64,000 nt of DNA from Bacillota bacterium (GTDB taxonomy: Bacteria > Bacillota > Sulfobacillia > Symbiobacteriales > ZC4RG38): positions 124,001 to 188,000 of the forward strand of contig JAKKUO010000001.1 of the NCBI GenBank assembly GCA_021890795.1. The letters are read 5' to 3'. Shown here piece after piece: positions 1 to 64,000 of the stretch. A program made the position numbers and the translations under genes. The first letter of the stretch is position 1. Each line of letters begins with the position of its first letter. The notes beneath the pieces are model-generated. The model did not search any database, was not told where the DNA came from, and saw only the letters and a program-made list of their open reading frames with translations.

Positions 1-2145
1 TCCGCAGGGCTGGCCGCGGCCGCCACGGTCACCTGGTTCCTCGCCGACGTGCTGGGCCTGGAGGCGGAGGCCGCCGCGGCCTTCGGCCTCTTCGCCGGGG
101 GCCTGGCGGGGACCGCAGCCTGGAACCTCAGCGGCCGGTACGGCCGGGATGAGGAGGCCGAGGCCCGGGCGGAAGCCGCCCGCCAGGCCCTGGCCGAATT
201 GGACGCCCGGATCCGGGACCTGGACCCCCGGCTCGGCCCCTTCGCGGGGGCCGACGCGGTGGCACTGGGGGAACTCCGCCGCCGGCTCCAGGACCGGCAG
301 CAGGCCCGGGAACGGCTGGCCCGGTTGGAAGCCGAGGTCCCGGCCCCGGCAGCGCTGGCGGACCTCCGGGAGCGGCTCGCCGCGGCCCGGGCGGGGCTGG
401 CCCACCTGGAGCGGGAGGTGGCGGCCGCCGGCGAGGGCGGCGTCCCCGGCGAGACGGCACCCGCCGGGCCGGCGGAGCGGTACGCCCGGTGGCGGGAGTG
501 CCGCCGCCGGCTGGAGGAGGCCGAAGCCCGGCTCCGGGAGGTGGCGGCGGCGGAGTTCGGCGTGGGGCCGGAGGAAGTGGCCGGGCTGCCGGTGACCGCC
601 CTGGAGGGGAAGTGGCGGGCCCTCGCTACCCTGGCGGAGGTGACCGGCACCCCCTGCTCCACCGCGGGGGACCTGCTGAACTGGATCGGCGAACTGGGCC
701 CCGGCCACTGGCAGGAATGGGAGCAGGAGGCCAGGACCTGGGAGTGGGCAGCCCGGCGGCTGCGGGAGATTGAGGTGGAGCGCCGGCAACTGGAGGCCCC
801 CGGCCCGGACGGCCGCACACTCCGGGAGCGGCTGGAGGCGGAGAGCGCGGCCCTGGCGGAGGCCGTCCGACCCTTTACCGCCGATACCGACCCCGAGGAA
901 CTGGCCCGGCGGGTCCAGGCGGCCGGGGCCCTGGAGCAGGCGGCTCAGGAGGCGGCCGCATCCCTGGCCACCCTCCAGCGGGAGCTGGCCACCCTGGCGG
1001 AGCGGCGGGCGGAACTGAACCGGGCCGCCGGCGCGCTGGCGGAGAGTCTGGCGCCGGTCCTGGGCCCGGCAGGGGGCGATGTGGCCGCAGCCCGGGAGCG
1101 GCAGGCAGCCTTCGCGGCCCTGCAGGAGGAGCTGGCCCGGGCGGAACGGGATCTGGCGCTGCTCCTGGAAGCCCGGGGTGTCCGGTCCCCGGCGGAACTG
1201 GCGGATCGGCTGGAAGAGGCCCGGGCCGACGCCTTCGGCGCCCGGCGCCGGCAGCAGGAGCTTCACCGGCGGTTCCCGGCCCTGCCGGACCCCGATGAGG
1301 AGCACGACCCCGCCGGGCTCCAGGCGGCTTATGCGGAGCTGCAGGCCCAGGCGGAGACGACGGAGCGGGAACTGCGGGCTGCGGAGGCGGCGGAACTCGA
1401 CCTGCGCCGGCGGCAGGCCGAACTCCAGGGCCGGGAGGTGATCAACGTCGCCGCCGCGGAGCTGGAACTCCGGCAGCTCCGGGCCCGGCGGGAGGAGCTG
1501 ATCCGGAAGCGGGACGCCCTGGCCCTGGCCTACCGGGAGCTGAAGGCTGCGGTGGAGTCCTACCAGGCCAGCCACCGGGAGCGGCTCTCCCAGGCGGCCA
1601 CCGCCCACTTCGCCGCGATCACCGGCCGGCCGGGGCGGCAGGTGGTCCTGGACCCCGGCTTCCGGGTGACGGTCTACGAGCCCGACGGCCGGCAGGTCAG
1701 CCCGGATCAGCTCAGCCAGGGGGCCCGGGACCAGCTCTACTTCGCCCTCCGGCTGGCCATCGCCGACCTGCTGGCCGCCGCAGTCCGGCTGCCCCTCATC
1801 CTGGACGACCCCTTCGTCAACTCCGACGGCACGCGCCTTGGCCGGATCCGGGAGGCCCTCCGGCGGATGAGCGGCGACCGGCAGATCCTGCTCCTGGCCC
1901 ACAACCCCGAGTACCGCACCTGGGGACAGCCCGCCGCCCTGGCCCACGGCGATGACCCTGCCCGAGCCCTGGGCGCGGACGGAAACCCGTCCCCTGGTAC
2001 GGCTTCCGGCCCGACCCCCGGTATGGCCAGGGGCTCGGCCCAGAGCGCAGCCGCGGACCTGGCCCCTGGCATCGCCGCCGGCGGGCCGCCCGCCCCGGCT
2101 CCGGGCTCAGACGGCGGGAACGACCGGGGAGGTGACCCCACCTGA
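1..2145 (+). CDS. YhaN-type SMC/Rad50-like AAA ATPase, 5' end outside window
   Basis: Partial gene: the frame is open from base 1, so the start lies upstream, and the GTG at 49 is internal. The first ~48 codons form a hydrophobic hairpin (WFLADVLGL, then an Ala/Gly-rich stretch). This matches the membrane segment found mid-protein in YhaN-type ATPases. A long Arg/Glu/Ala coiled coil follows. The C-terminal ATPase half shows the ABC signature LSQGARDQL (1714-1740), Walker B LPLILDDPF (1789-1815) and a switch motif LLLAHN (about 1890-1905). The last ~50 residues are Gly/Pro/Ala-rich low complexity. In Bacillus, yhaN pairs with a SbcD-like nuclease (yhaO) and acts on DNA ends; here it is translationally coupled to addB. 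The family assignment rests on architecture, and the N-terminal Walker A is not visible. Confidence 0.85.
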   Translation, partial: SAGLAAAATVTWFLADVLGLEAEAAAAFGLFAGGLAGTAAWNLSGRYGRDEEAEARAEAARQALAELDARIRDLDPRLGPFAGADAVALGELRRRLQDRQQARERLARLEAEVPAPAALADLRERLAAARAGLAHLEREVAAAGEGGVPGETAPAGPAERYARWRECRRRLEEAEARLREVAAAEFGVGPEEVAGLPVTALEGKWRALATLAEVTGTPCSTAGDLLNWIGELGPGHWQEWEQEARTWEWAARRLREIEVERRQLEAPGPDGRTLRERLEAESAALAEAVRPFTADTDPEELARRVQAAGALEQAAQEAAASLATLQRELATLAERRAELNRAAGALAESLAPVLGPAGGDVAAARERQAAFAALQEELARAERDLALLLEARGVRSPAELADRLEEARADAFGARRRQQELHRRFPALPDPDEEHDPAGLQAAYAELQAQAETTERELRAAEAAELDLRRRQAELQGREVINVAAAELELRQLRARREELIRKRDALALAYRELKAAVESYQASHRERLSQAATAHFAAITGRPGRQVVLDPGFRVTVYEPDGRQVSPDQLSQGARDQLYFALRLAIADLLAAAVRLPLILDDPFVNSDGTRLGRIREALRRMSGDRQILLLAHNPEYRTWGQPAALAHGDDPARALGADGNPSPGTASGPTPGMARGSAQSAAADLAPGIAAGGPPAPAPGSDGGNDRGGDPT

Positions 2146-5100
2146 GTCTGCGGTTTGTCGTCGGCCGGGCCGGCACCGGCAAGACCCAGCACTGCCTGGA
2201 GGCGATCCGGGCCGAGCTTCTCTCGAGCCCCCAGGCGGGGCCGCCCCTCATCCTGCTGGCACCGGAGCAGGCCACCTTCCAGATGGAGCAGGCCCTGATC
2301 CGCACCCCGGGGCTGAAGGGCTTTGAGCGGGCCCAGGTCCTCAGCTTCCGCCGGCTCGCCTGGCAGGTGCTTCAGGAGGTGGGCGGGGCAGCCCGGCCGG
2401 CCATCGGCGACCTGGGCAAGCGGATGGTGCTCCGGGCCCTCATCCAGCGCCGGCTCGGGGAGCTGCGGCTTTTCGGCCGGGTGGCCGGCCGCCCGGGTTT
2501 CATCGATCAGCTCGCGCAAACCATCGGGGAACTCCACATCTACGGCCACGACCCCGAGGACCTGCAGGCGGTCTGGCAGGCCCTGGAGGCGGAAGGGGCC
2601 GGCGCCGGCGTCCTCGGCGCCAAGCTCCACGACCTGAGCATCATCCTCCGGGACTACCGGGACTACCTCCGGGACCGGTTCACCGACCCCGACGACTACC
2701 TGACGCTCCTCGCGCGGCGGCTGGGGGAGTCCCGGCGGCTCCGGGGAGCCCGGGTCTGGGTGGACGGGTTCCAGGGCTTCACCCCCCAGGAGTTCGACGT
2801 CCTGGAGGCCCTCTTGCGGGTGGCCGAGGCGGTGGAGGTCACCCTTTGCCTGGATAGCCGGGACCTGCCCCGGTGGGACGCGGAGGACCTGGACCCGACC
2901 CACCTCTTCCACCCCACCGCGGAGACCTACGTGAAGCTCCGGGCCCGGGCCCGCCGGGCCGGGGTCCCGGTGCTGCCGCCCCTCATCCTCGACGGGAACG
3001 AGCCTCCGTACCGGTTCCGGGGATCCCCGGCCCTGGCCCACCTGGAGCGGGAGTTCTTCCGGCAGCCCGGTGAGCCGCTGCCCGAGCCGACGGAGGCGGT
3101 GGAGGTGGTCACCGCGGCCAACCGCCGGGCGGAGGTGGAGGCCGCGGCCGCGGAGGTGCTGCGCCTCGTCCGGGAGGAGGGGCTCAGGTTCCGGGAGATT
3201 GGCGTGGTCACCCGGGATCTGGAAGCCTACGACGGGCTGGTCCGGGCCATCTTCACCGCCCGGGGGATCCCGCACTTCATCGACCGGCGCCGGCCGGTGG
3301 GCCATCACCCCCTGGTGGAATTCCTCCGCTCCGCGGTGGAGCTGGTGGTGACCGACTGGGCCTACGAGCCGGTCTTCCGGCTCCTCAAGACCGACCTCCT
3401 GCCGGTCCGCCGGGAGGACGTGGACCGGCTGGAGAACTACGTCCTCGCCCACGGCATCTGGGGTCGGGCCTGGTACGACGGGGAGCCCTGGCGGTACTTC
3501 CGGCGCTTCACCCTGGAGGAGGACCGGGAAGAGCCCGATCCCGTTCAGGAGGCGGAACTCGAGGCGATCAACCGGATCCGGGAGGAGGTGGCCCGCCCCC
3601 TGCGGCGGTTCTTCCGCCGGGTCCGGGAAGCCCGGTTCCGACCCTGGCCCGCCCGGGAGCTGGCGGCGGAACTCTACCAGCTGCTGGAGGCGGCAGGGGT
3701 GCCCGCCCGGATCCGCCGGTGGGCCGATGCCGCCCGGGCCGCGGGTCACCTGGAGAAGGAGCAGGAGCATCTCCAGACCTGGAACGGGGTGGTGGAACTC
3801 CTCGACCAGGTGGTGGAGAGCCTGGGGGACGAGCCCCTCACCGCGGCGGAGTTCCTCACGGTGTTGGAAGCAGGGCTCTCGGGCCTCACCGTGGGGCTGG
3901 TGCCGGCAAGCCTCGACCAGGTGGTGGTGGGGAGCCTGGACCGGTCCCGGCACCCGGCGCTGCGGGCGGTGCTGATCCTCGGGGTCGCGGACCGGCGGTT
4001 CCCCCGGGCCGCGGAGGAGGATGTGATCTTTACGGACCTGGAGCGGGAGCGGCTGGAGGCAGCGGGGTTTGAGCTGGGGCCCACGGCCCGGCGCCGCACC
4101 CTGGATGAGCAGTTCTTCGTCTACCTGGCCCTCACCCGGGCCTCGGAGCGGATCTGGCTCAGCTTCCCGCTGCTGGACGAGGAGGGGCGGGGGCAGGCCC
4201 CGTCCCTGGTGCTCCAGCGGATCCGGCAGCTGCTCCCGGGGGCCCGGTACCGGGAGGTGGGTGCCGGGGAGGCGGACGCCGGGCCCGGGGGGATCAGCCG
4301 GCCGGTGCAGCTCGCCGCCGCGGTGGCGGAGCGGCTCCGCCAGGCCCGGGAGGGGCAGCCCCTGGACCCCCTGTGGCTCGACCTCTACCAGTGGCTGGTG
4401 ACGGATCCGTCCCTCCGGGAGGCCGCCCGGCCGGTGCTGGCGGCCCTCGGCCAGACCGGGACGAGCCGCCCCCTGTCACCGGAGGTGACCCGGGCCCTCT
4501 ACGGGGCCGGGCTCCGGACCAGCGTCAGCCGCCTCGAGAGCTTCGCCGCCTGCCCCTTCCAGCATTTCAGCGCCTACGCCCTCGGGCTCAGGGAGCGGGA
4601 GCGGCTGGCGGTGGAGGCGCCCCACCTGGGGGTGCTTTTCCATGCGGCCCTCCGGCTCTTCGCCCAGGGCTTGATGGCCGATGGGGTGCCCTGGGACCGC
4701 CTCACCCCCGAGGAGCAGTACCGGCGGATCGACGCGATCCTGGAGACCCTGGTGCCCCGGCTCCAGGGCGAGATCTTCCTCAGCACCGGCCGCTACCGGT
4801 ACCTGCTCCAGCAGGTCCGCCGGACGCTGCGGGCCGCGGTGGGGCTCTTGGCCGAGCATGCCCGCCGGGGCCGGTTCCAGCCCTGGCTGGTAGAAGCAGG
4901 CTTTGGCGCCGGGGAGGAGCTGCCGCCCCTCACCCTCGACCTCCCCGGCGGCGGACGGGTGGAGCTCCGGGGCCGGATCGACCGGATCGATGGGGCCCAC
5001 GGCCCGGGAGGCGCCACCTACCTGCGGGTGGTGGACTACAAGAGCGGCCTCCGGCGGCTCAGCCTCGGGGAGGTCTACTACGGCCTGGCACTGCAGCTTC

Positions 5101-5681
5101 TCATCTACCTGCTGGTGGCCACCGAGGCCGGGGCTCTCCGGGACGGCGCCCAGGAAGCGGTTCCCGCGGGGGTGCTCTACTTCCCGGTCCGGGACCCCCT
5201 GGTCCGGCTCCCGGGCCCCGAGAAACCGGAGGAAGTGGTCCGGCTCTGGCGCCGGAAACTGCGGATGGAAGGGCTGGTCCTCGCCGACCCCGAGGTGGTC
5301 CGGCTGATGGACGAGGAGGCGGCGGGCGACCTGATCCCCGTCCGGCTGACCAAGGACGGGGGCTTTGCCCGGGGGGCCCGGGTGGCCACCCGAGAGCAGT
5401 TCCAGGCTCTCTTCGACCTGGTCCGGGACCGGGCCGCGGGGGCTGCGGCGGCGATCCTCGCGGGGGAGATCGGCGTCCGACCTTACCGGCTCGGGGACCG
5501 GACCCCCTGCCCGCACTGCGCCTACCGACCGGTCTGCCAGTTTGACCCCCGGTTCCCGGGCCACCGGTACCGGGACCTCGCCCCCCTCCGGGACCCCGAC
5601 GTCTTAGCCCGGCTGGCCGGGGCGGAGCCGGCCGCCGAGGCGGCGGTAGCCGCAAGGGAGGAGGTACAGGATGCCCCCTGA
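2142..5681 (+). CDS. addB: ATP-dependent helicase-nuclease subunit AddB, CTG start
   Basis: AddB subunit of the AddAB helicase-nuclease, which resects double-strand breaks and recognises Chi. Start choice: the Walker A motif GRAGTGKT (residues 8-15) lies upstream of the first ATG (2283), and an in-frame stop at 2133-2135 blocks any earlier start. The only workable start is CTG at 2142, giving MSLRFVVGRAGTGKT as in the family. A GGGGAGGTGA Shine-Dalgarno lies 7 nt upstream, and the gene overlaps the preceding stop by 4 nt. Length is 1179 aa, close to B. subtilis AddB (1166). The four iron-sulfur cysteines are present: C804 (AACPF), then C1123, C1126 and C1132 (CPHCAYRPVC). The RecB-type nuclease core is VVDYKSG. 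addA follows with an 11-nt overlap. Confidence 0.95.
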   Translation: MSLRFVVGRAGTGKTQHCLEAIRAELLSSPQAGPPLILLAPEQATFQMEQALIRTPGLKGFERAQVLSFRRLAWQVLQEVGGAARPAIGDLGKRMVLRALIQRRLGELRLFGRVAGRPGFIDQLAQTIGELHIYGHDPEDLQAVWQALEAEGAGAGVLGAKLHDLSIILRDYRDYLRDRFTDPDDYLTLLARRLGESRRLRGARVWVDGFQGFTPQEFDVLEALLRVAEAVEVTLCLDSRDLPRWDAEDLDPTHLFHPTAETYVKLRARARRAGVPVLPPLILDGNEPPYRFRGSPALAHLEREFFRQPGEPLPEPTEAVEVVTAANRRAEVEAAAAEVLRLVREEGLRFREIGVVTRDLEAYDGLVRAIFTARGIPHFIDRRRPVGHHPLVEFLRSAVELVVTDWAYEPVFRLLKTDLLPVRREDVDRLENYVLAHGIWGRAWYDGEPWRYFRRFTLEEDREEPDPVQEAELEAINRIREEVARPLRRFFRRVREARFRPWPARELAAELYQLLEAAGVPARIRRWADAARAAGHLEKEQEHLQTWNGVVELLDQVVESLGDEPLTAAEFLTVLEAGLSGLTVGLVPASLDQVVVGSLDRSRHPALRAVLILGVADRRFPRAAEEDVIFTDLERERLEAAGFELGPTARRRTLDEQFFVYLALTRASERIWLSFPLLDEEGRGQAPSLVLQRIRQLLPGARYREVGAGEADAGPGGISRPVQLAAAVAERLRQAREGQPLDPLWLDLYQWLVTDPSLREAARPVLAALGQTGTSRPLSPEVTRALYGAGLRTSVSRLESFAACPFQHFSAYALGLRERERLAVEAPHLGVLFHAALRLFAQGLMADGVPWDRLTPEEQYRRIDAILETLVPRLQGEIFLSTGRYRYLLQQVRRTLRAAVGLLAEHARRGRFQPWLVEAGFGAGEELPPLTLDLPGGGRVELRGRIDRIDGAHGPGGATYLRVVDYKSGLRRLSLGEVYYGLALQLLIYLLVATEAGALRDGAQEAVPAGVLYFPVRDPLVRLPGPEKPEEVVRLWRRKLRMEGLVLADPEVVRLMDEEAAGDLIPVRLTKDGGFARGARVATREQFQALFDLVRDRAAGAAAAILAGEIGVRPYRLGDRTPCPHCAYRPVCQFDPRFPGHRYRDLAPLRDPDVLARLAGAEPAAEAAVAAREEVQDAP

Positions 5682-8600
5682 ATCCCTGCCCCCGACGCCA
5701 CCGCCCGGGAGCCCGTGGACGCCCGAGCAGTGGGAGGCAATCCGGGCCCGGGACCAGCAGCTGCTGGTGGCGGCGGCCGCGGGGGCCGGCAAGACCGCCA
5801 CCCTGGTGGAGCGGATCATCCGGCGGCTCCTCGACCCCGTGGCGCCGGTGGAGATTGACCGGCTGCTGGTGGTCACCTTCACCGAGGCCGCGGCTGCGGA
5901 GATGCGGAGCCGGATCGCCGCGGCCCTGCAGCGGAGCCTCGCTCAGGACCCGGCCAACTCCCACCTCCGGCGCCAGCTGGCCCTCCTGGAGCGGGCCACC
6001 ATCTCCACCCTCCACAGCTTCTGCCTGGGGCTCGTGCGGCAGCACTTCCACCAGCTCAACCTCGACCCGGCCTTCAAGGTCATCGGCGAGCACGAGGCCC
6101 AGCTGCTGCGGGAAGAGGTCCTGGACCAGGTCTTCGAGGAGGCCTACGGTGCCGACGACCCCGGCCCGTTCCTGGCCCTGGTCGACCGGTACGGGGGCCT
6201 CCTGGGGGACGAGGCCCTCCGGGCCCTGGTCCTGGACCTATACGACTTCGCCCGGAGCACCCCCTGGCCCGAGGCGTGGCTGGAGCGGACCGCCGCCCAG
6301 TTCGACCTGCCCGACGGGGCGGCGCCGGAGGCCTTCCGGGAGTGGACGGACGCCCTCCTCCAGGAGGCCGTCCTCCGGCTGGAAGAGGCCGCAGCCCGGC
6401 TGGAGGCAGCCCTGGCCGCGGCCCGGCGCCCCGGCGGCCCTACGGCCTACGCCGAGACTCTGGCCCAGGACCTGGCTGGGGTGCGAGCCCTCCGGGAGCG
6501 CGCCGCGGCGGGAGACTGGGACGGGCTGGCCGCAGGACTGGCCGCCTTTACCTGGGGGAAGCTGCGGCCCGTCCGGTCCGGCAGCTGCGACCCGGATCTG
6601 CAAAAGGAGGCAAAGAAGCTCCGGGAGGAGGCCCAGAAGGTCGTAAAGGCCCTCCAGGTCGACGGGGCCTTCAGCCGGCCGCTCCGGGAACACGCGGCGG
6701 AGCTCCGGGCCCTGGGCCCCCACGTCCGGACCCTGGTGGAACTGGTCCGGCGGTTCGACGCCGCCTACACCGCCGCCAAGCTGGAGGGCGGCCAGGTGGA
6801 CTTCGCCGACCTGGAGCGGTACGCCCTCCGGCTGCTCCTCGACCCGGAGGCGCCCCCGGGGGAACTCCGCCCCTCCCCGGTGGCCCGGGAGCTCCGGCGC
6901 CGGTTCCAGGAGGTGCTGGTGGACGAGTACCAGGACATCAACCCGGTCCAGGACGCGATCCTCACCCTGGTCAGCCGGGACGGGGGGGAGGAGGGTCCCC
7001 CGAACCTCTTCATGGTCGGGGACGTGAAGCAGAGCATCTACCGGTTCCGGCTGGCGGAGCCCCGGCTCTTCCTGGGCAAATACCGGTCCTTCCCGCCGGA
7101 TCCCGGCGGTCCGGCCCGGCGGATCGATCTCCGGGCCAACTTCCGCAGCCGGCCGGCGGTGGTCGATGCCGTCAACTTCCTCTTCCGGCAGGTGATGACC
7201 CCCGGGGTGGGGGAGCTGGCCTACGACCAGGCGGCGGAACTGGTGGCCGGCGCCCGGTATCCCGAGCCGCCTCCGGGCGCTCGGGCCGGAGAGGCGCCGG
7301 TGGAGGTCTGGCTCCTGGAGCGGCCCCCGGCCCAGGGGCAGCCGGGAGCCGGCGAGGGGGCGGGTGCCGCCCAGGCCGGCGGCGGGCTGCCCGGTTTCGA
7401 TGGCCTCCCGACCCCGGGCGATGGGGTCGGGCCGGAAACCGCCGGGACGGAAGCCCCGGCCGGCGGGGCGGAGGCCGGGAGCAGCGAGGAGGCCGGCTCC
7501 GGCGAGGCAGAGGACGACCCGGGGTATCTCAGTGACATCGAGCGGGAGGCCCAGCTGGCGGCCCAGTGGCTCCTCCAGGCCCGGGCCAAGGGCCTCATGG
7601 TCTGGGACAAGAACCTGGACGGGGGCCGGTACCGGCCCTTTGCCTGGCGGGACGCGGTCATCCTCCTCCGGAGCACCCGCACCGTGGCCCAGAAGGTGCT
7701 GGAGGTGCTCCAGGCCGCGGGGATCCCGGCCCATGCGGATGCGGGTACCGGCTATTTCGAGGCCCTGGAGGTCCAGACCATCCTCTCCCTCCTGCGGGTG
7801 ATCGACAACCCCCGGCAGGACATCCCCCTGGCCGCGGTGCTCCGGGCCCCCTTTGCCGGACTGGGGCTGAGCCCCGAGGACCTGGCCCGGATCCGGCTCT
7901 GCTACCGGCAGGGGAGCTTTTACGACGCGGTGGTCCGGGCCGCCGCCCTGGCCGACGGGCCTGGAGCCGGCGACGGGACCGACACCCATGGCGGCGCCTC
8001 GTTCGCCGATGGGGCCACGGCCCCTGACGGGACCGCCGCCGGCGGGGAGCCCCTGGTTCCGCCGGAACTGGCCCGGCGGCTCGCCGCCTTCCTCCGGCAG
8101 CTGGACCGGTGGCGGACCCTGGCCCGGCAGGAGCCCCTGAGCCAGCTGCTCTGGCAGCTCTACGAGGAGACCGGCTACCTCTACTACGTCGCCGGCCTGC
8201 CGGGGGGCGCCCAGCGCCGGGCCAACCTCCTGGCCCTCTACGACCGGGCCCGGCAGTTCGACCAGTTCGCCCGGCAGGGGCTCTTCCGGTTCTTGCGGTT
8301 TGTGGACAACCTACGGGACCGGAAAGAGGACGTGGGGCCGGCGCCGGCCCTCTCGGATCAGGCCGACGTGGTCCGGGTGATGAGCATCCACAAGAGCAAG
8401 GGGCTGGAGTTCCCCGTGGTGCTGGTACTGGGGCTGGGCCGGAACTTCAACACCCAGGACGAGCGAGCCCCGGTGCTCCGGCACCGGGACCTGGGGCTGG
8501 GGCCGGCGGTGGTGGACCCGGAGCTCCGGTGCCAGTACCCGTCCCTGGCCCACCGGGCCATTGCGGTGCGGCTCCGCCGGGAGATGCTGGCGGAGGAGAT

Positions 8601-9981
8601 GCGGGTCCTGTACGTCGCCCTCACCCGGGCCCGGGAGCGGCTCGTGCTGATGGGAAGCTGCCGGGACCTGGCCCAGGCCGCGGCCACCTGGGCCCGGAGC
8701 CTCACCGTGCCGGACTGGCCGCTGCCCGACACCGCCCTGGCCGGAGCTCGGAGCTATCTCGATTGGATCGGTCCGGCCCTGATCCGGCACCGGGACGGCG
8801 CGCCCCTCCGGGAGCTGGCCGGCGTCCCCGCTGCGCAAGGCTCCGGCCCGGTCTGGACAGACCCGTCCCGCTGGGCGGTCCGGGTGGTGCCCGGCGACCG
8901 GGCCCGGGCCCCCGAATGGCCGATCGGTCCGGCTGAAGACGGCACCGCCGACCGGGACCCCGCGGCCGGCGCCGCGGCGACCAGGGCCGGGGAGCCGGCC
9001 GGGGGGGATGAGGTGGCCGCGGGCCGGGAGGCGGGCCTCTCCGGGGCGGACCTCCCCTGGGAGCGGATCCTGGCCGGGGCGCCGCTCCCGGAGCCGCCGG
9101 CGCCCACGCCGCAGCGGGAGGCCCTGGCGGCCCGGCTGGCCTGGCAGTACCCCTACCAGCGGCTGACCCAGGTCCCGGCCAAGGAGACGGTGACCGGGGT
9201 GAAACACCTCTTCAGCCCCGGGGCACCGGGCGAGCGGGAGGTGGCCGCGGCGGACCCGGGCGCGCCGGAGGTGGCCGCGGAGGAGGAAGCCGTCCTCTTC
9301 GGAGGGGATTCAGAGGGGGAACTGGAGCGGCTCGAGGGCCCGGTGCCGGTGGAGTACCGGCTCCAGCCCATGGTCCGGCCCCGGTTCCTGCAGGAGCACC
9401 GGTCCCTGACCCCGGCGGAACGGGGCACCGTGATCCACCTCTTCCTCCAGCACATCCAGCTGGTACCGCCCCTGGATCTCACGGCTCTGGCGGCGGAGCG
9501 GGACCGGCTCGTCCGCCAGGAGATCCTGACCCCGGAACAGGCCGAAGCCATCGACCTGGAAGCGGTGGCGGCCTTCTTCCGCCATCCCCTGGGCCAGCGG
9601 CTCCTGGCGCACCCCGAGCGGGTCCGCCGGGAGGTGGCCTTTACGTACAGCCTCCCCGCCCGGGCCCTGGACCCGTCCCTGCCCCCGGGGCCCGAGGGGG
9701 AGGAGCCGGTGCTCCTCCAGGGGATGATCGACTGCCTCCTGGACGAGCCCTCCGGCCTTGTGCTCATCGACTTCAAGACCGACCGGCTCCGGCCGGAGCA
9801 GGTGCCCATGGCGGTGGCCCGGTACAGCGGCCAGATCACCCTCTACGCCCGGGCCATCGCCGACATCTGGGGCCGGCCGGTCCGGGAGGCCTGGCTCTAC
9901 TTCCTGGGTCCGGGCCGGGCGGAACCGGTGCTCACGGACCCGTGGGGGAGGGTTGGCACCCATGGCGGAACGGCAATTTGA
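5671..9981 (+). CDS. addA: ATP-dependent helicase-nuclease subunit AddA
   Basis: UvrD-type 3'-5' helicase plus nuclease subunit of AddAB. ATG 5671 follows AGGGAGGAGG. Walker A AAAGAGKT is at residues 35-42, Walker B/Q-loop VDEYQD at ~417-422, and helicase motif SIHKSKGLEFPVV mid-protein. The C-terminal RecB-family nuclease has D1354 (GMID), D1367 and K1369 (DFKTD). At 1436 aa it is ~200 residues longer than B. subtilis AddA. The surplus is three low-complexity Gly/Ala/Glu/Asp inserts, at about residues 555-615, 768-795 and 1088-1130, which fall between conserved blocks. It overlaps the 3' end of addB and is itself overlapped by the next gene. Confidence 0.97.
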   Translation: MPPESLPPTPPPGSPWTPEQWEAIRARDQQLLVAAAAGAGKTATLVERIIRRLLDPVAPVEIDRLLVVTFTEAAAAEMRSRIAAALQRSLAQDPANSHLRRQLALLERATISTLHSFCLGLVRQHFHQLNLDPAFKVIGEHEAQLLREEVLDQVFEEAYGADDPGPFLALVDRYGGLLGDEALRALVLDLYDFARSTPWPEAWLERTAAQFDLPDGAAPEAFREWTDALLQEAVLRLEEAAARLEAALAAARRPGGPTAYAETLAQDLAGVRALRERAAAGDWDGLAAGLAAFTWGKLRPVRSGSCDPDLQKEAKKLREEAQKVVKALQVDGAFSRPLREHAAELRALGPHVRTLVELVRRFDAAYTAAKLEGGQVDFADLERYALRLLLDPEAPPGELRPSPVARELRRRFQEVLVDEYQDINPVQDAILTLVSRDGGEEGPPNLFMVGDVKQSIYRFRLAEPRLFLGKYRSFPPDPGGPARRIDLRANFRSRPAVVDAVNFLFRQVMTPGVGELAYDQAAELVAGARYPEPPPGARAGEAPVEVWLLERPPAQGQPGAGEGAGAAQAGGGLPGFDGLPTPGDGVGPETAGTEAPAGGAEAGSSEEAGSGEAEDDPGYLSDIEREAQLAAQWLLQARAKGLMVWDKNLDGGRYRPFAWRDAVILLRSTRTVAQKVLEVLQAAGIPAHADAGTGYFEALEVQTILSLLRVIDNPRQDIPLAAVLRAPFAGLGLSPEDLARIRLCYRQGSFYDAVVRAAALADGPGAGDGTDTHGGASFADGATAPDGTAAGGEPLVPPELARRLAAFLRQLDRWRTLARQEPLSQLLWQLYEETGYLYYVAGLPGGAQRRANLLALYDRARQFDQFARQGLFRFLRFVDNLRDRKEDVGPAPALSDQADVVRVMSIHKSKGLEFPVVLVLGLGRNFNTQDERAPVLRHRDLGLGPAVVDPELRCQYPSLAHRAIAVRLRREMLAEEMRVLYVALTRARERLVLMGSCRDLAQAAATWARSLTVPDWPLPDTALAGARSYLDWIGPALIRHRDGAPLRELAGVPAAQGSGPVWTDPSRWAVRVVPGDRARAPEWPIGPAEDGTADRDPAAGAAATRAGEPAGGDEVAAGREAGLSGADLPWERILAGAPLPEPPAPTPQREALAARLAWQYPYQRLTQVPAKETVTGVKHLFSPGAPGEREVAAADPGAPEVAAEEEAVLFGGDSEGELERLEGPVPVEYRLQPMVRPRFLQEHRSLTPAERGTVIHLFLQHIQLVPPLDLTALAAERDRLVRQEILTPEQAEAIDLEAVAAFFRHPLGQRLLAHPERVRREVAFTYSLPARALDPSLPPGPEGEEPVLLQGMIDCLLDEPSGLVLIDFKTDRLRPEQVPMAVARYSGQITLYARAIADIWGRPVREAWLYFLGPGRAEPVLTDPWGRVGTHGGTAI

Positions 9982-11155
9982 GCGGCTGGAGACCCTGGCC
10001 GCCCACGCCGGGGAAGGGCCGGTGCCCCCGACCACCCGGCCCGTCTCCATGCCCATCTACCAGACCTCGGTCTTTGCCTTCCCGGACCTGGAGACGGTGG
10101 AGGAGGTCTACAACGGCCGGTCGCCGGCCTACCTTTACAGCCGGATGGCCCATCCCAACGCCCGGGCCCTGGAGGAGGCCTACGCCGCCCTGGAGGGGGC
10201 GGAGGACGCGATGGCCACCGCCTCGGGGATGGCCGCGATCTTCGCCGTTTTCTTCAGCCTCCTCTCCCCTGGGGACCACCTGATCTGCAGCCGGGAACTG
10301 TACGGCGGTACTTACAGCCTGCTGGCCGAGCACTTGGGCCGGTGGGGGATCGCCACCGACTACGTCGACACCACGGACCTGGGCGCGGTGGAGGCGGCGA
10401 TCCGCCCCGAGACCCGGATGATCTTCGTGGAGGCCATCACCAACCCGACGGTGCAGGTAGCGGACCTCCCCGCCCTCTCCCGGCTCGCCTTCCGGCGGGG
10501 ACTGTGGCTGGTGGTGGACAACACCTTCGCCACCCCGTACCTCCTCCGGCCCCTGGAGCACGGGGCCGACCTGGTGGTCATCTCCGCTACCAAGTTCCTC
10601 GGCGGCCACAGCGACCTGACCGGCGGCCTGGTGGCGGGGTCCCGGGCGCTCATCGACCGGATCCGGCGGTGCCACGTGGTCACCGGCGCTACCCCGGACC
10701 CCTTCGCCGCCTGGCTCTGCCTGCGGGGGATGAAGACCCTGCACCTCAGGCTGGAGCGGCAGTCCCAGAACGCGCTGGCCCTGGCCTGGTTCCTTTCCCG
10801 GCACCCCTGGGTGGAAGCGGTCCACTACCCGGGGCTGCCGAGCCATCCCCAGTCGGAGCTGGCCCGGCGGCTCCTGCCCCGGGGCGCCGGGGGGATCCTG
10901 AGCTTTGCCGTCCGGGGGGATGAGGAGGCCGCCGGACGGGTGATCCGGAGCCTCCGCCTGGCCTCCCTGGTGCCTTCCCTCGGCGACGTCACCACCACCG
11001 TCTCCCACCCGGCTTCCACCTCCCATCGGACCCTGCCCCCCGAGACCCGGGCCCAACTCGGGATCACTCCCAACCTGATCCGGGTCTCGGTGGGTACCGA
11101 GGCGGTAGAGGAGATCCTTGCGGACTTCGAGGCGGCCCTGGCCACCCTGGGGTAG
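9962..11155 (+). CDS. PLP-dependent cystathionine gamma-synthase/lyase family enzyme
   Basis: Cys/Met-metabolism PLP enzyme (cystathionine gamma-synthase, gamma-lyase or O-acylhomoserine sulfhydrylase class), 397 aa. ATG 9962 (MAERQFERLETLAAHAGEG) follows a GGGGGAGGG Shine-Dalgarno and overlaps the addA 3' end by 20 nt. Longer in-frame extensions run inside addA and are not supported. Visible motifs are the phosphate-binding SRMAHPNARALEEAYAALEG region, the aspartate region VVDNTFATP and the PLP lysine K211 in SATKFLGGHSD. The C-terminus has RVSVGTE. Sequence alone does not separate synthase, lyase and sulfhydrylase. The riboswitch-linked metX at 29.2 kb would supply O-acetylhomoserine, which fits a role in methionine synthesis. 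Confidence 0.9.
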   Translation: MAERQFERLETLAAHAGEGPVPPTTRPVSMPIYQTSVFAFPDLETVEEVYNGRSPAYLYSRMAHPNARALEEAYAALEGAEDAMATASGMAAIFAVFFSLLSPGDHLICSRELYGGTYSLLAEHLGRWGIATDYVDTTDLGAVEAAIRPETRMIFVEAITNPTVQVADLPALSRLAFRRGLWLVVDNTFATPYLLRPLEHGADLVVISATKFLGGHSDLTGGLVAGSRALIDRIRRCHVVTGATPDPFAAWLCLRGMKTLHLRLERQSQNALALAWFLSRHPWVEAVHYPGLPSHPQSELARRLLPRGAGGILSFAVRGDEEAAGRVIRSLRLASLVPSLGDVTTTVSHPASTSHRTLPPETRAQLGITPNLIRVSVGTEAVEEILADFEAALATLG

Positions 11156-11365
11156 CCGTGCCCCCGGGACGGCCCGCTGCCCGGTCGCGGGAGCCAGCCG
11201 TCCGCCGCGGGGCAGGTGCCGGGCTGCCCGCTACCCGGCCAGCAACCGGATTCCCGGTACCCGGCAAGCGCCCGGCCGCCCGTTGCCGGGCTACGGAAGA
11301 TTTGCTACGATTGGACGGGAGCCAGACCTTATAGACGTTCCAGAGCCCGTGAGAGGGGTGCGGCC

Positions 11366-11686
11366 GTGGCCAAGCTCTACCGCGAAGACCTGATGATCTG
11401 GAAGCCGGAAGGCGGCAACAAATGGTACATCATCGAGCGGGAGGCCGCAGTCAAAGAAGGGGTCCGCAAGGCGGTCTTTCGGGTGGACAACCCGTGGGCC
11501 GTAGCGGAGTTCCAGTTCAGGGAGGATGCGGAGAAGGCCCTCCTGATGTGGCCCTCCCGGGAGGAGGAGGCGGCCCAGGCCGCCGGCGAGGCAGCGGCGG
11601 CCGATGGGGCAGCCGGAACCGACGCCGGGCCAGGGGAGGGCTCCGGCGAAGCCCAACCGCCCGCGGACGCCGGAGCCGAAGGATAG
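11366..11686 (+). CDS. hypothetical protein with acidic low-complexity tail
   Basis: 106 aa, not recognised. GTG 11366 lies 7 nt after GAGAGGGG; longer versions of the frame run into GC-rich intergenic sequence without a ribosome site. Residues 1-65 look like a compact folded domain with many aromatics (MAKLYREDLMIWKPEGGNKW, then YIIEREAAVKEGVRKAVFRV). Residues ~68-106 are an Ala/Gly/Glu/Asp-rich disordered tail. No signal peptide or membrane segment. It is monocistronic, with a strong terminator directly downstream. The 210 bases before it hold only CCGG/CCCG-rich filler and no convincing promoter. Confidence 0.75.
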   Translation: MAKLYREDLMIWKPEGGNKWYIIEREAAVKEGVRKAVFRVDNPWAVAEFQFREDAEKALLMWPSREEEAAQAAGEAAAADGAAGTDAGPGEGSGEAQPPADAGAEG

Positions 11687-11710
11687 GGCCCGGGGCTGAA
11701 GGATAGAGTC

Positions 11711-11757
11711 CAGTACGCCGGGGTGGCCGGCTACCGGCCGGCCGCCCCGGCGTACTG
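11711..11757 (+). terminator. Rho-independent terminator, 20-bp stem
   Basis: Arms at 11711-11730 and 11738-11757 pair over 20 bp with one G-U, around the loop CTACCGG. A short T-rich tail (TCTTT) follows. It lies just after the hypothetical gene ending at 11686. Confidence 0.85.
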
Positions 11758-11927
11758 TCTTTGCCGCGCTCCCGGTCGCCGGCCCGGCCCGGGGCGGATA
11801 AACGGTGGGCCTGGACATAAGAATACAGTTGATGAGATGGCTTCTCCGCAGGGCCCCGCGCCCTGTGGGCTGGGGGTAGGCTGCGCCCCGGCGCCCGGAG
11901 GCCAGGGGCTGGAGGGCGGGTGAGACG

Positions 11928-12626
11928 GTGGAAGACGAACGGTGGGACCGGTACCGGGACGAGGTCCGCTACCGGGACCCGTACCTCGAACCCCCGCCCA
12001 CCTGGGCCGACCGCTTCGAGCGGATCCTGATTCAGCTGGTCAACCTCGGTTTGGTGGTCCTGGCCGCCACCCTGCTGATCATGACCCAACCCCAGATTCG
12101 CCGGGCTGTAGTGCTCCTGGAGCGGCTGGAGGGATCCCGGGGCGGGTCAGGAGGTCCCGGCTGGCAGCAGGTCCCCGGCAACCCCGGCCTCCCCGCCGGC
12201 CCCCAGGGGGTGGGCCCCCAGCCAGCCCCCGGCGGGGGCAGTCCGCCCGCACCGGCAGGGGGAGCAGAGAACCTACCGGCCCCTTCCGGCAGCCCCGGGG
12301 CCCAGACGGCCCCTACCGGCAACGGCGGGGCGGTGCCTGCCACGGCGCCCCTGGCGCCCGCCCGGATCAGCCTGGCGCTCCTCACCCGGGCCCGGGCGCC
12401 GGAGGTGCGGCTCCTGGTGGGCAGCCGGGTGGCTGGGGATTTCGGGTCCGGCCGGGTGGAAGCCACCGTCCGGCCGGGGGAGACCGTGACCGTGGACGGC
12501 ACCGGCGCCCCCGGGGGGCTGACCTTCCGGGTGGTGGCCGCGGACGGGTTTCTCAGCCACCTCCTCGGCCGGGAGGTGACCACCCGGGGCGACCGGCAGG
12601 TGCTGGTGAGCCCCGGTGAGCGGTAG
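11928..12626 (+). CDS. hypothetical membrane-anchored protein with Pro/Gly-rich linker
   Basis: 232 aa, not recognised. GTG 11928 follows GGGCGGGTGAGACG. Three parts are visible. A charged N-terminus (~residues 1-35, rich in Trp, Tyr, Asp and Arg) comes first. One transmembrane helix follows at ~38-55 (LVNLGLVVLAATLLIM). Then a 70-residue Pro/Gly/Ala linker leads to a C-terminal ~85-residue domain, predicted beta-rich (ISLALLTRARAPEVRLLVGS through VVAADGFLSHLLG). The topology suggests a bitopic protein with the C-terminal domain outside. The 240-base gap upstream holds the terminator at 11711 and no clear sigma-A promoter. CATAAGAA at 11816 could belong to a sporulation-sigma promoter, but that is weak. 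Confidence 0.7.
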   Translation: MEDERWDRYRDEVRYRDPYLEPPPTWADRFERILIQLVNLGLVVLAATLLIMTQPQIRRAVVLLERLEGSRGGSGGPGWQQVPGNPGLPAGPQGVGPQPAPGGGSPPAPAGGAENLPAPSGSPGAQTAPTGNGGAVPATAPLAPARISLALLTRARAPEVRLLVGSRVAGDFGSGRVEATVRPGETVTVDGTGAPGGLTFRVVAADGFLSHLLGREVTTRGDRQVLVSPGER

Positions 12627-12842
12627 GTTCGCCGACCCCTGCGGGAAGCGGGAGGCCGGTACCGGAGCCGGCGCCCCGGCCCTGCTGACCCGGGGGCAGG
12701 GACGGACGGTGGGGACCGACCGGGCCGGCGGGCAGGGGCCAACAGGACCGCGGGGTAGGGAATCGGCAAGGCCGCAAGGTGGGGGCCGCCAGCACGGAAG
12801 GGAGAGGATCCTCTGGTTCGGCGGGTGCAAGGGGACCGGTGG

Positions 12843-13655
12843 ATGGAGGGGGAAGTGGCGGTGGTGACCGGGGCCTCCGGCGGCATCGGCCGGGCCCTGG
12901 CCCGGGCCCTGGCTGGGGCCGGGGCCCGGGTGGCACTCATCGCCCGGAGCCAGGAAGGGCTCCAGGCCACCGCGGCCGAGGTGACCGCCCTGGGGGCAGA
13001 AGCCCTCCCGGTGGCCGCGGACGTGGCCGACAGCGCCGCCGTCCAGGCCGCGGCCCGGGAGGTGGCCCGGTGGGCACCCGGGGTGGACCTCCTGGTCCAT
13101 GGGGCCGGGGTGCTGACCCTCGGCCCCCTGGCGGAGCTTTCCCGGGAGGACCACGCCCGGACCCTGGCCATCAACTACCTCGGGGTGGTGGAGGTAACCC
13201 GGGCCTTCCTGTCCCTGCTCCGGGCCGGCCGGCGCAAGAGCGTGGTGGCCATCGGCTCCCTGGCGGGGCTGGTGGTGCCCCCTTTCATGGGCGCCTACGC
13301 TGCGTCCAAGTTCGCCCTGAGGGCGTACTGCCACGGCCTGCGGCAGGAGCTGGCCCCCGAGGGGTTCCACGTGGGCATGGTCCACCCCGGCCCCGTGGCC
13401 ACAGCGATGACCGCCGGCCGGCTGGGCGGGCCCTATTACCCGTTGCCGCCGGGGGTGCCTGTCCTGAACCCCGATGCGGTGGCGGCGGCTACCCTGGGGC
13501 TGATCCGCCGGCGGCGGGCCGAGGCGGTGGTGCCGGCCCGCCTGGGCCCCCTGGCCCGGCTGGGGGTCGCGGCCCCCGGGGTGGTGGATCGGGTCTACCG
13601 CTGGGTGATGGCCCGCCCGGGCCCTGGCACGGCCCGGGGCAGCACCGGCGACTGA
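12843..13655 (+). CDS. short-chain dehydrogenase/reductase (SDR)
   Basis: Classical SDR, 270 aa. The Rossmann motif VVTGASGGIGRA comes directly after the start. NNAG-region variant is LVHGAGVLTLG. Catalytic Ser sits in AIGSLAG, and Tyr and Lys in GAYAASKFA. ATG 12843 is preferred (MEGEVAVVTGASGGIG) because AAGGGG lies 8 nt upstream; an in-frame GTG at 12825 is the alternative. The family reduces or oxidises small carbonyl or hydroxyl substrates with NAD(P)H, and the substrate cannot be read from sequence. It stands alone, with 215 bases of GC-rich sequence upstream in which I see no clear promoter. Confidence 0.9.
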   Translation: MEGEVAVVTGASGGIGRALARALAGAGARVALIARSQEGLQATAAEVTALGAEALPVAADVADSAAVQAAAREVARWAPGVDLLVHGAGVLTLGPLAELSREDHARTLAINYLGVVEVTRAFLSLLRAGRRKSVVAIGSLAGLVVPPFMGAYAASKFALRAYCHGLRQELAPEGFHVGMVHPGPVATAMTAGRLGGPYYPLPPGVPVLNPDAVAAATLGLIRRRRAEAVVPARLGPLARLGVAAPGVVDRVYRWVMARPGPGTARGSTGD

Positions 13656-13767
13656 CCCCCGGCAGTCCAGGTTCCCGGGAATTTGCGGTTGGCAGAAGGA
13701 GTTCCCCGGCGCCGGGTCGAATTTGTCGCGGCTGGTAAGGAAGGGGTGTGGGAGGCCGGGAGACGGT

Positions 13768-13796
13768 TTGACGCTCCCTTTCCTTCCTGATAAGCT
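13768..13796 (+). promoter_or_regulatory. candidate sigma-A promoter for aroH-cmk-plsC
   Basis: TTGACG (13768-13773), a 17-nt spacer, then TAAGCT (13791-13796). The -35 is good and the -10 weak (3/6). It lies 48 nt before aroH in a locally AT-richer stretch. Confidence 0.45.
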
Positions 13797-13844
13797 AGAA
13801 AAAGAGGTAGCCCCTGGCACCGGCCGGGGGCAAGGGGTGACGGC

Positions 13845-14219
13845 ATGGCATCGGTTCGCGGCATCCGCGGGGCCACGACCGTCGAAGCAAACGATGCCGA
13901 AGCGATTCTCTCGGCCACGGAGGAACTGCTCGCGGAGATGACCCGGCAGAACGGGCTCCAGCCCGAGGACATTGCCAGCGTCTTCTTCACGGTCACTCCG
14001 GATCTGAACGCAACCTTTCCGGCGGAGGCGGCCCGGAGGTTGGGTTGGCACATGGTGCCGATGCTCTGTGCCACGGAGATCCCGGTGCCGGGGAGCCTCC
14101 CCAGGTGCATCCGGGTTCTGATCCACGCCAACACCGACCGGGCCCCGAGCGAGATCCGTCATGTCTACCTCCGCCGAGCAGTCGCCCTCCGGCCGGATTG
14201 GAGTGGAGCAAACCTTTGA
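13845..14219 (+). CDS. aroH: chorismate mutase, AroH class
   Basis: Monofunctional AroH-fold chorismate mutase, 124 aa (B. subtilis AroH 127 aa). It converts chorismate to prephenate for Phe/Tyr synthesis. Family landmarks are the N-terminal [12 protein letters not shown] (active-site Arg), the [13 protein letters not shown] stretch, and [11 protein letters not shown] followed by [16 protein letters not shown] near the C-terminus. ATG 13845 follows AAGGGGTGA. It is the first gene of aroH-cmk-plsC; its stop overlaps the cmk start (TTGA), so the two are probably translationally coupled. Confidence 0.96.
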
Positions 14220-14893
14220 CCGCCACCCATCGGAGCAGGCCCCTGACCATTGCCATCGATGGCCCCGCCGGGGCGGGCAAGAGCACCGTCGCCCGGCAGG
14301 TGGCCGAGCGCCTCGGGTACCTCTACATCGACACCGGCGCCATGTACCGGGCGCTGACCCTCAAGGCCCTGCGCCTACGGGTACCTCTGGACGATGCCGC
14401 CGCACTGACCGCCCTGGCCGCGACCACGACCATCCGCCTCGAGCGGGGGGAGGAAGGCAACCGGGTCTTCCTCGACGGCGAAGACGTCACCGCTGCGATC
14501 CGGGATCCCGAGGTCTCCCGCCACGTCTCCACGGTGGCCGCAGTTCCCGGCGTGCGGGAGCGGCTGGTGCAGCTCCAGCGGGAGATGGCCCGGGGCGGCG
14601 GGGTCGTGATGGACGGCCGGGACATCGGCACCCATGTGCTGCCCGATGCGGACCGCAAGTTCTTCCTCACCGCCACCGTGGAAGAACGGGCCCGGCGCCG
14701 GCAGGCAGAACTGGCCCGGGCCGGGCACCAGGTGGACCTGGAGAGCGTCAAGGCGGAGATTGAGCGCCGGGATCGCCTGGACAGCACCCGGGAACACAGC
14801 CCGCTGACCCAGGCCCCGGACGCGATCGCCATTGACACCACCGGGCTCCCGGTGGCCGAGGTGGTGAACCGAATCCTTGAGTACTGCCGCTAG
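14216..14893 (+). CDS. cmk: cytidylate kinase
   Basis: CMP/dCMP kinase, 225 aa, the usual size. Start: TTG at 14216 overlaps the aroH stop by 4 nt, with GGAGTGGAG 7-12 nt upstream. It gives a short leader ahead of [17 protein letters not shown] (P-loop GPAGAGKS). Longer in-frame extensions lie inside aroH. Other landmarks: [10 protein letters not shown] (substrate binding), [12 protein letters not shown], and the lid region [15 protein letters not shown]. The C-terminal [14 protein letters not shown] is typical. It recycles CMP released by lipid and RNA turnover; the plsC gene overlaps its 3' end. Confidence 0.96.
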
Positions 14894-15497
14894 GTGGTTG
14901 TACCGGTTCGCCGCCTGCCTCGCGGGTTTTCTGTATCGGGTCCTTTTCGGGCTCCAGGTGGAAGGGCGGGAACACGTGCCCCGGGAGGGGCCGGCAATCC
15001 TCTTCGCCAACCACCTCTCCTGGCACGACATCCCCCTCCTGGCCATCGCGGCTCCCCGGCCGATCCGGTTCATGGCCAAGGCTGAACTCTTCCGGCCTCC
15101 CCTCATCGGCTCGGTGCTCCGCTTCTTCGGAGCGTTTCCGGTCCGCCGGGGAGCGGCCGACCGGCAGGCCATCCGGGAAGCCCTGGCGGCACTGGCCGCC
15201 GGGGAACTCCTCGGCATCTTTCCCGAGGGGACCCGGGTACGGCCGGGCCAGACGGGCCGGGCCGAGCCGGGAGTGGCATACCTGGCCTGGAAGTCTGGCG
15301 CCCCGGTGGTGCCAGCGGCCATCTCCGGTACGCCCCGGCTCTTCGGCCGGGTGACGGTCCGGATCGGCCCGCCGATACGGCTGGAAGGCTTCAGCCCGAA
15401 GCCGGACAGCGAGGAGTGGGCCGCCGCCTCGGCCCGGCTGATGGCAGCCGTCGCCGAGCTGCAGGCGGAAGCCTCCCGGCGGCGGGGGGCGTCCTGA
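14877..15497 (+). CDS. plsC: 1-acyl-sn-glycerol-3-phosphate acyltransferase
   Basis: Acylates lysophosphatidic acid to phosphatidic acid at the membrane, 206 aa. The acyltransferase box HLSWHD (HX4D) is in FANHLSWHD, glycerol-phosphate binding is FPEGTR, and block IV is [10 protein letters not shown]. The N-terminal hydrophobic stretch [19 protein letters not shown] probably anchors it. TTG 14877 overlaps the cmk end by 17 nt; a TTG at 14898 is the alternative. It belongs with gpsA (16.9 kb) and plsY (28.3 kb) in phosphatidic acid synthesis. Confidence 0.95.
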
Positions 15498-15620
15498 GCG
15501 ACTCCCGGCCAGTGCGCAGCGTCAGTGTTCCGGCCCTACGGCCGCTTTAGAGGTTACCCGAAGGCTTGACGGGTTCCGCCCCCCGGGCGGGCCCAGCTAA
15601 CCCCGAGGAGGTCTTTTGCA

Positions 15621-16787
15621 GTGCAGGAGCTCAACCGCGACGCCAAGGAGAAGCAGGTGCAGGGAAAGGAGGTAGCAGCCCCCGCCGCAGCCGAGGATAC
15701 CACCCCGGTGGAGTTTGCCGCTGCTCTCAACGTGCCCCGGGAGGGCGAGATCATCACCGGACGGGTGGTCCACGTCAGCCCTGACCACGTGCTGGTGGAC
15801 GTGGGCTACAAGTCCGAGGGGATCATCACCAAGCACGACCTCACCCACCGGCCCATCGAGTCCTGCGAGCAGGTGGTTCAGGTGGGCGACGAGATCCGGG
15901 TGATGGTCCTGTCGGTGGATGCCCACGGGGAAGGCGGCCTCCGGCTCTCCAAGCGGCGTGCCGACGAGATCGAGGCCTGGCAGCGCATCGAGGAGTGGTA
16001 CCGGAACGGAGACATCGTCGAGGCCCAGGTAACCGAGGCGGTCAAGGGCGGCCTCGTGGTGGATCTGGGGCTGCGCGCCTTCCTGCCCGCTTCCCAGGTG
16101 GAGCGCGGTTACGTCAACGACCTGAGCCGGTACGTGGGCCAGATCATCCGGGTGAAGATCATCGAGCTGGACCGGCACAAGAACCGGGTCATCCTCTCCC
16201 GGAAGAAGGTCCTGGAGGAGGAGCGGGAGCGGGCCCGGCAGGCCTTCTGGGCATCGGTAGAGGAAGGCCAGATTCGCACCGGCGTGGTCAAGTCCATCAC
16301 CGATTTCGGCGCCTTCATCGACCTGGGCGGCGTGGACGGGCTGCTCCACGTCTCTGAGATGTCCTACGGCCGGGTGAAGCACCCCTCCGAGGTGCTGAAG
16401 GAAGGCGAAGAGATCAAGGTCAAGGTCCTGCGGCTGGACCGGGAGAAGGGCAAGGTCTCCCTCGGGCTGAAGCAGGTGTTGCCGGATCCCTGGGAGAACG
16501 TGGCGGAGAAGTACCCCGAAGGTTCCATTGTCAAGGGTCGGGTGGCCCGACTGGCGACCTTCGGCGCCTTCGTGGAGCTGGAGCCGGGGGTCGACGGACT
16601 GATCCATATCTCCCAGCTCGCGGACTACCGGGTTGCCAAGCCCGACGAGGTGGTGCAGCCCGGCCAGGAGGTCCTGGTGAAGGTGATCCAGGTCCGGCCC
16701 GCGGAGCGCCGGATCAGCCTCTCCCTGCGGGAAGTGGACCAGTCGCCCCTGCAGCAGGCCCAGGATGTCGCCAACCAGTCCGAATAA
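15621..16787 (+). CDS. rpsA: 30S ribosomal protein S1 homologue
   Basis: 388 aa with four S1 RNA-binding OB domains. They begin near GEIITGRVVHVSPDHVLVDV, GDIVEAQVTEAVKGGLVVDL, GQIRTGVVKSITDFGAFIDL and GSIVKGRVARLATFGAFVEL. Four-domain S1 is the usual Bacillota form (E. coli has six). GTG 15621 follows GAGGAGGTC. The 123 bases before it contain a short CCGCCC/GGGCGG hairpin at 15577-15591 but no convincing promoter. Many Clostridia have ispH between cmk/plsC and rpsA; it is absent here. A canonical terminator follows. Confidence 0.95.
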   Translation: MQELNRDAKEKQVQGKEVAAPAAAEDTTPVEFAAALNVPREGEIITGRVVHVSPDHVLVDVGYKSEGIITKHDLTHRPIESCEQVVQVGDEIRVMVLSVDAHGEGGLRLSKRRADEIEAWQRIEEWYRNGDIVEAQVTEAVKGGLVVDLGLRAFLPASQVERGYVNDLSRYVGQIIRVKIIELDRHKNRVILSRKKVLEEERERARQAFWASVEEGQIRTGVVKSITDFGAFIDLGGVDGLLHVSEMSYGRVKHPSEVLKEGEEIKVKVLRLDREKGKVSLGLKQVLPDPWENVAEKYPEGSIVKGRVARLATFGAFVELEPGVDGLIHISQLADYRVAKPDEVVQPGQEVLVKVIQVRPAERRISLSLREVDQSPLQQAQDVANQSE

Positions 16788-16825
16788 GGCCGCAGGGGGG
16801 ACCGGGCAACCGAATGGCTACCCAC

Positions 16826-16855
16826 GGGCGGGCCCTGCTGGGCCTGCCCTTTTTT
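16826..16855 (+). terminator. Rho-independent terminator after rpsA
   Basis: GGGCGGGCCC (16826-16835), loop TGCT, GGGCCTGCCC (16840-16849) with one G-U, then six Ts at 16850-16855. Confidence 0.95.
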
Positions 16856-16901
16856 GATCCTCGTTTCTCATCTGCGGCGCTAGGCGGAAGGGGGTGTCCA
16901 G

Positions 16902-17930
16902 GTGCCGCTGGAGATCGCCATCGTTCCCGCCGGCCAGTGGGGGACCGCGCTGGCGGTTCCTCTCACCGCCAACGGCCACCGGGTCCGGCTCTGGTTCCGC
17001 CGGCCGGAGGAGGCCGCCCACTTCCGCCGCACCCGTGAGACCCGGCGGCTGCCCGGGATCCGCTTCGGCGACGGGGTAACCGGCACGGAACGGCTGGAAG
17101 AGGCCGTGGCGGGGGCCGACCTGGTGGTGCTGGCCCCGGCCAGCCAGGGGCTCCGGCAGGTGGCTCGGGCCATCCGGCCCCTCCTCCGGCCCGGGGCCAT
17201 CCTGGTTTCGGCGAGCAAGGGACTGGAGGAAGAGACCCTTCTGCGGATGTCCGAGGTCCTCGCCCAGGAGATCCCGGAGGCCGCGGACCGGGTGGCGGTG
17301 ATCTCCGGGCCCAACTTTGCGGTGGAGGTGGCCCGGGGGCTCCCCACCGGTACGGTGGTGGCCGCCCGGGATCCCAAGCTGGCGGAGACGGTCCAGGACA
17401 CGTTCCTCACCCCCCGGTTCCGGGCCTACACCTCCGACGATCCCATCGGGGTGGAGCTGGGCGGGGCCCTGAAGAACGTCATCGCCATGGCGGTGGGAGT
17501 GAGCGACGGCCTGGGCCTGGGGCACAACACCCGGGCCACCCTCATTACCCGGGGGTTGGCGGAGATGGCCCGGCTGGGGATGGCCCTGGGAGCGCAACTC
17601 ATGACCTTTGCCGGGCTGTCCGGGGTCGGGGACCTGGTGCTGACCGCCACCGGCGACCTCTCCCGGAACCGGCAGGCCGGGCTTTACATCGGCCGGGGCG
17701 GCACCCTGGCGGACTTCATCCGGGAGACCGGGGCGACGGTGGAAGGGGCCCCCACCGCGCGGGCCGCCCGGGAGCTGGCGGCCCGGCTCGGGGTGGAGAT
17801 GCCCATCACCGAACAGCTCTGCCGGATCCTTTACGATGGGACCGCCCCGGAGGAGGCGCTTCTCGCCCTCACCGGCCGGGAAAAGCGGACCCGGGAGCTG
17901 GAAGGGCACCATCCCCCGGCAGGGAGATGA
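16902..17930 (+). CDS. gpsA: NAD(P)H-dependent glycerol-3-phosphate dehydrogenase
   Basis: Reduces dihydroxyacetone phosphate to sn-glycerol 3-phosphate for phospholipid synthesis, 342 aa. GTG 16902 follows AAGGGGGTG. Landmarks: SASKGLEEETL, ISGPNFAVEVARGLPT, catalytic Lys in GALKNVIAMAVG, and GLSGVGDLVLTATGDLSRNR in the C-terminal domain. One oddity: the N-terminal Rossmann loop, normally GAGxWGTA, reads PAGQWGTA (Pro at residue 9), so the first glycine of GxGxxG is replaced. The rest of the family signature is intact. plsY and plsC in this window use its product. Confidence 0.95.
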   Translation: MPLEIAIVPAGQWGTALAVPLTANGHRVRLWFRRPEEAAHFRRTRETRRLPGIRFGDGVTGTERLEEAVAGADLVVLAPASQGLRQVARAIRPLLRPGAILVSASKGLEEETLLRMSEVLAQEIPEAADRVAVISGPNFAVEVARGLPTGTVVAARDPKLAETVQDTFLTPRFRAYTSDDPIGVELGGALKNVIAMAVGVSDGLGLGHNTRATLITRGLAEMARLGMALGAQLMTFAGLSGVGDLVLTATGDLSRNRQAGLYIGRGGTLADFIRETGATVEGAPTARAARELAARLGVEMPITEQLCRILYDGTAPEEALLALTGREKRTRELEGHHPPAGR

Positions 17931-17954
17931 TGCCTCGTGGAGAGAGATGACGCC

Positions 17955-20276
17955 ATGGCTGAGAAGCGCAAGCCTCTTATCATCGCGGAGAAGCCCAGCG
18001 CCGCCCGGGCCATCGCCGAGGCCCTGGGCGGCTTCCGCCGCAAGGCCAACTACATGGAGAGCGACGAGTACCTGCTCTCCTGGGCCTTCGGCCATCTGGT
18101 CGACCTCTGGGAGCCGGAGGACTACAACCCCGAGTGGCGCCGCTGGTCCCTGGACAGCCTGCCCATCCTGCCCGAGGAGTTCCGGCTGAAGGTGATCGCC
18201 CGGACCGCGGCCCAGTTCCGGGTGCTCGAGCGCCTGGTCCGCCGGGCGTCCTCCCTGATCAACGCCTGCGACGCCGGCCGGGAGGGCGAGCTGATCTTCC
18301 GGTTCATCGTCCAGGCCCTGGGAGTCGACCTCCCGGTGCAGCGGCTCTGGGTCTCCTCCCTGACCCCCGAGGCGATCCGGGCGGGGTTCCGGGACCTCCG
18401 CCCGGGCTCGGAGTACGACCGGCTATACCAGAGCGCCCTCTGCCGGGCCCAGGGGGACTGGCTGATCGGCATGAACGGCACCCGGGCCTTCTCGGCCGCC
18501 TTTGGGGAGCTCCTCTCCGTCGGCCGGGTTCAGACCCCGACCCTGGCCATGGTGGTCCGGCGGGAGCAGGAGATCCGGAACTTCCGGCCGGAGCCGTACT
18601 GGCAGGTGGTGGCGGAGTTCGTCACCCCGGAGGGCCACCGGTACAAGGGGATCTGGCAGGGGCCCGAAGGGGACCGGCTGTGGGAGGAGGCCGCCGCAGC
18701 GGCCATCCGGGACCGGGTGGCCGCGGCCGGAGCGGCGCGGGTGGAGGCGGTGGAGACCCAGGAGGTGGCGGAGAAGCCGCCCCAGCTATACGACCTCACC
18801 AGCCTGCAGCGGGAAGCGAACCGGCGCTTCGGCCTCACCGCGGCGGCCACCCTGAAGGCCGCCCAGACCCTGTACGAGCGGAAGCTCATCACCTACCCCC
18901 GGACCGACAGCCGCTACCTCACCCGGGATGTAGCCCGGCAGGTCCACCGGCCTCTCCAGGCCCTGAGCCGGCTCCCGGCCTACGCGGCCCTGGTGGAGGC
19001 CGCGGACCCGGCCCGGATCTGGACCGGCCGGGTGGTCAACGAGGCCCGGGTAACGGACCACCATGCGATCCTCCCCACCGGGGAGCCGATCCCGGAACTC
19101 ACCGGGGTGGAGCAGAAGATCTTCGACCTCATCGCCCGGCGGTTCCTCGCCCAGTTCTTCCCCGAGGCCCGGTTCCGGGACCTGGAGATCTGGACCCGGG
19201 CCGGGGATGAGGACCGGTTCCGCAGCCGGGGCCGGGTGCTGGTGGACCCGGGCTGGCAGGCCGCGGATCCGCCGCCCCGGCGCCGGAAGTCCAGCGGCTC
19301 CGCCCGGGCCGAGGCCGAGGCAGGGGAGGCGGAGGAGGCTGGGCCGGAGCTGGAGGGGCCGCTTCCTGACCTGACCCCGGACGAGCCGGTAACGGTGGCG
19401 AAGGTGGAGGCCCTCCGCAAGGAGACCCAGCCGCCCCGGCGGTACACCGAGGCCTCCCTCCTCGCGGCCATGGAGGCCGCCGGCCAGGAGATCGAGGACG
19501 AGGAGCTGCGGGAGGCGATGAAGGGCCGGGGTCTGGGCACCCCGGCCACCCGGGCGGCGATCATCGAGCGGCTGAAGGAGGTCGGGTACCTCCAGGTCCG
19601 GGGGAAGACCCTCTACCCCACCCCCAAGGCCGAGCGGCTGGTCTCCCTCGTGGAGGCGGTGGGCGCGAAGGTCCTGCTCTCCCCGGAGCTGACGGGGGAG
19701 TGGGAGAAGCGCATCGCCGACATCCAGGCCGGCACCTACGACCCGGACCGGCTGCGGCAGGAGATGAAGGCCCTGGCCATCGAGGTGGTGGAGCAAGTCC
19801 GGTACGCGGCCCTGACGGGGGTGGGCCAGCAGGGGACCGGGCCCGGGGCTGCCGCCCCCACCGAGGCCGGGGGGGCCGCCGCATCCGGGGCGGACGGTGC
19901 GGCTGCTGCGGCCCGGGCGGAGGTGGCCGCGGCGGCGCCGGCGGGCGAACCGGCGGGCAGCCGTTGGCCGGAGGGCCTCCGGGCGGGCACCTGCCCCCGG
20001 TGCGGCAGCCCTGTGGTCTGGCAAGGGCGGGAGTGGCGGTGCCAGGGCGAGGGGTGCACCCTCCGGATCCCCGGGGAACTCTGCCGCCGCCCCATCACAC
20101 CGGAGGAGGCGGGGGTGATCCTCCGGGAGGGGCGGAGCGGGCTTCTCGAAGGCTTTGTCTCCCGCCACGGCCGCCCCTTCTCCGCCTACCTCGTCCTCGG
20201 TCCCGACGGGGTCTCCTTCGAATTTCCCGCCGCGCCCGCGGGCCGGCGGGGCAGAACCCGGAAGCAGCGCGGCTGA
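17955..20276 (+). CDS. topB: DNA topoisomerase III-type (type IA)
   Basis: Type IA topoisomerase, 773 aa from ATG 17955; an in-frame GTG at 17937 is equally possible by ribosome site. The TOPRIM domain starts at LIIAEKPSAARAIAEALGG and has the acidic DAGREGELIFR. The active-site Tyr is Y314 in LITYPRTDSRYL. A low-complexity Ala/Glu segment interrupts the domain near residues 450-475. The C-terminus holds a zinc ribbon CPRCGSPVVW...CQGEGC and a TopB-like domain ending VSFEFP. An Ala/Gly-rich linker of ~50 residues precedes the ribbon. It relaxes or decatenates negatively supercoiled DNA. Confidence 0.93.
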   Translation: MAEKRKPLIIAEKPSAARAIAEALGGFRRKANYMESDEYLLSWAFGHLVDLWEPEDYNPEWRRWSLDSLPILPEEFRLKVIARTAAQFRVLERLVRRASSLINACDAGREGELIFRFIVQALGVDLPVQRLWVSSLTPEAIRAGFRDLRPGSEYDRLYQSALCRAQGDWLIGMNGTRAFSAAFGELLSVGRVQTPTLAMVVRREQEIRNFRPEPYWQVVAEFVTPEGHRYKGIWQGPEGDRLWEEAAAAAIRDRVAAAGAARVEAVETQEVAEKPPQLYDLTSLQREANRRFGLTAAATLKAAQTLYERKLITYPRTDSRYLTRDVARQVHRPLQALSRLPAYAALVEAADPARIWTGRVVNEARVTDHHAILPTGEPIPELTGVEQKIFDLIARRFLAQFFPEARFRDLEIWTRAGDEDRFRSRGRVLVDPGWQAADPPPRRRKSSGSARAEAEAGEAEEAGPELEGPLPDLTPDEPVTVAKVEALRKETQPPRRYTEASLLAAMEAAGQEIEDEELREAMKGRGLGTPATRAAIIERLKEVGYLQVRGKTLYPTPKAERLVSLVEAVGAKVLLSPELTGEWEKRIADIQAGTYDPDRLRQEMKALAIEVVEQVRYAALTGVGQQGTGPGAAAPTEAGGAAASGADGAAAAARAEVAAAAPAGEPAGSRWPEGLRAGTCPRCGSPVVWQGREWRCQGEGCTLRIPGELCRRPITPEEAGVILREGRSGLLEGFVSRHGRPFSAYLVLGPDGVSFEFPAAPAGRRGRTRKQRG

Positions 20277-20310
20277 TTTCGCCCATATACCCGCTTACGG
20301 GTCCACCCCC

Positions 20311-20338
20311 TTCGCCGCCCCCATGCGGGGGCGGCGAA
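20311..20338. terminator. Hairpin between convergent topB and glycosyltransferase genes
   Basis: A perfect 12-bp stem, TTCGCCGCCCCC / GGGGGCGGCGAA, with loop ATGC. It sits 35 nt after topB and 3 nt after the minus-strand gene stop. There is no T-run on either strand, so termination efficiency is uncertain. Confidence 0.6.
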
Positions 20339-20340
20339 TC

Positions 20341-22410
20341 CTATTCCCGGGTGCGGGGGGTCTTCACCCAGCCCTGGGGGCTTCGGCCCAGGCCCCGGAG
20401 GACCAAGGCGCTGGAGTAGGGTACCGGGAAGAGAAAGGCCGCCAGGGGCAGCAGCAGGAGGTTCACCAGGGCCAAGGCCTGGCTCCGCAAGGTGGCGGCC
20501 TCCCGGGCGGCGGTGTCCAGGTGAGGCGCGTACCGCCGGAAGGCGTAAAGCGTGAAGCCCACGTAGATGAGGGAAAGCAGGCTGAGGCCAGCCCGCACCG
20601 GCGCCGGGAGCACCCCGGGGTCCAGCATCCCCAGGTAGTAAGCGGCCAGGGCGGCGGGAGGCACCAGGGTCGCGGCCTGGTAGAAGACCCATTCCCGCTG
20701 CCCTTTCCGGAAGAGCTGCCGGAGCACCGCCCGGCGCCGCTCCGGCGGGTAGCTGGTCTCCCGCCGGATCTTGTCCATCACCTGGAGGTGGCCCGTGGCC
20801 CACCGGAGCCGCTGCCGGAAAAAGCCCGCAAAGGTCGGCGGCGTCTGCTCCGAGGACGGCAGGGGCAGGTACTCGGGCCAGGCCCCGCACCGGAGGTAGG
20901 CCCGGGTGCCGAGTTCCAGGTCCTCGGTCAGGGACTGGTGGTCGTATCCGCCCACCGCCCGGAGCAGGTCGGCAGTGACGAAGAGGTTGGTCCCGCCGAC
21001 AAAGGGCAGGTGGCGGAAGAGGGCCGGCAGGTACCAGTCGTGGGCTACGGCCTGGTACAGCGACGCGATCTTGCAAAAGGGCCCCATCTCGTAGAAGTTC
21101 CGTACCTGGAAGACCGGCCCCTGGAAGATCTGCACCGGCCGGCCCACCCGGGGCGCCCGCCAGGGGCGTTCCTCCGGCCCCAGGTCCTGGAGCCACCGGT
21201 GCGCCACGTAAAGGAGCACCCCGGGGTCCGGCCGGGACTCGGCGTCGTAAAACCCGCACCACTCCGTCCGGGGGTCGACAAACCCCAGGCCCCAGTTGAG
21301 GGCCCGCCCTTTCGTCGAGGGCACCTCCCGGCCGATGCACAAGCCGCCCAACCGGCCGTCGAAGTCGAAGGGCACCGTCACGTGGACCAGCCGGGGCCGT
21401 CCCGGGTGCCGGGCCAGTTCCTGTACCTTCCGGGCGAGGATGTCCTGGGTGGTGGGGTAGACCTCCCGGTAGGTCGCCTCCAGAGCCTGGTGGAGGGCCT
21501 CGGGCCCGGCCTCCCGGAGCCGCCGGAGCCGCTCCAGGATCCGGCCGGCCAGGGCTTCGGCCATGGTGACCAGGATCTCCTGGGTCAGGGAGTGGTGGGC
21601 CCGGGCCACCCGGGCCGCCAGGTGCCGGACCAGCCGGGCCTGACCGGGGTCCCGCCGCAGGGCCGCCATGGCCACCACCACCGGGATCCCGTGGGCCAGG
21701 AGGGCCGCAAAGGCCGCCTGGCGGTCTTTCTCCCGGGCCTGGCGAAGCCGGCGGCGCAGCAGCACCTCCACCTCGCACAGCCGGGTCTCAAGCCCCCACC
21801 GGCGCCCGGGGTAGAGCCGGCGGGCCGCCTCCCAGATCAGTTGCCGGCTGACGGGCTCCGGGAGGGAGGTGAGGCTGAGAGGGGCCAGGGACGGGTCTCC
21901 CCCGCCCTCGGTCGCCAGCCTGGCCAGCAGCCCCAGCACCAGGCCCTGGACCTCCGGCGCCGCCTCCGGCGGGGGCGCGGGCGCCGGGCCCTCGCCCCTG
22001 GCTTCAGGCCTCTCCAGGGTCGCCAGGCCGGCCGCGACCGCCCTCGCCGCTTCCCGGACGATACCGGGCCGCCGCTGGTCGGCAGCCCGCTGCTCTTTCT
22101 CATCGGTCACCACCAGGATCTCGTACCGGTCCGGCGGGTAATCCAGGGCCGCCATGTGGTCGACGGTGCCCTCGATCACCTCCGCCTCGTTTCGGGCGGG
22201 GATCAGGATCGAGAAGAACGGCAGCGGCCGCCCCAGGGCCCGGGCCTGGGCTTCCACCTGGCCGACGGTGAGCCGGGGACGCCGCCGCCAGTAGTACCGC
22301 TCTGCATACCGCTTCCAGAGGAGCAGCCGGCAGAAAAGGAGGAACATCAGGAGGTAGGCGGCTGCCACCGCCAGGTAGAGGTACTGCGGCAGGGTGAGGG
22401 CCCCGACCAT
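20341..22410 (-). CDS. membrane glycosyltransferase family 2 with large internal insertion
   Basis: 689 aa. ATG at 22410 follows GGAGGCGATGAG. N-terminal transmembrane helix at ~10-30; GT-A core begins FFSILIPARNEAEVI (65-79) and ILVVTDEKEQ (98-107). It then resumes at VHVTVPFDFDGRLGG (~342). The acidic DxD-like motif is FYDAESRPD (~387-395), and the acceptor/QxxRW motif RQRLRWATGHLQ follows. The C-terminus has three or more transmembrane helices. Between residues ~108 and 340 lies a ~230-residue, mostly helical, Arg/Ala/Leu-rich insertion absent from ordinary GT2 enzymes. The overall layout resembles processive membrane GT2 proteins; substrate unknown. It is divergent from spoIVA, which may hint at a spore-envelope role (inference). 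Confidence 0.85.
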   Translation of the reverse strand: MVGALTLPQYLYLAVAAAYLLMFLLFCRLLLWKRYAERYYWRRRPRLTVGQVEAQARALGRPLPFFSILIPARNEAEVIEGTVDHMAALDYPPDRYEILVVTDEKEQRAADQRRPGIVREAARAVAAGLATLERPEARGEGPAPAPPPEAAPEVQGLVLGLLARLATEGGGDPSLAPLSLTSLPEPVSRQLIWEAARRLYPGRRWGLETRLCEVEVLLRRRLRQAREKDRQAAFAALLAHGIPVVVAMAALRRDPGQARLVRHLAARVARAHHSLTQEILVTMAEALAGRILERLRRLREAGPEALHQALEATYREVYPTTQDILARKVQELARHPGRPRLVHVTVPFDFDGRLGGLCIGREVPSTKGRALNWGLGFVDPRTEWCGFYDAESRPDPGVLLYVAHRWLQDLGPEERPWRAPRVGRPVQIFQGPVFQVRNFYEMGPFCKIASLYQAVAHDWYLPALFRHLPFVGGTNLFVTADLLRAVGGYDHQSLTEDLELGTRAYLRCGAWPEYLPLPSSEQTPPTFAGFFRQRLRWATGHLQVMDKIRRETSYPPERRRAVLRQLFRKGQREWVFYQAATLVPPAALAAYYLGMLDPGVLPAPVRAGLSLLSLIYVGFTLYAFRRYAPHLDTAAREAATLRSQALALVNLLLLPLAAFLFPVPYSSALVLRGLGRSPQGWVKTPRTRE

Positions 22411-22591
22411 CTCATCGCCTCCGCCTCGCCATCCTCGGGGGGTAGGTTGGCACAGGAACGGAGGGCTGATTCCTCGCCCTGCGGCTCCCCTGGAATCCCT
22501 CTGCCTGCCGGGGCCTCAAGTCCCCTTGCCTGCCGCAACGGGGATTCCCCTGCGTGCCGGGGCCGGCCTGTCATCTCCGGCCGAACCCGGT

Positions 22592-22621
22592 GGCATGGAC
22601 GCGCCCGCCCCCTCATAGCTA
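22592..22621 (+). promoter_or_regulatory. possible sigma-E promoter for spoIVA
   Basis: GGCATGGA (22592-22599) and CATAGCTA (22614-22621) are separated by 14 nt. This is the spacing of mother-cell sigma-E promoters (-35 GKMATATT, -10 CATACAMT). The GGCAT and CATA cores match; the flanks do not. The placement, 83 nt before a classic sigma-E gene, is supportive. The rest of the 293-base gap holds only GC-rich short repeats. Confidence 0.35.
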
Positions 22622-22703
22622 TGGACACGAGCATGTGCCCACAGGGCACGCCCGGGCCGGGCCCCGGCCCTGGGTAAAGTCCCGCCTGGGAGGGGGCTAC
22701 CAC

Positions 22704-24185
22704 ATGGATAAATTCAACATCTTCGAGGACATTGCCCAGCGGACCGGGGGCGACATCTACATCGGCGTCGTCGGCCCGGTGCGGACGGGCAAGTCTACCC
22801 TGATCCGTCGGTTCGTGGACCGGCTGATCCTGCCCCGGATCGAGGACGAGTTCCTGCGGGCCAGGATGCTGGACGAACTGCCCCAGTCCGGGGGCGGCCG
22901 GACGGTGATGACCGTTGAGCCGAAGTTTGTTCCGGAAGACGCGGTGGAACTGCCCCTCCGGGAAGGGGTGACGATGCGGGTCCGGCTCGTCGACGTGGTC
23001 GGCTACCCGGTGGAGGGAGCGCTGGGGTTTACTGACGAGGAGGGCCAGCCCCGGATGGTCCTCACCCCCTGGTTCGACCACGAGGTCACCTTCCAGGAGG
23101 CCGCGGAGATCGGCACCCGGAAGGTGATCAGCGAGCACGCCACCCTGGGCCTGGTGGTCACCACCGACGGCTCGATCACCGACATCGCCCGGGGCAAGTA
23201 CCTGGAGGCGGAGGAGCGGGTGGTGGCCGAGCTCAAGGAGCTGGGCAAGCCCTTTGTCGTCGTCCTCAACACCACCCGCCCCTACGCCCAGGAGACCCTG
23301 GAACTGGCCGGGGAACTGGAGGAGAAGTACGGCGCGCCGGTGGTGCCGGTGGACGCCTCGGAACTCAGCGAGGACGACATCTACCTGATCCTCGAGCAGG
23401 CCCTTTTCGAGTTCCCGGTCAAGGAGCTGCAGGTAGCGATCCCCCGGTGGGTGGAGGAGCTGGAGCCCGACCACTGGCTCCGCCGCCGGTTTGAAGAGGC
23501 CGCCATGGAGGCGGTCCAGGCGGTGGTCAAGGTCCGGGACGTGGACCCCGCGGTGGAGCGCCTTGCGGCCTGCGATGTGGTCCAGACCGCCCAGCTCCGG
23601 TCCCTGGACATGGGCACCGGTGTCGCGGTGGTCGAGCTGGAGGCCCACGACGACCTGTACTACCAGGTGCTGGAGGAGATCACCCAGGTGCGCCTCGAGG
23701 GCAAGCACACCATGGTGCGCCTCCTCCGGGAATGGGCCGTCGCCAAGCAGGAGTACGACAAGGTCGCCTCCGCCCTCCACGAGGTCCGGACCACCGGCTA
23801 CGGCATGGTCCCGCCCCAGCTTTCGGACATGACCTTCGCCGAGCCCGAACTGGTCAAGCGGGGCGGCCTCTGGGGGGTGCGGCTCCAGGCCAGCGCCCCG
23901 TCCCTGCACCTCATCCGAGCGGACATCGAGACCGAGGTGACGCCCATCATTGGCAGCGAGCGGCAGAGCGAGGAACTGCTCCAGTACCTGATGGAGAAGT
24001 TCGAGGACGACCCCAAGAAGCTCTGGGATTTCGATATCTTCGGCAAATCCCTCTACGAGCTGGTCCGGGAAGGGGTCCAGAACAAACTCTACCGCATGCC
24101 GGAGGACGCCCAGCAGAAGCTGCAGGAGACCCTGACCCGGATCATCAACGAGGGCAGCGGCGGACTCATCTGCATCATCATCTGA
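22704..24185 (+). CDS. spoIVA: stage IV sporulation protein A
   Basis: SpoIVA is an ATPase that polymerises on the forespore surface as the basement layer of the coat. Length 493 aa (B. subtilis 492). Start ATG 22704 (MDKFNIFEDIAQRTGGDIYI) is the family start, after GGGAGGGGG. Walker A is GPVRTGKST (~24-32). The N-terminal TRAFAC-like GTPase fold hydrolyses ATP in this family. The C-terminal tail GGLICIII matches the conserved membrane-surface anchoring end. An in-frame extension upstream is spurious. This gene is strong evidence for an endospore former. Confidence 0.98.
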   Translation: MDKFNIFEDIAQRTGGDIYIGVVGPVRTGKSTLIRRFVDRLILPRIEDEFLRARMLDELPQSGGGRTVMTVEPKFVPEDAVELPLREGVTMRVRLVDVVGYPVEGALGFTDEEGQPRMVLTPWFDHEVTFQEAAEIGTRKVISEHATLGLVVTTDGSITDIARGKYLEAEERVVAELKELGKPFVVVLNTTRPYAQETLELAGELEEKYGAPVVPVDASELSEDDIYLILEQALFEFPVKELQVAIPRWVEELEPDHWLRRRFEEAAMEAVQAVVKVRDVDPAVERLAACDVVQTAQLRSLDMGTGVAVVELEAHDDLYYQVLEEITQVRLEGKHTMVRLLREWAVAKQEYDKVASALHEVRTTGYGMVPPQLSDMTFAEPELVKRGGLWGVRLQASAPSLHLIRADIETEVTPIIGSERQSEELLQYLMEKFEDDPKKLWDFDIFGKSLYELVREGVQNKLYRMPEDAQQKLQETLTRIINEGSGGLICIII

Positions 24186-24261
24186 CCCGCCCGCTGCCCA
24201 GCGCCGGTCCTCGACCCGATATCCCCCCGGCGAAGGGGCCGCCGCCGGCCGGGGGATTTGG

Positions 24262-24291
24262 GTGGGTCCGGGCCGCGAGGCCCGGACCCAC
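24262..24291 (+). terminator. Hairpin after spoIVA, no T-run
   Basis: A perfect 13-bp stem GTGGGTCCGGGCC / GGCCCGGACCCAC around loop GCGA, 77 nt after the spoIVA stop. Followed by GC-rich sequence rather than Ts. Confidence 0.55.
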
Positions 24292-24341
24292 GCCGCGCTC
24301 GCCAAGGTCTGGTCCTGTTGGCCCTGGGGCTGACCTGGCTG

Positions 24342-24350
24342 TGGTAAAAT
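24342..24350 (+). promoter_or_regulatory. candidate extended -10 promoter for murJ
   Basis: TGGTAAAAT fits the extended -10 pattern TGnTATAAT with one mismatch. It lies 43 nt before the murJ ATG. A TTGGCC -35 would be 21 nt away, too far to count. Confidence 0.5.
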
Positions 24351-24392
24351 GGGGGGTGAATTTTTCATCGGGGGGAACACCGCAAGAGCGCC

Positions 24393-26024
24393 ATGGCCGA
24401 CACGGTGCAGCGGCTGGCGGGGGCCGCCCTGGCGGTCACGGCCCTCACGGTGGTGCAGAAGGTCGTCGGCTTTCTCACCGAGCTGGCGGTGGCCGGGGCC
24501 TTTGGCGCCAGCGCCGCCACGGACGCCTACCTGGTGGGCCTCACCCTCCCGTACCTGGTGGCCAACACCGCCATGGCCGGCCTCAGCCTTGCCCTCGTCC
24601 CCGCCCTGACCGGGGCCCTGACGGGAGCAGGGCCTGCGGCCGCGGTCGGGCTGAGCCGGCGTTACCTTCGGCGGCTGGGCTTTGGGGGCCTCCTGGTCGC
24701 CCTTCTGGGCGGAGCCGTCCTCCCCTGGGCGGTGGCGCCGGTGACCGGCGGGTGGAGCCCGGAACTCAGGCGGCTCGCGGTGGCCTCCGGCTGGCTTGCC
24801 TGGCCGGCGGTGGCCCTGGGGGCAGTGGCCGCGGTCTACCAGGCCCTCCTGCACAGCCACCGGGTCTTCCTCTTCACCCCGCTGGGGATCATCCTCCAGA
24901 ACCTGGCGGTGGCCGTCCCGGCCCTCTGGTTTTCGCACCTGGGGCCCCTGGTGCTGGCTGGGGGTTACACCGCCGGGGTGGGGCTGCACCTGGTCCTCTA
25001 CCTCCTGGCCTGGCGGGCGGTCTGCCGCCGGGTCCGGGGCGGATCCCCCCTGGCCGGCTCCGCCCAACCGGAAGGCTCCCCTCCAGTGGCTGAGCCCGCC
25101 GCGCCGGCGGGCCCCGGGGCTGCCAGTCCCGGGGCGGCGCCGGGGCAGCCTCGGGCTCTCCTGCTACCCCTCGTCGCCTGGTCCCTTCTGGGACAAGCTC
25201 CCACCCTGATCGAGAGGCTCTACGCCGGCTGGCTCCCTTCCGGCGCCGTCAGCGCATACTACTACGCGTACAAGCTCCGCCAGCTTCCCGTGGAGACCGC
25301 GGTTCAGGCGGTGGCCACCGTTACCTACCCGGCCCTGGCAGCGGCCGCGACCCTGGGGCGGCGGCAAGAGCTTCGGACGACGGTGCTGGAGGGGGTGCGC
25401 CTCGGGCTCCTGGCGGCCTTGCCGGCGGCGGTGGGGCTCGGGGTCCTGGCCGAGCCCATCGTCCGGGTGGTCTACGAGCGGGGGGCCTTCGGCGCCGGCG
25501 CCACGGCCATGACCGCCGGGGCCCTGGCCGGGTACGCGCCGGGAGTCCCGGCCCAGGCGGTCGCCACGGTGCTCGCCTACACCCTCTTTGCCACAGGGCG
25601 ACCCTGGTGGCCCCCGATCGCGCTCTCGCTCGCCGCCCTGATCCAGGCTGGCACGGCCTGGCTCCTGCTGCCGGCAGCCGGGGCGGCTGCGCTGCCCTGG
25701 GCCTCCTCGGTGGCCGCCGGGGCGGCCGGGGTGGGACTCGCCCTGGCCTGGACCCGGCACCAGAGCGCCCCCGTTCCCTGGCGGCAGGCGGTGGCCCCGC
25801 CCCTTCTCGCGACCCTGCCGGTCGCGGCGGTCAGCCTGGTCGCCGCCGGTCCCCTCCGCCAGATGCCTCCCGGCCCCGGCCTGACCCTGGGGCTGCTGGC
25901 AACCATCGGTGCCGCCGTCCTGGTCTTCCTGCTGGCCCTGGTCCGGCTGCGGCTGCCGGAGGCAGACCTCCTGTTCCGCAAGCTCGTCCGGCCCTTCCGG
26001 GCCCAGAACCGCGGGGAGGGGTGA
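24393..26024 (+). CDS. murJ: MurJ/MviN-family lipid II flippase-like membrane protein
   Basis: 543 aa polytopic membrane protein of the MOP exporter superfamily, about 13-14 helices. The N-terminus shows the MurJ-like pattern VVQKVVGFLTELAVAGAFGA, then ATDAYLVGLTLPYLVAN. MurJ moves lipid-linked peptidoglycan precursors across the membrane. Start ATG 24393 has a G-rich ribosome site somewhat far upstream. An insertion rich in Pro/Gly/Ala (~residues 210-250) interrupts a cytoplasmic loop. A sporulation-specific paralogue (SpoVB-like) or another polysaccharide flippase is possible; the neighbouring spoIVA makes that worth considering. Confidence 0.85.
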   Translation: MADTVQRLAGAALAVTALTVVQKVVGFLTELAVAGAFGASAATDAYLVGLTLPYLVANTAMAGLSLALVPALTGALTGAGPAAAVGLSRRYLRRLGFGGLLVALLGGAVLPWAVAPVTGGWSPELRRLAVASGWLAWPAVALGAVAAVYQALLHSHRVFLFTPLGIILQNLAVAVPALWFSHLGPLVLAGGYTAGVGLHLVLYLLAWRAVCRRVRGGSPLAGSAQPEGSPPVAEPAAPAGPGAASPGAAPGQPRALLLPLVAWSLLGQAPTLIERLYAGWLPSGAVSAYYYAYKLRQLPVETAVQAVATVTYPALAAAATLGRRQELRTTVLEGVRLGLLAALPAAVGLGVLAEPIVRVVYERGAFGAGATAMTAGALAGYAPGVPAQAVATVLAYTLFATGRPWWPPIALSLAALIQAGTAWLLLPAAGAAALPWASSVAAGAAGVGLALAWTRHQSAPVPWRQAVAPPLLATLPVAAVSLVAAGPLRQMPPGPGLTLGLLATIGAAVLVFLLALVRLRLPEADLLFRKLVRPFRAQNRGEG

Positions 26025-26073
26025 CCGGCCGGGGCGGAACACCGCTGTCCCGAATCCTCCGACAGGAAAGAAG

Positions 26074-26102
26074 TTGCAACCTGACGGCCGCCGTGTTAAG
26101 AT
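26074..26102 (+). promoter_or_regulatory. sigma-A promoter with extended -10
   Basis: TTGCAA (26074-26079), 17 nt, TAAGAT (26097-26102), with TG at 26094-26095 giving an extended -10. The stretch is visibly AT-richer than its surroundings. It precedes the small gene at 26236 with a ~130-nt leader. Confidence 0.6.
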
Positions 26103-26235
26103 GAATCCAGTACCCGGGCGGATGGCCGCGGGGCGCCGCCGCGGGTCTCTTCTGGCCCCGGTGTTTCATTGATGCACCACCGCCGTTCACCTGAGGGCGA
26201 GTCGTTGCACCCCCGTGCCGGAGGGGAGGATGCCA

Positions 26236-26496
26236 ATGGGGAAGGTGGTGCCGCTCTCCCCGCGCCTTCTGCCGACCCAGGTGGAGGCGGCGCTCCTCGC
26301 GGCGGGAGACCGGTTCCAGCGGCGGCTGCGGGCCCAGGAACAGCTCCCCGCCCTCCTGGCTGCCCTGGTGGAGGCGGGGCAGTCGGACCTTGCCCTGTCC
26401 ATCCTCCTGCGGTGGGGCCGGGGCGAGGCGGACCCTGCGGACCTTTTGGAGGTCTGCGTCCAGGCGGTGGCGCAGGCAGAAAGCCGGGAGCCGTGA
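26236..26496 (+). CDS. small hypothetical helical protein
   Basis: 86 aa, not recognised. ATG 26236 sits 7 nt after GGAGGGGAGG; the in-frame ATG 26230 abuts that site and GTG 26215 precedes it, so both are less likely. The protein (MGKVVPLSPRLLPTQVEAAL onward) is Leu/Ala/Glu-rich with probable amphipathic helices and no signal peptide. It has its own promoter upstream and a strong terminator downstream, so it is an independent transcription unit between murJ and der. Confidence 0.75.
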   Translation: MGKVVPLSPRLLPTQVEAALLAAGDRFQRRLRAQEQLPALLAALVEAGQSDLALSILLRWGRGEADPADLLEVCVQAVAQAESREP

Positions 26497-26540
26497 GTCT
26501 GCAGGCAGGAGCACCGGGAAATCAGGAAGAAAAAGGCCGC

Positions 26541-26564
26541 GACCGGCGTAAGCCGGTCCTTTTT
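26541..26564 (+). terminator. Rho-independent terminator
   Basis: GACCGGC (26541-26547), loop GTAA, GCCGGTC (26552-26558), then five Ts at 26560-26564. It ends the small gene at 26236-26496. Confidence 0.93.
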
Positions 26565-26582
26565 CGTGCCCGGCCCCGCCCG

Positions 26583-26612
26583 TTGCCGGTGCGGGGGCAC
26601 CTCTGGCATACT
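26583..26612 (+). promoter_or_regulatory. candidate promoter for der
   Basis: TTGCCG (26583-26588), 18 nt, CATACT (26607-26612) with TGG before it (extended -10). It lies between the upstream terminator and der. Confidence 0.5.
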
Positions 26613-26671
26613 GGGGCAGGGACTCGAGGCAGCGGGTAGACTAGGCGACACAAAGGAAGGTGACCTCCGAC

Positions 26672-28066
26672 GTGAAGCCCGTCGTTGCCATCGTCGGGCG
26701 GCCCAACGTGGGCAAATCGACGCTGTTCAACCGGCTCATCGGACAGCGCCTGGCCATCATCGAGGACGAGCCGGGGATTACCCGGGACCGGATCTACGCC
26801 GACTGCCACTGGGGTGGCCGAACCTTCACCCTGGTGGATACCGGCGGCCTCCAGTACGGGATTGAAGGCTACCGGGGAGGCGGTAAGTCCGGGGGCGTCA
26901 CCGGCGCCCCGCCGGTGATCGAGGCGGCGGTGACCCGGCAGGCGGAGTTGGCCATCCGGGAGGCCGACGTCGTCATCTTTGTCACCGACGTCCGGGCCGG
27001 GGTCCAGCCCGACGACCTGGAGGTCGCCCAGCTCCTCCGTCGGGTGCGCAAGCCGGTGATCCTCTGCGTCAACAAGGTCGACTCCCCCCAGCACGAGCAG
27101 ATGGCCCTGGAGTTTTACAGCCTGGGCCTGGGGGATTTCATCGCCGTATCCGCCCTCCACGGCACGGGCACCGGCGACCTCCTCGATGCGGTGGTCCGGC
27201 ACCTGCCGCCGCCGGCTCCGGAGCCGGAGGAGGAGGATCCGAACCTGATCAAGGTCGCGGTGGCCGGCCGGCCCAACGTGGGCAAGAGCACCCTGGTCAA
27301 CGCCCTGGTGGGGGAGGAGCGGGTGATCGTCTCCGACGTCCCCGGCACCACCCGGGATGCCATCGACGTGCTGGTGGAGCGGGACGGGCGGCGGCTCCTC
27401 CTCATCGACACCGCTGGCCTGCGGCGGAAGTCCCGGATTGAGGAGCCCGTGGAGCGCTACAGCGTCATCCGGGCGCTCAGAGCCATCGACCGGTCGGACG
27501 TGGTGCTCCTGGTCCTGGACGCCACCGAGGAGGTGACGGACCAGGACCAGAAGATCGGCCAGTACATTAAGGAGCAGGGGAAGGCCTGCGTGGTCGTGGT
27601 CAACAAATGGGACTTGGTGGAAAAGAACGACCGGACCATGCAGGAGTACACCGAGCGGATCAAGTACCAGCTCCGGTTCATGGACTACGTGGAGCTGGTC
27701 TTCCTCTCCGCCAAGACCCGGGCCCGGCTGAACAAGCTGATCCCGACCATCGAGCTGGTCTGGACCAACCACGGCCGCCGGGTGAGCACCGCCGCCCTCA
27801 ACGCCTGCCTCCGGGAAGCGGTCCTCCTGACGCCGCCGCCGTCGGAGAAGGGGCAGCGGCTGAAGATCTACTACGCGACCCAGCCCCAGGTCCGGCCCCC
27901 GGGGATCGTGCTCTTCGTCAACAACCCGGAGCTGATGCACTTCTCCTACCAGCGGTACCTGGAGAACCGGCTCCGGGCCGCCTTCGACTTCCGGGGTACC
28001 CCGATCCGGTGGTACCTCCGGCAGCGGGAGTCCCGATCCGGGCCCCGGGCAGCCCGGGAGGATTAG
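26672..28066 (+). CDS. der: ribosome-associated GTPase Der (EngA)
   Basis: Essential double-GTPase for 50S subunit maturation, 464 aa. Two G domains are present. The first has GRPNVGKSTLF, DTGGLQ and NKVD; the second has GRPNVGKSTLV, DTAGL and NKWD. A C-terminal KH-like domain follows. GTG 26672 (MKPVVAIVGRPNVGKS) is chosen over GTG 26660, because AAGGAAGGTGA ends 8 nt upstream of it and overlaps the other. A short Gly/Ser-rich insertion (residues ~66-78) follows DTGG in the first G domain. No gene overlaps; plsY follows after ~190 nt. Confidence 0.97.
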   Translation: MKPVVAIVGRPNVGKSTLFNRLIGQRLAIIEDEPGITRDRIYADCHWGGRTFTLVDTGGLQYGIEGYRGGGKSGGVTGAPPVIEAAVTRQAELAIREADVVIFVTDVRAGVQPDDLEVAQLLRRVRKPVILCVNKVDSPQHEQMALEFYSLGLGDFIAVSALHGTGTGDLLDAVVRHLPPPAPEPEEEDPNLIKVAVAGRPNVGKSTLVNALVGEERVIVSDVPGTTRDAIDVLVERDGRRLLLIDTAGLRRKSRIEEPVERYSVIRALRAIDRSDVVLLVLDATEEVTDQDQKIGQYIKEQGKACVVVVNKWDLVEKNDRTMQEYTERIKYQLRFMDYVELVFLSAKTRARLNKLIPTIELVWTNHGRRVSTAALNACLREAVLLTPPPSEKGQRLKIYYATQPQVRPPGIVLFVNNPELMHFSYQRYLENRLRAAFDFRGTPIRWYLRQRESRSGPRAARED

Positions 28067-28172
28067 GACCGGCACCCCCTCCCGCCGCGCCGGCAGGGGC
28101 GGGAGCCGGCGAACCTCGCTGGGGCGCCGGCCCTTGCTGGGACGCCGGCGAAGGAAGGCCGCGATCAGTAAA

Positions 28173-28199
28173 TTGCCAGCTCATAGTAGCAGGTAATAA
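28173..28199 (+). promoter_or_regulatory. possible promoter for plsY
   Basis: TTGCCA (28173-28178) and TAATAA (28194-28199), spaced 15 nt, in an AT-rich patch 62 nt before plsY. Spacing is shorter than ideal. Confidence 0.35.
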
Positions 28200-28260
28200 A
28201 GGCGGGGGCGTCGAATCCTCCGGGCAATTGATCCGCACTGGGATGGGGGGGAGTACACCG

Positions 28261-28878
28261 GTGCTCGTGCAGTGGCTGTTGGCCGGGGCTCTGGGCTATC
28301 TCCTAGGCTCCATCCCCTTCGGTTACCTCGCGGGGCGGCTGAAGGGGATCGACATCCGGCAGTACGGCAGCGGCGCCACCGGGGGCACCAACGTCAGCCG
28401 GGTGCTGGGACTGGGCTGGGGGGTGACCGCGGGCGTTCTCGACCTCCTCAAGGGCCTGGCCGCGGCCTACCTGGGGCTGCGGCTCGGGGGGGACTGGGGA
28501 TACGCGGTCGGGAGCCTCGGCGCGGTGGTCGGCCACGCCTATCCGGTCTGGCTCGGCTTCCGGGGAGGGAAGTCGGTGGCCACCGGGGCGGGCGCCGTTC
28601 TCCTCCGGCACCCCGGGCCGGTGGGCGTCGGTCTTCTGGTGGCCCTGGCCTGCATCCTGCCCACCCGGTACATCTCTTTGGGCTCCATCGCCGGCACCGT
28701 CGTGGTCTGCAGTTACCTGGTCGCCACTGGCCCGCTGCCGACCAAGGCCCTGGCCCTGGGCACCGGGCTGGTGATCCTCTGGCGGCACCGGAGCAACATG
28801 CACCGGCTCCTCACCGGCACGGAGCGCCGGTTCGGCGAACGGGTCATCCCCGAACCCCGGCAGGCGGCGCAGCGGTAG
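28261..28878 (+). CDS. plsY: glycerol-3-phosphate acyltransferase PlsY
   Basis: Membrane acyltransferase that transfers acyl groups from acyl-phosphate to glycerol 3-phosphate, 205 aa, five or so helices. Motifs: GSIPFGYLAGR near the N-terminus, the phosphate-binding YGSGATGGTNVSRV, GHAYPVWLGFRGGKSVATGAG, and RHRSNMHRLLTGTERRFG at the end. GTG 28261 follows GGGGGAG by 8 nt. Longer frames lie inside der and are shadows. It uses the product of gpsA and feeds plsC. Confidence 0.97.
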   Translation: MLVQWLLAGALGYLLGSIPFGYLAGRLKGIDIRQYGSGATGGTNVSRVLGLGWGVTAGVLDLLKGLAAAYLGLRLGGDWGYAVGSLGAVVGHAYPVWLGFRGGKSVATGAGAVLLRHPGPVGVGLLVALACILPTRYISLGSIAGTVVVCSYLVATGPLPTKALALGTGLVILWRHRSNMHRLLTGTERRFGERVIPEPRQAAQR

Positions 28879-28897
28879 CGAAAGCAAGAAAAGCCAA

Positions 28898-28926
28898 TTG
28901 ACAGCCCCGATTCGCCGTGGTAAGAT
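28898..28926 (+). promoter_or_regulatory. strong sigma-A promoter for the SAM-riboswitch operon
   Basis: TTGACA (28898-28903, perfect), 17-nt spacer, TAAGAT (28921-28926) preceded by TGG (extended -10). Transcription should start near 28933, about 37 nt before the aptamer. Confidence 0.88.
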
Positions 28927-28969
28927 ACCCGCCAAGAACTGAATACAGCATCTGCCGGCACCGCCGGCA

Positions 28970-29090
28970 CTCTTATCCAGAGTGGCTGAGGGAAACAGGC
29001 CCGATGAAGCCCGGCAACCCAGGGGACGGGCCCCAGGACGTCCCCTGAAGGTGCCAACTCCTCCAGGACTTCAGTCCTGGCAGATAAGAG
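28970..29090 (+). promoter_or_regulatory. SAM-I (S-box) riboswitch aptamer
   Basis: Classic S-box core: AGAGTGGCTGAGGGA (about 28980-28994), then GGCCCGATGAAGCCCGGCAACC. Closing helix P1 pairs CTCTTATC (28970-28977) with GATAAGAG (29083-29090), a perfect 8 bp. Inner helices include CCAGGACTTCAGTCCTGG. Binding of S-adenosylmethionine stabilises P1 and so turns transcription off in this class. It controls metX-hom-lysC directly downstream. Confidence 0.97.
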
Positions 29091-29118
29091 AGGAACTCCG
29101 CTGGGGGCACGCGCATGG

Positions 29119-29153
29119 TCCTCTCTCGTCCCTGAGCGGGAGGGGATTTTTGT
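29119..29153 (+). terminator. riboswitch expression platform: terminator with competing antiterminator
   Basis: Terminator: TCTCGTCCC pairs imperfectly with GGGAGGGGA (29138-29146) around TGAGC, then five Ts (29147-29151). The antiterminator is visible: AGAGAGGA (29087-29094, overlapping the 3' strand of P1) is exactly complementary to TCCTCTCT (29119-29126, the 5' side of the terminator). P1 and antiterminator are mutually exclusive, so high SAM gives termination. Confidence 0.88.
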
Positions 29154-29190
29154 TTACCCCGGGGAGCCCGCGGGAAGGAGGGAGTTCCTG

Positions 29191-30600
29191 TTGCCGGAGA
29201 CGGTTGCCGCTCATCCCGCCGCCGATTCCGCACCGCTGCTCGTCCGGTTGCAGCGGGTGACCCTCTTCACCCCCGACCGACCCCTGGTGCTGGAGTCCGG
29301 GCGGACCCTGGCACCGGTGGAGGTGGCCTTCGAAACCTACGGCCGGCTGACCCCGGAGCGGGACAACGCGGTGCTGATCTGCCACGCGCTCACCGGGGAC
29401 AGCCACGTGGCCGGCCGCTACCACCCCGACGACCCCCGACCCGGCTGGTGGGACGACGCGGTGGGACCGGGGAAAGCCATCGACACCAACCGGTATTTCG
29501 TCATCTGCTCCAACGTGCTGGGGGGCTGCCGGGGGACCACCGGACCCTCCAGCCTGAACCCCGCCACCGGCCGGCCTTACGGCCTGGACTTCCCCCTGAT
29601 CACCGTCCGGGACATGGTCCGGGTCCAGGCCGCCCTCCTGGACTACCTGGGCATCCCCCGGGTGCTGGCGGTCATCGGCGGTAGCCTCGGGGCGATGCAG
29701 GCCATCGAGTGGGCGGTCACCTACCCCGACCGGCTCCTGGGGGTGATCCCCATCGCCGGGGCGGCCCGGCTCCACCCCCAGGGCATCGCCTTTAACGCGG
29801 TCCAGCGCCAGGCGATCCTGAATGACCCGGACTTTCGGGGCGGCCAGTACTACCCCGGGCCGGGGCCGGTCCGGGGGCTGGCCCTGGCCCGGATGATCGG
29901 GATGATTACCTACCGCTCCGACGAGTCGATGTGGCACCAGTTCGGCCGCCGGGTGCGGCCGGCCCACCTGGTGGGGCGCAAGGCCCCGGACTGGGACGAC
30001 GGTTACGGCGGCCGGCGCCGGCCGGGCGCGCCGGAAGCGGAAAAGGCCGGTGGTACGCCGCCGGCTGCATCCCTGGGTTCGGGACCCGCGGGAGCCGGAG
30101 GGGCTGGCCCGGCCGCCCCGGGCGACGGGCTGGAGGAAGACCCCCTGGAGCGGGGCTTCGGCATCGCCTTTGAGGTGGAGTCGTACCTGCACTACAACGG
30201 GGAGGCTCTGGTCCGGCGGTTCGACGCCAACAGCTACCTCTACCTCACCCGGGCCATGGACCTCCACGACATCAGCCGGGGTTACGGCTCCCTGGCGGCA
30301 GCCTACCGCCGGGTTCAGGCGGAGGCTCTGGTGGTAGGCATCCGCTCGGACCTCCTCTTCCCCACCTACCTGCAGAAGGAGATGGTGGAGGGGATCCGAG
30401 CCGCGGGGGGCCGGGCCGAATACCTGGAGATGGACAGCCCCTGGGGCCACGATGCCTTCCTGGTGGATTTCCACCAGATCGCCGGGGCCGTGGCCGAGTT
30501 CCTCGAGCGGCAGCAGCGCCGGGCCCGGGCCGGCGGCCCGGGGGCGCAGCCTGCCTGTCCAACTCCCCGGCCGGAGCCGGTCTGCCCGGCTGGGCCCTGA
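29191..30600 (+). CDS. metX: homoserine O-acetyltransferase (MetX family)
   Basis: Alpha/beta-hydrolase that acylates homoserine, the first committed step to methionine; 469 aa. TTG 29191 follows GAAGGAGGGAG. Catalytic triad: S165 in GGSLGAMQ, D387 in GIRSDLLFP, H420 in SPWGHDAF. The family pattern GCRGTTGPSSLNP is present. It is ~90 residues longer than common MetX; the excess is a Gly/Ala/Pro-rich insertion around residues 272-315, between the hydrolase core and the catalytic Asp. Acetyl versus succinyl donor preference cannot be told from length or motif alone. It is the first gene after the SAM riboswitch and is followed by hom 15 nt later. Confidence 0.95.
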   Translation: MPETVAAHPAADSAPLLVRLQRVTLFTPDRPLVLESGRTLAPVEVAFETYGRLTPERDNAVLICHALTGDSHVAGRYHPDDPRPGWWDDAVGPGKAIDTNRYFVICSNVLGGCRGTTGPSSLNPATGRPYGLDFPLITVRDMVRVQAALLDYLGIPRVLAVIGGSLGAMQAIEWAVTYPDRLLGVIPIAGAARLHPQGIAFNAVQRQAILNDPDFRGGQYYPGPGPVRGLALARMIGMITYRSDESMWHQFGRRVRPAHLVGRKAPDWDDGYGGRRRPGAPEAEKAGGTPPAASLGSGPAGAGGAGPAAPGDGLEEDPLERGFGIAFEVESYLHYNGEALVRRFDANSYLYLTRAMDLHDISRGYGSLAAAYRRVQAEALVVGIRSDLLFPTYLQKEMVEGIRAAGGRAEYLEMDSPWGHDAFLVDFHQIAGAVAEFLERQQRRARAGGPGAQPACPTPRPEPVCPAGP

Positions 30601-30615
30601 GGAGGTGAGGGAGCG

Positions 30616-32127
30616 ATGGCCGAGCCTGTGGGGAAAGGCGGCCTGTCCGATCCGGTGGGCAAACCCGGGGCATCCCCCGGCGACCGGGGCATCGGGGTGG
30701 GGATCTTCGGCCTCGGCACCGTGGGGACAGCGGTCTGGCGGCTGCTGGCGGAGGGCGGCCCGCACCTGGCCCGGCAGATCGGTGCGCCCCTCCGGGTCCG
30801 CCGGGTCGTGGTCCGCCACCCCGACCGGCCCCGGGGCGTCACCTTGCCCCCGGGGGTCCTGAGCACGGACCCCGAGGCGATCCTCGGGGACCCGGAGATC
30901 GACATCGTAGTGGAAGTGATGGGCGGGCTCGAGCCGGCCCGGGAGTACGTCGCGACAGCCCTGGCCCGGGGCAAGTCCGTGGTGACGGCCAACAAGGAGC
31001 TCATCAGCTACCACGGCCACGAGCTCCTCTCCCTGGCGGCCGCCGCGGGGGTGGACCTCTTCTGGGAGGCCAGCGTCGGCGGCGGCATCCCCATCATCCG
31101 GCCGCTCCGGGAGCACCTGGCCCCGGGGCGGCTCCGCCGGCTCCTGGGGATCGTCAACGGCACCACCAACTTCATCCTCACCCGGATGGCCCGGGAGGGG
31201 CAGACCTTCGCCGCGGCTTTGGCCGACGCCCAGGCCGCGGGGTACGCCGAAGCCGACCCCCGGGCAGACGTGGAGGGGCACGACGCGGCCCGGAAGCTGG
31301 CCATCCTGGCGGGGATGGCCTTCCACGCCCAGCTGAGCCCCGACGAGATCCCGACGGTAGGCATCACCGGGATCACGCCGGTGGAAATCGCCTGGGGCCA
31401 GGGCCGGGGGCTCACCCTGAAGCTGGTGGCCCAGGCGGAGCGGCTCCCGGACGGCACCGTGATGGCCCGGGTGGAGCCGGCCTTCCTGCCCCTCGACCAC
31501 CCCCTGGCCCGGGTGGAGGGAGCGATGAACGCCATCTGGGTCGAAGGGGTGGAGATCGGCGAGACCCTCTTCTACGGCCCGGGGGCCGGGGGGCTGCCCA
31601 CCGCGACCGCGGTGATCGCCGACCTTTTGGAGGCTGCCCGGCACCGGCGGCTGGGGATCGCCCTCTCCCGGCCCTGGGCCGAGGGCCGGGCCCGGGTGGC
31701 CCAGGAGCCGCCACCCCGGCGGTACTACCTGCGGCTGGAGCCCGGGGCGGTGGGGAGCGGGTGGCCGGAGCCGTTGGCCGCCCCCGTCTCTCCCGTCGCC
31801 GCCCGGGTCGGCGGGGCGACCAGCCCCCGGGAGGCCGTGGCGGCCCGGACGGAACCCGCCGGAGACCGGCCCGGACCGGGACCCGGCCCCGCCGGAGCGG
31901 CCTGGGCCCGGCAGGAGGCGGCGCCGGGGCTTGCGCCAGCGGCCCAGATCCGGGCCCTGGCGGAGCGGTTCCGGCAGCACGGGCTGCCGGTGGTGAGCGC
32001 CGAACCCCTCCCCGGCGGAGGGTGCATCCTCGAGGTGGCGGAGGTGACCCAGCAGGAGATGGCCGCGGCCCTGGCGAAGGCATCGGACGTCGTGGGACTG
32101 GCCATCCAGATTCCGATTCTCGGTTGA
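30616..32127 (+). CDS. hom: homoserine dehydrogenase
   Basis: Reduces aspartate semialdehyde to homoserine, 503 aa. ATG 30616 follows AGGAGGTGAGG. The NAD(P)-binding loop is [13 protein letters not shown] (~35-47), after a ~30-residue leader. Family motifs: [35 protein letters not shown], and [19 protein letters not shown] with the catalytic Asp and Lys. A C-terminal ACT-like domain (from [20 protein letters not shown] to IQIPILG) may sense threonine. Between catalytic and ACT domains is a ~70-residue Pro/Gly/Ala/Arg-rich insertion. Second gene of the riboswitch operon. Confidence 0.95.
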
Positions 32128-32183
32128 GCCCCGGGTGGCCCGGACCGGGCCGGGCGGCCCGCCCGGAGGAGGTTCTGCGGAGC

Positions 32184-33479
32184 ATGGGCATCGTGGTGCA
32201 GAAGTATGGCGGATCGTCGGTTGCGACACCGGAGCGGATCCTGCGGGTCGCACGCCGGGTGGCCTGGTACCGGCGTCAGGGCCACGACCTGGTGGTGGTG
32301 GTCTCCGCGATGGGGGAGACCACCGACCAGCTTCTGGCCCTCGCGGCCGAGGTGAGCGGCGACGCCCGGCCCTCGCCCCGGGAGATGGACATGCTGCTCG
32401 CCACCGGGGAACAGGTCTCCATCGCGCTCCTGGCCATGGCCCTGCACCGGCTGGGGGTGCCGGCCATCTCCCTCACGGGGCCCCAGGCGGGCTTCCGGAC
32501 CGACAGCACCCACCGGAACGCCCGGATCCTGGAGGTGCGTCCGGACCGGGTCCGCCGGGAACTGCAGGACGGCAAGGTGGTGGTGGTGGCAGGGTTCCAG
32601 GGGATGACCGCGGAGGGGGAGATCACCACCCTGGGCCGGGGTGGCTCCGACCTCACCGCCATCGCCCTGGCCGCCGCCCTGGGTGCGGACGCCTGCCAGA
32701 TCTTCACCGACGTGGACGGGGTCTACACCGCCGATCCCCGGATCGTCCCAACCGCCCGGCGGCTGCCGGAGATCAGCTACGACGAGCTCCTGGAGCTGGC
32801 GGCCGCCGGATCCCAGGTGATGCAGCTCAGGAGCGTGGAGTTTGCCAAGCAGCACGGGGTGGAGTTTCAGGTCCTCTCCAGCCTGGCCCCCCTTCCGGAG
32901 GAGGGCGGAAACGAAGAGGGCACGAGGGTGGTGGCGCAGGTGAACAAGGAGTTTCAGCGGCCGGTGACCGGGGTGGCGGTCAACTTCCGGGTCGCCCGGA
33001 TCACCCTCCTGGGGGTGCCGGACCGGCCGGGGGTAGCGGCCAGGCTCTTCCGGGCCTTTGCCGAGAAGAAGATCGTCATCGACGACATCGTCCAGTCCGG
33101 CGGCCCCGGTTCCACCCACGCCGATATCTCCATCACCGTGGCCCGGGACGACCTGGACACCTCCCTGGCCATCTGCCGGGATGTGATGCAGGAGTGGCCC
33201 GGAACCGAGCTCGTCTACGACGTGGATGTGGCCAAGGTCTCCATCGTCGGCTCCGGGATCGCGTCCCATTACGGCATCGGCGCGGCGATGTTTGAGGCCC
33301 TGGCGGAGAAAGGCATCAATATCGAGATGATCACCGGCTCGGAGATCAAGATCTCCTGCCTCGTCCGGGCCTCCCGGGCCGCGGAGGCAGCCCAGGCCGT
33401 TCACGACCGCTTCGGCCTGGAGGCTGAGCACCCGCAGTTGGTGGGCACCGACGGGGCCACCGCTACCCAATCCCGCTGA
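32184..33479 (+). CDS. lysC: aspartate kinase
   Basis: Phosphorylates aspartate, the entry to Lys/Thr/Met synthesis, 431 aa. ATG 32184 ([19 protein letters not shown]) follows GGAGGAGG; longer frames lie inside hom. Motifs: KYGGSSVA (substrate/ATP), [16 protein letters not shown], and [15 protein letters not shown]. Two C-terminal ACT domains are visible (from [17 protein letters not shown] and [19 protein letters not shown]), so feedback control by Lys and/or Thr is expected. Third gene under the SAM riboswitch. Confidence 0.95.
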
Positions 33480-33493
33480 GGCCTGGCCGGCCG

Positions 33494-34507
33494 GTGAGCC
33501 CAATGCTGCAGGCGATGCTGCTCAAAGGCGGGCAGGTGGTCTCCCTGCCCGCCGACTTAGATGCCATCCTGTCCGCGTGGCGCCAGGATCCTGGATGCTG
33601 CCTCTGGCTCGACGTGACGGACCCGGACCCCGCGACCCTGGCCCGGCTCAGCCGGGAGTTCCGGATCCACCCGGCGGAGGTGGCAGCCACCCTGAACCAG
33701 GACCACCGGGCGCAGCTCGCCGAGCACCGGGAGTATTTCTACCTGCAGCTCCCGGTGCCGGCGCCGCCCCGGCGCTACGAGGACCTCCGGCGCCGGCTGC
33801 CGACCCGGCCGCTGGACCTGATCGCCGGCCGGCGGTACCTCATTACCCTGCACCAGGAACGGCTGGAGGTGGTGGACCTCACCTGGAGCCGCTTCGCCCG
33901 GGGGGCCGAGCCCCAGGGCGTCTGGCCGGACCTGCCGGTGCACAGCCTCTGCGAGGCGATCCTCCAGGGCTACTTCCCCCACCTGGACCGGATGGAGGAG
34001 GAGCTGGAACGGGTCGAGCGCCAGGTCTTCAGCCAGGAGGTGGGCCGGGAGCCGGCGGACAGCAGCCAGGCCCTGGAGCGGATCTTTGCCATCCGGCGGT
34101 ATCTCCTGGGGTTGCGCCGGACCCTGGCGCCGCTCCGGGATACCTTCGCGTCCCTGGCCCGCCGGGATTTCCCTCACCTGGCGCCGGGCAGCGCCCCCCT
34201 CTTTGCCGAACTCTACAGCCGGACCATCCGGCTCCTGGAGGTGCAGGAGAACCTCCGGGAGTACACCGCCGGCCTGGTGGAGGCGTACCTGACCGTCCAG
34301 AACAACCGGATGAACCAGATCATGAAGACCCTGACGGTGATCTCCACCATCATGCTGCCCCTGACGGTGATCACCGGGTTCTTCGGGATGAACTTCACCC
34401 ACATCCCCGGGCTCCACTCCCCCTGGGGCTTCTGGGGGGCGACGGCCTTCATGGTGGCCCTGGGCCTGGGGATGCTCTATGTCTTCCGCCGCCGGGGGTG
34501 GATCTGA
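33494..34507 (+). CDS. corA: CorA-family magnesium/cobalt transporter
   Basis: Homopentameric divalent cation channel, 337 aa. The large N-terminal cytoplasmic domain is alpha/beta then helical (long stalk helix around QENLREYTAGLVEAYLTVQN). Two C-terminal transmembrane helices follow, with the pore signature GMN in FFGMNFTHIPG. The C-terminus is Arg-rich (FRRRGWI). GTG 33494 has only a weak ribosome site; ATG 33503 is an alternative. It follows lysC by 14 nt, so it may be read from the riboswitch operon without functional linkage. Confidence 0.95.
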   Translation: MSPMLQAMLLKGGQVVSLPADLDAILSAWRQDPGCCLWLDVTDPDPATLARLSREFRIHPAEVAATLNQDHRAQLAEHREYFYLQLPVPAPPRRYEDLRRRLPTRPLDLIAGRRYLITLHQERLEVVDLTWSRFARGAEPQGVWPDLPVHSLCEAILQGYFPHLDRMEEELERVERQVFSQEVGREPADSSQALERIFAIRRYLLGLRRTLAPLRDTFASLARRDFPHLAPGSAPLFAELYSRTIRLLEVQENLREYTAGLVEAYLTVQNNRMNQIMKTLTVISTIMLPLTVITGFFGMNFTHIPGLHSPWGFWGATAFMVALGLGMLYVFRRRGWI

Positions 34508-34605
34508 AGGGCGGCCCTGGCGCCCGGGCGCACCGGGCGCAGCCCCGGCACCCTGGGACAGCCCTGGCACCTGGCCGCAGGAGTTTCCACCGCCGCCGTG
34601 GAATC

Positions 34606-34629
34606 TTGTGTACGATCTTGTGCACAATG
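34606..34629 (+). promoter_or_regulatory. tandem near-palindromic 12-mers before the aminotransferase gene
   Basis: TTGTGTACGATC (34606-34617) is followed at once by TTGTGCACAATG (34618-34629). The core TTGTGCACAA is a perfect palindrome and the first copy is a degenerate version. AT-richer than its surroundings, 61 nt before the predicted start. This looks like an operator or promoter region; the regulator is unknown. Confidence 0.4.
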
Positions 34630-34689
34630 CCGGCGGGGATGGGGCGGAGAGGCCGCCGCTCCCCGCCCGGGTTGGAGGAGGTCGTGCCG

Positions 34690-35976
34690 GTGAACGGTGA
34701 GCGGGCCCCTGTGCCCCTGGTGCCGGATCCCGACGCGGTGGTTGAAAAAGCCCTGACCGACTATGGCAACCACGTCAACGAAGCCATGGCCCGGCTGTAC
34801 CGATTCATGGGCTTCACCACCCTGGAGTGGCAGGCCCGGGGCGCGGTGATTACGGACATCTACGGCCGGGATTTCATCGACTGCGGCTCCTACGGGGTGA
34901 TCTTCCACGGCCACAGCCATCCCCGGATCGTCGCGGCCGTCCGGGAGCAGCTGGACCGGATGGCCATGCACGGCCGGACCCTGCCCCACAAGCTGGTGGC
35001 CGACCTGGGCCGGAAGCTGGCGGAGATCGCCCCGGGGGACTTGCAGTACTGCTTCTTCTGCAACAGCGGCACCGAGGCGGTGGAAGCGGCGCTGAAGCTC
35101 GCCCGGGCCTATACCCGCAAGCCCGGGTTCATCGCCACCTACGGCGCCTTCCACGGCAAGACCTTCGGCTCCCTCTCGGTAAGCGGCCGTGAACTGTACC
35201 GGGAGCCCTTCTACCCCCTGCTCCCGGGAGTGAAGCACGTCCCCTACGGCGATGCCGACGCGATCGCCGCGGCCATCGATGAGGACACCGCGGCGGTCAT
35301 CCTCGAGCCGATCCAGGGGGAGGGCGGGGTAATCGTCCCACCGGACGATTACCTGCCCCGGGTGCGGCAGATCTGCGACGAGCGGGGGGTCCTGCTGATC
35401 CTGGACGAGGTCCAGACCGGCATGGGCCGCACCGGCCGCTGGTGGGCCTGTGAGCACTGGGGCGTGGTGCCGGACATCATGACCACCGCCAAGGCCCTGG
35501 GCGGCGGCATCATGCCCATCGGCGCGGCGGTGGCCAAGGCGCCGATCTTCTCGGTCTTCAACGAGAACCCCTATATCCACAGCAGCACCTTCGGCGGCAA
35601 CCAGCTCGCCGCGGCCGCGGCCATCGCCGCCATCGACACCATCCGGGAAGAGGGGCTGCTGGAGCAGGCCGCGGCCAAGGGCGAGTACCTCATGGACAGG
35701 CTCCGGGAACTCCAGGCCCGGTATCCCGAGGTGCTGAAAGAGGTCCGGGGCAAGGGCCTTCTCATCGGCCTCGAGCTCACCAAGGACGGCCATGCGGGCG
35801 TGCTCATCGCCGAGCTTTTGGAGCGCCGGGTGATCGTCATCCACTCCCTGAACAACAACCGGGTGATCCGGCTCTCCCCGCCGGCGGTGATCACCCCGGA
35901 GCAGATGGACTACGTCCTGGACGCCCTGGCCGCGGGGCTGGAGCAGGCCGCGGCGGTGGACAGCCAGATCGACTGA
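34690..35976 (+). CDS. class III PLP aminotransferase (putrescine/4-aminobutyrate/ornithine type)
   Basis: Aspartate aminotransferase fold class III enzyme, 428 aa. GTG 34690 sits 9 nt after GGAGGAG; GTG 34684 is too close to it. Motifs: [17 protein letters not shown] (PLP phosphate), [42 protein letters not shown], and PLP lysine K268 in TTAKALGGG. The N-terminal part ([20 protein letters not shown]) resembles putrescine aminotransferases (YgjG/PatA-like). The speD gene 2.5 kb downstream makes a polyamine substrate plausible, but ornithine or 4-aminobutyrate cannot be excluded. Confidence 0.9.
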
Positions 35977-36011
35977 GGGGAATCCTGGCCTCCGGAGAGG
36001 AGAGTGAGCCC

Positions 36012-36458
36012 ATGCCCTACGTGGAGGTCAGCACCGTCATCCCGGCTCCCCGGGAGAAGGTGTGGCAGTATGTCGCGGACATGCCCTCCTACCCCAAGTT
36101 CATGCCCAACCTGAAGAAGCTGGTGGTGGAGGAGCGGCAGGAGGGCCGCACCGTCACCTACTGGGAAGCGGTGGTCAAGGGCGCCACCCTGAAGTGGCGG
36201 GAGGAGGACCTCTTCGACGAGGAGAACTTCCGCATCCATTACCGGCAGCTGAGCGGCGACCTGAAGAAGTTCGAGGGGGACTGGATTCTCGAAGAGGTGG
36301 AGGGGGGCACCAAGGTCACCCTGACGGTGGACTTCGAGATCGGCATCCCCATGTTCGCCGCCATGCTCAACCCGGTGGCGAAGATCCTGGTGAAGGAGAA
36401 CGCGGAGGGGATGCTGGAGGCGGTGCGGCGGATCCTGACGGGGGAGGCTGCGGATTGA
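36012..36458 (+). CDS. SRPBCC (START-like) lipid-binding-fold protein, RatA/Coq10-like
   Basis: 148 aa. ATG 36012 follows GGAGAGGAGAG. The N-terminal VEVSTVIPAPREKVWQYVAD matches the start of RatA/Coq10 polyketide-cyclase-like SRPBCC domains, which bind hydrophobic ligands in a helix-grip pocket. FEGDWILEEVEGGTKVTLTV and the long C-terminal helix complete the fold. Ligand unknown. Its stop overlaps the start of the ClC gene (TTGA), so the two are translationally coupled, which suggests a shared transcript with the transporter. Confidence 0.85.
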   Translation: MPYVEVSTVIPAPREKVWQYVADMPSYPKFMPNLKKLVVEERQEGRTVTYWEAVVKGATLKWREEDLFDEENFRIHYRQLSGDLKKFEGDWILEEVEGGTKVTLTVDFEIGIPMFAAMLNPVAKILVKENAEGMLEAVRRILTGEAAD

Positions 36459-38329
36459 CACCGGAAGGGGCGCTGCCGTACCCGGGAGGGGACCGGCAGA
36501 ACGCGGGCGCCGGGGGCCGGGGAACCGGCCCCCGGGACCGTTTGGCCGGCTCGGGGAGAGGGCTTCTCCGGCGGGTAGGTCGGGGGACGGCGTCACTCCC
36601 AGCTCTGGTGGGCCGGGTTGTCCAGGCCCTCAGCCTGTCCGACCTCGCCCTGGTCACCCTGGTCGCGGCCACCGGCGCCGGGGCCGCACTCGGGGTCCAG
36701 GCCTTCGAGGCGGGCATCCAAGCGGTCTTTGACCTCGCCTTCCGCCGGCTCCCGGCGTGGTGCGCCGGCCGGGGCTGGCCCCGGTGGCTCCCCTACCCCC
36801 TGGTGCCCGGTGCCCTGGGCTTGGCCGTTGCCTTTCTCAAGCGGCTGATCCCGGCCGAAGACCGGGGGCCGGCGATCCCCCAGGTGATCGTCGCCCTCAT
36901 GCGCCGGGGCGGCCGCATCCGCCCCCGCACCGCCCTGATCAAGACCCTGGCCGCCCTCCTCACCCTCGGCGCCGGCGGCTCCCTCGGGCGGGAGGGGCCG
37001 GTGGTGCTCCTGGGTGGCGGCATCGGTTCGGCCATCGGCCAGTACCTTCGTCTGCCGCCGGAGGTGGTCCGCACCCTGGTGGCCGCCGGCGCCGGTGCCG
37101 CCGTGGCCACCGCCTTTCATGCCCCGATGGCGGGCACCTTCTTCGCCATGGAGATCGTCCTCAGCCAGTTCACGGCCCGGGCCTTCGCCCTGGTCGCCCT
37201 GGCCGCGGTGACCGCCGCGAGCCTGTCCCGGATGGTCAGCCAGGCTCCCTTCCCCATCCCCGCGTACCGGCTGGAGCATCCCTGGGAGGTGGCCGCCTAC
37301 ATCGTCCTGGGGCTGGCGGTGGCGTGCCTCGCCCGGGGATACACCCGCCTCGTGGTGGCGACCGAGGCCCTGGACGGGCGACTGGGACGCCTGCCGGCCT
37401 GGATGGGGCCAGCCCTGGGGGGCCTTCTCTTCGGAGCGGTGGGCATCGCTCTCCCGGAGACCCTGGGCGGGGGCTATGAGGTCATCGCCCGCACCCTGGC
37501 GGGGAGCCTGCCCCCGGGGACGATGCTCCTCCTCCTGGCGGCCAAGTTCGTCACCGTCGGCATCACCCAGGCCACCGGTTGGGTCGGCGGGGTGTTCGCC
37601 CCGGCGATGTTCCTCGGCGCTATGGCCGGCGGCGTCTACGGGTCCGTGGTGGAACGCCTCTTCCCCGGAGCGACGGGACCGGCGGGCGCCTATGCGGTGG
37701 TGGGGATGGCCGCGATGATCGCCGGTGCCACCCACGCGCCGCTGACCGCCCTTACCCTCATCTTTGAAGTGACCCGGGACTACCAGATCGCCCTGCCGGC
37801 GATGGTGGCCTGCGGCATCGCCACGGTGTACAGCCAGCGGCTCAGCCCGTACTCCATCGACACCTTCCACCTCCCCGAGCAGGGGGTGGTGCTGCCCTGG
37901 CAGGTCCACGACCTCCGGGATGTCCCCGTCGCCCAGGCGATGGTCGCCCCCGTCCACACCGTCCGGACCGGGGCTACCCTGGGGGAGGTCATCGCTGCCA
38001 TGCAGCAGCACCGGCACACCGGGTTCCCGGTGGTGGACCACCAGGGCCGGCTGGTGGGGATCGTCACCCTGAAGGATATCCGGGACGTCCCCCTGGAGGG
38101 CCGGCTGCGGGTGCGGGTGGACCAGGTGATGAGCCGGGACCTGGAGGTGGTCACCCCGGAGCAGAGCCTGGCGGAGGCCGCCCTGGCCATGGCCCGCCGG
38201 GGGGTTGGCCGGCTGCCGGTGGTGGACGCCGCCGACCCGGGCCGGCTGGTGGGGATCCTGACCCGCAGCGACATCCTCCGGGCCTACCAGGGGCAAACCG
38301 CCGGCTCCAGCTCTGCCCGGTTGGCGTGA
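36455..38329 (+). CDS. ClC-family anion transporter with C-terminal CBS pair
   Basis: 624 aa from TTG 36455, which overlaps the preceding stop by 4 nt with GGGGGAGG 8 nt upstream; the earlier frame is a shadow. A ~50-residue Gly/Arg-rich leader precedes 10 or more membrane helices. The selectivity segments are [14 protein letters not shown] (gating Glu) and [11 protein letters not shown]. Where antiporters have the internal proton glutamate (FIIEEM in E. coli), this protein has FAMEIV, so that Glu is Ile. The central Ser of GSGIP is also changed (GPAIP). Two CBS domains at residues ~490-610 ([13 protein letters not shown] and [14 protein letters not shown]) probably sense nucleotides. Confidence 0.92.
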
Positions 38330-38358
38330 CGCCAGCTCACCAATGGGCCGCCAGGGCA

Positions 38359-38386
38359 TTTACATTTCCGGGCGGTCTGTTACAAT
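38359..38386 (+). promoter_or_regulatory. promoter for speD
   Basis: TTTACA (38359-38364), 16 nt, TACAAT (38381-38386), preceded by TGT (extended -10). Strong match, with a structured leader immediately after. Confidence 0.75.
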
Positions 38387-38390
38387 TAGA

Positions 38391-38457
38391 CTTGATTGGC
38401 TGGGGTTCCGCCCGGGCTGCCAACCCCTTGGCAGTCCGGGCGGGCCCGAAATTCAAG
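38391..38457 (+). promoter_or_regulatory. structured 5' leader of speD
   Basis: A 16-bp hairpin with one G-U pairs 38408-38423 with 38428-38443 around loop CCCC. An outer helix CTTGA (38391-38395) / TCAAG (38453-38457) would close it. The structure starts within a few bases of the predicted transcription start and ends ~20 nt before the speD ATG. There is no T-run, so it is not a simple terminator. I do not recognise it as a known riboswitch class. Confidence 0.6.
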
Positions 38458-38477
38458 TAAGGGGGCTGATAGGGGAA

Positions 38478-38903
38478 ATGAAAGCACTGGGCCGCCACAT
38501 CCTGGCGGAGGTTTATGGTTGCGACCCCACGGTCATTAACGACGTGGAAAAGGTCGAGCGGATTCTGGTGGATGCTGCCCTGAAAGCCGGGGCAGAGGTC
38601 CGGGAGGTCGCCTTCCATAAATTCAGTCCCCAGGGCGTCAGCGGCATGGTGATCATTTCCGAGAGCCACTTGGCGGTCCACACCTGGCCAGAGCTCGGTT
38701 ACGCAGCGGTGGATGTCTTCACTTGTGGCGAGCACGTCGACCCGTGGGTCTCCATGCGGTATATCTGCGAGGCCTTCGGCGCGCAGAACGTGACGGCCAC
38801 GGAGACCCTGCGGGGCATCCTGCCGGAGAAGAACAGCGCATCCAACCAGAGCGGCCGGCCCTGGCAGCCGGGTTCGGTGCCCGCTCAGGCTGTCGCCGGG
38901 TAA
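38478..38903 (+). CDS. speD: S-adenosylmethionine decarboxylase proenzyme, prokaryotic class 1b
   Basis: Makes decarboxylated SAM for spermidine synthesis; self-cleaves to create a pyruvoyl cofactor. 141 aa. ATG 38478 ([16 protein letters not shown]) is the family start. Cleavage occurs before S63 in [12 protein letters not shown], and the proton-donor Cys is in [12 protein letters not shown]. The ~18-residue C-terminal tail is disordered. The enzyme's downstream by-product, methylthioadenosine, is the substrate of genes at 40.5-45.1 kb. No spermidine synthase gene is in the window. Confidence 0.96.
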
Positions 38904-38961
38904 TTCCCGGGGAGGTGTGTCCGTATTAGTACCGACAGACCGCAGTTCCACGGCGTAGGCT

Positions 38962-39012
38962 GAACCCCGACGGCACCTACGGTGAGAAGGGAGCCGTCGG
39001 GGTTCGTTTTTT
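38962..39012 (+). terminator. Rho-independent terminator after speD
   Basis: A perfect 13-bp stem GAACCCCGACGGC (38962-38974) / GCCGTCGGGGTTC (38993-39005) with an 18-nt loop, then GTTTTTT. Confidence 0.9.
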
Positions 39013-39020
39013 CGTCAGCC

Positions 39021-39050
39021 TTGCGGCAGGCGCCGGAACTGGGATACAAT
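39021..39050 (+). promoter_or_regulatory. candidate promoter for ndk
   Basis: TTGCGG (39021-39026), 18 nt, TACAAT (39045-39050). It lies between the speD terminator and ndk. Confidence 0.55.
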
Positions 39051-39091
39051 CGGAACGGTGCAGGCTCATTTCCAGGGAGGGAAGCCCCGAC

Positions 39092-39553
39092 GTGGCAGTA
39101 GAGCGCAGCTTTGTCATGGTCAAGCCCGACGGCGTCCAGCGGGGGCTGGTGGGCGAGGTGATCCGCCGGCTGGAGCGCCGGGGACTGAAGCTGGTGGCGG
39201 CGAAGTTCATGCGGGTCCCCCGGGAACTGGCGGAGAAGCACTACGAGGCCCTCAAGGACAAGCCCTTCTTCCCCGGCCTCATTGACTTCATCACCTCCGG
39301 GCCGGTGCTCGCCATGGTCTGGGAAGGGCCCGGGGCCATCAGCGTCATCCGCAACACCATGGGGGCCACCGATCCGGCCAAGGCCAGCCCTGGCACCATC
39401 CGGGCGGACTTCGCCCTCGACGTCAGCCGCAACGTGGTCCACGGCTCCGACAGCCCGGAGACCGCGGAGCGGGAGATCGCCCTCTGGTTCCGCCCCGAAG
39501 AACTGGTCTCCTACGACCGGTCCGTGGACGGCTGGATCGCGGAGGAAAAATAG
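39092..39553 (+). CDS. ndk: nucleoside diphosphate kinase
   Basis: Transfers the gamma-phosphate between nucleoside di- and triphosphates, 153 aa. GTG 39092 follows GGGAGGGAAG. Motifs: [20 protein letters not shown] at the N-terminus, [20 protein letters not shown], and the phospho-His H117 in [16 protein letters not shown]. Single-gene transcription unit with its own promoter and a bidirectional terminator. Confidence 0.97.
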
Positions 39554-39566
39554 GGCAGGGCAGGGA

Positions 39567-39596
39567 AAAGGGACCGCTTGGCCGGCGGTCCCTTTA
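39567..39596. terminator. bidirectional terminator between ndk and the LysM protein gene
   Basis: A perfect 11-bp stem AAAGGGACCGC (39567-39577) / GCGGTCCCTTT (39585-39595) around TTGGCCG. A/T runs flank both sides, so it can serve both converging genes; it overlaps the last bases of the minus-strand gene. Confidence 0.8.
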
Positions 39597-40478
39597 TCGA
39601 CCGGTGGGGGGCGGGGAACCCCCGGGGGTGCTGCCTCCCGGCCCCCTGGCGGGGGGCGGGCGGCCCTCGCCGCTCTCCCGGGTCCCGGACCGGGCGGGCC
39701 CGGCCGGGGGCGGGATGACCAGGATCTGCCCGGGCTCCAGCTGGTAGGGCTCGGTGAGCCGGTTGGCCCGGGCGAGGCTTCCGGGAGAGACCCCGAACTT
39801 CCGGGCGATGCGCCAGAGGCTGTCGCCCCGGCGGACGCTGTAGATGGCCTGGGCCGGCCCCGGGAGGAGGGAGCAGGGGACAAAGACGTCCACGTAGCCG
39901 TCCCGGGTCCCGGCCACCACCTGCCCGTCGGGGGTCCCCTGGGCGGTGACCAGCCCGCCGGTGTAGACCCGGCCCAGCTCCTCGAGCCGGGCCTCTCCGC
40001 CGGCGGTACGGATCTGAAAGACGTACAGGGTCTGGGCGCCGGACCCGGCGGCCACCACCTCGGTGCGGCCGTCGCCGTCCACGTCCGCCAGGTCGACGCT
40101 GCGGAAGTACGCGCCCGGGAAGAGGAGGGTCTGGCAGAGCAGGGCGAGGCCCCCGGAGCTGAGGCCGTAGAGCAGGACCCCGTCCCGGGTCCCGACGGCT
40201 ACGGCCCCCACCCCTTCCGGGGTGAGGCTGCCGGCGGCCAGGCTGAGCCCCTCCCGGCCGAGCTCCGCTTCCCACCGCAACTGGTAGGTATCACCGGTCC
40301 AGTCAAAGACCTTCAGTTCCGGCCCGGCGAGGGCAACGATCTCCGCCGCACCGTCGCCGTCGAGATCGGCGGTGCGGACCAGGAGCGACCGGCCGAGGCC
40401 GCCGCCCCGCCAGCGCCGCGCCATGCCGCCGGCCTGCGGCTTGCCGGCACCACCTCCGGCCTGTGGGCGTTCGTACAT
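39594..40478 (-). CDS. FG-GAP repeat protein with C-terminal LysM domain
   Basis: 294 aa. ATG at 40478 follows GAGGTGGG; a GTG 9 nt earlier is less well placed. Two calcium-loop FG-GAP motifs are visible (TADLDGDGAAEIVAL and LADVDGDGRTEVVAAG), within a beta-propeller-like repeat region (~15-200). A LysM peptidoglycan-binding module follows (YSVRRGDSLWRIARKFG through LEPGQILVIPPP, ~212-258). The tail is Pro/Gly-rich. The odd point is the absence of a recognisable signal peptide, although LysM and FG-GAP both suggest a cell-wall or spore-cortex location. The function is unknown; a spore-associated role would remove the need for a signal peptide (inference). Confidence 0.8.
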   Translation of the reverse strand: MYERPQAGGGAGKPQAGGMARRWRGGGLGRSLLVRTADLDGDGAAEIVALAGPELKVFDWTGDTYQLRWEAELGREGLSLAAGSLTPEGVGAVAVGTRDGVLLYGLSSGGLALLCQTLLFPGAYFRSVDLADVDGDGRTEVVAAGSGAQTLYVFQIRTAGGEARLEELGRVYTGGLVTAQGTPDGQVVAGTRDGYVDVFVPCSLLPGPAQAIYSVRRGDSLWRIARKFGVSPGSLARANRLTEPYQLEPGQILVIPPPAGPARSGTRESGEGRPPPARGPGGSTPGGSPPPTGR

Positions 40479-40544
40479 CGGACCCACCTCAACCCCGTCA
40501 GCGTCCTGTCACCAGGTTATGTCGCCGACAAGGGAGGCGTGCAT

Positions 40545-41333
40545 ATGGTTCGCTACGCGATCATTGGCGGGACGGGGGTCTACGATCCCCGGATCCTGAC
40601 GGACCTCCGCCGGGAGCGGGTGGAGACCCCCTGGGGGGCCATCGAGGTCCAGATCGGGACCTACAAAGGGCGGGAGGTGGCCTTCCTGCCCCGGCACGGG
40701 GCCGACCACTCGGTGCCGCCCCACCGGATCAACTACCGGGCGAACATCTGGGGGCTCAAAAAGCTCGGGGTGGAGCGGGTCCTGGCCACCACCGCGGTCG
40801 GGTCCCTCAACCTGGAGATGAAGCCCGGGGACTTCGTCTTCATCGACCAGTTCATGGACTTCACCAAGGGCGGCCGGCCCCTCACCTTCTTCGAGGGCGG
40901 CCCCGACGGGGTGGTCCACACCGACGTCACCGAACCCTACTGCCCCGAGCTTCGAAAGACCTTGATCCAGGCGGCAGAGGAGCTCGGGCTCCGGCACCAC
41001 ACCCGGGGCACCTACGTCTGCACCGAGGGACCCCGGTTTGAGACCGCGGCGGAGATCCGGGCCTTCCGGACCCTGGGCGGCGACCTGGTGGGCATGACCA
41101 ACGTGCCCGAGGCGGTGCTGGCCCGGGAGGCGGGGCTGTGCTATGCGGTCATCTCCATGGTGACCAACTACGCGGCGGGGATCTCCCCCCAGCCCCTCAC
41201 CCACGAAGAGGTGCTGGAGGTCATGGCAGCGAATGCAGAAAAGTTGAAGTCCCTGGCCATGCGCTGCCTGGAGCAGATCCCGGAGACCCGGGGCTGCAGC
41301 TGCGGCAAGCACACCCCGCCTCTCAAGGTGTAG
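40545..41333 (+). CDS. mtnP: MTAP-family nucleoside phosphorylase, possibly S-methyl-5'-thioinosine phosphorylase
   Basis: Purine nucleoside phosphorylase superfamily, MTAP branch, 262 aa. ATG 40545 ([18 protein letters not shown]) follows AGGGAGG. Motifs: phosphate loop [38 protein letters not shown] and [13 protein letters not shown]. The base-binding stretch, TDYDCW in human MTAP, is TNYAAG here with N208 in place of the adenine-binding Asp. Asn at this place is the signature of 6-oxopurine enzymes (PNP N243; Pseudomonas methylthioinosine phosphorylase has NPAAG). Substrate is therefore likely methylthioinosine or a 6-oxopurine nucleoside rather than MTA. Followed by ahcY and mtaD, which supports the deaminated route. 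Confidence 0.85.
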
Positions 41334-41389
41334 GCGGGCTGGCCTGCAGAACCAGGCGGGCCGGTCGGGAGCACGAGGAGCATCGGAAT

Positions 41390-41415
41390 GGGCCGCGGGC
41401 CATCGCCCGCGGCCC
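41390..41415 (+). other. hairpin just upstream of ahcY
   Basis: A perfect 11-bp stem GGGCCGCGGGC (41390-41400) / GCCCGCGGCCC (41405-41415), loop CATC, ending 6 nt before the ahcY ribosome site. No T-run. It may modulate translation or be a weak terminator after the phosphorylase gene. Confidence 0.5.
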
Positions 41416-41436
41416 GCGGTTGAGGAGGCGAGGGCG

Positions 41437-42705
41437 TTGCCCGAGTCCAAGGTCCACCTGTCGACCCTCCGGGACCCCAGCCTGGCCCCCGAGGGCCACA
41501 AGAAGATCGACTGGGTGGCCCGGCACATGCCGGTGCTCAACGAGGTCCGCAAGGAGTTTGAAGCCACCCGACCCCTCGCGGGCCGCCGGATCGCCATCTG
41601 CCTGCACCTGGAGGCCAAGACCGCCTACATGGCCACGGTCCTGGCCGCCGGCGGCGCGGAGGTGGCCATCTGCGGCTCCAATCCCCTCTCCACCCAGGAC
41701 GACGTCTGCGCCGCCCTGGCGGAGCGGGGGGTGATCGTCCACGCCTGGCACGGGGCCACACCCCAGGAGTACGTCGCCCACATCCACAAGGTCCTGGACC
41801 ATCAGCCCGACCTGGTCCTGGACGACGGCGGCGACCTGGTGGCCACCCTGCACCGGGAGCGCCGGGAGCTGCTCCCCCGGATCCTGGGCGGGACGGAGGA
41901 GACCACCACCGGCGTCCACCGGCTCCGGGCGATGGCCGCGGCCGGGGCTCTGGCCTTCCCCATGGTGGCGGTGAACAACGCCCACATGAAGTTCCTCTTT
42001 GACAACCGGTACGGCACCGGCCAGAGCACCTGGGACGGGATCATGCGGAACACCAACCTGACGGTGGCGGGGAAGACCGTGGTGGTGGCCGGCTACGGCT
42101 GGTGCGGCAAGGGGGTGGCGATGCGGGCCCGGGGGCTGGGCGCCAGGGTGATCGTCACCGAGACCGACCCCATCGCGGCCAACGAGGCGATCATGGACGG
42201 CTTCGAGGTCATGCCCATGAGCCGGGCCGCCGCCCAGGCCGACTTCATCGTCACCGTCACCGGCAACATCGGCGTGGTCCGGGAGGAGCACCTCCAGGTC
42301 ATCAAGGACGGGTGCATCCTGGCCAACGCCGGCCACTTCGACGTGGAGATTGACAAGCGGGCCCTGGAGAAGCTCGGGGGTCCGCCCCGCCGGGTCCGGG
42401 AGAACGTGGACGAGTACCGGTTTGCCGACGGCCGCCGGGTCTACCTCCTGGCCGAAGGCCGGCTGGTGAACCTCGCCGGCGGCGACGGCCACCCGGCGGA
42501 GATCATGGACCTCTCCTTCGCCGTCCAGTGCCTCGCCCAGCGGTACATCGCGGAGAACGCGGGGCGGCTGGAGCGGACGGTGCTGCCGGTGCCGCCGGAG
42601 ATCGACCGGCGGGTGGCCGAGCTCCGGCTCCGGGCCCTGGGGGTGGAGATCGACCGGCTGACGCCGGAGCAGGAGGCCTACCTCCGGTCCTGGCAGGGGG
42701 GATAG
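41437..42705 (+). CDS. ahcY: S-adenosylhomocysteine (or S-inosylhomocysteine) hydrolase
   Basis: NAD-dependent hydrolase that splits SAH, or its deaminated form, into homocysteine and nucleoside; 422 aa. TTG 41437 lies 8 nt after GAGGAGGCGAGG. Motifs: [31 protein letters not shown], the NAD loop [15 protein letters not shown], and [15 protein letters not shown]. The adenine-pocket motif HMTVETA (human H55, T57, E59) reads HLEAKTA here (H57, E59, K61). This is the archaeal/thermophile variant; the methanogen enzyme of this type was reported to prefer S-inosylhomocysteine. It lacks the long C-terminal insertions of eukaryotic enzymes. The neighbouring mtaD would supply the inosyl substrate. Confidence 0.93.
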
Positions 42706-42713
42706 GATCGGCG

Positions 42714-43703
42714 ATGGCCTGGGTACTGGTGACGCTGGCGGGAGCCTTTAGCGGCGAAGAGGCGAACGCCGCCGGCCAGCCCCTCGACCTGCCCTGGGAC
42801 GGGTGCGAACTCCACCGGATGGCGGGGCTGACGAGCCTGTACGCCGCGGTGGCCACTGCGGAGGCTCGGGACTGGCTGGTGGGAGCCCGGCTGCCGCTCC
42901 TGGAGGGCGAGCGGATGCCCGACCTCGGGGCCCTAGCCGGTCCGGACCCGGCGGCCCGGCAGGCGGTCCTGGCGGAGTTGGAGACCGCCCTCCACCGGGT
43001 TCGGTCCATCGGCGGCCGGTACCTCGTTCTGCCCGGCCCGCCTCTGGTGGCGGCGCCCCGGGCCGGAAGGGAAGGGGCGGCCGGCCGAGCCGGGGCAGCC
43101 GAGGGGCCGGCGCCTGGAGAGGAAGGGCCCTGGGCCGCCGGGCTGGCAGCCCTGTCCGAGCTCCAGGAGGCCGTCGGGGTGCAGGTGGTCCTGGAGATGG
43201 CCGGGCCGCCGGCCGGTGAGGCGTGGCCGGAAGGGGAAGGGACGACCGGCGGAAGGGTGCCCGGCGGGCTGCTCCTCGGCTGGCGGTGGCCGGAGAGCGG
43301 GGCGGAAGCCGCCCCGGGTCCCGGGGCGGAGGGGGCCGCTCCCCCCGTCTCCGAGGGGGAGGGTACCCCGGCCCCGGTCTGGGCGGACCACCTGTGGATC
43401 CCCGCGGACCTGCTGGCCGGGGACCCGCCGGTGGGCGCCTCCGGTGCGGCGGCAGGCGGAGACCCGGTCGCTGGCGGCGCCGCCTCGGCAGGCGTTGCCG
43501 CTGGCGACGACGGCGCGGCCGCTGGCGACGACGGCTCGGCCGGCACAGCCGCCGGCCGGGAGCCCCTCCTCTGGCTCTCCGAATGGGCCCGGGTCCGCCC
43601 CCGGGGGCGGATCGTCCTGGCGCCGCCGGCCGCCGGGCCCGCGGCCGAGGTGACCCGGGCCGCCCTCGCCCGGGCCCGGCGCCTCCTGGGCCGGGAGGGG
43701 TAA
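42714..43703 (+). CDS. unknown protein, degenerate TIM-barrel-like, Ala/Gly-rich
   Basis: 329 aa, not firmly recognised. ATG 42714 is 8 nt after the ahcY stop and has a GGGGGGATAGGA ribosome site. Segments such as WDGCELHRMAGLTSLYAAV, RSIGGRYLVLPGPP, LQEAVGVQVVLEMAGPP and WADHLWIPADLL recall strands of sugar-phosphate isomerase / AP-endonuclease-2 type TIM barrels. The metal ligands expected of that family are not obvious. Long Ala/Gly/Glu/Pro-rich inserts separate the blocks, including a tandem Gly-Asp-Asp-Gly repeat. Its position between ahcY and mtaD suggests a part in SAM by-product salvage, but no reaction can be assigned. Confidence 0.7.
   Translation: MAWVLVTLAGAFSGEEANAAGQPLDLPWDGCELHRMAGLTSLYAAVATAEARDWLVGARLPLLEGERMPDLGALAGPDPAARQAVLAELETALHRVRSIGGRYLVLPGPPLVAAPRAGREGAAGRAGAAEGPAPGEEGPWAAGLAALSELQEAVGVQVVLEMAGPPAGEAWPEGEGTTGGRVPGGLLLGWRWPESGAEAAPGPGAEGAAPPVSEGEGTPAPVWADHLWIPADLLAGDPPVGASGAAAGGDPVAGGAASAGVAAGDDGAAAGDDGSAGTAAGREPLLWLSEWARVRPRGRIVLAPPAAGPAAEVTRAALARARRLLGREG
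43497..43538 (+). repeat. 21-bp tandem repeat inside the unknown gene
   Basis: Two copies (43497-43517 and 43518-43538) differing at one base, encoding AAGDDG-type units. It lies in the low-complexity part of the protein and keeps the frame. Confidence 0.85.
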
Positions 43704-43812
43704 TGGCAGCACACCACCCGCGGGCCACCGTGCCCGCGGCAGGAAAGGAGCGGAGGGCCCGGGGCCCGGCCCCTGATGGGTCCGGGGCCGCCGGGCCGGA
43801 GGGATGGAGCGG

Positions 43813-45138
43813 GTGTTGATCCGGGGCGGGACGGTCATCACCATGACCGGCCCCGAGGCGGTTTACCCCGACGGCGTGGTGGCCGTCGAGGACGGTGTCA
43901 TCCGCTACGCCGGCCCCCGGAGCGGGGCGCCGTCAGAGGTACTGGCCCCGGGGTGGGCCGGCCGGGAGATCGACGCCACCGGCCGGCTGGTGCTGCCGGG
44001 GCTCGTCAACACCCACACCCACGCGGCCATGGTGCTCCTCCGGGGCTACGCCGACGACATGCGGCTGATGGAATGGCTCCAGACCAAGATCTGGCCGGTG
44101 GAGGCCGCCCTCACCCCGGAGGACATCTACTGGGGCACGGCCCTGGCAGCGGCAGAAAGCCTCCTGGCCGGGGTGACCACTTTCAACGACATGTACATCT
44201 TTGAGGAGGAGGCGGCCCGGGCGGTAGAAGCCCTTGGGATCCGGGCCGTCCTCTGCCGGGGGATCATCGGCTCCGGGCCGGACTTCCAGAGCCGGGTAGA
44301 GGAGGCCCGGGCCCTCCTGGAGCGCTGGCACGGCGGGGCCGGGGGCCGGATCACCACCCTCCTGGCGCCCCACGCCCCGTACACCGTGCCCCCGGCGGAA
44401 CTGGAGACCATCGCCGGCCTGGCCGCAGACTGGGGGGTGGGGATCCACATCCACCTGGCCGAGACCCGGGACGAGATCGAGATCCTCCGGAAGCAGTACG
44501 GCAAGAGCCCCTTTGAGATCGCCCACGAGGCGGGGCTCACCCGGCACCTGGTGGTTGCGGCCCACTGCGTCCACGCCACGGACCGGGATATCGAACTCTT
44601 TGCCCAGGCCCCCGGCGGCGGAGTGGCCCACTGCCCGGTCTCCAACCTGAAGCTGGCCTGCGGCGTGGCACCCATCCTGAAGTGGAAGGCCGCGGGGGTG
44701 AGCGTGGGCCTGGGCACCGACGGGGCGGCCTCGGCCAACCAGCTCAGCCTTTGGGGCGAGATGCGGCTGATGGCCCTCCTGCAGAAGAACGCCAGCGGCG
44801 ACCCGGCGGCCTTCACCGCCTACGATGCGGTCTACGCGGCCACCGCCGGCGGCGCCGCGGTGCTGGGGCTCCAGGACCGGATCGGCACCCTGGAGCCCGG
44901 CAAGCGGGCGGACATCATCCTGGTGAACACCTCCCGCCCCTCTCTGACGCCGGTCCACGATCCCTTCTCCACCCTGGCTTACTCCACCAACCCCGGGGAC
45001 GTAGAGACGGTGCTGGTGGACGGCCGGGTGGTGGTGGAGGAGGGCCGGCTGGTCACCGGCGACCTGGCGGAGATCGTGGCCAAAGCCCGGGAGCAGGCCC
45101 GGGCCCTCCTCGCCCGGGCCGCGGCCGCCCGGGGCTGA
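43813..45138 (+). CDS. mtaD: 5-methylthioadenosine/S-adenosylhomocysteine deaminase
   Basis: Amidohydrolase-superfamily deaminase, ~441 aa, converting MTA to methylthioinosine and SAH to S-inosylhomocysteine. Start: GGAGGG directly abuts ATG 43804 but lies 9 nt before GTG 43813 (MLIRGGTVITMTG), so GTG is preferred; ATG 43804 is possible. Metal ligands: HxH in NTHTHAAMV, His in HIHLAET, His in VVAAHCVHATD, Asp in LGTDGAASANQLSL. The composite-domain edges at both ends are typical. A guanine- or chlorohydrolase-type activity is an alternative within the family, but location beside the phosphorylase and ahcY favours MTA/SAH. Confidence 0.9.
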   Translation: MLIRGGTVITMTGPEAVYPDGVVAVEDGVIRYAGPRSGAPSEVLAPGWAGREIDATGRLVLPGLVNTHTHAAMVLLRGYADDMRLMEWLQTKIWPVEAALTPEDIYWGTALAAAESLLAGVTTFNDMYIFEEEAARAVEALGIRAVLCRGIIGSGPDFQSRVEEARALLERWHGGAGGRITTLLAPHAPYTVPPAELETIAGLAADWGVGIHIHLAETRDEIEILRKQYGKSPFEIAHEAGLTRHLVVAAHCVHATDRDIELFAQAPGGGVAHCPVSNLKLACGVAPILKWKAAGVSVGLGTDGAASANQLSLWGEMRLMALLQKNASGDPAAFTAYDAVYAATAGGAAVLGLQDRIGTLEPGKRADIILVNTSRPSLTPVHDPFSTLAYSTNPGDVETVLVDGRVVVEEGRLVTGDLAEIVAKAREQARALLARAAAARG

Positions 45139-45224
45139 GGCTGAAGGCCGGGGCGCCCGGGGCCAACGCCCGAAGCCGGGGCAGCGGCAAGGTCCCGCCG
45201 GAGCCGGAAACGGCAGTCGAAATG

Positions 45225-45264
45225 GGGCAGGCCGGGGACCAAATCCCCGGCCTGCCCTGCTTTT
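45225..45264. terminator. terminator between convergent mtaD and ybjQ-like genes
   Basis: A perfect 14-bp stem GGGCAGGCCGGGGA (45225-45238) / TCCCCGGCCTGCCC (45244-45257), loop CCAAA, then TGCTTTT. Confidence 0.88.
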
Positions 45265-45291
45265 CGGCGGTCCGGATGGACCGCCGCTCAC

Positions 45292-45612
45292 CTACCCGAG
45301 CCGGACCGCGGTGCCGCTGGCGGTGACCATCAGCATCCCGTTGCCCTGGCCCAGGACCTCGTAGTCGATATCGACCCCCACCACCGCATCGGCCCCCAGC
45401 CGCCGGGCCTGCTCGGCCATCTCCGCCAGGGCCACCTGCCGGGCCTCCTGGAGCTTGGACTCATAGGTCCCGGCCCGGCCGCCGAAGAAGTCCGCCAGGC
45501 CGGCCACGAAGTCCCGGAAGACGTTGGCGCCCATGATCGCCTCGCCGGCGACGATACCCAGGTACTCCCGGATGGGCCGGCCCTCCACCGTAGGGGTTGT
45601 GGTCAGAAGCAC
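45292..45612 (-). CDS. YbjQ/UPF0145 family protein
   Basis: 106 aa. GTG at 45612 lies 5 nt after GGGAGAGG; a GTG two codons earlier abuts that site. The sequence has the family pattern: [18 protein letters not shown] at the N-terminus and [13 protein letters not shown] in the middle. The family is a small homopentameric fold, sometimes called heavy-metal-binding, of unknown biochemical role. It is next to, but separated by a hairpin from, the sulfide-oxidation operon on the same strand. Confidence 0.9.
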
Positions 45613-45660
45613 CCGCACCTCTCCCTTGCCTGCAAGGTGGTTCCACAGAAAGAGACAGCG

Positions 45661-45690
45661 AGGCCGGGCCCGAAGGTTCGGACCCGGCCT
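45661..45690 (-). terminator. terminator after the sqr-tusA operon
   Basis: 14-bp stem with one G-U on the minus strand (45661-45674 with 45677-45690) and a 2-nt gap (a larger loop in practice). Downstream on the minus strand comes TGTCTCTTTCTG, a moderate U-rich tail. Confidence 0.6.
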
Positions 45691-45744
45691 GAAAAGGGCG
45701 GGGGTCGGCGGTGGCCGGCCCGACCGCCCGGATACCGCCCGTGG

Positions 45745-45972
45745 CTACCGGAGCTTCCGGACGACGATCTCGTCGTAGCCCTCGTGCTCGATGACACCGA
45801 CCAGCTCGTGGCCCGCCTTCTGGACCCACAGGGGGATGTCACGCTTGGAACCGGAGTCGGTGGAGAGGACGGCGATGGTCTCGCCCACCTTGGCCTCCTT
45901 GACGGCCCGGATGAGCTCCATCATCGGGCCCGGGCAGAAGCTGCCCCGGGCGTCGATTACCTTGTCCGCCAT
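45745..45972 (-). CDS. tusA: TusA-family sulfur carrier protein
   Basis: 75 aa, with the sulfur-accepting Cys in the CPxP motif FCPGPMMEL (residues 13-21). TusA-like proteins carry persulfide sulfur between enzymes. ATG at 45972 follows GGAGGTGAT. Last gene of the sqr-DUF1641-dsrE-tusA operon, where it probably receives sulfur from the DsrE-like partner in sulfide/sulfane oxidation rather than serving tRNA thiolation. Confidence 0.95.
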
Positions 45973-46001
45973 GGTCAGATCACCTCCAGGGCCTGGAAAA
46001 A

Positions 46002-46418
46002 CTAGATGAAGAGGGTCATCTTGCCTTCCTTGGCGGTGGTGATGAACTCGCCGACGCCCACCACCCCGTCGACCACGTCCTCCAGGTCCTCAAGCTTCAG
46101 GCCGAAAAGGTCCATGGTCATGCCGCAGGCGTAGACCTTGACGTTGCCCAGCTCCTTGGCGGTGCGGAGGTTGTCGAGAAAGCTTGGCACCTTCTTCTCC
46201 GCCATGATCTGCTTCATCTGCTCCGCCATGGCCTCGTACTCCTTGCTGATGGGTAGGGACTGGGCAGCGCCCTTCCGGAAGGCCAAGAGCCCCCAGAAGG
46301 TGAGGAAGATGTTCACCTCCAGCCCCATGGCCACAGCGCCGGACGCCAGGATCCCCACGGGCATCAGCTTGTCCAGGGTACCGGAAAAGACCACCATCGA
46401 GAGCCTCTCCTGCGCCAT
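46002..46418 (-). CDS. DsrE2-like sulfurtransferase
   Basis: 138 aa. ATG at 46418 follows GGAGGT by 7 nt. DsrE/DsrF/DrsH-like fold: the N-terminal [20 protein letters not shown] segment is followed by a long hydrophobic helix ([22 protein letters not shown]). The conserved Cys is in [18 protein letters not shown]. DsrE2-type proteins are often membrane-associated and hand sulfane sulfur to TusA. tusA follows after 29 nt. Confidence 0.92.
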
Positions 46419-46440
46419 CGTCGACACCTCCGTTCCAGGT

Positions 46441-46995
46441 TTACCGGTCATCCGAAAGGGCCTTCGGCACGTGCCTGGCCACCGCCAGCAGGAACTTGAG
46501 GCTCCGCTGGACCTCCGGGTCCCGGAGAGCCCGGATCAGGCCGAAAAGCCCCAGCCGGCCGGGGTCGGCGGCGGCCTCCGCCCCGGCCTGGCGGAGGGCC
46601 GCTGCGAGGGCGGGGGCCCGGTCCGCCAGCCCGGAGCTGACCGCCAGGTCCCCCACCTCGGCCACGGACCGGAGGGTATCCGCCGCCCGCTGCACCATGG
46701 CATCGCTGAGGGAGTGGTTCAGGGCCCCGAGGGCCCCGGCCAGGTCCAGGAGCAGGTCCAGGGCGCCGGTCCGGTCCAACTCTTCCAGCCGCCGGAGCAG
46801 CCGGGTGAGGGCCGGGGCGCTGGTGCGGACCTGCTCGGCCAGGGCCAGCACCTCCGGGCTGGTCAGGGTGTCCAGCACGTTGCCGAGCCGCTCCGCCAGG
46901 GTCGCCAGCCGGTCGACGGTCCCCGGGGTGAGGGCGGCCTCGACCGCCCCGGCCAGACCCCTGGCCTCCTCCATTGCCTGCGCTCTCGCCTCCAC
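46441..46995 (-). CDS. DUF1641 protein
   Basis: 184 aa, almost wholly helical and Leu/Ala-rich, with the DUF1641 ending LFGLIRALRDPEVQRSLKFLLAV... (residues ~149-175). DUF1641 proteins recur beside sulfide:quinone reductases, formate dehydrogenase-like and DsrE genes; the role is unknown and may be a membrane-associated scaffold. It starts 12 nt after the sqr stop and ends 22 nt before dsrE starts, so it is the second gene of the operon. Confidence 0.88.
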   Translation of the reverse strand: MEARAQAMEEARGLAGAVEAALTPGTVDRLATLAERLGNVLDTLTSPEVLALAEQVRTSAPALTRLLRRLEELDRTGALDLLLDLAGALGALNHSLSDAMVQRAADTLRSVAEVGDLAVSSGLADRAPALAAALRQAGAEAAADPGRLGLFGLIRALRDPEVQRSLKFLLAVARHVPKALSDDR

Positions 46996-47007
46996 GGGAT
47001 CCCCTCC

Positions 47008-48150
47008 CTATAGGACGGCCTTGAGGTTCAGCCAGTGGATCCGGTTATAGGCCTGCTTGAGGAGATGGACCCACCGGGTCGGCGGCGTCACCTGCGGCGG
47101 GTGGGTGTAGTCGAAAGTGATGTAGGTGGCACGGTCCAGGCCCGTTTCGATGAAGCAGAAGGCCTTGCCGTTGTACCGGTGGGATGGGCTCCCGCCGGTG
47201 AGGAGGCTGACCAGGTTCGCCGCCAGCACCTCCGCCTGGAAGTGGGCCACGGAACCGGCCTTGGAGACGGGAAGCCCCGTGGCGTCCCCGATGGCGAAGA
47301 TGTTGTCGTAGGGGCCCACCTGCAGGGTGTGCCGGTCGGTCGGAATCCAGGTGTCGCCCCCGGTCAGCCCCGAGTCCCGAGCCAGGGTGTCGCCCCGGTG
47401 CGGGGGAATCACCACCAGCAGGTCGTAACCCAGGGTGGTCCCCTCGAGGGAGGTGACCTCCTGCTTCACCGGGTCCACCGACTCCAGGTTGAAGAAGGTC
47501 TCCAACCGGATCCCCCGCTTTTCGAACTCCGCGGCCGCCCAGTCGGCAACACTTTCGATGCTGTGGGCCCGGCCCAGGGGGAAGGCGTAGACGATCTCGG
47601 TCTTGTCCCGGATCCCCCGCTCCCGGGTCCACTCGTCGAGCAGGAAGGTGAACTCCAGGGGCGCCACCGGGCACTTGTGGGGCAGCCCCGCGGCGATGAC
47701 CACCCGGCCGCCGGAGAACCGGGCCAGGGTCTCCCGGAGCCGGAGCGCCCCGTCGACGGTGTAGAACCAGTGGCCTCCCTCCGCCAGGCCGGGCACCTGG
47801 GCCACGTCGACGTGAGAGCCGGTCGCCAGCACCAGGTAGTCGTAGGTGAGCCGCCGGCCGCCCCGGGTGGTCACGGTCCGGGTCTCAGGGTCGATCCGCT
47901 CCGCCCGGTCGTGGAGGAAGGTGACGCCGGGCACCAGGAGGTCCCGCACCGGCCGGATGAGGTCCTGGAGCTGCACCCGGCCGAAGGGAATGTAGAGGAG
48001 CCCCGGCTGGTAGAGGTACTCGTCCCGGTCACCCAGCAACGTGACCCGGACCTCACCCCGGGCGATCTCCCGGGCCAGTTGCCGGGCCACCTGGTTGGAG
48101 AGCATCAGCCCACCGGTGCCTGCGCCGACCACCAAGAGTTCCTTGGCCAT
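47008..48150 (-). CDS. sqr: sulfide:quinone reductase-like FAD oxidoreductase
   Basis: 380 aa. ATG at 48150 (MAKELLVVGAGTGGLMLSNQ) follows GGGGGAGAG. FAD loop GAGTGG; second dinucleotide segment YDYLVLATGSHVD; C-terminal FAD contact FAIGDATGLPVSKAGSVAHFQ. The redox cysteines expected of SQR are C160 (PHKCPVAPLEF) and C332 (KAFCFIETG); the third cysteine near residue 128 of some types is missing. It oxidises sulfide to polysulfide and reduces quinone at the membrane. First gene of the operon with DUF1641, DsrE-like and TusA, with a strong promoter. Confidence 0.92.
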   Translation of the reverse strand: MAKELLVVGAGTGGLMLSNQVARQLAREIARGEVRVTLLGDRDEYLYQPGLLYIPFGRVQLQDLIRPVRDLLVPGVTFLHDRAERIDPETRTVTTRGGRRLTYDYLVLATGSHVDVAQVPGLAEGGHWFYTVDGALRLRETLARFSGGRVVIAAGLPHKCPVAPLEFTFLLDEWTRERGIRDKTEIVYAFPLGRAHSIESVADWAAAEFEKRGIRLETFFNLESVDPVKQEVTSLEGTTLGYDLLVVIPPHRGDTLARDSGLTGGDTWIPTDRHTLQVGPYDNIFAIGDATGLPVSKAGSVAHFQAEVLAANLVSLLTGGSPSHRYNGKAFCFIETGLDRATYITFDYTHPPQVTPPTRWVHLLKQAYNRIHWLNLKAVL

Positions 48151-48217
48151 GCGACTCTCCCCCTGATCGCCTGAGGATGTGCGGAGAACGTAGGAGCAGT
48201 AGGAGCCGGACACCTCC

Positions 48218-48246
48218 ATAATACCCGTACCCGTACAGGTATGCAA
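48218..48246 (-). promoter_or_regulatory. sqr operon promoter with embedded operator
   Basis: On the minus strand: TTGCAT (48241-48246), 17 nt, TATTAT (48218-48223). The inverted repeat ATACC (48221-48225) / GGTAT (48238-48242) fills the spacer and overlaps both hexamers. Tandem CCCGTA units (48224-48235) lie within. The position suggests repression, perhaps by a persulfide- or metal-sensing CsoR/CstR-type regulator (inference). Confidence 0.75.
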
Positions 48247-48530
48247 GGGGCCTGTGATGCAAGAGGCCTGTGGCACCGCTCGGTCATCCCACTTCGCTAC
48301 CGGGGCTCCGGCGCAGCGATCCCAGGGAGAGGCTTCCTCGCATGCCCCCCGTCGGGCCCAGCATTCCCGGGGGGCTATCGGCCGCCGGAGTCCGGGGGGT
48401 GCACCGGTCCCGGCCCGACGCAGGCGGGGTCTACTGTGGGAGCCCCTGCCGGCATAATCCTGGCAGAGATGCGGTTGGCGTTGGTGGGGTGCCAGGGGCG
48501 AATCGGGGTAACAAGGGGAGGAGAAGCGGG
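48247..48530. other. intergenic region upstream of the beta-propeller gene
   Basis: GC-rich sequence between the sqr promoter and the gene at 48531. CATAAT at 48453-48458 could be a -10 element, but no -35 stands at the right distance. Nothing else recognised. Confidence 0.4.
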
Positions 48531-49547
48531 GTGGCAGGCGGGCGGATCGGGCAGGCCTTGGGCCTGCTGGGGGGATTGGCCCTCCTGGCGGCGGTGCACC
48601 TGGAGGGAGCCGTCCGGACCGTGGCCGGGGCGCCAGCGGGGGTTTTCGGGGTGTTTCCGGCAGCAGCCCCGGTGGCCAACCCCGGGGCAGCAGGGGAGGG
48701 GAACCCGGCCCCGCCCCTCCGGCCGGCAGGCAAGCCCCGGTCCCTTACCCAGGGGACCGGGCTGGACGGGTTTCCGGACTGGTCGCCGGACGGCCGGCAG
48801 ATCGCTTTCATGCGGGACGGGCGGATCTGGCTCCTCCCCGCCGCGGGGGGTGAGCCCCGGCCCATCACCGGGGGCGGCCGAGGGTGGGATGTGGCCCCGG
48901 CCTGGTCCCCCGACGGCCGCCGGATCGCGGTGGTCCGGCTGGACCCGGAGGAGGAGGGACCGACCCGGGTGGTACTCGTCGACCCGGCCGCCGGGCGGGA
49001 GGAAGAGGTCCTCTCCACCCGGGAGCCGGTGGGGTACCTGGCCTGGGCACCCCACGGAGGCGCCATCGCCTACACCGCCGGTTCCCGGCTGGAGGTGTTG
49101 GAACTGGAAAGCCGGCGGGCCCGGATCCTGGTCCGGGTCGGCCCGGAGGAGGACCTCCTGGCCGGAGGCCTGGCCTGGAGCCCCGACGGCCAGTGGCTCC
49201 TCTACGCCGTCGGCCCCAGACGACCCGGAGGCGGGCGGTACAACCTCTTCCGGGTGCCGGCGGCCGGGGGTACCCCCGAGGCTCTGACCCAGGACGGGGG
49301 ACTGATGCCCGCCCTCGCCCCCGACGGCCGGCGCCTGGCCTACCGGCGGCCCGCCTCCCCGGCGGGGATTGTGGTCATGGACCTGGTCACCGGGACCTCG
49401 GCCTTCTGGGCCCAGGACAGCGGCGGGGTCCGGCACTTCCATCCCCGCTGGTCCCCGGACGGGCAGCGGCTCGCCCTCTCCCGGCTGTCGCTCCAGGGGA
49501 AGGGCGGCAACGTGCACCTTTCCTCCCACCTGGTCGTACTCCAGTAG
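48531..49547 (+). CDS. TolB-like PD40 beta-propeller protein with N-terminal membrane anchor
   Basis: 338 aa. GTG 48531 lies 8 nt after GGGGAGGAG; the longer in-frame version starts in intergenic sequence. Hydrophobic N-terminus (ALGLLGGLALLAAVHLEG) is a signal peptide or anchor, followed by a Pro/Gly-rich linker. Five or six PD40/WD40-like blades each show a WSPDGR-type turn (WSPDGRQIAF, WSPDGRRIAVV, WAPHGGAIAYT, WSPDGQWLLYA, LAPDGRRLAYR, WSPDGQRLALS). Such propellers usually mediate protein contacts outside the membrane. No partner gene is evident. Confidence 0.85.
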   Translation: MAGGRIGQALGLLGGLALLAAVHLEGAVRTVAGAPAGVFGVFPAAAPVANPGAAGEGNPAPPLRPAGKPRSLTQGTGLDGFPDWSPDGRQIAFMRDGRIWLLPAAGGEPRPITGGGRGWDVAPAWSPDGRRIAVVRLDPEEEGPTRVVLVDPAAGREEEVLSTREPVGYLAWAPHGGAIAYTAGSRLEVLELESRRARILVRVGPEEDLLAGGLAWSPDGQWLLYAVGPRRPGGGRYNLFRVPAAGGTPEALTQDGGLMPALAPDGRRLAYRRPASPAGIVVMDLVTGTSAFWAQDSGGVRHFHPRWSPDGQRLALSRLSLQGKGGNVHLSSHLVVLQ

Positions 49548-49566
49548 AGTGGGGGGTGGTGCACCC

Positions 49567-49920
49567 ATGGCCGGGATCCTCGACCTGGCCACCCGGCTGG
49601 GCAAGGCCCTGAAGGAGAGCCCGGAGAACCAGGCCTACCAGGCCGCTTACAAGAGGGCCAAGGCCGACCGCAAGGCCGAAGCGCTGCTGAAGGACCTGGC
49701 CCGCCGGCAGATGGAAATGGCCGCTGCCCCGGGGCAGCGGCCGGATCCGGCGAAAGTGAAGGAGCTGGAGCAACTGGCCAAGGCCGCCCAGGCCAATCCC
49801 GTCGCCCGGGAGTACCTGGAGGCGGAGGCCCGGTTGAACCAGCTTTGGTACGAGATCCTCCGGGCGGTGGCCCGGGCCCTGGGGGCGGAACTGCCCCGGA
49901 CCCCGGGCGCCAGGGGATAA
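49567..49920 (+). CDS. YlbF-family regulator
   Basis: 117 aa, all helical. ATG 49567 follows a G-rich GTGGGGGGTGG site; an in-frame extension lies inside the preceding gene. The sequence (LATRLGKALKESPENQAYQ then YKRAKADRKAEALLKD) matches the YlbF/YmcA family, which in Bacillus controls RNase Y, competence and sporulation. In B. subtilis YlbF acts with YmcA and YaaT in a complex with Fe-S clusters. Convergent with comB. Confidence 0.85.
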   Translation: MAGILDLATRLGKALKESPENQAYQAAYKRAKADRKAEALLKDLARRQMEMAAAPGQRPDPAKVKELEQLAKAAQANPVAREYLEAEARLNQLWYEILRAVARALGAELPRTPGARG

Positions 49921-49928
49921 GGCCGCGA

Positions 49929-50729
49929 TCATGCGGCGGTGATCCGCCCCTCCCGGTAGCAGGGAGCCACCGGGAGGACATCGAGCCGGGCGCACCAGTC
50001 CAGGTCGGCGGCCAGCCCGAGCTCCAGAAGCCGCCGGCCATGGTCGGTCTGGCGGAAGAGCTCGGCCAGCCGGCCCTCCCAGTGCCTGAAAAGGGCGACC
50101 GCGGCCAGGGCGAGATCGTTTCCCGGCACCCCGATCCCCCTGGCCGCTAGCCCATCCACCAGGGCGCCCGCGCCCACGACGTCCTCGAGGGAGAAGGCCC
50201 CCTGGCCGCCGGCGCAGACCACCGCGACGTCGGCGCCCAGGGCCGCCAGCCGGTCCACCACCGCGGCCCGGTTGACCAGGGCGGCGAGGTAGACCGGCCC
50301 GAGGGCGGCGGCCCGGAGGATCGCCCGGGTACCGTTCGTGGTGGTCACGTAGATCTCCCGGCCCCGGACCCGCTCCGGAGTCATCTCCCGGGGGGAGTTC
50401 CCCAGGTCAAAGCCGGGAATCTGTACACCGCCCCGTTCCCCAGCCAGGAGGGGCGGGAGGTGCGGCCCCGCCCCGGGGGAGCCGGGAAGACCGGCGGAGC
50501 CGGAGGAGTCCGGTTTGCCGGAGGAGCCGGTGGCCGTGGCAGCCGCCGCGGCCCGGCGGGCCTCCTCAGGCTCGAGGTAAGGCACCACGGCCCGGGCCCC
50601 GGCCCAGAGGGCCTGGGCGATGGTGCTGGTGGCCCGGAGGACGTCGATGGCCACTGCGGCGCCCACCCGCGGCGGGTCCGCGGGCAGGTCGGCGGGGGTA
50701 GCGTACACCCAGATGCGCAGGTCGAACAC
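49929..50729 (-). CDS. comB: ComB-family 2-phosphosulfolactate phosphatase
   Basis: 266 aa. The family hydrolyses 2-phosphosulfolactate, a step of coenzyme M synthesis in methanogens; many bacteria carry ComB without making coenzyme M. Motifs: VAIDVLRATSTIAQAL (N-terminus), GNSPREMTPERVRG, TTTNGTRAIL, VVCAGGQGAFSLEDVVGAGAL and GNDLALAAVALF. A Gly/Ser/Pro-rich insertion lies near residues 66-92. Start: GTG 50729 is adjacent to its Shine-Dalgarno GGGAGG, with no spacer; a CTG three codons later has ideal spacing and may be the real start. Confidence 0.9.
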   Translation of the reverse strand: MFDLRIWVYATPADLPADPPRVGAAVAIDVLRATSTIAQALWAGARAVVPYLEPEEARRAAAAATATGSSGKPDSSGSAGLPGSPGAGPHLPPLLAGERGGVQIPGFDLGNSPREMTPERVRGREIYVTTTNGTRAILRAAALGPVYLAALVNRAAVVDRLAALGADVAVVCAGGQGAFSLEDVVGAGALVDGLAARGIGVPGNDLALAAVALFRHWEGRLAELFRQTDHGRRLLELGLAADLDWCARLDVLPVAPCYREGRITAA

Positions 50730-50958
50730 CTCCCGATGGCAGGCGGTACCGCCCCGCCCGGGCGATCACCCGGCCCCGGGGGCGTCACCGGCGAACCGGC
50801 GGTCCCGCCGGCGGGAGCAGCCGGCCGACGACCGGTCCCTTGCTCCCATGGTAGGGGATGCCCGCCTCCCTGGGAAGGGGCAGCGAAGAGACAAGTTGTT
50901 GACGGAAGGGGCATATCCTCACCGGGAGAGCCCTTGTCCCGGTGGAGGGGGAGTGGCC

Positions 50959-51357
50959 ATGCCTTTCTGGGCGCGCTTTCTCGTCGGCAGCGGCTCCGGC
51001 GCCGCGGTGGCCCTCCTGGGGACCCTGGTGGTAGCCCTCTGGCGGGTCGGCTGGCCCGAGGACGGAACCCGGGTCTGGGCCTTTGCTCTGAGTGGGGCCC
51101 TGTGGGGACAGCTCCTGGTCTTCTGGGCGCTCAATGCCGCCAGCCTGGTCGCCGGCGGGGTACTGGCCGGCCTCAGCGGCTGGGTTCCGGGCCGGTGTGC
51201 GGCTCTCATCGGGGCCGTAGCGGCCCTGGGCTACGGCAGCCTCGTCGGCATCCGGGCGGGGCTTCCCGCGCTCCGGGTCCTGCCCGATGCGGCGCTCCTG
51301 GCCGCGGTGCTGGTCCTGGCCGGCGCTGTCAGCATCGCGGTCCAGGACCGGCTCTGA
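50959..51357 (+). CDS. small hypothetical membrane protein, four helices
   Basis: 132 aa, not recognised. ATG 50959 follows GGAGGGGGAG. Four predicted membrane helices (FLVGSGSGAAVALLGTLVVA, then LWGQLLVFWALNAASLVAGG, AALIGAVAALGYGSLVGI and AALLAAVLVLAGAVSIAV). The layout resembles other 4-helix proteins of spore formers (TIGR04086-like at 57.4 kb), but no family assignment is made. It has its own 230-base upstream gap, in which TTGACG at 50899 lacks a matching -10. Confidence 0.75.
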   Translation: MPFWARFLVGSGSGAAVALLGTLVVALWRVGWPEDGTRVWAFALSGALWGQLLVFWALNAASLVAGGVLAGLSGWVPGRCAALIGAVAALGYGSLVGIRAGLPALRVLPDAALLAAVLVLAGAVSIAVQDRL

Positions 51358-51472
51358 TCTCCGCCGGTGAGGCCTGGGATCCCGGGAGAGGCCCACCGGC
51401 AGGATCCCGGGGCCGCCTGGGCGAATCGGTATGGGCCGGCGTCCACCCGACCCGGCGGAAGGGAGCCAGCCC

Positions 51473-54388
51473 GTGCTGGTAGATCGGTTTGTGGCCATCG
51501 ACCTGGAGACCACCGGCGGTGACCCGGAGGCGGACCGGATCCTGGAGATCGGGGCCGTCCTCTTCGAAGAGGGGGAGCCGGTGCTGGCCCGGTCCTGGCT
51601 CACGGACCCGGGCCGGCCGATTCCCCTCCGGTTTCAGCAGCTGACCGGTATCACCCCGGAGATGGTGGCGGGCAAGCCGCCCGCGGAGGCCGTGCTGCCG
51701 GAACTCCTGGCCCTCATCCAGGGCGTGCCGATCTTTGCCCACAACGCCGCCTTTGATGCGGCGTTTCTCGCCGCGGCCTGCCGGCGGGCCGGGCTGGAGC
51801 CCCCAGGGCCGGTCCTGGACAGCCTGGAACTGGCCAAGATCGCCTTTCCCCGGGCCCGATCCTACCGGCTGGGGGCCCTGGCCCGGGAACTGGGGATCCC
51901 CCTGGTCTCGGCCCACCGGGCGGAGGACGACGCCCGGGCCGCGGGCTACGTGGTCGCCCGGGCCCTGGCCAAGCTTGGGGCGATGGAGACCGATGCGCTT
52001 CTGGAGATGCTGCGCCTCGCCCCGGGGGACTGGCCCCTCCGGCCCCTGGTGGAGGCGGCGGCAGACCGGCGGCTGAAGGCCGGGGCCCGGCCCCGGCCCA
52101 AGGCCGCGTGGATCCCACCGCATCCGGTACCTCTCCACGGGGGCGAGGAACCACCCCCGCCGGAGCCCATCCGGCCCGTGGACCCGGCCGAGGTGGCGGC
52201 GATCCTCGGCCCGGGGGGCGCGATCGCCCAGGCCCACCCGGGCTACGAACACCGGGAGGGGCAACTGGAGATGGCCCTCCGGGTCACCCAGGCCCTGAAC
52301 GCGGGCCGCCACCTCCTCCTGGAAGCCGGCACGGGGACGGGAAAGTCCCTGGCCTACCTGGTGCCGGCGTTCCTCTGGGCCCGGGCCAACCGCCGGCGGG
52401 TGGTGATCGCCACCCACACCATCACCCTCCAGGAACAGCTCTGGGAGCGGGAGATCCCGTTCCTCCTCCGGGCCCTGGGCTGGGAGAAGGAGGTGCGGGT
52501 GGCCCTCGCGAAGGGCCGGAACAACTACCTCTGCCTCCGCCGGTGGGAGGAGGCGGTGGCCGGCGCAGACTTCGGCACCGCCGTGGAGGAGCGCAGCTTC
52601 CTCATCCGGACCCTGGCCTGGCTCCAGGAGACAGAGACCGGGGACCGGGGAGAGCTGCAGCTCTCCGGCAGCCAGGAGGAGTACTGGCGGCAGGTGATGT
52701 CCGAGGCGGAGACCTGCCTGGGTCCCCGGTGCCAGTGGTTCCAGCGGCACTGTTTTGCCTTCCGGGCCCGGAAAAGGGCCCGGGAAGCGGAGATCCTCGT
52801 GGTCAACCACGCCCTGCTCCTGGCGGACCTCCGGGCCGGGGGAGGCGTCCTGCCGCCCTTTGACCACCTGATCATCGACGAGGCCCACCACCTGGAGGCG
52901 GTGGCCACCGAGCACCTGGGCCTCAGCCTCAGCGGCTGGGAGCTCCTCGGGGCCCTGGGCCGGCTCTTCCGGGGGTGGGGCGGTCCCCAGGGGCCTGGGC
53001 TGCTGCCCCACCTGAGGCGCAAGCTCCGGCGGCCGGTCCCCTCCCGGCCGCCCCTGGGCACCCCGGAAGACGACCTGCTGGAGCAGGTGACGGACCTGGT
53101 CCGGGGGGCCCGGGAGCGGGTGACGGAGCTGATGGCGGCCCTCGCGGCCCTGACAGCGGAAATGGGGGAAGGGGGCGACGGGGAAGGGGGCCATACCCTC
53201 CGGATCACCGCCCCGGTCCGGCAGAGCCTGGCCTGGGAGGCGGTGGAGGTAGCCCGGCAGAACGCCACCGGAGCCCTCCGGAGGCTGGCCGAAGCCCTGG
53301 CTCTCCTGGGGCAGGCCCTGGAGGAACTGGACGAGCCCCGGCCCGGGGACCTGGAAAGCACCCTGTTGGAACTCGCCCGGGAGGCGGGGTGGATCTACCA
53401 GGCCGCGCAGGATATCGACGAGGTCCTCCTGGGGGAGGACGAGGCCTACGTCCGCTGGGTGGAGGTGGGCCCGCCCCGCCGGGGCGGGGAGGTGCCGGTC
53501 ACCCTCCGGTCGGCCCCGGTCTCGGTGGCGGAGCTTCTCCGGGCCCAGCTCTTCGACCGGCTCCGGACGGTAATCCTGACCTCCGCCACCCTCACCGTCG
53601 GCGGCAGCTTCGACCACGTCCGGCGCAGCCTGGGCCTTGCGGACCTGGGGCCGGACCGGCTGGAGACCGGGGTAGTTCCCTCGCCGTTCCGGTACCGGGA
53701 GCAGGCCCTGGTCCTCATCCCCACCGACGTCCCCAGCCCCCGGGAGCCCGAAGCGGAGTACACCGAGGCCGCCGCCCGGTTTGTCCAGGAGCTGGCGGTG
53801 GCCGTCGGCGGCCGGACCCTGGTCCTTTTTACCTCCCACCGGATGATGCGGCAGGTGTACAATAGGGTGAAAGAGCCTCTGGAGGCCGCCGGGCTGGTCC
53901 TCCTGGCCCAGGGGCTGGACGGCCACCGGGCGCGGCTGGTGGAAGAGTTCCGGGCCGGCCACCGGGCAATCCTCTTCGGGGCGGCTTCCTTCTGGGAAGG
54001 AGTCGACATTCCGGGGGAGGATCTCTCCTGCGTGGTGCTGATCCGGCTGCCCTTCCTGCCGCCCGACGAGCCGGTGACCGCGGCCCGGACCGAGGCCCTG
54101 GAGCGGCAGGGGCTGTCAGCCTTCTTCCACCTGAGCCTGCCTCAGGCAGTGATCCGGTTCAAGCAAGGTTTCGGCCGGCTGATCCGGACCCGGCAAGACC
54201 GGGGGGTGGTGATCGTCTTCGACAGCCGGGTCGATCCCCGGCGCACCCGGTACGGGGCCCGGTTTCTTCAGTCCCTGCCGGACCCCCGGGTGGTGGCCGC
54301 CCCCCAGGCCGAAGTGATCCGGCTGGCCGCCGAGTTCCTGGCGATGCCCACGAGCCAAGGAGGGGAAGAGGTCTGCGCATCCTCCTGA
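51473..54388 (+). CDS. dinG: DinG-type helicase with N-terminal 3'-5' exonuclease
   Basis: 971 aa from GTG 51473, 7 nt after AAGGGAG. DEDDh exonuclease domain at ~1-190: VAIDLETTGG (D, E), FAHNAAFDAAFL (D), SAHRAEDDARAA (H, D). XPD/DinG helicase: Walker A GTGTGKS, four candidate Fe-S cysteines (NYLCLRRW, then ETCLGPRCQWFQRHC), DEAH box IIDEAHHLE, motif III TSATL, and motif VI region QGFGRLIRTRQDRG. The combination is the usual Bacillota DinG. It unwinds structured DNA in repair. It overlaps surE by 16 nt. Confidence 0.95.
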   Translation: MLVDRFVAIDLETTGGDPEADRILEIGAVLFEEGEPVLARSWLTDPGRPIPLRFQQLTGITPEMVAGKPPAEAVLPELLALIQGVPIFAHNAAFDAAFLAAACRRAGLEPPGPVLDSLELAKIAFPRARSYRLGALARELGIPLVSAHRAEDDARAAGYVVARALAKLGAMETDALLEMLRLAPGDWPLRPLVEAAADRRLKAGARPRPKAAWIPPHPVPLHGGEEPPPPEPIRPVDPAEVAAILGPGGAIAQAHPGYEHREGQLEMALRVTQALNAGRHLLLEAGTGTGKSLAYLVPAFLWARANRRRVVIATHTITLQEQLWEREIPFLLRALGWEKEVRVALAKGRNNYLCLRRWEEAVAGADFGTAVEERSFLIRTLAWLQETETGDRGELQLSGSQEEYWRQVMSEAETCLGPRCQWFQRHCFAFRARKRAREAEILVVNHALLLADLRAGGGVLPPFDHLIIDEAHHLEAVATEHLGLSLSGWELLGALGRLFRGWGGPQGPGLLPHLRRKLRRPVPSRPPLGTPEDDLLEQVTDLVRGARERVTELMAALAALTAEMGEGGDGEGGHTLRITAPVRQSLAWEAVEVARQNATGALRRLAEALALLGQALEELDEPRPGDLESTLLELAREAGWIYQAAQDIDEVLLGEDEAYVRWVEVGPPRRGGEVPVTLRSAPVSVAELLRAQLFDRLRTVILTSATLTVGGSFDHVRRSLGLADLGPDRLETGVVPSPFRYREQALVLIPTDVPSPREPEAEYTEAAARFVQELAVAVGGRTLVLFTSHRMMRQVYNRVKEPLEAAGLVLLAQGLDGHRARLVEEFRAGHRAILFGAASFWEGVDIPGEDLSCVVLIRLPFLPPDEPVTAARTEALERQGLSAFFHLSLPQAVIRFKQGFGRLIRTRQDRGVVIVFDSRVDPRRTRYGARFLQSLPDPRVVAAPQAEVIRLAAEFLAMPTSQGGEEVCASS

Positions 54389-55194
54389 CCAACGACGACG
54401 GTGTCTACGCCGAGGGGCTCCAGGCCCTGCGGGAGGCCCTCGAGAAACTCCCCGAGGTCGAGCTGTACATCGTGGCCCCTGACCGGGAGCGTTCGGCCTC
54501 CGGCCATGCGATCACCCTGCACCGGCCCATCTTTCCCACCCGGATCGAGATCTCCGGGGCCCGGGCGGTGATCTACTCGGTCAGCGGCACCCCGGCGGAC
54601 TGCGTGAAGCTGGCTATCGAGGAGCTGCTCCCGGGCCGGCCGGACCTGGTCATCTCCGGCATCAACCACGGGCCGAACCTGGGCACCGACGTGATCTACA
54701 GCGGCACGGTCTCCGCCGCCATCGAGGGCACCATCCTGGGCATCCCCGCGGTCGCCGTCTCCCTCTGCACCTTCGGCCCCGGGGACTACACCTTCGCCGC
54801 GCAGTTCACCCGGGATCTGGCCCTCAGGGTGGTGCGGGAGGGGCTCCCCCGGGGGACCCTCCTGAACGTCAACATCCCCCCGGTCTCCCCGGCCCAGTGC
54901 GCCGGCGTCGCCATCACCAAACTAGGGGTCCGGCTCTACAAGAACCAGTGGGACCGGCGGGTCGACCCCCGGGGAAAGGTCTACTACTGGCTGGCGGGCG
55001 AGGTCATGGAACTGCACAACGACCCGGACAGCGACGTGGTCGCCGTCCAGAACAACCTCATCTCCATCACCCCGCTGCAGCTGGACCTGACGGACTACCG
55101 GCTGCTGGAGCGGCTGAAGAGCTGGTCCTTCTCCCTTGGTGCGCCTCCGGGTCCGGGGGGCCAGGTCCGGGAGGGGGATGGCGCGGGGGACTGA
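54373..55194 (+). CDS. surE: 5'/3'-nucleotidase SurE, CTG start
   Basis: Metal-dependent survival-protein nucleotidase, 273 aa. The family begins MRILLTNDDG; here that motif is coded by CTGCGCATCCTCCTG at 54373. Upstream in frame there is no ATG, GTG or TTG near it, and the next start (GTG 54472) would remove the catalytic DD and give an inactive protein. AAGGAGGGG lies 7 nt upstream of CTG 54373. Other motifs: SASGHAITL, GTPADCVKLA, VISGINHGPNLG, YSGTVSAAIEG. Last ~20 residues are Gly/Pro-rich. Overlaps dinG, so translation is probably coupled. Confidence 0.93.
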   Translation: MRILLTNDDGVYAEGLQALREALEKLPEVELYIVAPDRERSASGHAITLHRPIFPTRIEISGARAVIYSVSGTPADCVKLAIEELLPGRPDLVISGINHGPNLGTDVIYSGTVSAAIEGTILGIPAVAVSLCTFGPGDYTFAAQFTRDLALRVVREGLPRGTLLNVNIPPVSPAQCAGVAITKLGVRLYKNQWDRRVDPRGKVYYWLAGEVMELHNDPDSDVVAVQNNLISITPLQLDLTDYRLLERLKSWSFSLGAPPGPGGQVREGDGAGD

Positions 55195-55206
55195 CCGGCT
55201 CTTCCG

Positions 55207-55896
55207 ATGGAGCAGCGGATGTGGCAGAATACACCCAGGAAAATGGCGAGGTGCGGTCCGTTGCGGCGTCCCTTGATTGCCCGGGAGGGCTGGGGAATCA
55301 TCGGCCTGCTGGCCGGGCTGACCCTCCTGGCCGGCTGGCTCCAGCCCTGGCTGGCTGCGGTCCCGGGAGTCCTCCTGGCCCTCAGCCTCTGGTTTTTCCG
55401 GGACCCGGAGCGGCGGGCGGAGGCCTCCCCCCGGGATGTCCTCGCCCCGGCGGACGGCCGGGTGCTCTGGGTCCGGGAGGTGGAGGAGCCCCGGTACCTG
55501 GGCGGAAAAGCCATTGCTGTCAGCATCTTTCTTTCGATCTTCGACGTCCACGTCAACCGGGCGCCGGTGGCCGGCCGGGTGGGGTACAAGGAGTACGTCC
55601 CGGGCAAGTTCCGGGCCGCCTGGGCCGAAGGGCTGGAAGAGGTGAACGAACGGGCCTATCTGGGGATCGAGGGGCCCGATTACCGGGTGCTAGTGGTCCA
55701 GATCGCAGGCCTGGTCGCCCGGCGGATTCGGACCTGGGTCGAGGTGGGGGACTACCTGAGCCAGGGCGAGCGCTTTGGGATGATCCTGTTTGGCTCCTGC
55801 ACCCAGGTCTACCTGCCTCTGGGCTCGGCGGTGACGGTCCGCCCCGGGGATCGGGTAGTGGCGGGACGGACAATCATAGGGAGGCTGCCGGAATGA
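55207..55896 (+). CDS. psd: phosphatidylserine decarboxylase, archaeal-type short form
   Basis: 229 aa. Decarboxylates phosphatidylserine to phosphatidylethanolamine; self-cleaves at a Gly-Ser to form a pyruvoyl group. Motifs: two membrane segments (GIIGLLAGLTLLAGWLQPWL), FFRDPERR, LAPADGRV, FLSIFDVHVNRAP, and the cleavage site FGSCTQVYLP, where common enzymes read FGSRV. Start uncertain: ATG 55207 (used), 55219 or 55243. Its stop overlaps the pssA start (ATGA). Confidence 0.93.
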   Translation: MEQRMWQNTPRKMARCGPLRRPLIAREGWGIIGLLAGLTLLAGWLQPWLAAVPGVLLALSLWFFRDPERRAEASPRDVLAPADGRVLWVREVEEPRYLGGKAIAVSIFLSIFDVHVNRAPVAGRVGYKEYVPGKFRAAWAEGLEEVNERAYLGIEGPDYRVLVVQIAGLVARRIRTWVEVGDYLSQGERFGMILFGSCTQVYLPLGSAVTVRPGDRVVAGRTIIGRLPE

Positions 55897-56693
55897 CAGC
55901 AGCGCATGGCGGGGCCGGCAGGCCCCGGGGGCGCCTTAGGATTCGGGCGATCCGGGGCGGCAAGTGGTTCCGGGAACGGGGCAAGAAGGGCATCTCCCTG
56001 CTACCCCACCTCTTCACCCTGACCAACCTGGCCGCAGGGTTCTACTCCATCGTGATGTCCGCTCAGCAGAACTTCCAGGCTGCGGCGCTGCTGGTCGGCA
56101 TCTCCCTCCTGGCCGACGGCCTGGACGGCCGGGTCGCCCGGCTGGTCCGAGCCGACGGGGAGTTCGGGAAGGAGCTGGACTCCCTGGCCGACGTGGTGGC
56201 CTTCGGGGCCGCCCCGGCCCTCTTGGCCTACCAGGTGGGGCTGCACCGGCTGGGTCCCTACGGCCTGGCGGTGGCGGCGCTCTTCCCCATCTGCGGGGCC
56301 CTGCGCCTCGCCCGGTTCAACCTCATCCACACCTCGGGGTTCTTCCTCGGCCTGCCCATCACCGCGGCAGGTTCCCTGCTGGCGGCCCTGATCTACCGCT
56401 ACGGCGAGGCGGGCCTGGGTGAGTCTCCCCTGCTCCCCGCCGTCATGGCGGCCCTGGCCTTCCTGATGATCTCCACCATCCCGTACCCGGACTTCAAGAA
56501 AGTCCGCCGGGGCCCGGCTCGGCTGGCCGAGTGGGTGGTACCGGCCTGTCTCGCCCTCTGGAGCCTGGTCCGGGACCCCCAGAGCATCGTCGTGGTGCCG
56601 CTGGTCACCTACGCGCTCCTGGGGCCCTACCTCCTGGTCCTGCGGAAGGCCGGGGAGTCCGTGGCTCGGCTCCGGGCGGCGAGCGAGCGGTAG
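55893..56693 (+). CDS. pssA: CDP-diacylglycerol-serine O-phosphatidyltransferase
   Basis: 266 aa. CDP-alcohol phosphatidyltransferase that makes phosphatidylserine, the substrate of psd. ATG 55893 overlaps the psd stop by 4 nt, with GGGAGG 9 nt upstream. The family motif is DGLDGRVARLVRADGEFGKELDSLAD (residues ~76-101, D-G-x2-A-R-x7/8-G-x3-D-x3-D pattern). Several membrane helices follow LFTLTNLAAGFYSIVM. The basic N-terminus (RLRIRAIRGGKWF) is unusual but not disqualifying. The psd-pssA pair is standard. Confidence 0.95.
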   Translation: MTAAHGGAGRPRGRLRIRAIRGGKWFRERGKKGISLLPHLFTLTNLAAGFYSIVMSAQQNFQAAALLVGISLLADGLDGRVARLVRADGEFGKELDSLADVVAFGAAPALLAYQVGLHRLGPYGLAVAALFPICGALRLARFNLIHTSGFFLGLPITAAGSLLAALIYRYGEAGLGESPLLPAVMAALAFLMISTIPYPDFKKVRRGPARLAEWVVPACLALWSLVRDPQSIVVVPLVTYALLGPYLLVLRKAGESVARLRAASER

Positions 56694-56703
56694 TGGCATC
56701 CGG

Positions 56704-57204
56704 TCATCGGCCGGACAGGAGCAAGTCCAACACCTCCGTATTCCCGAGGCTTTGAGCAATATCCGCTGCGGTGTCTCCTTCGTTGTTTCGGATCGACGGG
56801 TCGGCTCCTGCCTCGAGTAGTGTTTCGACAGTCCACCGGTCGTTGTTTGCCGCGGCTAACATCAGGACGGTGTAACCTCTATCATTCTGTATATTGGGAT
56901 CGGCTCCGGCCTCCAGGAGCAGCCGAACCACCAACTCGTTCCGCCCATCGACAGCCGCATGCAACGCAGTGTCTCCGTTGACATCGACAGCGTTGACATC
57001 CATGCCACGGACCAAGAACTGTTGCACGGCTGTCTGGTCTCCCCAGAAGGCCGCTGTCACGAATCCGCCACTGGTGAAAGGGTATCGGGTGACCCCACCG
57101 TGGTGTCTCGTGACGACCTCCGTTGACCCAGTGCAGCCAACGGCGGCGGTCATGACAAATGACAAGAAAATAACCAGACCGGTTCGCGGGAGCATGAGCG
57201 ACAT
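56704..57204 (-). CDS. ankyrin-repeat lipoprotein in an AT-richer island
   Basis: 166 aa. ATG at 57204 follows GGGGAGGAG by 5 nt. Lipoprotein signal: LVIFLSFVMTAAVGC, with the lipobox Cys at ~24. Three ankyrin repeats follow (GDTALHAAVDGRNELVVRLL, GYTVLMLAAANNDRWTVETL, GDTAADIAQSLGNTEVLDLL). Codon and base use differ plainly from neighbours (much lower GC over ~56.7-57.35 kb), which suggests recent transfer. It is convergent with pssA, and its promoter region contains palindromic AT-rich elements. The function is unknown. Confidence 0.88.
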   Translation of the reverse strand: MSLMLPRTGLVIFLSFVMTAAVGCTGSTEVVTRHHGGVTRYPFTSGGFVTAAFWGDQTAVQQFLVRGMDVNAVDVNGDTALHAAVDGRNELVVRLLLEAGADPNIQNDRGYTVLMLAAANNDRWTVETLLEAGADPSIRNNEGDTAADIAQSLGNTEVLDLLLSGR

Positions 57205-57349
57205 CGTTCTCCTCCCCGGCACATCAACAATCTATGCGCAAGACGAAATTGACACATATAGTGTTGTTTATGCGTCCAGTCGTTGTCAATATCATCGGTC
57301 ACGCCTTGGATCTCCCTCGTCGATTGCGACAACGGCTTGACGAAAGCTT

Positions 57350-57384
57350 CCAGGGCCCCGGGAATTCATCCCCCGGGGCCCTGG
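57350..57384. terminator. strong GC hairpin, no T-run
   Basis: A perfect 13-bp stem CCAGGGCCCCGGG (57350-57362) / CCCGGGGCCCTGG (57372-57384). It sits between the ankyrin gene promoter region and the membrane protein gene; role uncertain. Confidence 0.45.
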
Positions 57385-57439
57385 GTACCAGGGCAGTCTT
57401 CCCGCCGCATAGCCCCCTGCCCCGGCGCATAGGGGTCCC

Positions 57440-57856
57440 ATGACCGGTGGAGGAGAGGAGGGGGAGCCGGTGGCCGGAACCGGAGACGGACAGGGCTACA
57501 GCCTGCCGGCGGTGGTGGCCGGGTGGGGGGCCGGGCTCGTCGCCCTGGGGGTCGCGGCGGTGGGGCTGGGGGTCCTGCTCTGGCAGTTACCCCTGGGCCC
57601 TCAGGTCGAGGGTTGGCTGGCCGTGGTCCTGTGGGCGCTGGCCGGGCTGGTGGCCGGCCTGCAGGCCGGTCGGCGGTCCCAGGGCAGCGGCCTGGTGCAT
57701 GGGCTTTCGGCAGGGGGGCTGCTCTGCCTGACCCTGCTCGCCCTTGCCGCAGTCTGGGCCGGTCTGCCCCCTGGCGGCCAGATTGCCTGGATGGGGGGTG
57801 TCGCCGCCGGGGCCGGCGGCCTGGGCGGGATCCTGGGGGTGAACCTCGGCCCCTGA
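57440..57856 (+). CDS. TIGR04086/YrzE-like four-helix membrane protein
   Basis: 138 aa. ATG 57440 has AGGGG 5 nt upstream; GTG 57470, after a longer GAGGAGGGGGAG, is a good alternative. Four helices are visible (VVAGWGAGLVALGVAAVGLG, WLAVVLWALAGLVAGLQAG, GGLLCLTLLALAAVWAGL, GGVAAGAGGLGGILGVNLG). The second helix ending in Ala-Gly-Arg-Arg and the Gly-rich ending resemble the TIGR04086 family common in spore formers, role unknown. Confidence 0.75.
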   Translation: MTGGGEEGEPVAGTGDGQGYSLPAVVAGWGAGLVALGVAAVGLGVLLWQLPLGPQVEGWLAVVLWALAGLVAGLQAGRRSQGSGLVHGLSAGGLLCLTLLALAAVWAGLPPGGQIAWMGGVAAGAGGLGGILGVNLGP

Positions 57857-57941
57857 AGCAGGGCCTCGGCTTCTCAGGCAGGTTCGGCAGGGCGGACCCC
57901 CTTCCCGGGCGCCGCGGGTGCCCGCGCATAGCCCCCGCGTT

Positions 57942-57979
57942 CCAGGGGCAAACTGGTCTTCGAACCAGTTTGCCCCTGG
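57942..57979. repeat. perfect 16-bp inverted repeat
   Basis: Arms at 57942-57957 and 57964-57979 pair fully around loop CTTCGA. No T-run; it lies 36 nt before the deacetylase-like gene. It could be a terminator, operator, or remnant of a small mobile element. Confidence 0.6.
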
Positions 57980-58015
57980 GCTGTGCCAGGGGCTGGACGG
58001 AGGCGACAGGAACCC

Positions 58016-59218
58016 ATGCCCCCCTGGGCGCTCTTCCGGATCGCCGCGGCTCTCCTGTTCCTCATCTGGCCCGTCCCGGGGAATCCGGGTGCCGCCGGGC
58101 CCGGTCCCGGCCCGGCCTCTAGGCCGGTGCCGGCCCCGTGGGAGCCCCTCTCCCCGGCGGGCCGGCCTTTCGCCGGGGTCCCCAGCCCTGCCCCGGGCCC
58201 CGAGCGGACCGGGGCAGGGGCCGCCCCGTCCGGGGCCGCCGCCTCCGGGGCCGGCGCCCCAGCCCCCCAGGTGGCTCCCGTGGGGGCTCCGACCGCCCAA
58301 GTAGTCCCCGTGGAGGCCCCGGCTGCTCAGGCAGCCCCGGTGCAGGTCCAGGGCCCCGACGGCATCCGGGTCGAGATCTTCGGCCTGGCCCCGGCGGCTG
58401 CCGCCAGGGTCGCGATGGCCGGGACCGCCGCGGCCCCGGCCGGAGCCGGCGCCGGTGAGGAGCCGGCTGACGCGCTCCCCCCGGCCGTCAGGCCCGACCA
58501 GGCGCTGCCCGCCTTCGCCGCCGGCGTGGCCGGGGGCTGGCCCCGGCCCGGGGCCCCTGTCGGCTCGCCGGACGCCGGTCCGGACGGGACGGCGGCGCCG
58601 GCAGCGCCAGAGATCCCCCGGCCGGTGGTCTCCTTGCCGCTGCCGCCGGCGGACCGGCGGGTCGCCCTCACCTTTAACGGGCTCCCCGGCGCCGAGGAGC
58701 TGCCCCAACTTCTGACCCTGCTCCGGCAGGCCGGCGTTCAGGCGACCTTCTTCCTTTCCGGGGAGGAGGTGGAGGCCCACGCCGCCGCGGTGGCGGCCCT
58801 GGCGGCAGATGGCCACGAACTGGGCACCCGGGGGTACCGGGCAGCGCCCATGGACGGCCTTACCGCCGACGCCGCCCGGCAGGAGCTGGTCCAGGGGGTG
58901 CGGGCCTTCGCCCGGGCCGGCTTTGGGCCGCCCCGGTTCTTCCGGCCACCCGGCGGGCGGTTCGACCCCGGGCTGGTAGAGGCGGCGGGGGCCCTGGGCC
59001 TTGACACCGTCCTCTGGTCCAGCATCGGCCTCCGGCCCGCAGCCGGAGAGGCCGCCGAGGCCCTGGCCGACCGGGTCCAGCAGGCCTGCTTCCCCGGTGC
59101 GATCCTGATGCTCCGGGCCGACCGGCCGGAGACGCTCCGGGACCTGCCGACGGTCCTGGCCGCCCTGGAAGCCGCGGGCTGCCAGCCAGCACCCCTCTCC
59201 CGGCTCTGGGGCTCCTGA
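58016..59218 (+). CDS. secreted NodB-fold (polysaccharide deacetylase-like) protein, probably catalytically dead
   Basis: 400 aa. ATG 58016 starts a signal peptide (MPPWALFRIAAALLFLIWPV) after an AGGA site. Residues ~25-210 are a Pro/Ala/Gly-rich linker with repeated APVG/APAAQ units. The NodB domain begins at VALTFNGLPGAEELPQLL. Active deacetylases read TFDDGP here, so both metal-binding/catalytic Asp are lost. Motif 2 (HxxxH) is ELGTRGYRAAP with no His. Motif 3 survives as RPPGGRFDPG. It is therefore likely a pseudoenzyme with a binding or structural role at the cell surface or spore. Confidence 0.85.
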   Translation: MPPWALFRIAAALLFLIWPVPGNPGAAGPGPGPASRPVPAPWEPLSPAGRPFAGVPSPAPGPERTGAGAAPSGAAASGAGAPAPQVAPVGAPTAQVVPVEAPAAQAAPVQVQGPDGIRVEIFGLAPAAAARVAMAGTAAAPAGAGAGEEPADALPPAVRPDQALPAFAAGVAGGWPRPGAPVGSPDAGPDGTAAPAAPEIPRPVVSLPLPPADRRVALTFNGLPGAEELPQLLTLLRQAGVQATFFLSGEEVEAHAAAVAALAADGHELGTRGYRAAPMDGLTADAARQELVQGVRAFARAGFGPPRFFRPPGGRFDPGLVEAAGALGLDTVLWSSIGLRPAAGEAAEALADRVQQACFPGAILMLRADRPETLRDLPTVLAALEAAGCQPAPLSRLWGS

Positions 59219-59409
59219 GGCCCGGAGGGAGCCCGCCGCCACCGCTGCCGCCCTCCTGGCCCCGGGAAGCCGGGATGGTCTCACTGTCGACACCGTTGTC
59301 ATGGTTTGTCGTACACTTCTTTCCAGCACCGGCAGGAACTCTCATCACGTTCTGCGAAATTTCCGCTTGAAAGTGGAGCCCGTACCCGGCGGAGAGGGAG
59401 GGGACGCCG

Positions 59410-60600
59410 ATGGGCTGGCGGTGGCCTGGGGGGATGAAGGCCTACCTGGAACTGCGGGGGCGGCTGGCGGGGCTGCCCCGGGTGGGGCGAGGGTCGTCCC
59501 AGTGGCAGGCAGCCCTCTGGCACCTGGCCTGGGGGCGGCTGGAGGAGGCGGAGACCGCCGCCCGGCTGGCCACAATGATAGAAACGGAGCGGCACGACCT
59601 GGCGGCAGGGCTGGGGCTTCTGCTCCTTACCCTCGGCAAGGCAGCGGAGGCGGAAGAGCCCCTGGCCCGGGCCGTCGCCCTCTGCGGCACCCAGGCCGAG
59701 TACTGGTTCTGGCTCGGCGAGGTGCGGCTGGGGCTGGGGCGGGCCGAGGAGGCCCTGCCCGCCTACGACCAGGCCCTCCGGCTCAGGCCCGAGTGGCCGG
59801 AGGCCTGGGTCGGCAAGGGCCGTTGCCTCAGCCGGCTGGGGCGGACCGAGGAGGCCCTCCTACACCTGGAGGCCGGCCTGGCCGCCATGCCGAAGGCGGC
59901 CGCCCTCTGGAACAACCGGGGCCTCTGCCTGATCCGCCTGGGACGGGTGGACGAGGGAGTGGCGAGCTACCGCCGGGCCCTGGCCCTTGCCCCCCGCCGG
60001 GGGGAGATTTGGGCCAACCTGGGGGTGGCTCTCCTGCAGCAGGGAGCGCCGGAAGAGGCCTACCGCTGCTTTGTGCGGGCCCGGCAGCTGGGGCAACAGG
60101 ACCCGGTGCTGCTGAACAATACCGGCCACGCCCTGGCCACCCTGGGCCGGCACCAGGAGGCGCTGGCCTGCTTCCGCCAGTCCCTGGCTCTGGATCCGGA
60201 CCAGCTGGAGGTGGCCCAGAACCTGGCCACCTGCCTGATGGCAACGGGGGCGTGGCGGGAGGCGAGCCAGTGGCTGCGCCAGGCCCTGCAGAAGTGGCCG
60301 GAGGCGGTGCCGCTCCTGCGGCTGCTGGGGGCTGCCCTGGAGGCCCGGGGACGGCACCGGGCCGCCCTGGCGGCGTACAACCGGGCCCTGGCCATCCGCC
60401 CCGACGACCCGGAGGCGGTGGGGGCCAAGGCCGCGTGCCTGCTCCGGCTGGGGGAGTACCGGCAGGCCTACGCTTGGTTTCTCCGGGCCCGGGCCCTGGA
60501 GCCGGGCAACCGGAACCACCTCTGGGGCCAGGCGGCCTGCCTGGAGCGGATGGGCCGTCATTCCGAGGCCCTGGAAGTCTACAACCGCTCCCTGGCCTAA
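59410..60600 (+). CDS. tetratricopeptide (TPR) repeat protein
   Basis: 396 aa. ATG 59410 follows GGAGAGGGAGGGG. About nine TPR units are visible, e.g. AEYWFWLGEVRLGLGRAEEA, AALWNNRGLCLIRLGRVDEG, GEIWANLGVALLQQGAPEEA and PVLLNNTGHALATLGRHQEA. Most keep the W-LG-Y-A-F-A-P pattern. No signal peptide or membrane helix, so probably a cytoplasmic protein-binding scaffold. Upstream (59280-59330) is a short AT-richer patch with repeated TTGTC elements. The partner is unknown. Confidence 0.9.
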   Translation: MGWRWPGGMKAYLELRGRLAGLPRVGRGSSQWQAALWHLAWGRLEEAETAARLATMIETERHDLAAGLGLLLLTLGKAAEAEEPLARAVALCGTQAEYWFWLGEVRLGLGRAEEALPAYDQALRLRPEWPEAWVGKGRCLSRLGRTEEALLHLEAGLAAMPKAAALWNNRGLCLIRLGRVDEGVASYRRALALAPRRGEIWANLGVALLQQGAPEEAYRCFVRARQLGQQDPVLLNNTGHALATLGRHQEALACFRQSLALDPDQLEVAQNLATCLMATGAWREASQWLRQALQKWPEAVPLLRLLGAALEARGRHRAALAAYNRALAIRPDDPEAVGAKAACLLRLGEYRQAYAWFLRARALEPGNRNHLWGQAACLERMGRHSEALEVYNRSLA

Positions 60601-60610
60601 TGGACGCCGC

Positions 60611-60638
60611 GCGGCCGGCCCCTGCCGGGGCCGGCCGC
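60611..60638. terminator. hairpin between convergent TPR and SASP genes
   Basis: A perfect 12-bp stem GCGGCCGGCCCC / GGGGCCGGCCGC with loop TGCC, 10 nt after the TPR gene stop. No T-run. Confidence 0.55.
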
Positions 60639-60695
60639 CGGCTATGCGAACAGGCGCCACGCCTGGAAAGCGGAGGTCAGGGTGCCGCCCGGCGG

Positions 60696-60914
60696 CTAGG
60701 TCTGTCGGTTGGCCAGCGCCTGCTGGGCGTACTGGATCATCACCTTGACCATGTTGCCGCCGATCTTGCCCCCGATGCGACCGCAATCCCGGGACGTGGT
60801 CTCGGCCCACCCGCGGGTCAGGATCTGGTCCGTCAGGCCCAGTTCCGAGGCGATCTCCCACTTGAAGGCATCCCGGACCGCGTGGGGGATCAGCCCGGAG
60901 GTGGATCTCGGCAT
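60696..60914 (-). CDS. alpha/beta-type small acid-soluble spore protein
   Basis: 72 aa. ATG at 60914 follows a perfect AAGGAGGT, 6 nt away; the longer frame is a shadow. Hallmarks: the germination-protease (GPR) site in FKWEIASELG, and the DNA-binding repeat ending in TSRDCGRIGGKIGGNMVKVM (G-x-I-G-G-x-M). Two unusual points: a Cys in the usually Cys-free repeat, and a Trp in GWAETTSRD. SASP coats and protects spore DNA from UV. Expression should depend on a forespore sigma factor; no clear sigma-G site was found. Confidence 0.95.
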   Translation of the reverse strand: MPRSTSGLIPHAVRDAFKWEIASELGLTDQILTRGWAETTSRDCGRIGGKIGGNMVKVMIQYAQQALANRQT

Positions 60915-61011
60915 GGCGGCACCTCCTTGTGGGAAGGCGGTGGGCCCCCAGGGTTTGCGGAGGTGGGGCATCCCTATTCTGCCCGGCCTTGGCCGGGCGT
61001 TATGTCCCCCA

Positions 61012-61077
61012 ATCCGTGGCAAAGCCGCCGCCGGTTGGGTGCAGATCCGTGGCAAGACCACCGGCGGCTGGCTTTGG
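61012..61077. repeat. imperfect 33-bp direct repeat
   Basis: Two adjacent 33-bp units (61012-61044 and 61045-61077) share 24 of 33 positions, beginning ATCCGTGGCAA. They lie in the gap between the SASP and YpmA genes, beside the perfect GCCCGGCC/GGCCGGGC hairpin at 60981-60998. I see no coding role. Confidence 0.6.
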
Positions 61078-61178
61078 GGCCGCGCCACCGGGAAACGCAC
61101 GGGCGGGAAGGAAACGCCGCCCGGCGAGCCGAACTTTCATGGCAAACCGAAGGGGTTGGCAAGGGGGTGGTCCCAGCG

Positions 61179-61376
61179 GTGGAACTCTTTGCTGACCACG
61201 AGCCCCTGCCGCTCCTGGGGGAGACGGTGCTGGACAACCCGCCAGATCTGGTCCGGTTGGTGACCTTCCTGAACCGGACCCTGAAATCCGCCGGCTTCGT
61301 CTTCGGCCTGCGACAGTTGCCCGACGGCCGCTTCCGGCTGGCGGTCTACCAGACCAAGGCCAGATCCGGCGCCTGA
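61179..61376 (+). CDS. YpmA-family (DUF4264) small protein
   Basis: 65 aa. GTG 61179 lies 8 nt after AAGGGGG; longer frames run into intergenic repeats. Sequence matches the YpmA pattern: PPDLVRLVTFLNRTLKSAGF then VFGLRQLPDGRFRLAVYQT (Bacillus YpmA: about 56 aa, FLNKTLK...MFGL). The family has no known function and is typical of spore formers. The FtsA-like gene follows 33 nt later on the same strand. Confidence 0.82.
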   Translation: MELFADHEPLPLLGETVLDNPPDLVRLVTFLNRTLKSAGFVFGLRQLPDGRFRLAVYQTKARSGA

Positions 61377-61409
61377 TCCCAGGCAGCGGCGTGGCAAGAG
61401 GTGGCACGG

Positions 61410-63572
61410 GTGACAGCGCACAGCGACATGGCAGCAGAGCCTAGCCTCAGTCTCGACATCGGCACCCGGAAGGTCGCCGGGCTGGTGACGGTGCCCCACC
61501 GGGGCGGCCTGCGGATCCTGGCGGCGGAGCGAATGGAGCACCGCACCCGGGCCATGTACGACGGCCAGGTCCACGACGTGGTGGAGGTGGCCAGGGTCGT
61601 CGCCGCGATCAAGGCCAAATTGGAGGCCCGGGTTGGTCGGCGGTTCACCGAGGCCGCGGTGGCCGCGGCTGGCCGGGCCCTGCGCACGTTCCGCGGGGTA
61701 GCCCGGCATACCCGGTCGCCCCGGGAGCCCATCACGCCGGAAGAGGACCTGGCCCTGGAGTTGGCCGCGGTTCAGGAGGCCCAGCGGGCCCTGGCCCGGA
61801 CGGTGGGGGCCCATCAGGAGGCCCGGGACTACCTGTACGTCGGCCACTCGGTGCTGGAGCGGCGGCTGGACGGCCTGCCCCTCACCAACCTGGTGGGGCA
61901 GCGGGGGGAGGAGGCGGAGGTCGAGGTCATCGCCACCTTCCTGCCCCGGGGGGTGGTGGACTCCCTGCTGGCGGTGCTGGAACGGGTGAGCCTGGAACTC
62001 TCCGCCCTGACCCTGGAACCCATCGCGGCCATCGGGGTGGTTATCCCCCCGAGCATGCGCCACCTGAACCTGGTCCTGGTGGACATCGGCGCCGGCACGT
62101 CGGACATCGCCATCACCCGCCGGGGGACCGTCGTCGCTTACGACATGGTCCCCATCGCCGGGGACGAGATCACCGAGGCCCTCTCCGAAGCGTACCTGCT
62201 GGATTTCAACGTGGCCGAGCAGGTAAAGCGGCAGCTCACCGGCCGGCAAACGGTCACCTTCCAGGACATCCTCGGCCGCACCCACCAGGTCGCCACAGAT
62301 GAAGTGAAGGCGAGGCTGGCGCCCGCGGTGGAGCGCCTCGCCCAGGCGGTCGCTGAGCGGATCCTGGCCCTCAACGGTGCCCCGCCCCAGGCGGTGGTGC
62401 TGGTGGGGGGCGGCAGCCAGACTCCGGGGCTGACCGAGGCGTTGGCGGCAGCCCTGGGGCTCCCGCCGGACCGGGTGGCCGTCCGGGGGCGGGACGCGGT
62501 GGCCGGGGTGACCGGCGCCCGCTCGGTCCTCGGCTCCCCTGATGCGGTCACTCCCATCGGCATCGCCGTGGCCGCCCGGGAGCACGCGGCCCTGGGCTTC
62601 GCGTACATCCACGTGAACGGGGTCGGGGTGCGGCTCTACCACCCGACCCGGCTCACCGTGGCCGACGCCCTGCTGGCCGCGGGCTTTGAGATGAAGGACC
62701 TCCAGCCCCGGCTGGGGCCGGGGCTGACGGTGCGGGTAAACGGCGAGTTGCGGCTGGTGCCGGGCACCCCGGGGCGGCCCGCGGCCATCCGGGTCAACGG
62801 CGAGCCCGCGACCCTCCAGAGCCCCATCCGGCACCGGGACCAGGTGGAGGTGGTACCCGCGGTGCCGGGGCAGCCCGGTCAGGCCCGGGTCCGGGACCTG
62901 GCACCGGCGATGGAGCCCCTGCGGGTCGTGGTGGAGGACCGGGAGGTAGAGGTTCCGCCCCTGGTGCGGGTGAACGGCCTGCCCCGGGACCTGGAGAGCC
63001 CCGTCCAGGACAACGACGAGGTGGAAATCCGGCCCCGGCGCACCCTGGCCGAGGCCCTGGAGGTCCTACCCCTCCCGGACCTCTCCGAGCAGGTGGTGCT
63101 CCGCTACCGGCTGAACGGGGATTCCCGGGAGTGGGTCTACCCCCGGTACCGGGTGCTGGTGGACGGGGTGCCCGCGGATCCGTCGACTCCCCTCCGGCCG
63201 GGGTGCCGGATCCAAGTGCGGCCCGCGGACGGTCCCACGGTGGGGGACGCCGCCGCCCCGGCCTTGGCCGCGGCCGGTCCGCCGGTCCGGGTCCGGGTCG
63301 GCGACCGGGTGATACCGCTCCGGCCCCCGCCCCGAATCCGCCGGGGCGGCGTACCGGTGGACCCCCGGGAGCCCCTCAGGAACCTGGACGACCTGACGGT
63401 GGAGGTCGACCCCGAGTCCCCGCCCATCTTCGCGGACCTGCTGGCCCGCATCGGCCTGGACCCCACGCCGCCCCCGGGGAAGAGCCGGCTGCGGATGGAG
63501 GTCAACGGCCGGCCTGCGGACTTTGTCACGCCGCTGCAGGATGGGGATGAAGTGGCGGTCACCTGGGAGTGA
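61410..63572 (+). CDS. FtsA-like actin-fold ATPase with C-terminal beta-grasp-like repeats
   Basis: 720 aa from GTG 61410, ~6 nt after AGAGGTG; GTG 61401 is nearly as good. Actin/Hsp70 fold: phosphate-1 LSLDIGTRKVAGLV, an SHS2-like insert, phosphate-2 LVLVDIGAGTSDIAITRRG, and adenosine motif VVLVGGGSQTPGL. The C-terminal ~320 residues are not in normal FtsA. They hold about five repeats of the form VNGxPxxxxTPLxDGDxVxV (IRVNGEPATLQSPIRHRDQV, VRVNGLPRDLESPVQDNDEV, and so on to MEVNGRPADFVTPLQDGDEV), reminiscent of ThiS/TGS/SLBB beta-grasp folds. Many Bacillota carry long FtsA paralogues of this kind. Role likely in cell or spore envelope organisation. Confidence 0.85.
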   Translation: MTAHSDMAAEPSLSLDIGTRKVAGLVTVPHRGGLRILAAERMEHRTRAMYDGQVHDVVEVARVVAAIKAKLEARVGRRFTEAAVAAAGRALRTFRGVARHTRSPREPITPEEDLALELAAVQEAQRALARTVGAHQEARDYLYVGHSVLERRLDGLPLTNLVGQRGEEAEVEVIATFLPRGVVDSLLAVLERVSLELSALTLEPIAAIGVVIPPSMRHLNLVLVDIGAGTSDIAITRRGTVVAYDMVPIAGDEITEALSEAYLLDFNVAEQVKRQLTGRQTVTFQDILGRTHQVATDEVKARLAPAVERLAQAVAERILALNGAPPQAVVLVGGGSQTPGLTEALAAALGLPPDRVAVRGRDAVAGVTGARSVLGSPDAVTPIGIAVAAREHAALGFAYIHVNGVGVRLYHPTRLTVADALLAAGFEMKDLQPRLGPGLTVRVNGELRLVPGTPGRPAAIRVNGEPATLQSPIRHRDQVEVVPAVPGQPGQARVRDLAPAMEPLRVVVEDREVEVPPLVRVNGLPRDLESPVQDNDEVEIRPRRTLAEALEVLPLPDLSEQVVLRYRLNGDSREWVYPRYRVLVDGVPADPSTPLRPGCRIQVRPADGPTVGDAAAPALAAAGPPVRVRVGDRVIPLRPPPRIRRGGVPVDPREPLRNLDDLTVEVDPESPPIFADLLARIGLDPTPPPGKSRLRMEVNGRPADFVTPLQDGDEVAVTWE

Positions 63573-63604
63573 GCCGCCGGCGACCAGGCCACAGGAGGAG
63601 TCTC

Positions 63605-64000
63605 ATGCTGACCGAGCTGCAGCCCGGCATCTACTACTGGCACGGCGGTGTCAACTTCGGCCTGCTGGTGGGGGCGGACCGGCAACTGGTGCTGATCGAC
63701 GCCGGGTTGGACGCCGCAGCGCCCCGGAAGGCTCTCCGGCCGTTTCTGGAGCAGGGGTACCGGCTGGCCGCAGTGGTGGCCACCCACTGCCATGCCGATC
63801 ACATCGGCGGCGCGGCGGAGCTTCACCGGCGTTTCGGCTGCCCGGTCTACGCGCCCGCCCCGGAGCACCTGGTGCTGGAGCATCCGGAGCTGGGAGGTGC
63901 GCTCCTCTACGGCGCCTATCCCCCGCCTTCCCTGCAGGTCAAGTTTCTGCAGCCCCAGGCCCCCTGTCCCGTGGCCGGGGTGCTGCGGCCGGGCCCCCTT
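63605..64000 (+). CDS. metallo-beta-lactamase-fold hydrolase, 3' end outside window
   Basis: First 132 codons of a gene truncated by the window edge. ATG 63605 (MLTELQPGIYYWHGGVNFGL) follows AGGAGGAG. The zinc motif HxHxDH appears as ATHCHADHIGGA (~57-68), preceded by LIDAGLD. This is the common MBL-fold core (glyoxalase II, lactonase, or sulfur dioxygenase-like). The substrate cannot be read from the N-terminal part. Confidence 0.88.
   Translation, partial: MLTELQPGIYYWHGGVNFGLLVGADRQLVLIDAGLDAAAPRKALRPFLEQGYRLAAVVATHCHADHIGGAAELHRRFGCPVYAPAPEHLVLEHPELGGALLYGAYPPPSLQVKFLQPQAPCPVAGVLRPGPL

Follow-up and report, generated by a model that had tools for sequence, protein, structure and literature searches.

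The window, meaning the whole stretch of 64,000 nucleotides of the Bacillota genome G000 that was analysed, contains on its forward strand a gene for the 5'/3'-nucleotidase SurE (54373..55194, 273 aa), preceded by a gene for a dinG-like exonuclease/helicase on the same strand (51431..54388; start ATG 51431 or GTG 51473, stop TGA 54386-54388). The first codon assigned to surE is a CTG (54373..54375). Upstream of it lies the Shine-Dalgarno sequence AAGGAGGGG (54357..54365, forward strand, score 8.7). Its AAGGAGG part occupies 54357-54363, and nine nucleotides separate the last G of GGAGG (54363) from the CTG, compared with a mean of 8.3 to 8.4 for standard genes with a Shine-Dalgarno score of at least 6.5. 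The codons behind the CTG (CGC ATC CTC CTG ACC AAC GAC GAC GGT) encode RILLTNDDG. The open frame comprises 442 codons and opens 169 codons upstream of the CTG. Reading from the upstream stop, no in-frame ATG, GTG or TTG is encountered before GTG 54472..54474 (codon 202 of this frame). This first standard start is located 33 codons behind the CTG and downstream of TNDDG, and a start there would cost the protein 33 residues including the motif. CTG 54373 is the sole NTG codon within reach of the strong Shine-Dalgarno sequence and reaches a posterior of 0.97 as the start of surE with a prior of 2% for CTG. The two genes overlap by 16 nucleotides, the dinG stop beginning 13 nucleotides downstream of the C in CTG 54373. 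That base is at the same time the third base of a dinG valine codon, where all four NTG choices are silent; the overlap therefore does not force a CTG at surE.

The assignment to SurE is based on matches in NCBIfam, Pfam and PDB. The best NCBIfam match is NF001492 with 318.7 bits (cut-off 271), and in the 13 SurE models listed from this collection the match to the product started at CTG begins at residue 1 or 2. Furthermore, the match to the Pfam family SurE (PF01975) begins at residue 3, and 14 of 15 distinct SurE sequences from PDB align from residue 1, the remaining one from residue 3. In addition to a family model above its cut-off, the product has the NDD motif at its N-terminus, as part of the catalytic motif TNDDG, which has a metal-binding role.

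A search for surE in 61 genomes (G000 and relatives) gave a match in 47, and 30 loci were retrieved and aligned. CTG occupies the start column in two of them, the window genome and its sister species G001, whereas all 28 other loci of the class have ATG, GTG or TTG at this column or one codon before; TTG is found in 13 of the 30 start columns. The sister species, which comes from a separate assembly, shares 93.6% DNA identity with G000 over 3.8 kb. Within 300 nucleotides upstream of the CTG the two species show 17 differences (closest at −60), 15 of them at third positions of dinG, and within 300 nucleotides downstream 25 differences (closest at +29), 21 of them at third positions of surE. The 88 nucleotides around the CTG (−59 to +28, window 54314-54401) are identical in both species, compared with 42 differences in the flanking 600 nucleotides. 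In a count over 398 phylum genomes, CTG accompanied the SurE start motif in one (G000) and ATG, GTG or TTG in 192, the pattern being strict, the remaining genomes having no surE or a differing motif, and G001 lying outside this draw. By this count the predicted CTG start is exceptional for surE within the phylum. With no usable ATG, GTG or TTG, a properly spaced Shine-Dalgarno sequence, the start column of the homologues and conservation in two genomes, surE is very probably translated from CTG 54373. The first-pass annotation of this DNA had proposed this start, and the frame itself, the column of homologues and the sister species bear it out. Its two supporting statements also hold: no standard start precedes TNDDG, GTG 54472 being behind the motif, and AAGGAGG is placed correctly for the CTG.

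Two other explanations of the codon itself have to be considered. G000 is a draft genome of 103 contigs, and the CTG could be a sequencing or assembly error in place of TTG, GTG or ATG. However, G001 has the same CTG in spite of the divergence around it, and three further genes (addB, etfB and ksgA) are likewise read as CTG in both species, so that such an error is extremely improbable. Initiation could also take place by termination-reinitiation at another near-cognate codon in frame, ATC 54379 or CTG 54385. The former receives a posterior of 0.12 when all sense codons are allowed, and the latter forms, together with the dinG stop, a CTGA (54385-54388) of the common four-nucleotide overlap form. 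Nevertheless, the two codons lie 15 and 21 nucleotides behind the core of the Shine-Dalgarno sequence, and a start at either would remove residues just before TNDDG, presumably belonging to the first beta-strand of SurE. Since the start of the 28 other class loci coincides with the column of CTG 54373 or precedes it by one codon, these downstream codons are highly unlikely starts.

Seven CTG candidates of G000 were searched in six relatives. Of these, addB, etfB and ksgA have CTG also in G001 without a nearby standard start, and CTG is the predicted start of these three and of surE in both species of the genus. The gene addB is located in the window at 2142..5681 (+), behind the Shine-Dalgarno sequence GGAGGTGA (2128..2135, +, score 10.2), and its product matches TIGR02773 with 1029.7 bits from residue 2. 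A TGA stands in frame three codons upstream of the CTG; more generally, stops are found in frame 3 to 9 codons upstream of the CTG for addB in G000 and G001 and for etfB in G000, G001 and G002, a member of another genus of the family. At addB the start shares a CTGA with the stop of a long open frame (713 codons) located upstream, which gives weak Rad50/SMC matches (best E 1.2e-10, below the curated cut-off). The start codon of addB is CTG in G000 and G001, TTG in G002, and ATG in G003 and G004. From 30 loci of the class fetched, 26 could be aligned, with CTG in two and TTG in eight of the start columns and other standard starts within two codons. For etfB the codon is CTG in G000, G001 and G002 and TTG in G008; CTG occupies four of 30 class columns (the three genomes named and G059, where a TTG five codons upstream of the CTG is an alternative start), TTG occupies six, and the others have standard starts within two codons. 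In ksgA of G000 no standard start precedes the CTG.

The first-pass annotation had counted surE as the second CTG start in 64 kb. We take the other one to be addB at 2142, and its frame, its homologue column and G001 confirm it. A possible third had been seen in comB, encoding a 2-phosphosulfolactate phosphatase on the reverse strand (49929..50720 if CTG 50720 is the start). This CTG is indeed kept in G001, but so is GTG 50729, which precedes it by three codons in the same frame and overlaps the Shine-Dalgarno sequence; with 0.51 for CTG and 0.45 for GTG in the start scan the case is ambiguous. A similar arrangement was observed in a glycosyltransferase gene (L268 2973, −), which in both species has a GTG in frame three codons before the CTG (0.61 for CTG, 0.33 for GTG) and whose CTGA overlaps the end of an upstream open frame of 158 codons. 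Because of the earlier GTG neither gene was counted as a firm case. Apparent CTG starts were also seen in degV-family genes of G000 (L180 16996-17850, −) and G002 (L203 14337-15188, −); for the degV candidate of G000 and for the candidate at L245, the G001 start regions were absent among the loci compared.

The first-pass annotation had furthermore suggested that the lineage uses CTG initiation more than usual and had proposed a genome-wide count. A codon-blind start-finder was used, based on expectation maximisation (EM) with equal initial weight on all 61 sense codons. On 441 kb of G000 it assigned 12.4 of 286 starts to CTG. On 1.426 Mb it found 1139 genes, 989 of which were strong enough to use, and these were distributed over ATG (480.5), GTG (354.6), TTG (90.6) and CTG (20.4). 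CTG was the highest non-standard codon; GCG followed at 12.0, so that the noise of the method is of that order. In G002 CTG obtained 0.17 of 251, and the 16 codons listed for G003 (269 genes) do not include it. With a fixed prior of 2%, eight of the 989 genes of G000 were called CTG against 9.4 expected from misplacement, and AAA was called eight times as well, which is no excess. The same test gave five calls against 3.0 expected in G002 and two against 2.5 in G003.

A strict test required that clear coding sequence precede any standard start. It flagged ten of the 989 genes of G000, and four of these, surE, addB, etfB and ksgA, have a CTG behind a Shine-Dalgarno sequence. The other six have no CTG with a Shine-Dalgarno sequence, look broken or frame-shifted and were not counted. 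In G002 three of 251 genes remained, two of them being copies of one insertion-sequence ATPase gene; the Shine-Dalgarno scores of these three are 5.8 to 6.2, compared with 6.7 to 10.2 for the four of G000. At the two copies (L199 and L210; gene type named by eye) the apparent CTG directly follows a stop in frame. The controls gave none of 269 genes in G003, a relative from the same order, and none of 206 in 400 kb of a Cupriavidus metallidurans megaplasmid. Among 80 mixed loci with 363 scorable genes no gene was flagged, coding discrimination being weak there. Two earlier versions of the procedure were discarded: a codon model that learned from the longest open frames settled on the antisense frame, and its successor was seeded with genes of the window; a 'strict' test blind to codon identity did not work for ATG either (26 ATG of 699 genes). 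The count thus yields four firm CTG-only genes with a Shine-Dalgarno sequence in G000, but 4/989 does not differ significantly from the pooled controls G003 and Cupriavidus (0/475; p = 0.31). A lineage habit of CTG initiation is plausible, suggestive only, and not established.

Starts at CTG are documented in bacteria and are rare. In Belinky et al. (2017; PMC5622118) two, one and one switches to CUG are given for 68,906 reconstructed ancestral starts in 36 groups of genomes, their sum of four being ours. The genes described here resemble those cases in that, at a conserved position, a standard start has given way to an NTG preceded by a Shine-Dalgarno sequence; they differ in that at least four unrelated genes of one genus are concerned, with etfB also in another genus of the family. 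The work on infC and Streptomyces sigR, whose starts (ATT/ATC and GTC) are repressed by initiation factor IF3 (PMC5472188), offers another parallel in conserved starts other than ATG, GTG and TTG; the response to IF3 is documented there, whereas the CTG genes here are known from sequence alone. A literature search over titles and abstract openings returned, among the matches listed, no CTG start in surE or in this bacterial group, which is weak evidence of absence. Moreover, Deinococcus deserti reportedly has several genes with non-canonical initiation codons (Baudet and co-workers, 2010) and is in this respect a similar bacterium; the basis there is proteomics, to judge from the title, and here sequence.

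On balance we lean slightly towards the view that the CTG starts are genuine but no more frequent than in any genome of 70% G+C with strong Shine-Dalgarno sequences, where a handful would be invisible to gene finders, so that the lineage would not be special. The strict test without a significant difference from the controls and the fixed-prior count without an excess agree with it, as do the CTG calls in G002 and, less clearly, in G003. In addition, Prodigal by design considers ATG, GTG and TTG alone (PMC2848648), so that published counts may be too low. On the other side, the strict test recovers only roughly one true case in five (114 of 605 in simulation), and correction for this power raises the rate in G000 to 2.1% (CI 0.6-5.5%), against the four CUG switches in 68,906 ancestral starts (PMC5622118), a comparison limited by annotation practice. 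Furthermore, the CTG of surE is unique among the 193 genomes of the phylum with the motif, and a paucity of CTG starts is stated for mycobacteria (PMC4633059). A more far-reaching proposal would make CTG a regular fourth start codon of the family, used in about 2% of the genes (roughly 40 to 60 in the genome), including surE, addB, etfB, ksgA and perhaps degV, which would form a low-expression set tuned by the level of IF3 since infC starts at ATC. This we consider rather unlikely.

As to mechanism, CTG is probably tolerated as a near-cognate codon and not redefined. In bacteria the fMet initiator tRNA, with the anticodon CAU, apparently decodes every start codon (PMC5622118). At surE this normal tRNA would pair with CUG via a mismatch at the first position, and the protein would begin with fMet and not with leucine. 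The strong Shine-Dalgarno sequence may stabilise initiation there, and ribosomes finishing the overlapping dinG gene may assist it. Overlap with a preceding stop is a possible helping factor at surE, addB and the glycosyltransferase gene. An altered initiator tRNA was considered as a cause and discarded: the initiator-type tRNA looks normal, with a CAU anticodon and a GGG/CCC anticodon stem read by eye (30 of 58 tRNA loci and the fetched stretches were scanned). A missing IF3 was likewise discarded, the factor being present in all 13 genomes including G000. The mean Shine-Dalgarno score is 8.7 for the seven CTG candidates and 7.0 for ATG genes, a difference subject to selection bias. The sequences of the CTG genes (n = 6) are stronger than those of ATG genes (p = 0.015; 0.09 against GTG, 0.05 against TTG), but this comparison is partly circular because the candidates were chosen with a Shine-Dalgarno requirement.

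IF3 is described as a repressor of non-canonical starts, infC and Streptomyces sigR being the documented cases (PMC5472188). The infC gene of G000 (L162, G000:C6) itself has an apparent ATC start behind GGGAGGTGT, a strong Shine-Dalgarno sequence, and the same is seen in G001 and G002. In ten of 13 infC loci the N-terminus was found by eye, with eight ATC, one ATT and one ATA, which appears to be the pattern of IF3 self-control. Since infC apparently starts at ATC, discrimination by IF3 against codons of this kind is probably still in force, and translation of the CTG genes is probably weak and sensitive to IF3. As to their origin, the CTG starts probably arose from TTG, common in the class for surE, addB and etfB, by a T-to-C change in this genome, whose G+C content is 70%.

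Conserved CTG starts in named genes offer a test bed for lineage variation in initiation fidelity, as set by IF3, initiator tRNA and Shine-Dalgarno strength. They also matter for annotation: a gene finder limited to ATG, GTG and TTG would shorten SurE by 33 residues including TNDDG, AddB by 47 including GRAGTGKT, and EtfB by its first 21. At window 39882-41333 (+) a gene was called for which the best start guess is AAA and no standard start is present; this may be a spurious frame lying opposite a genuine gene.
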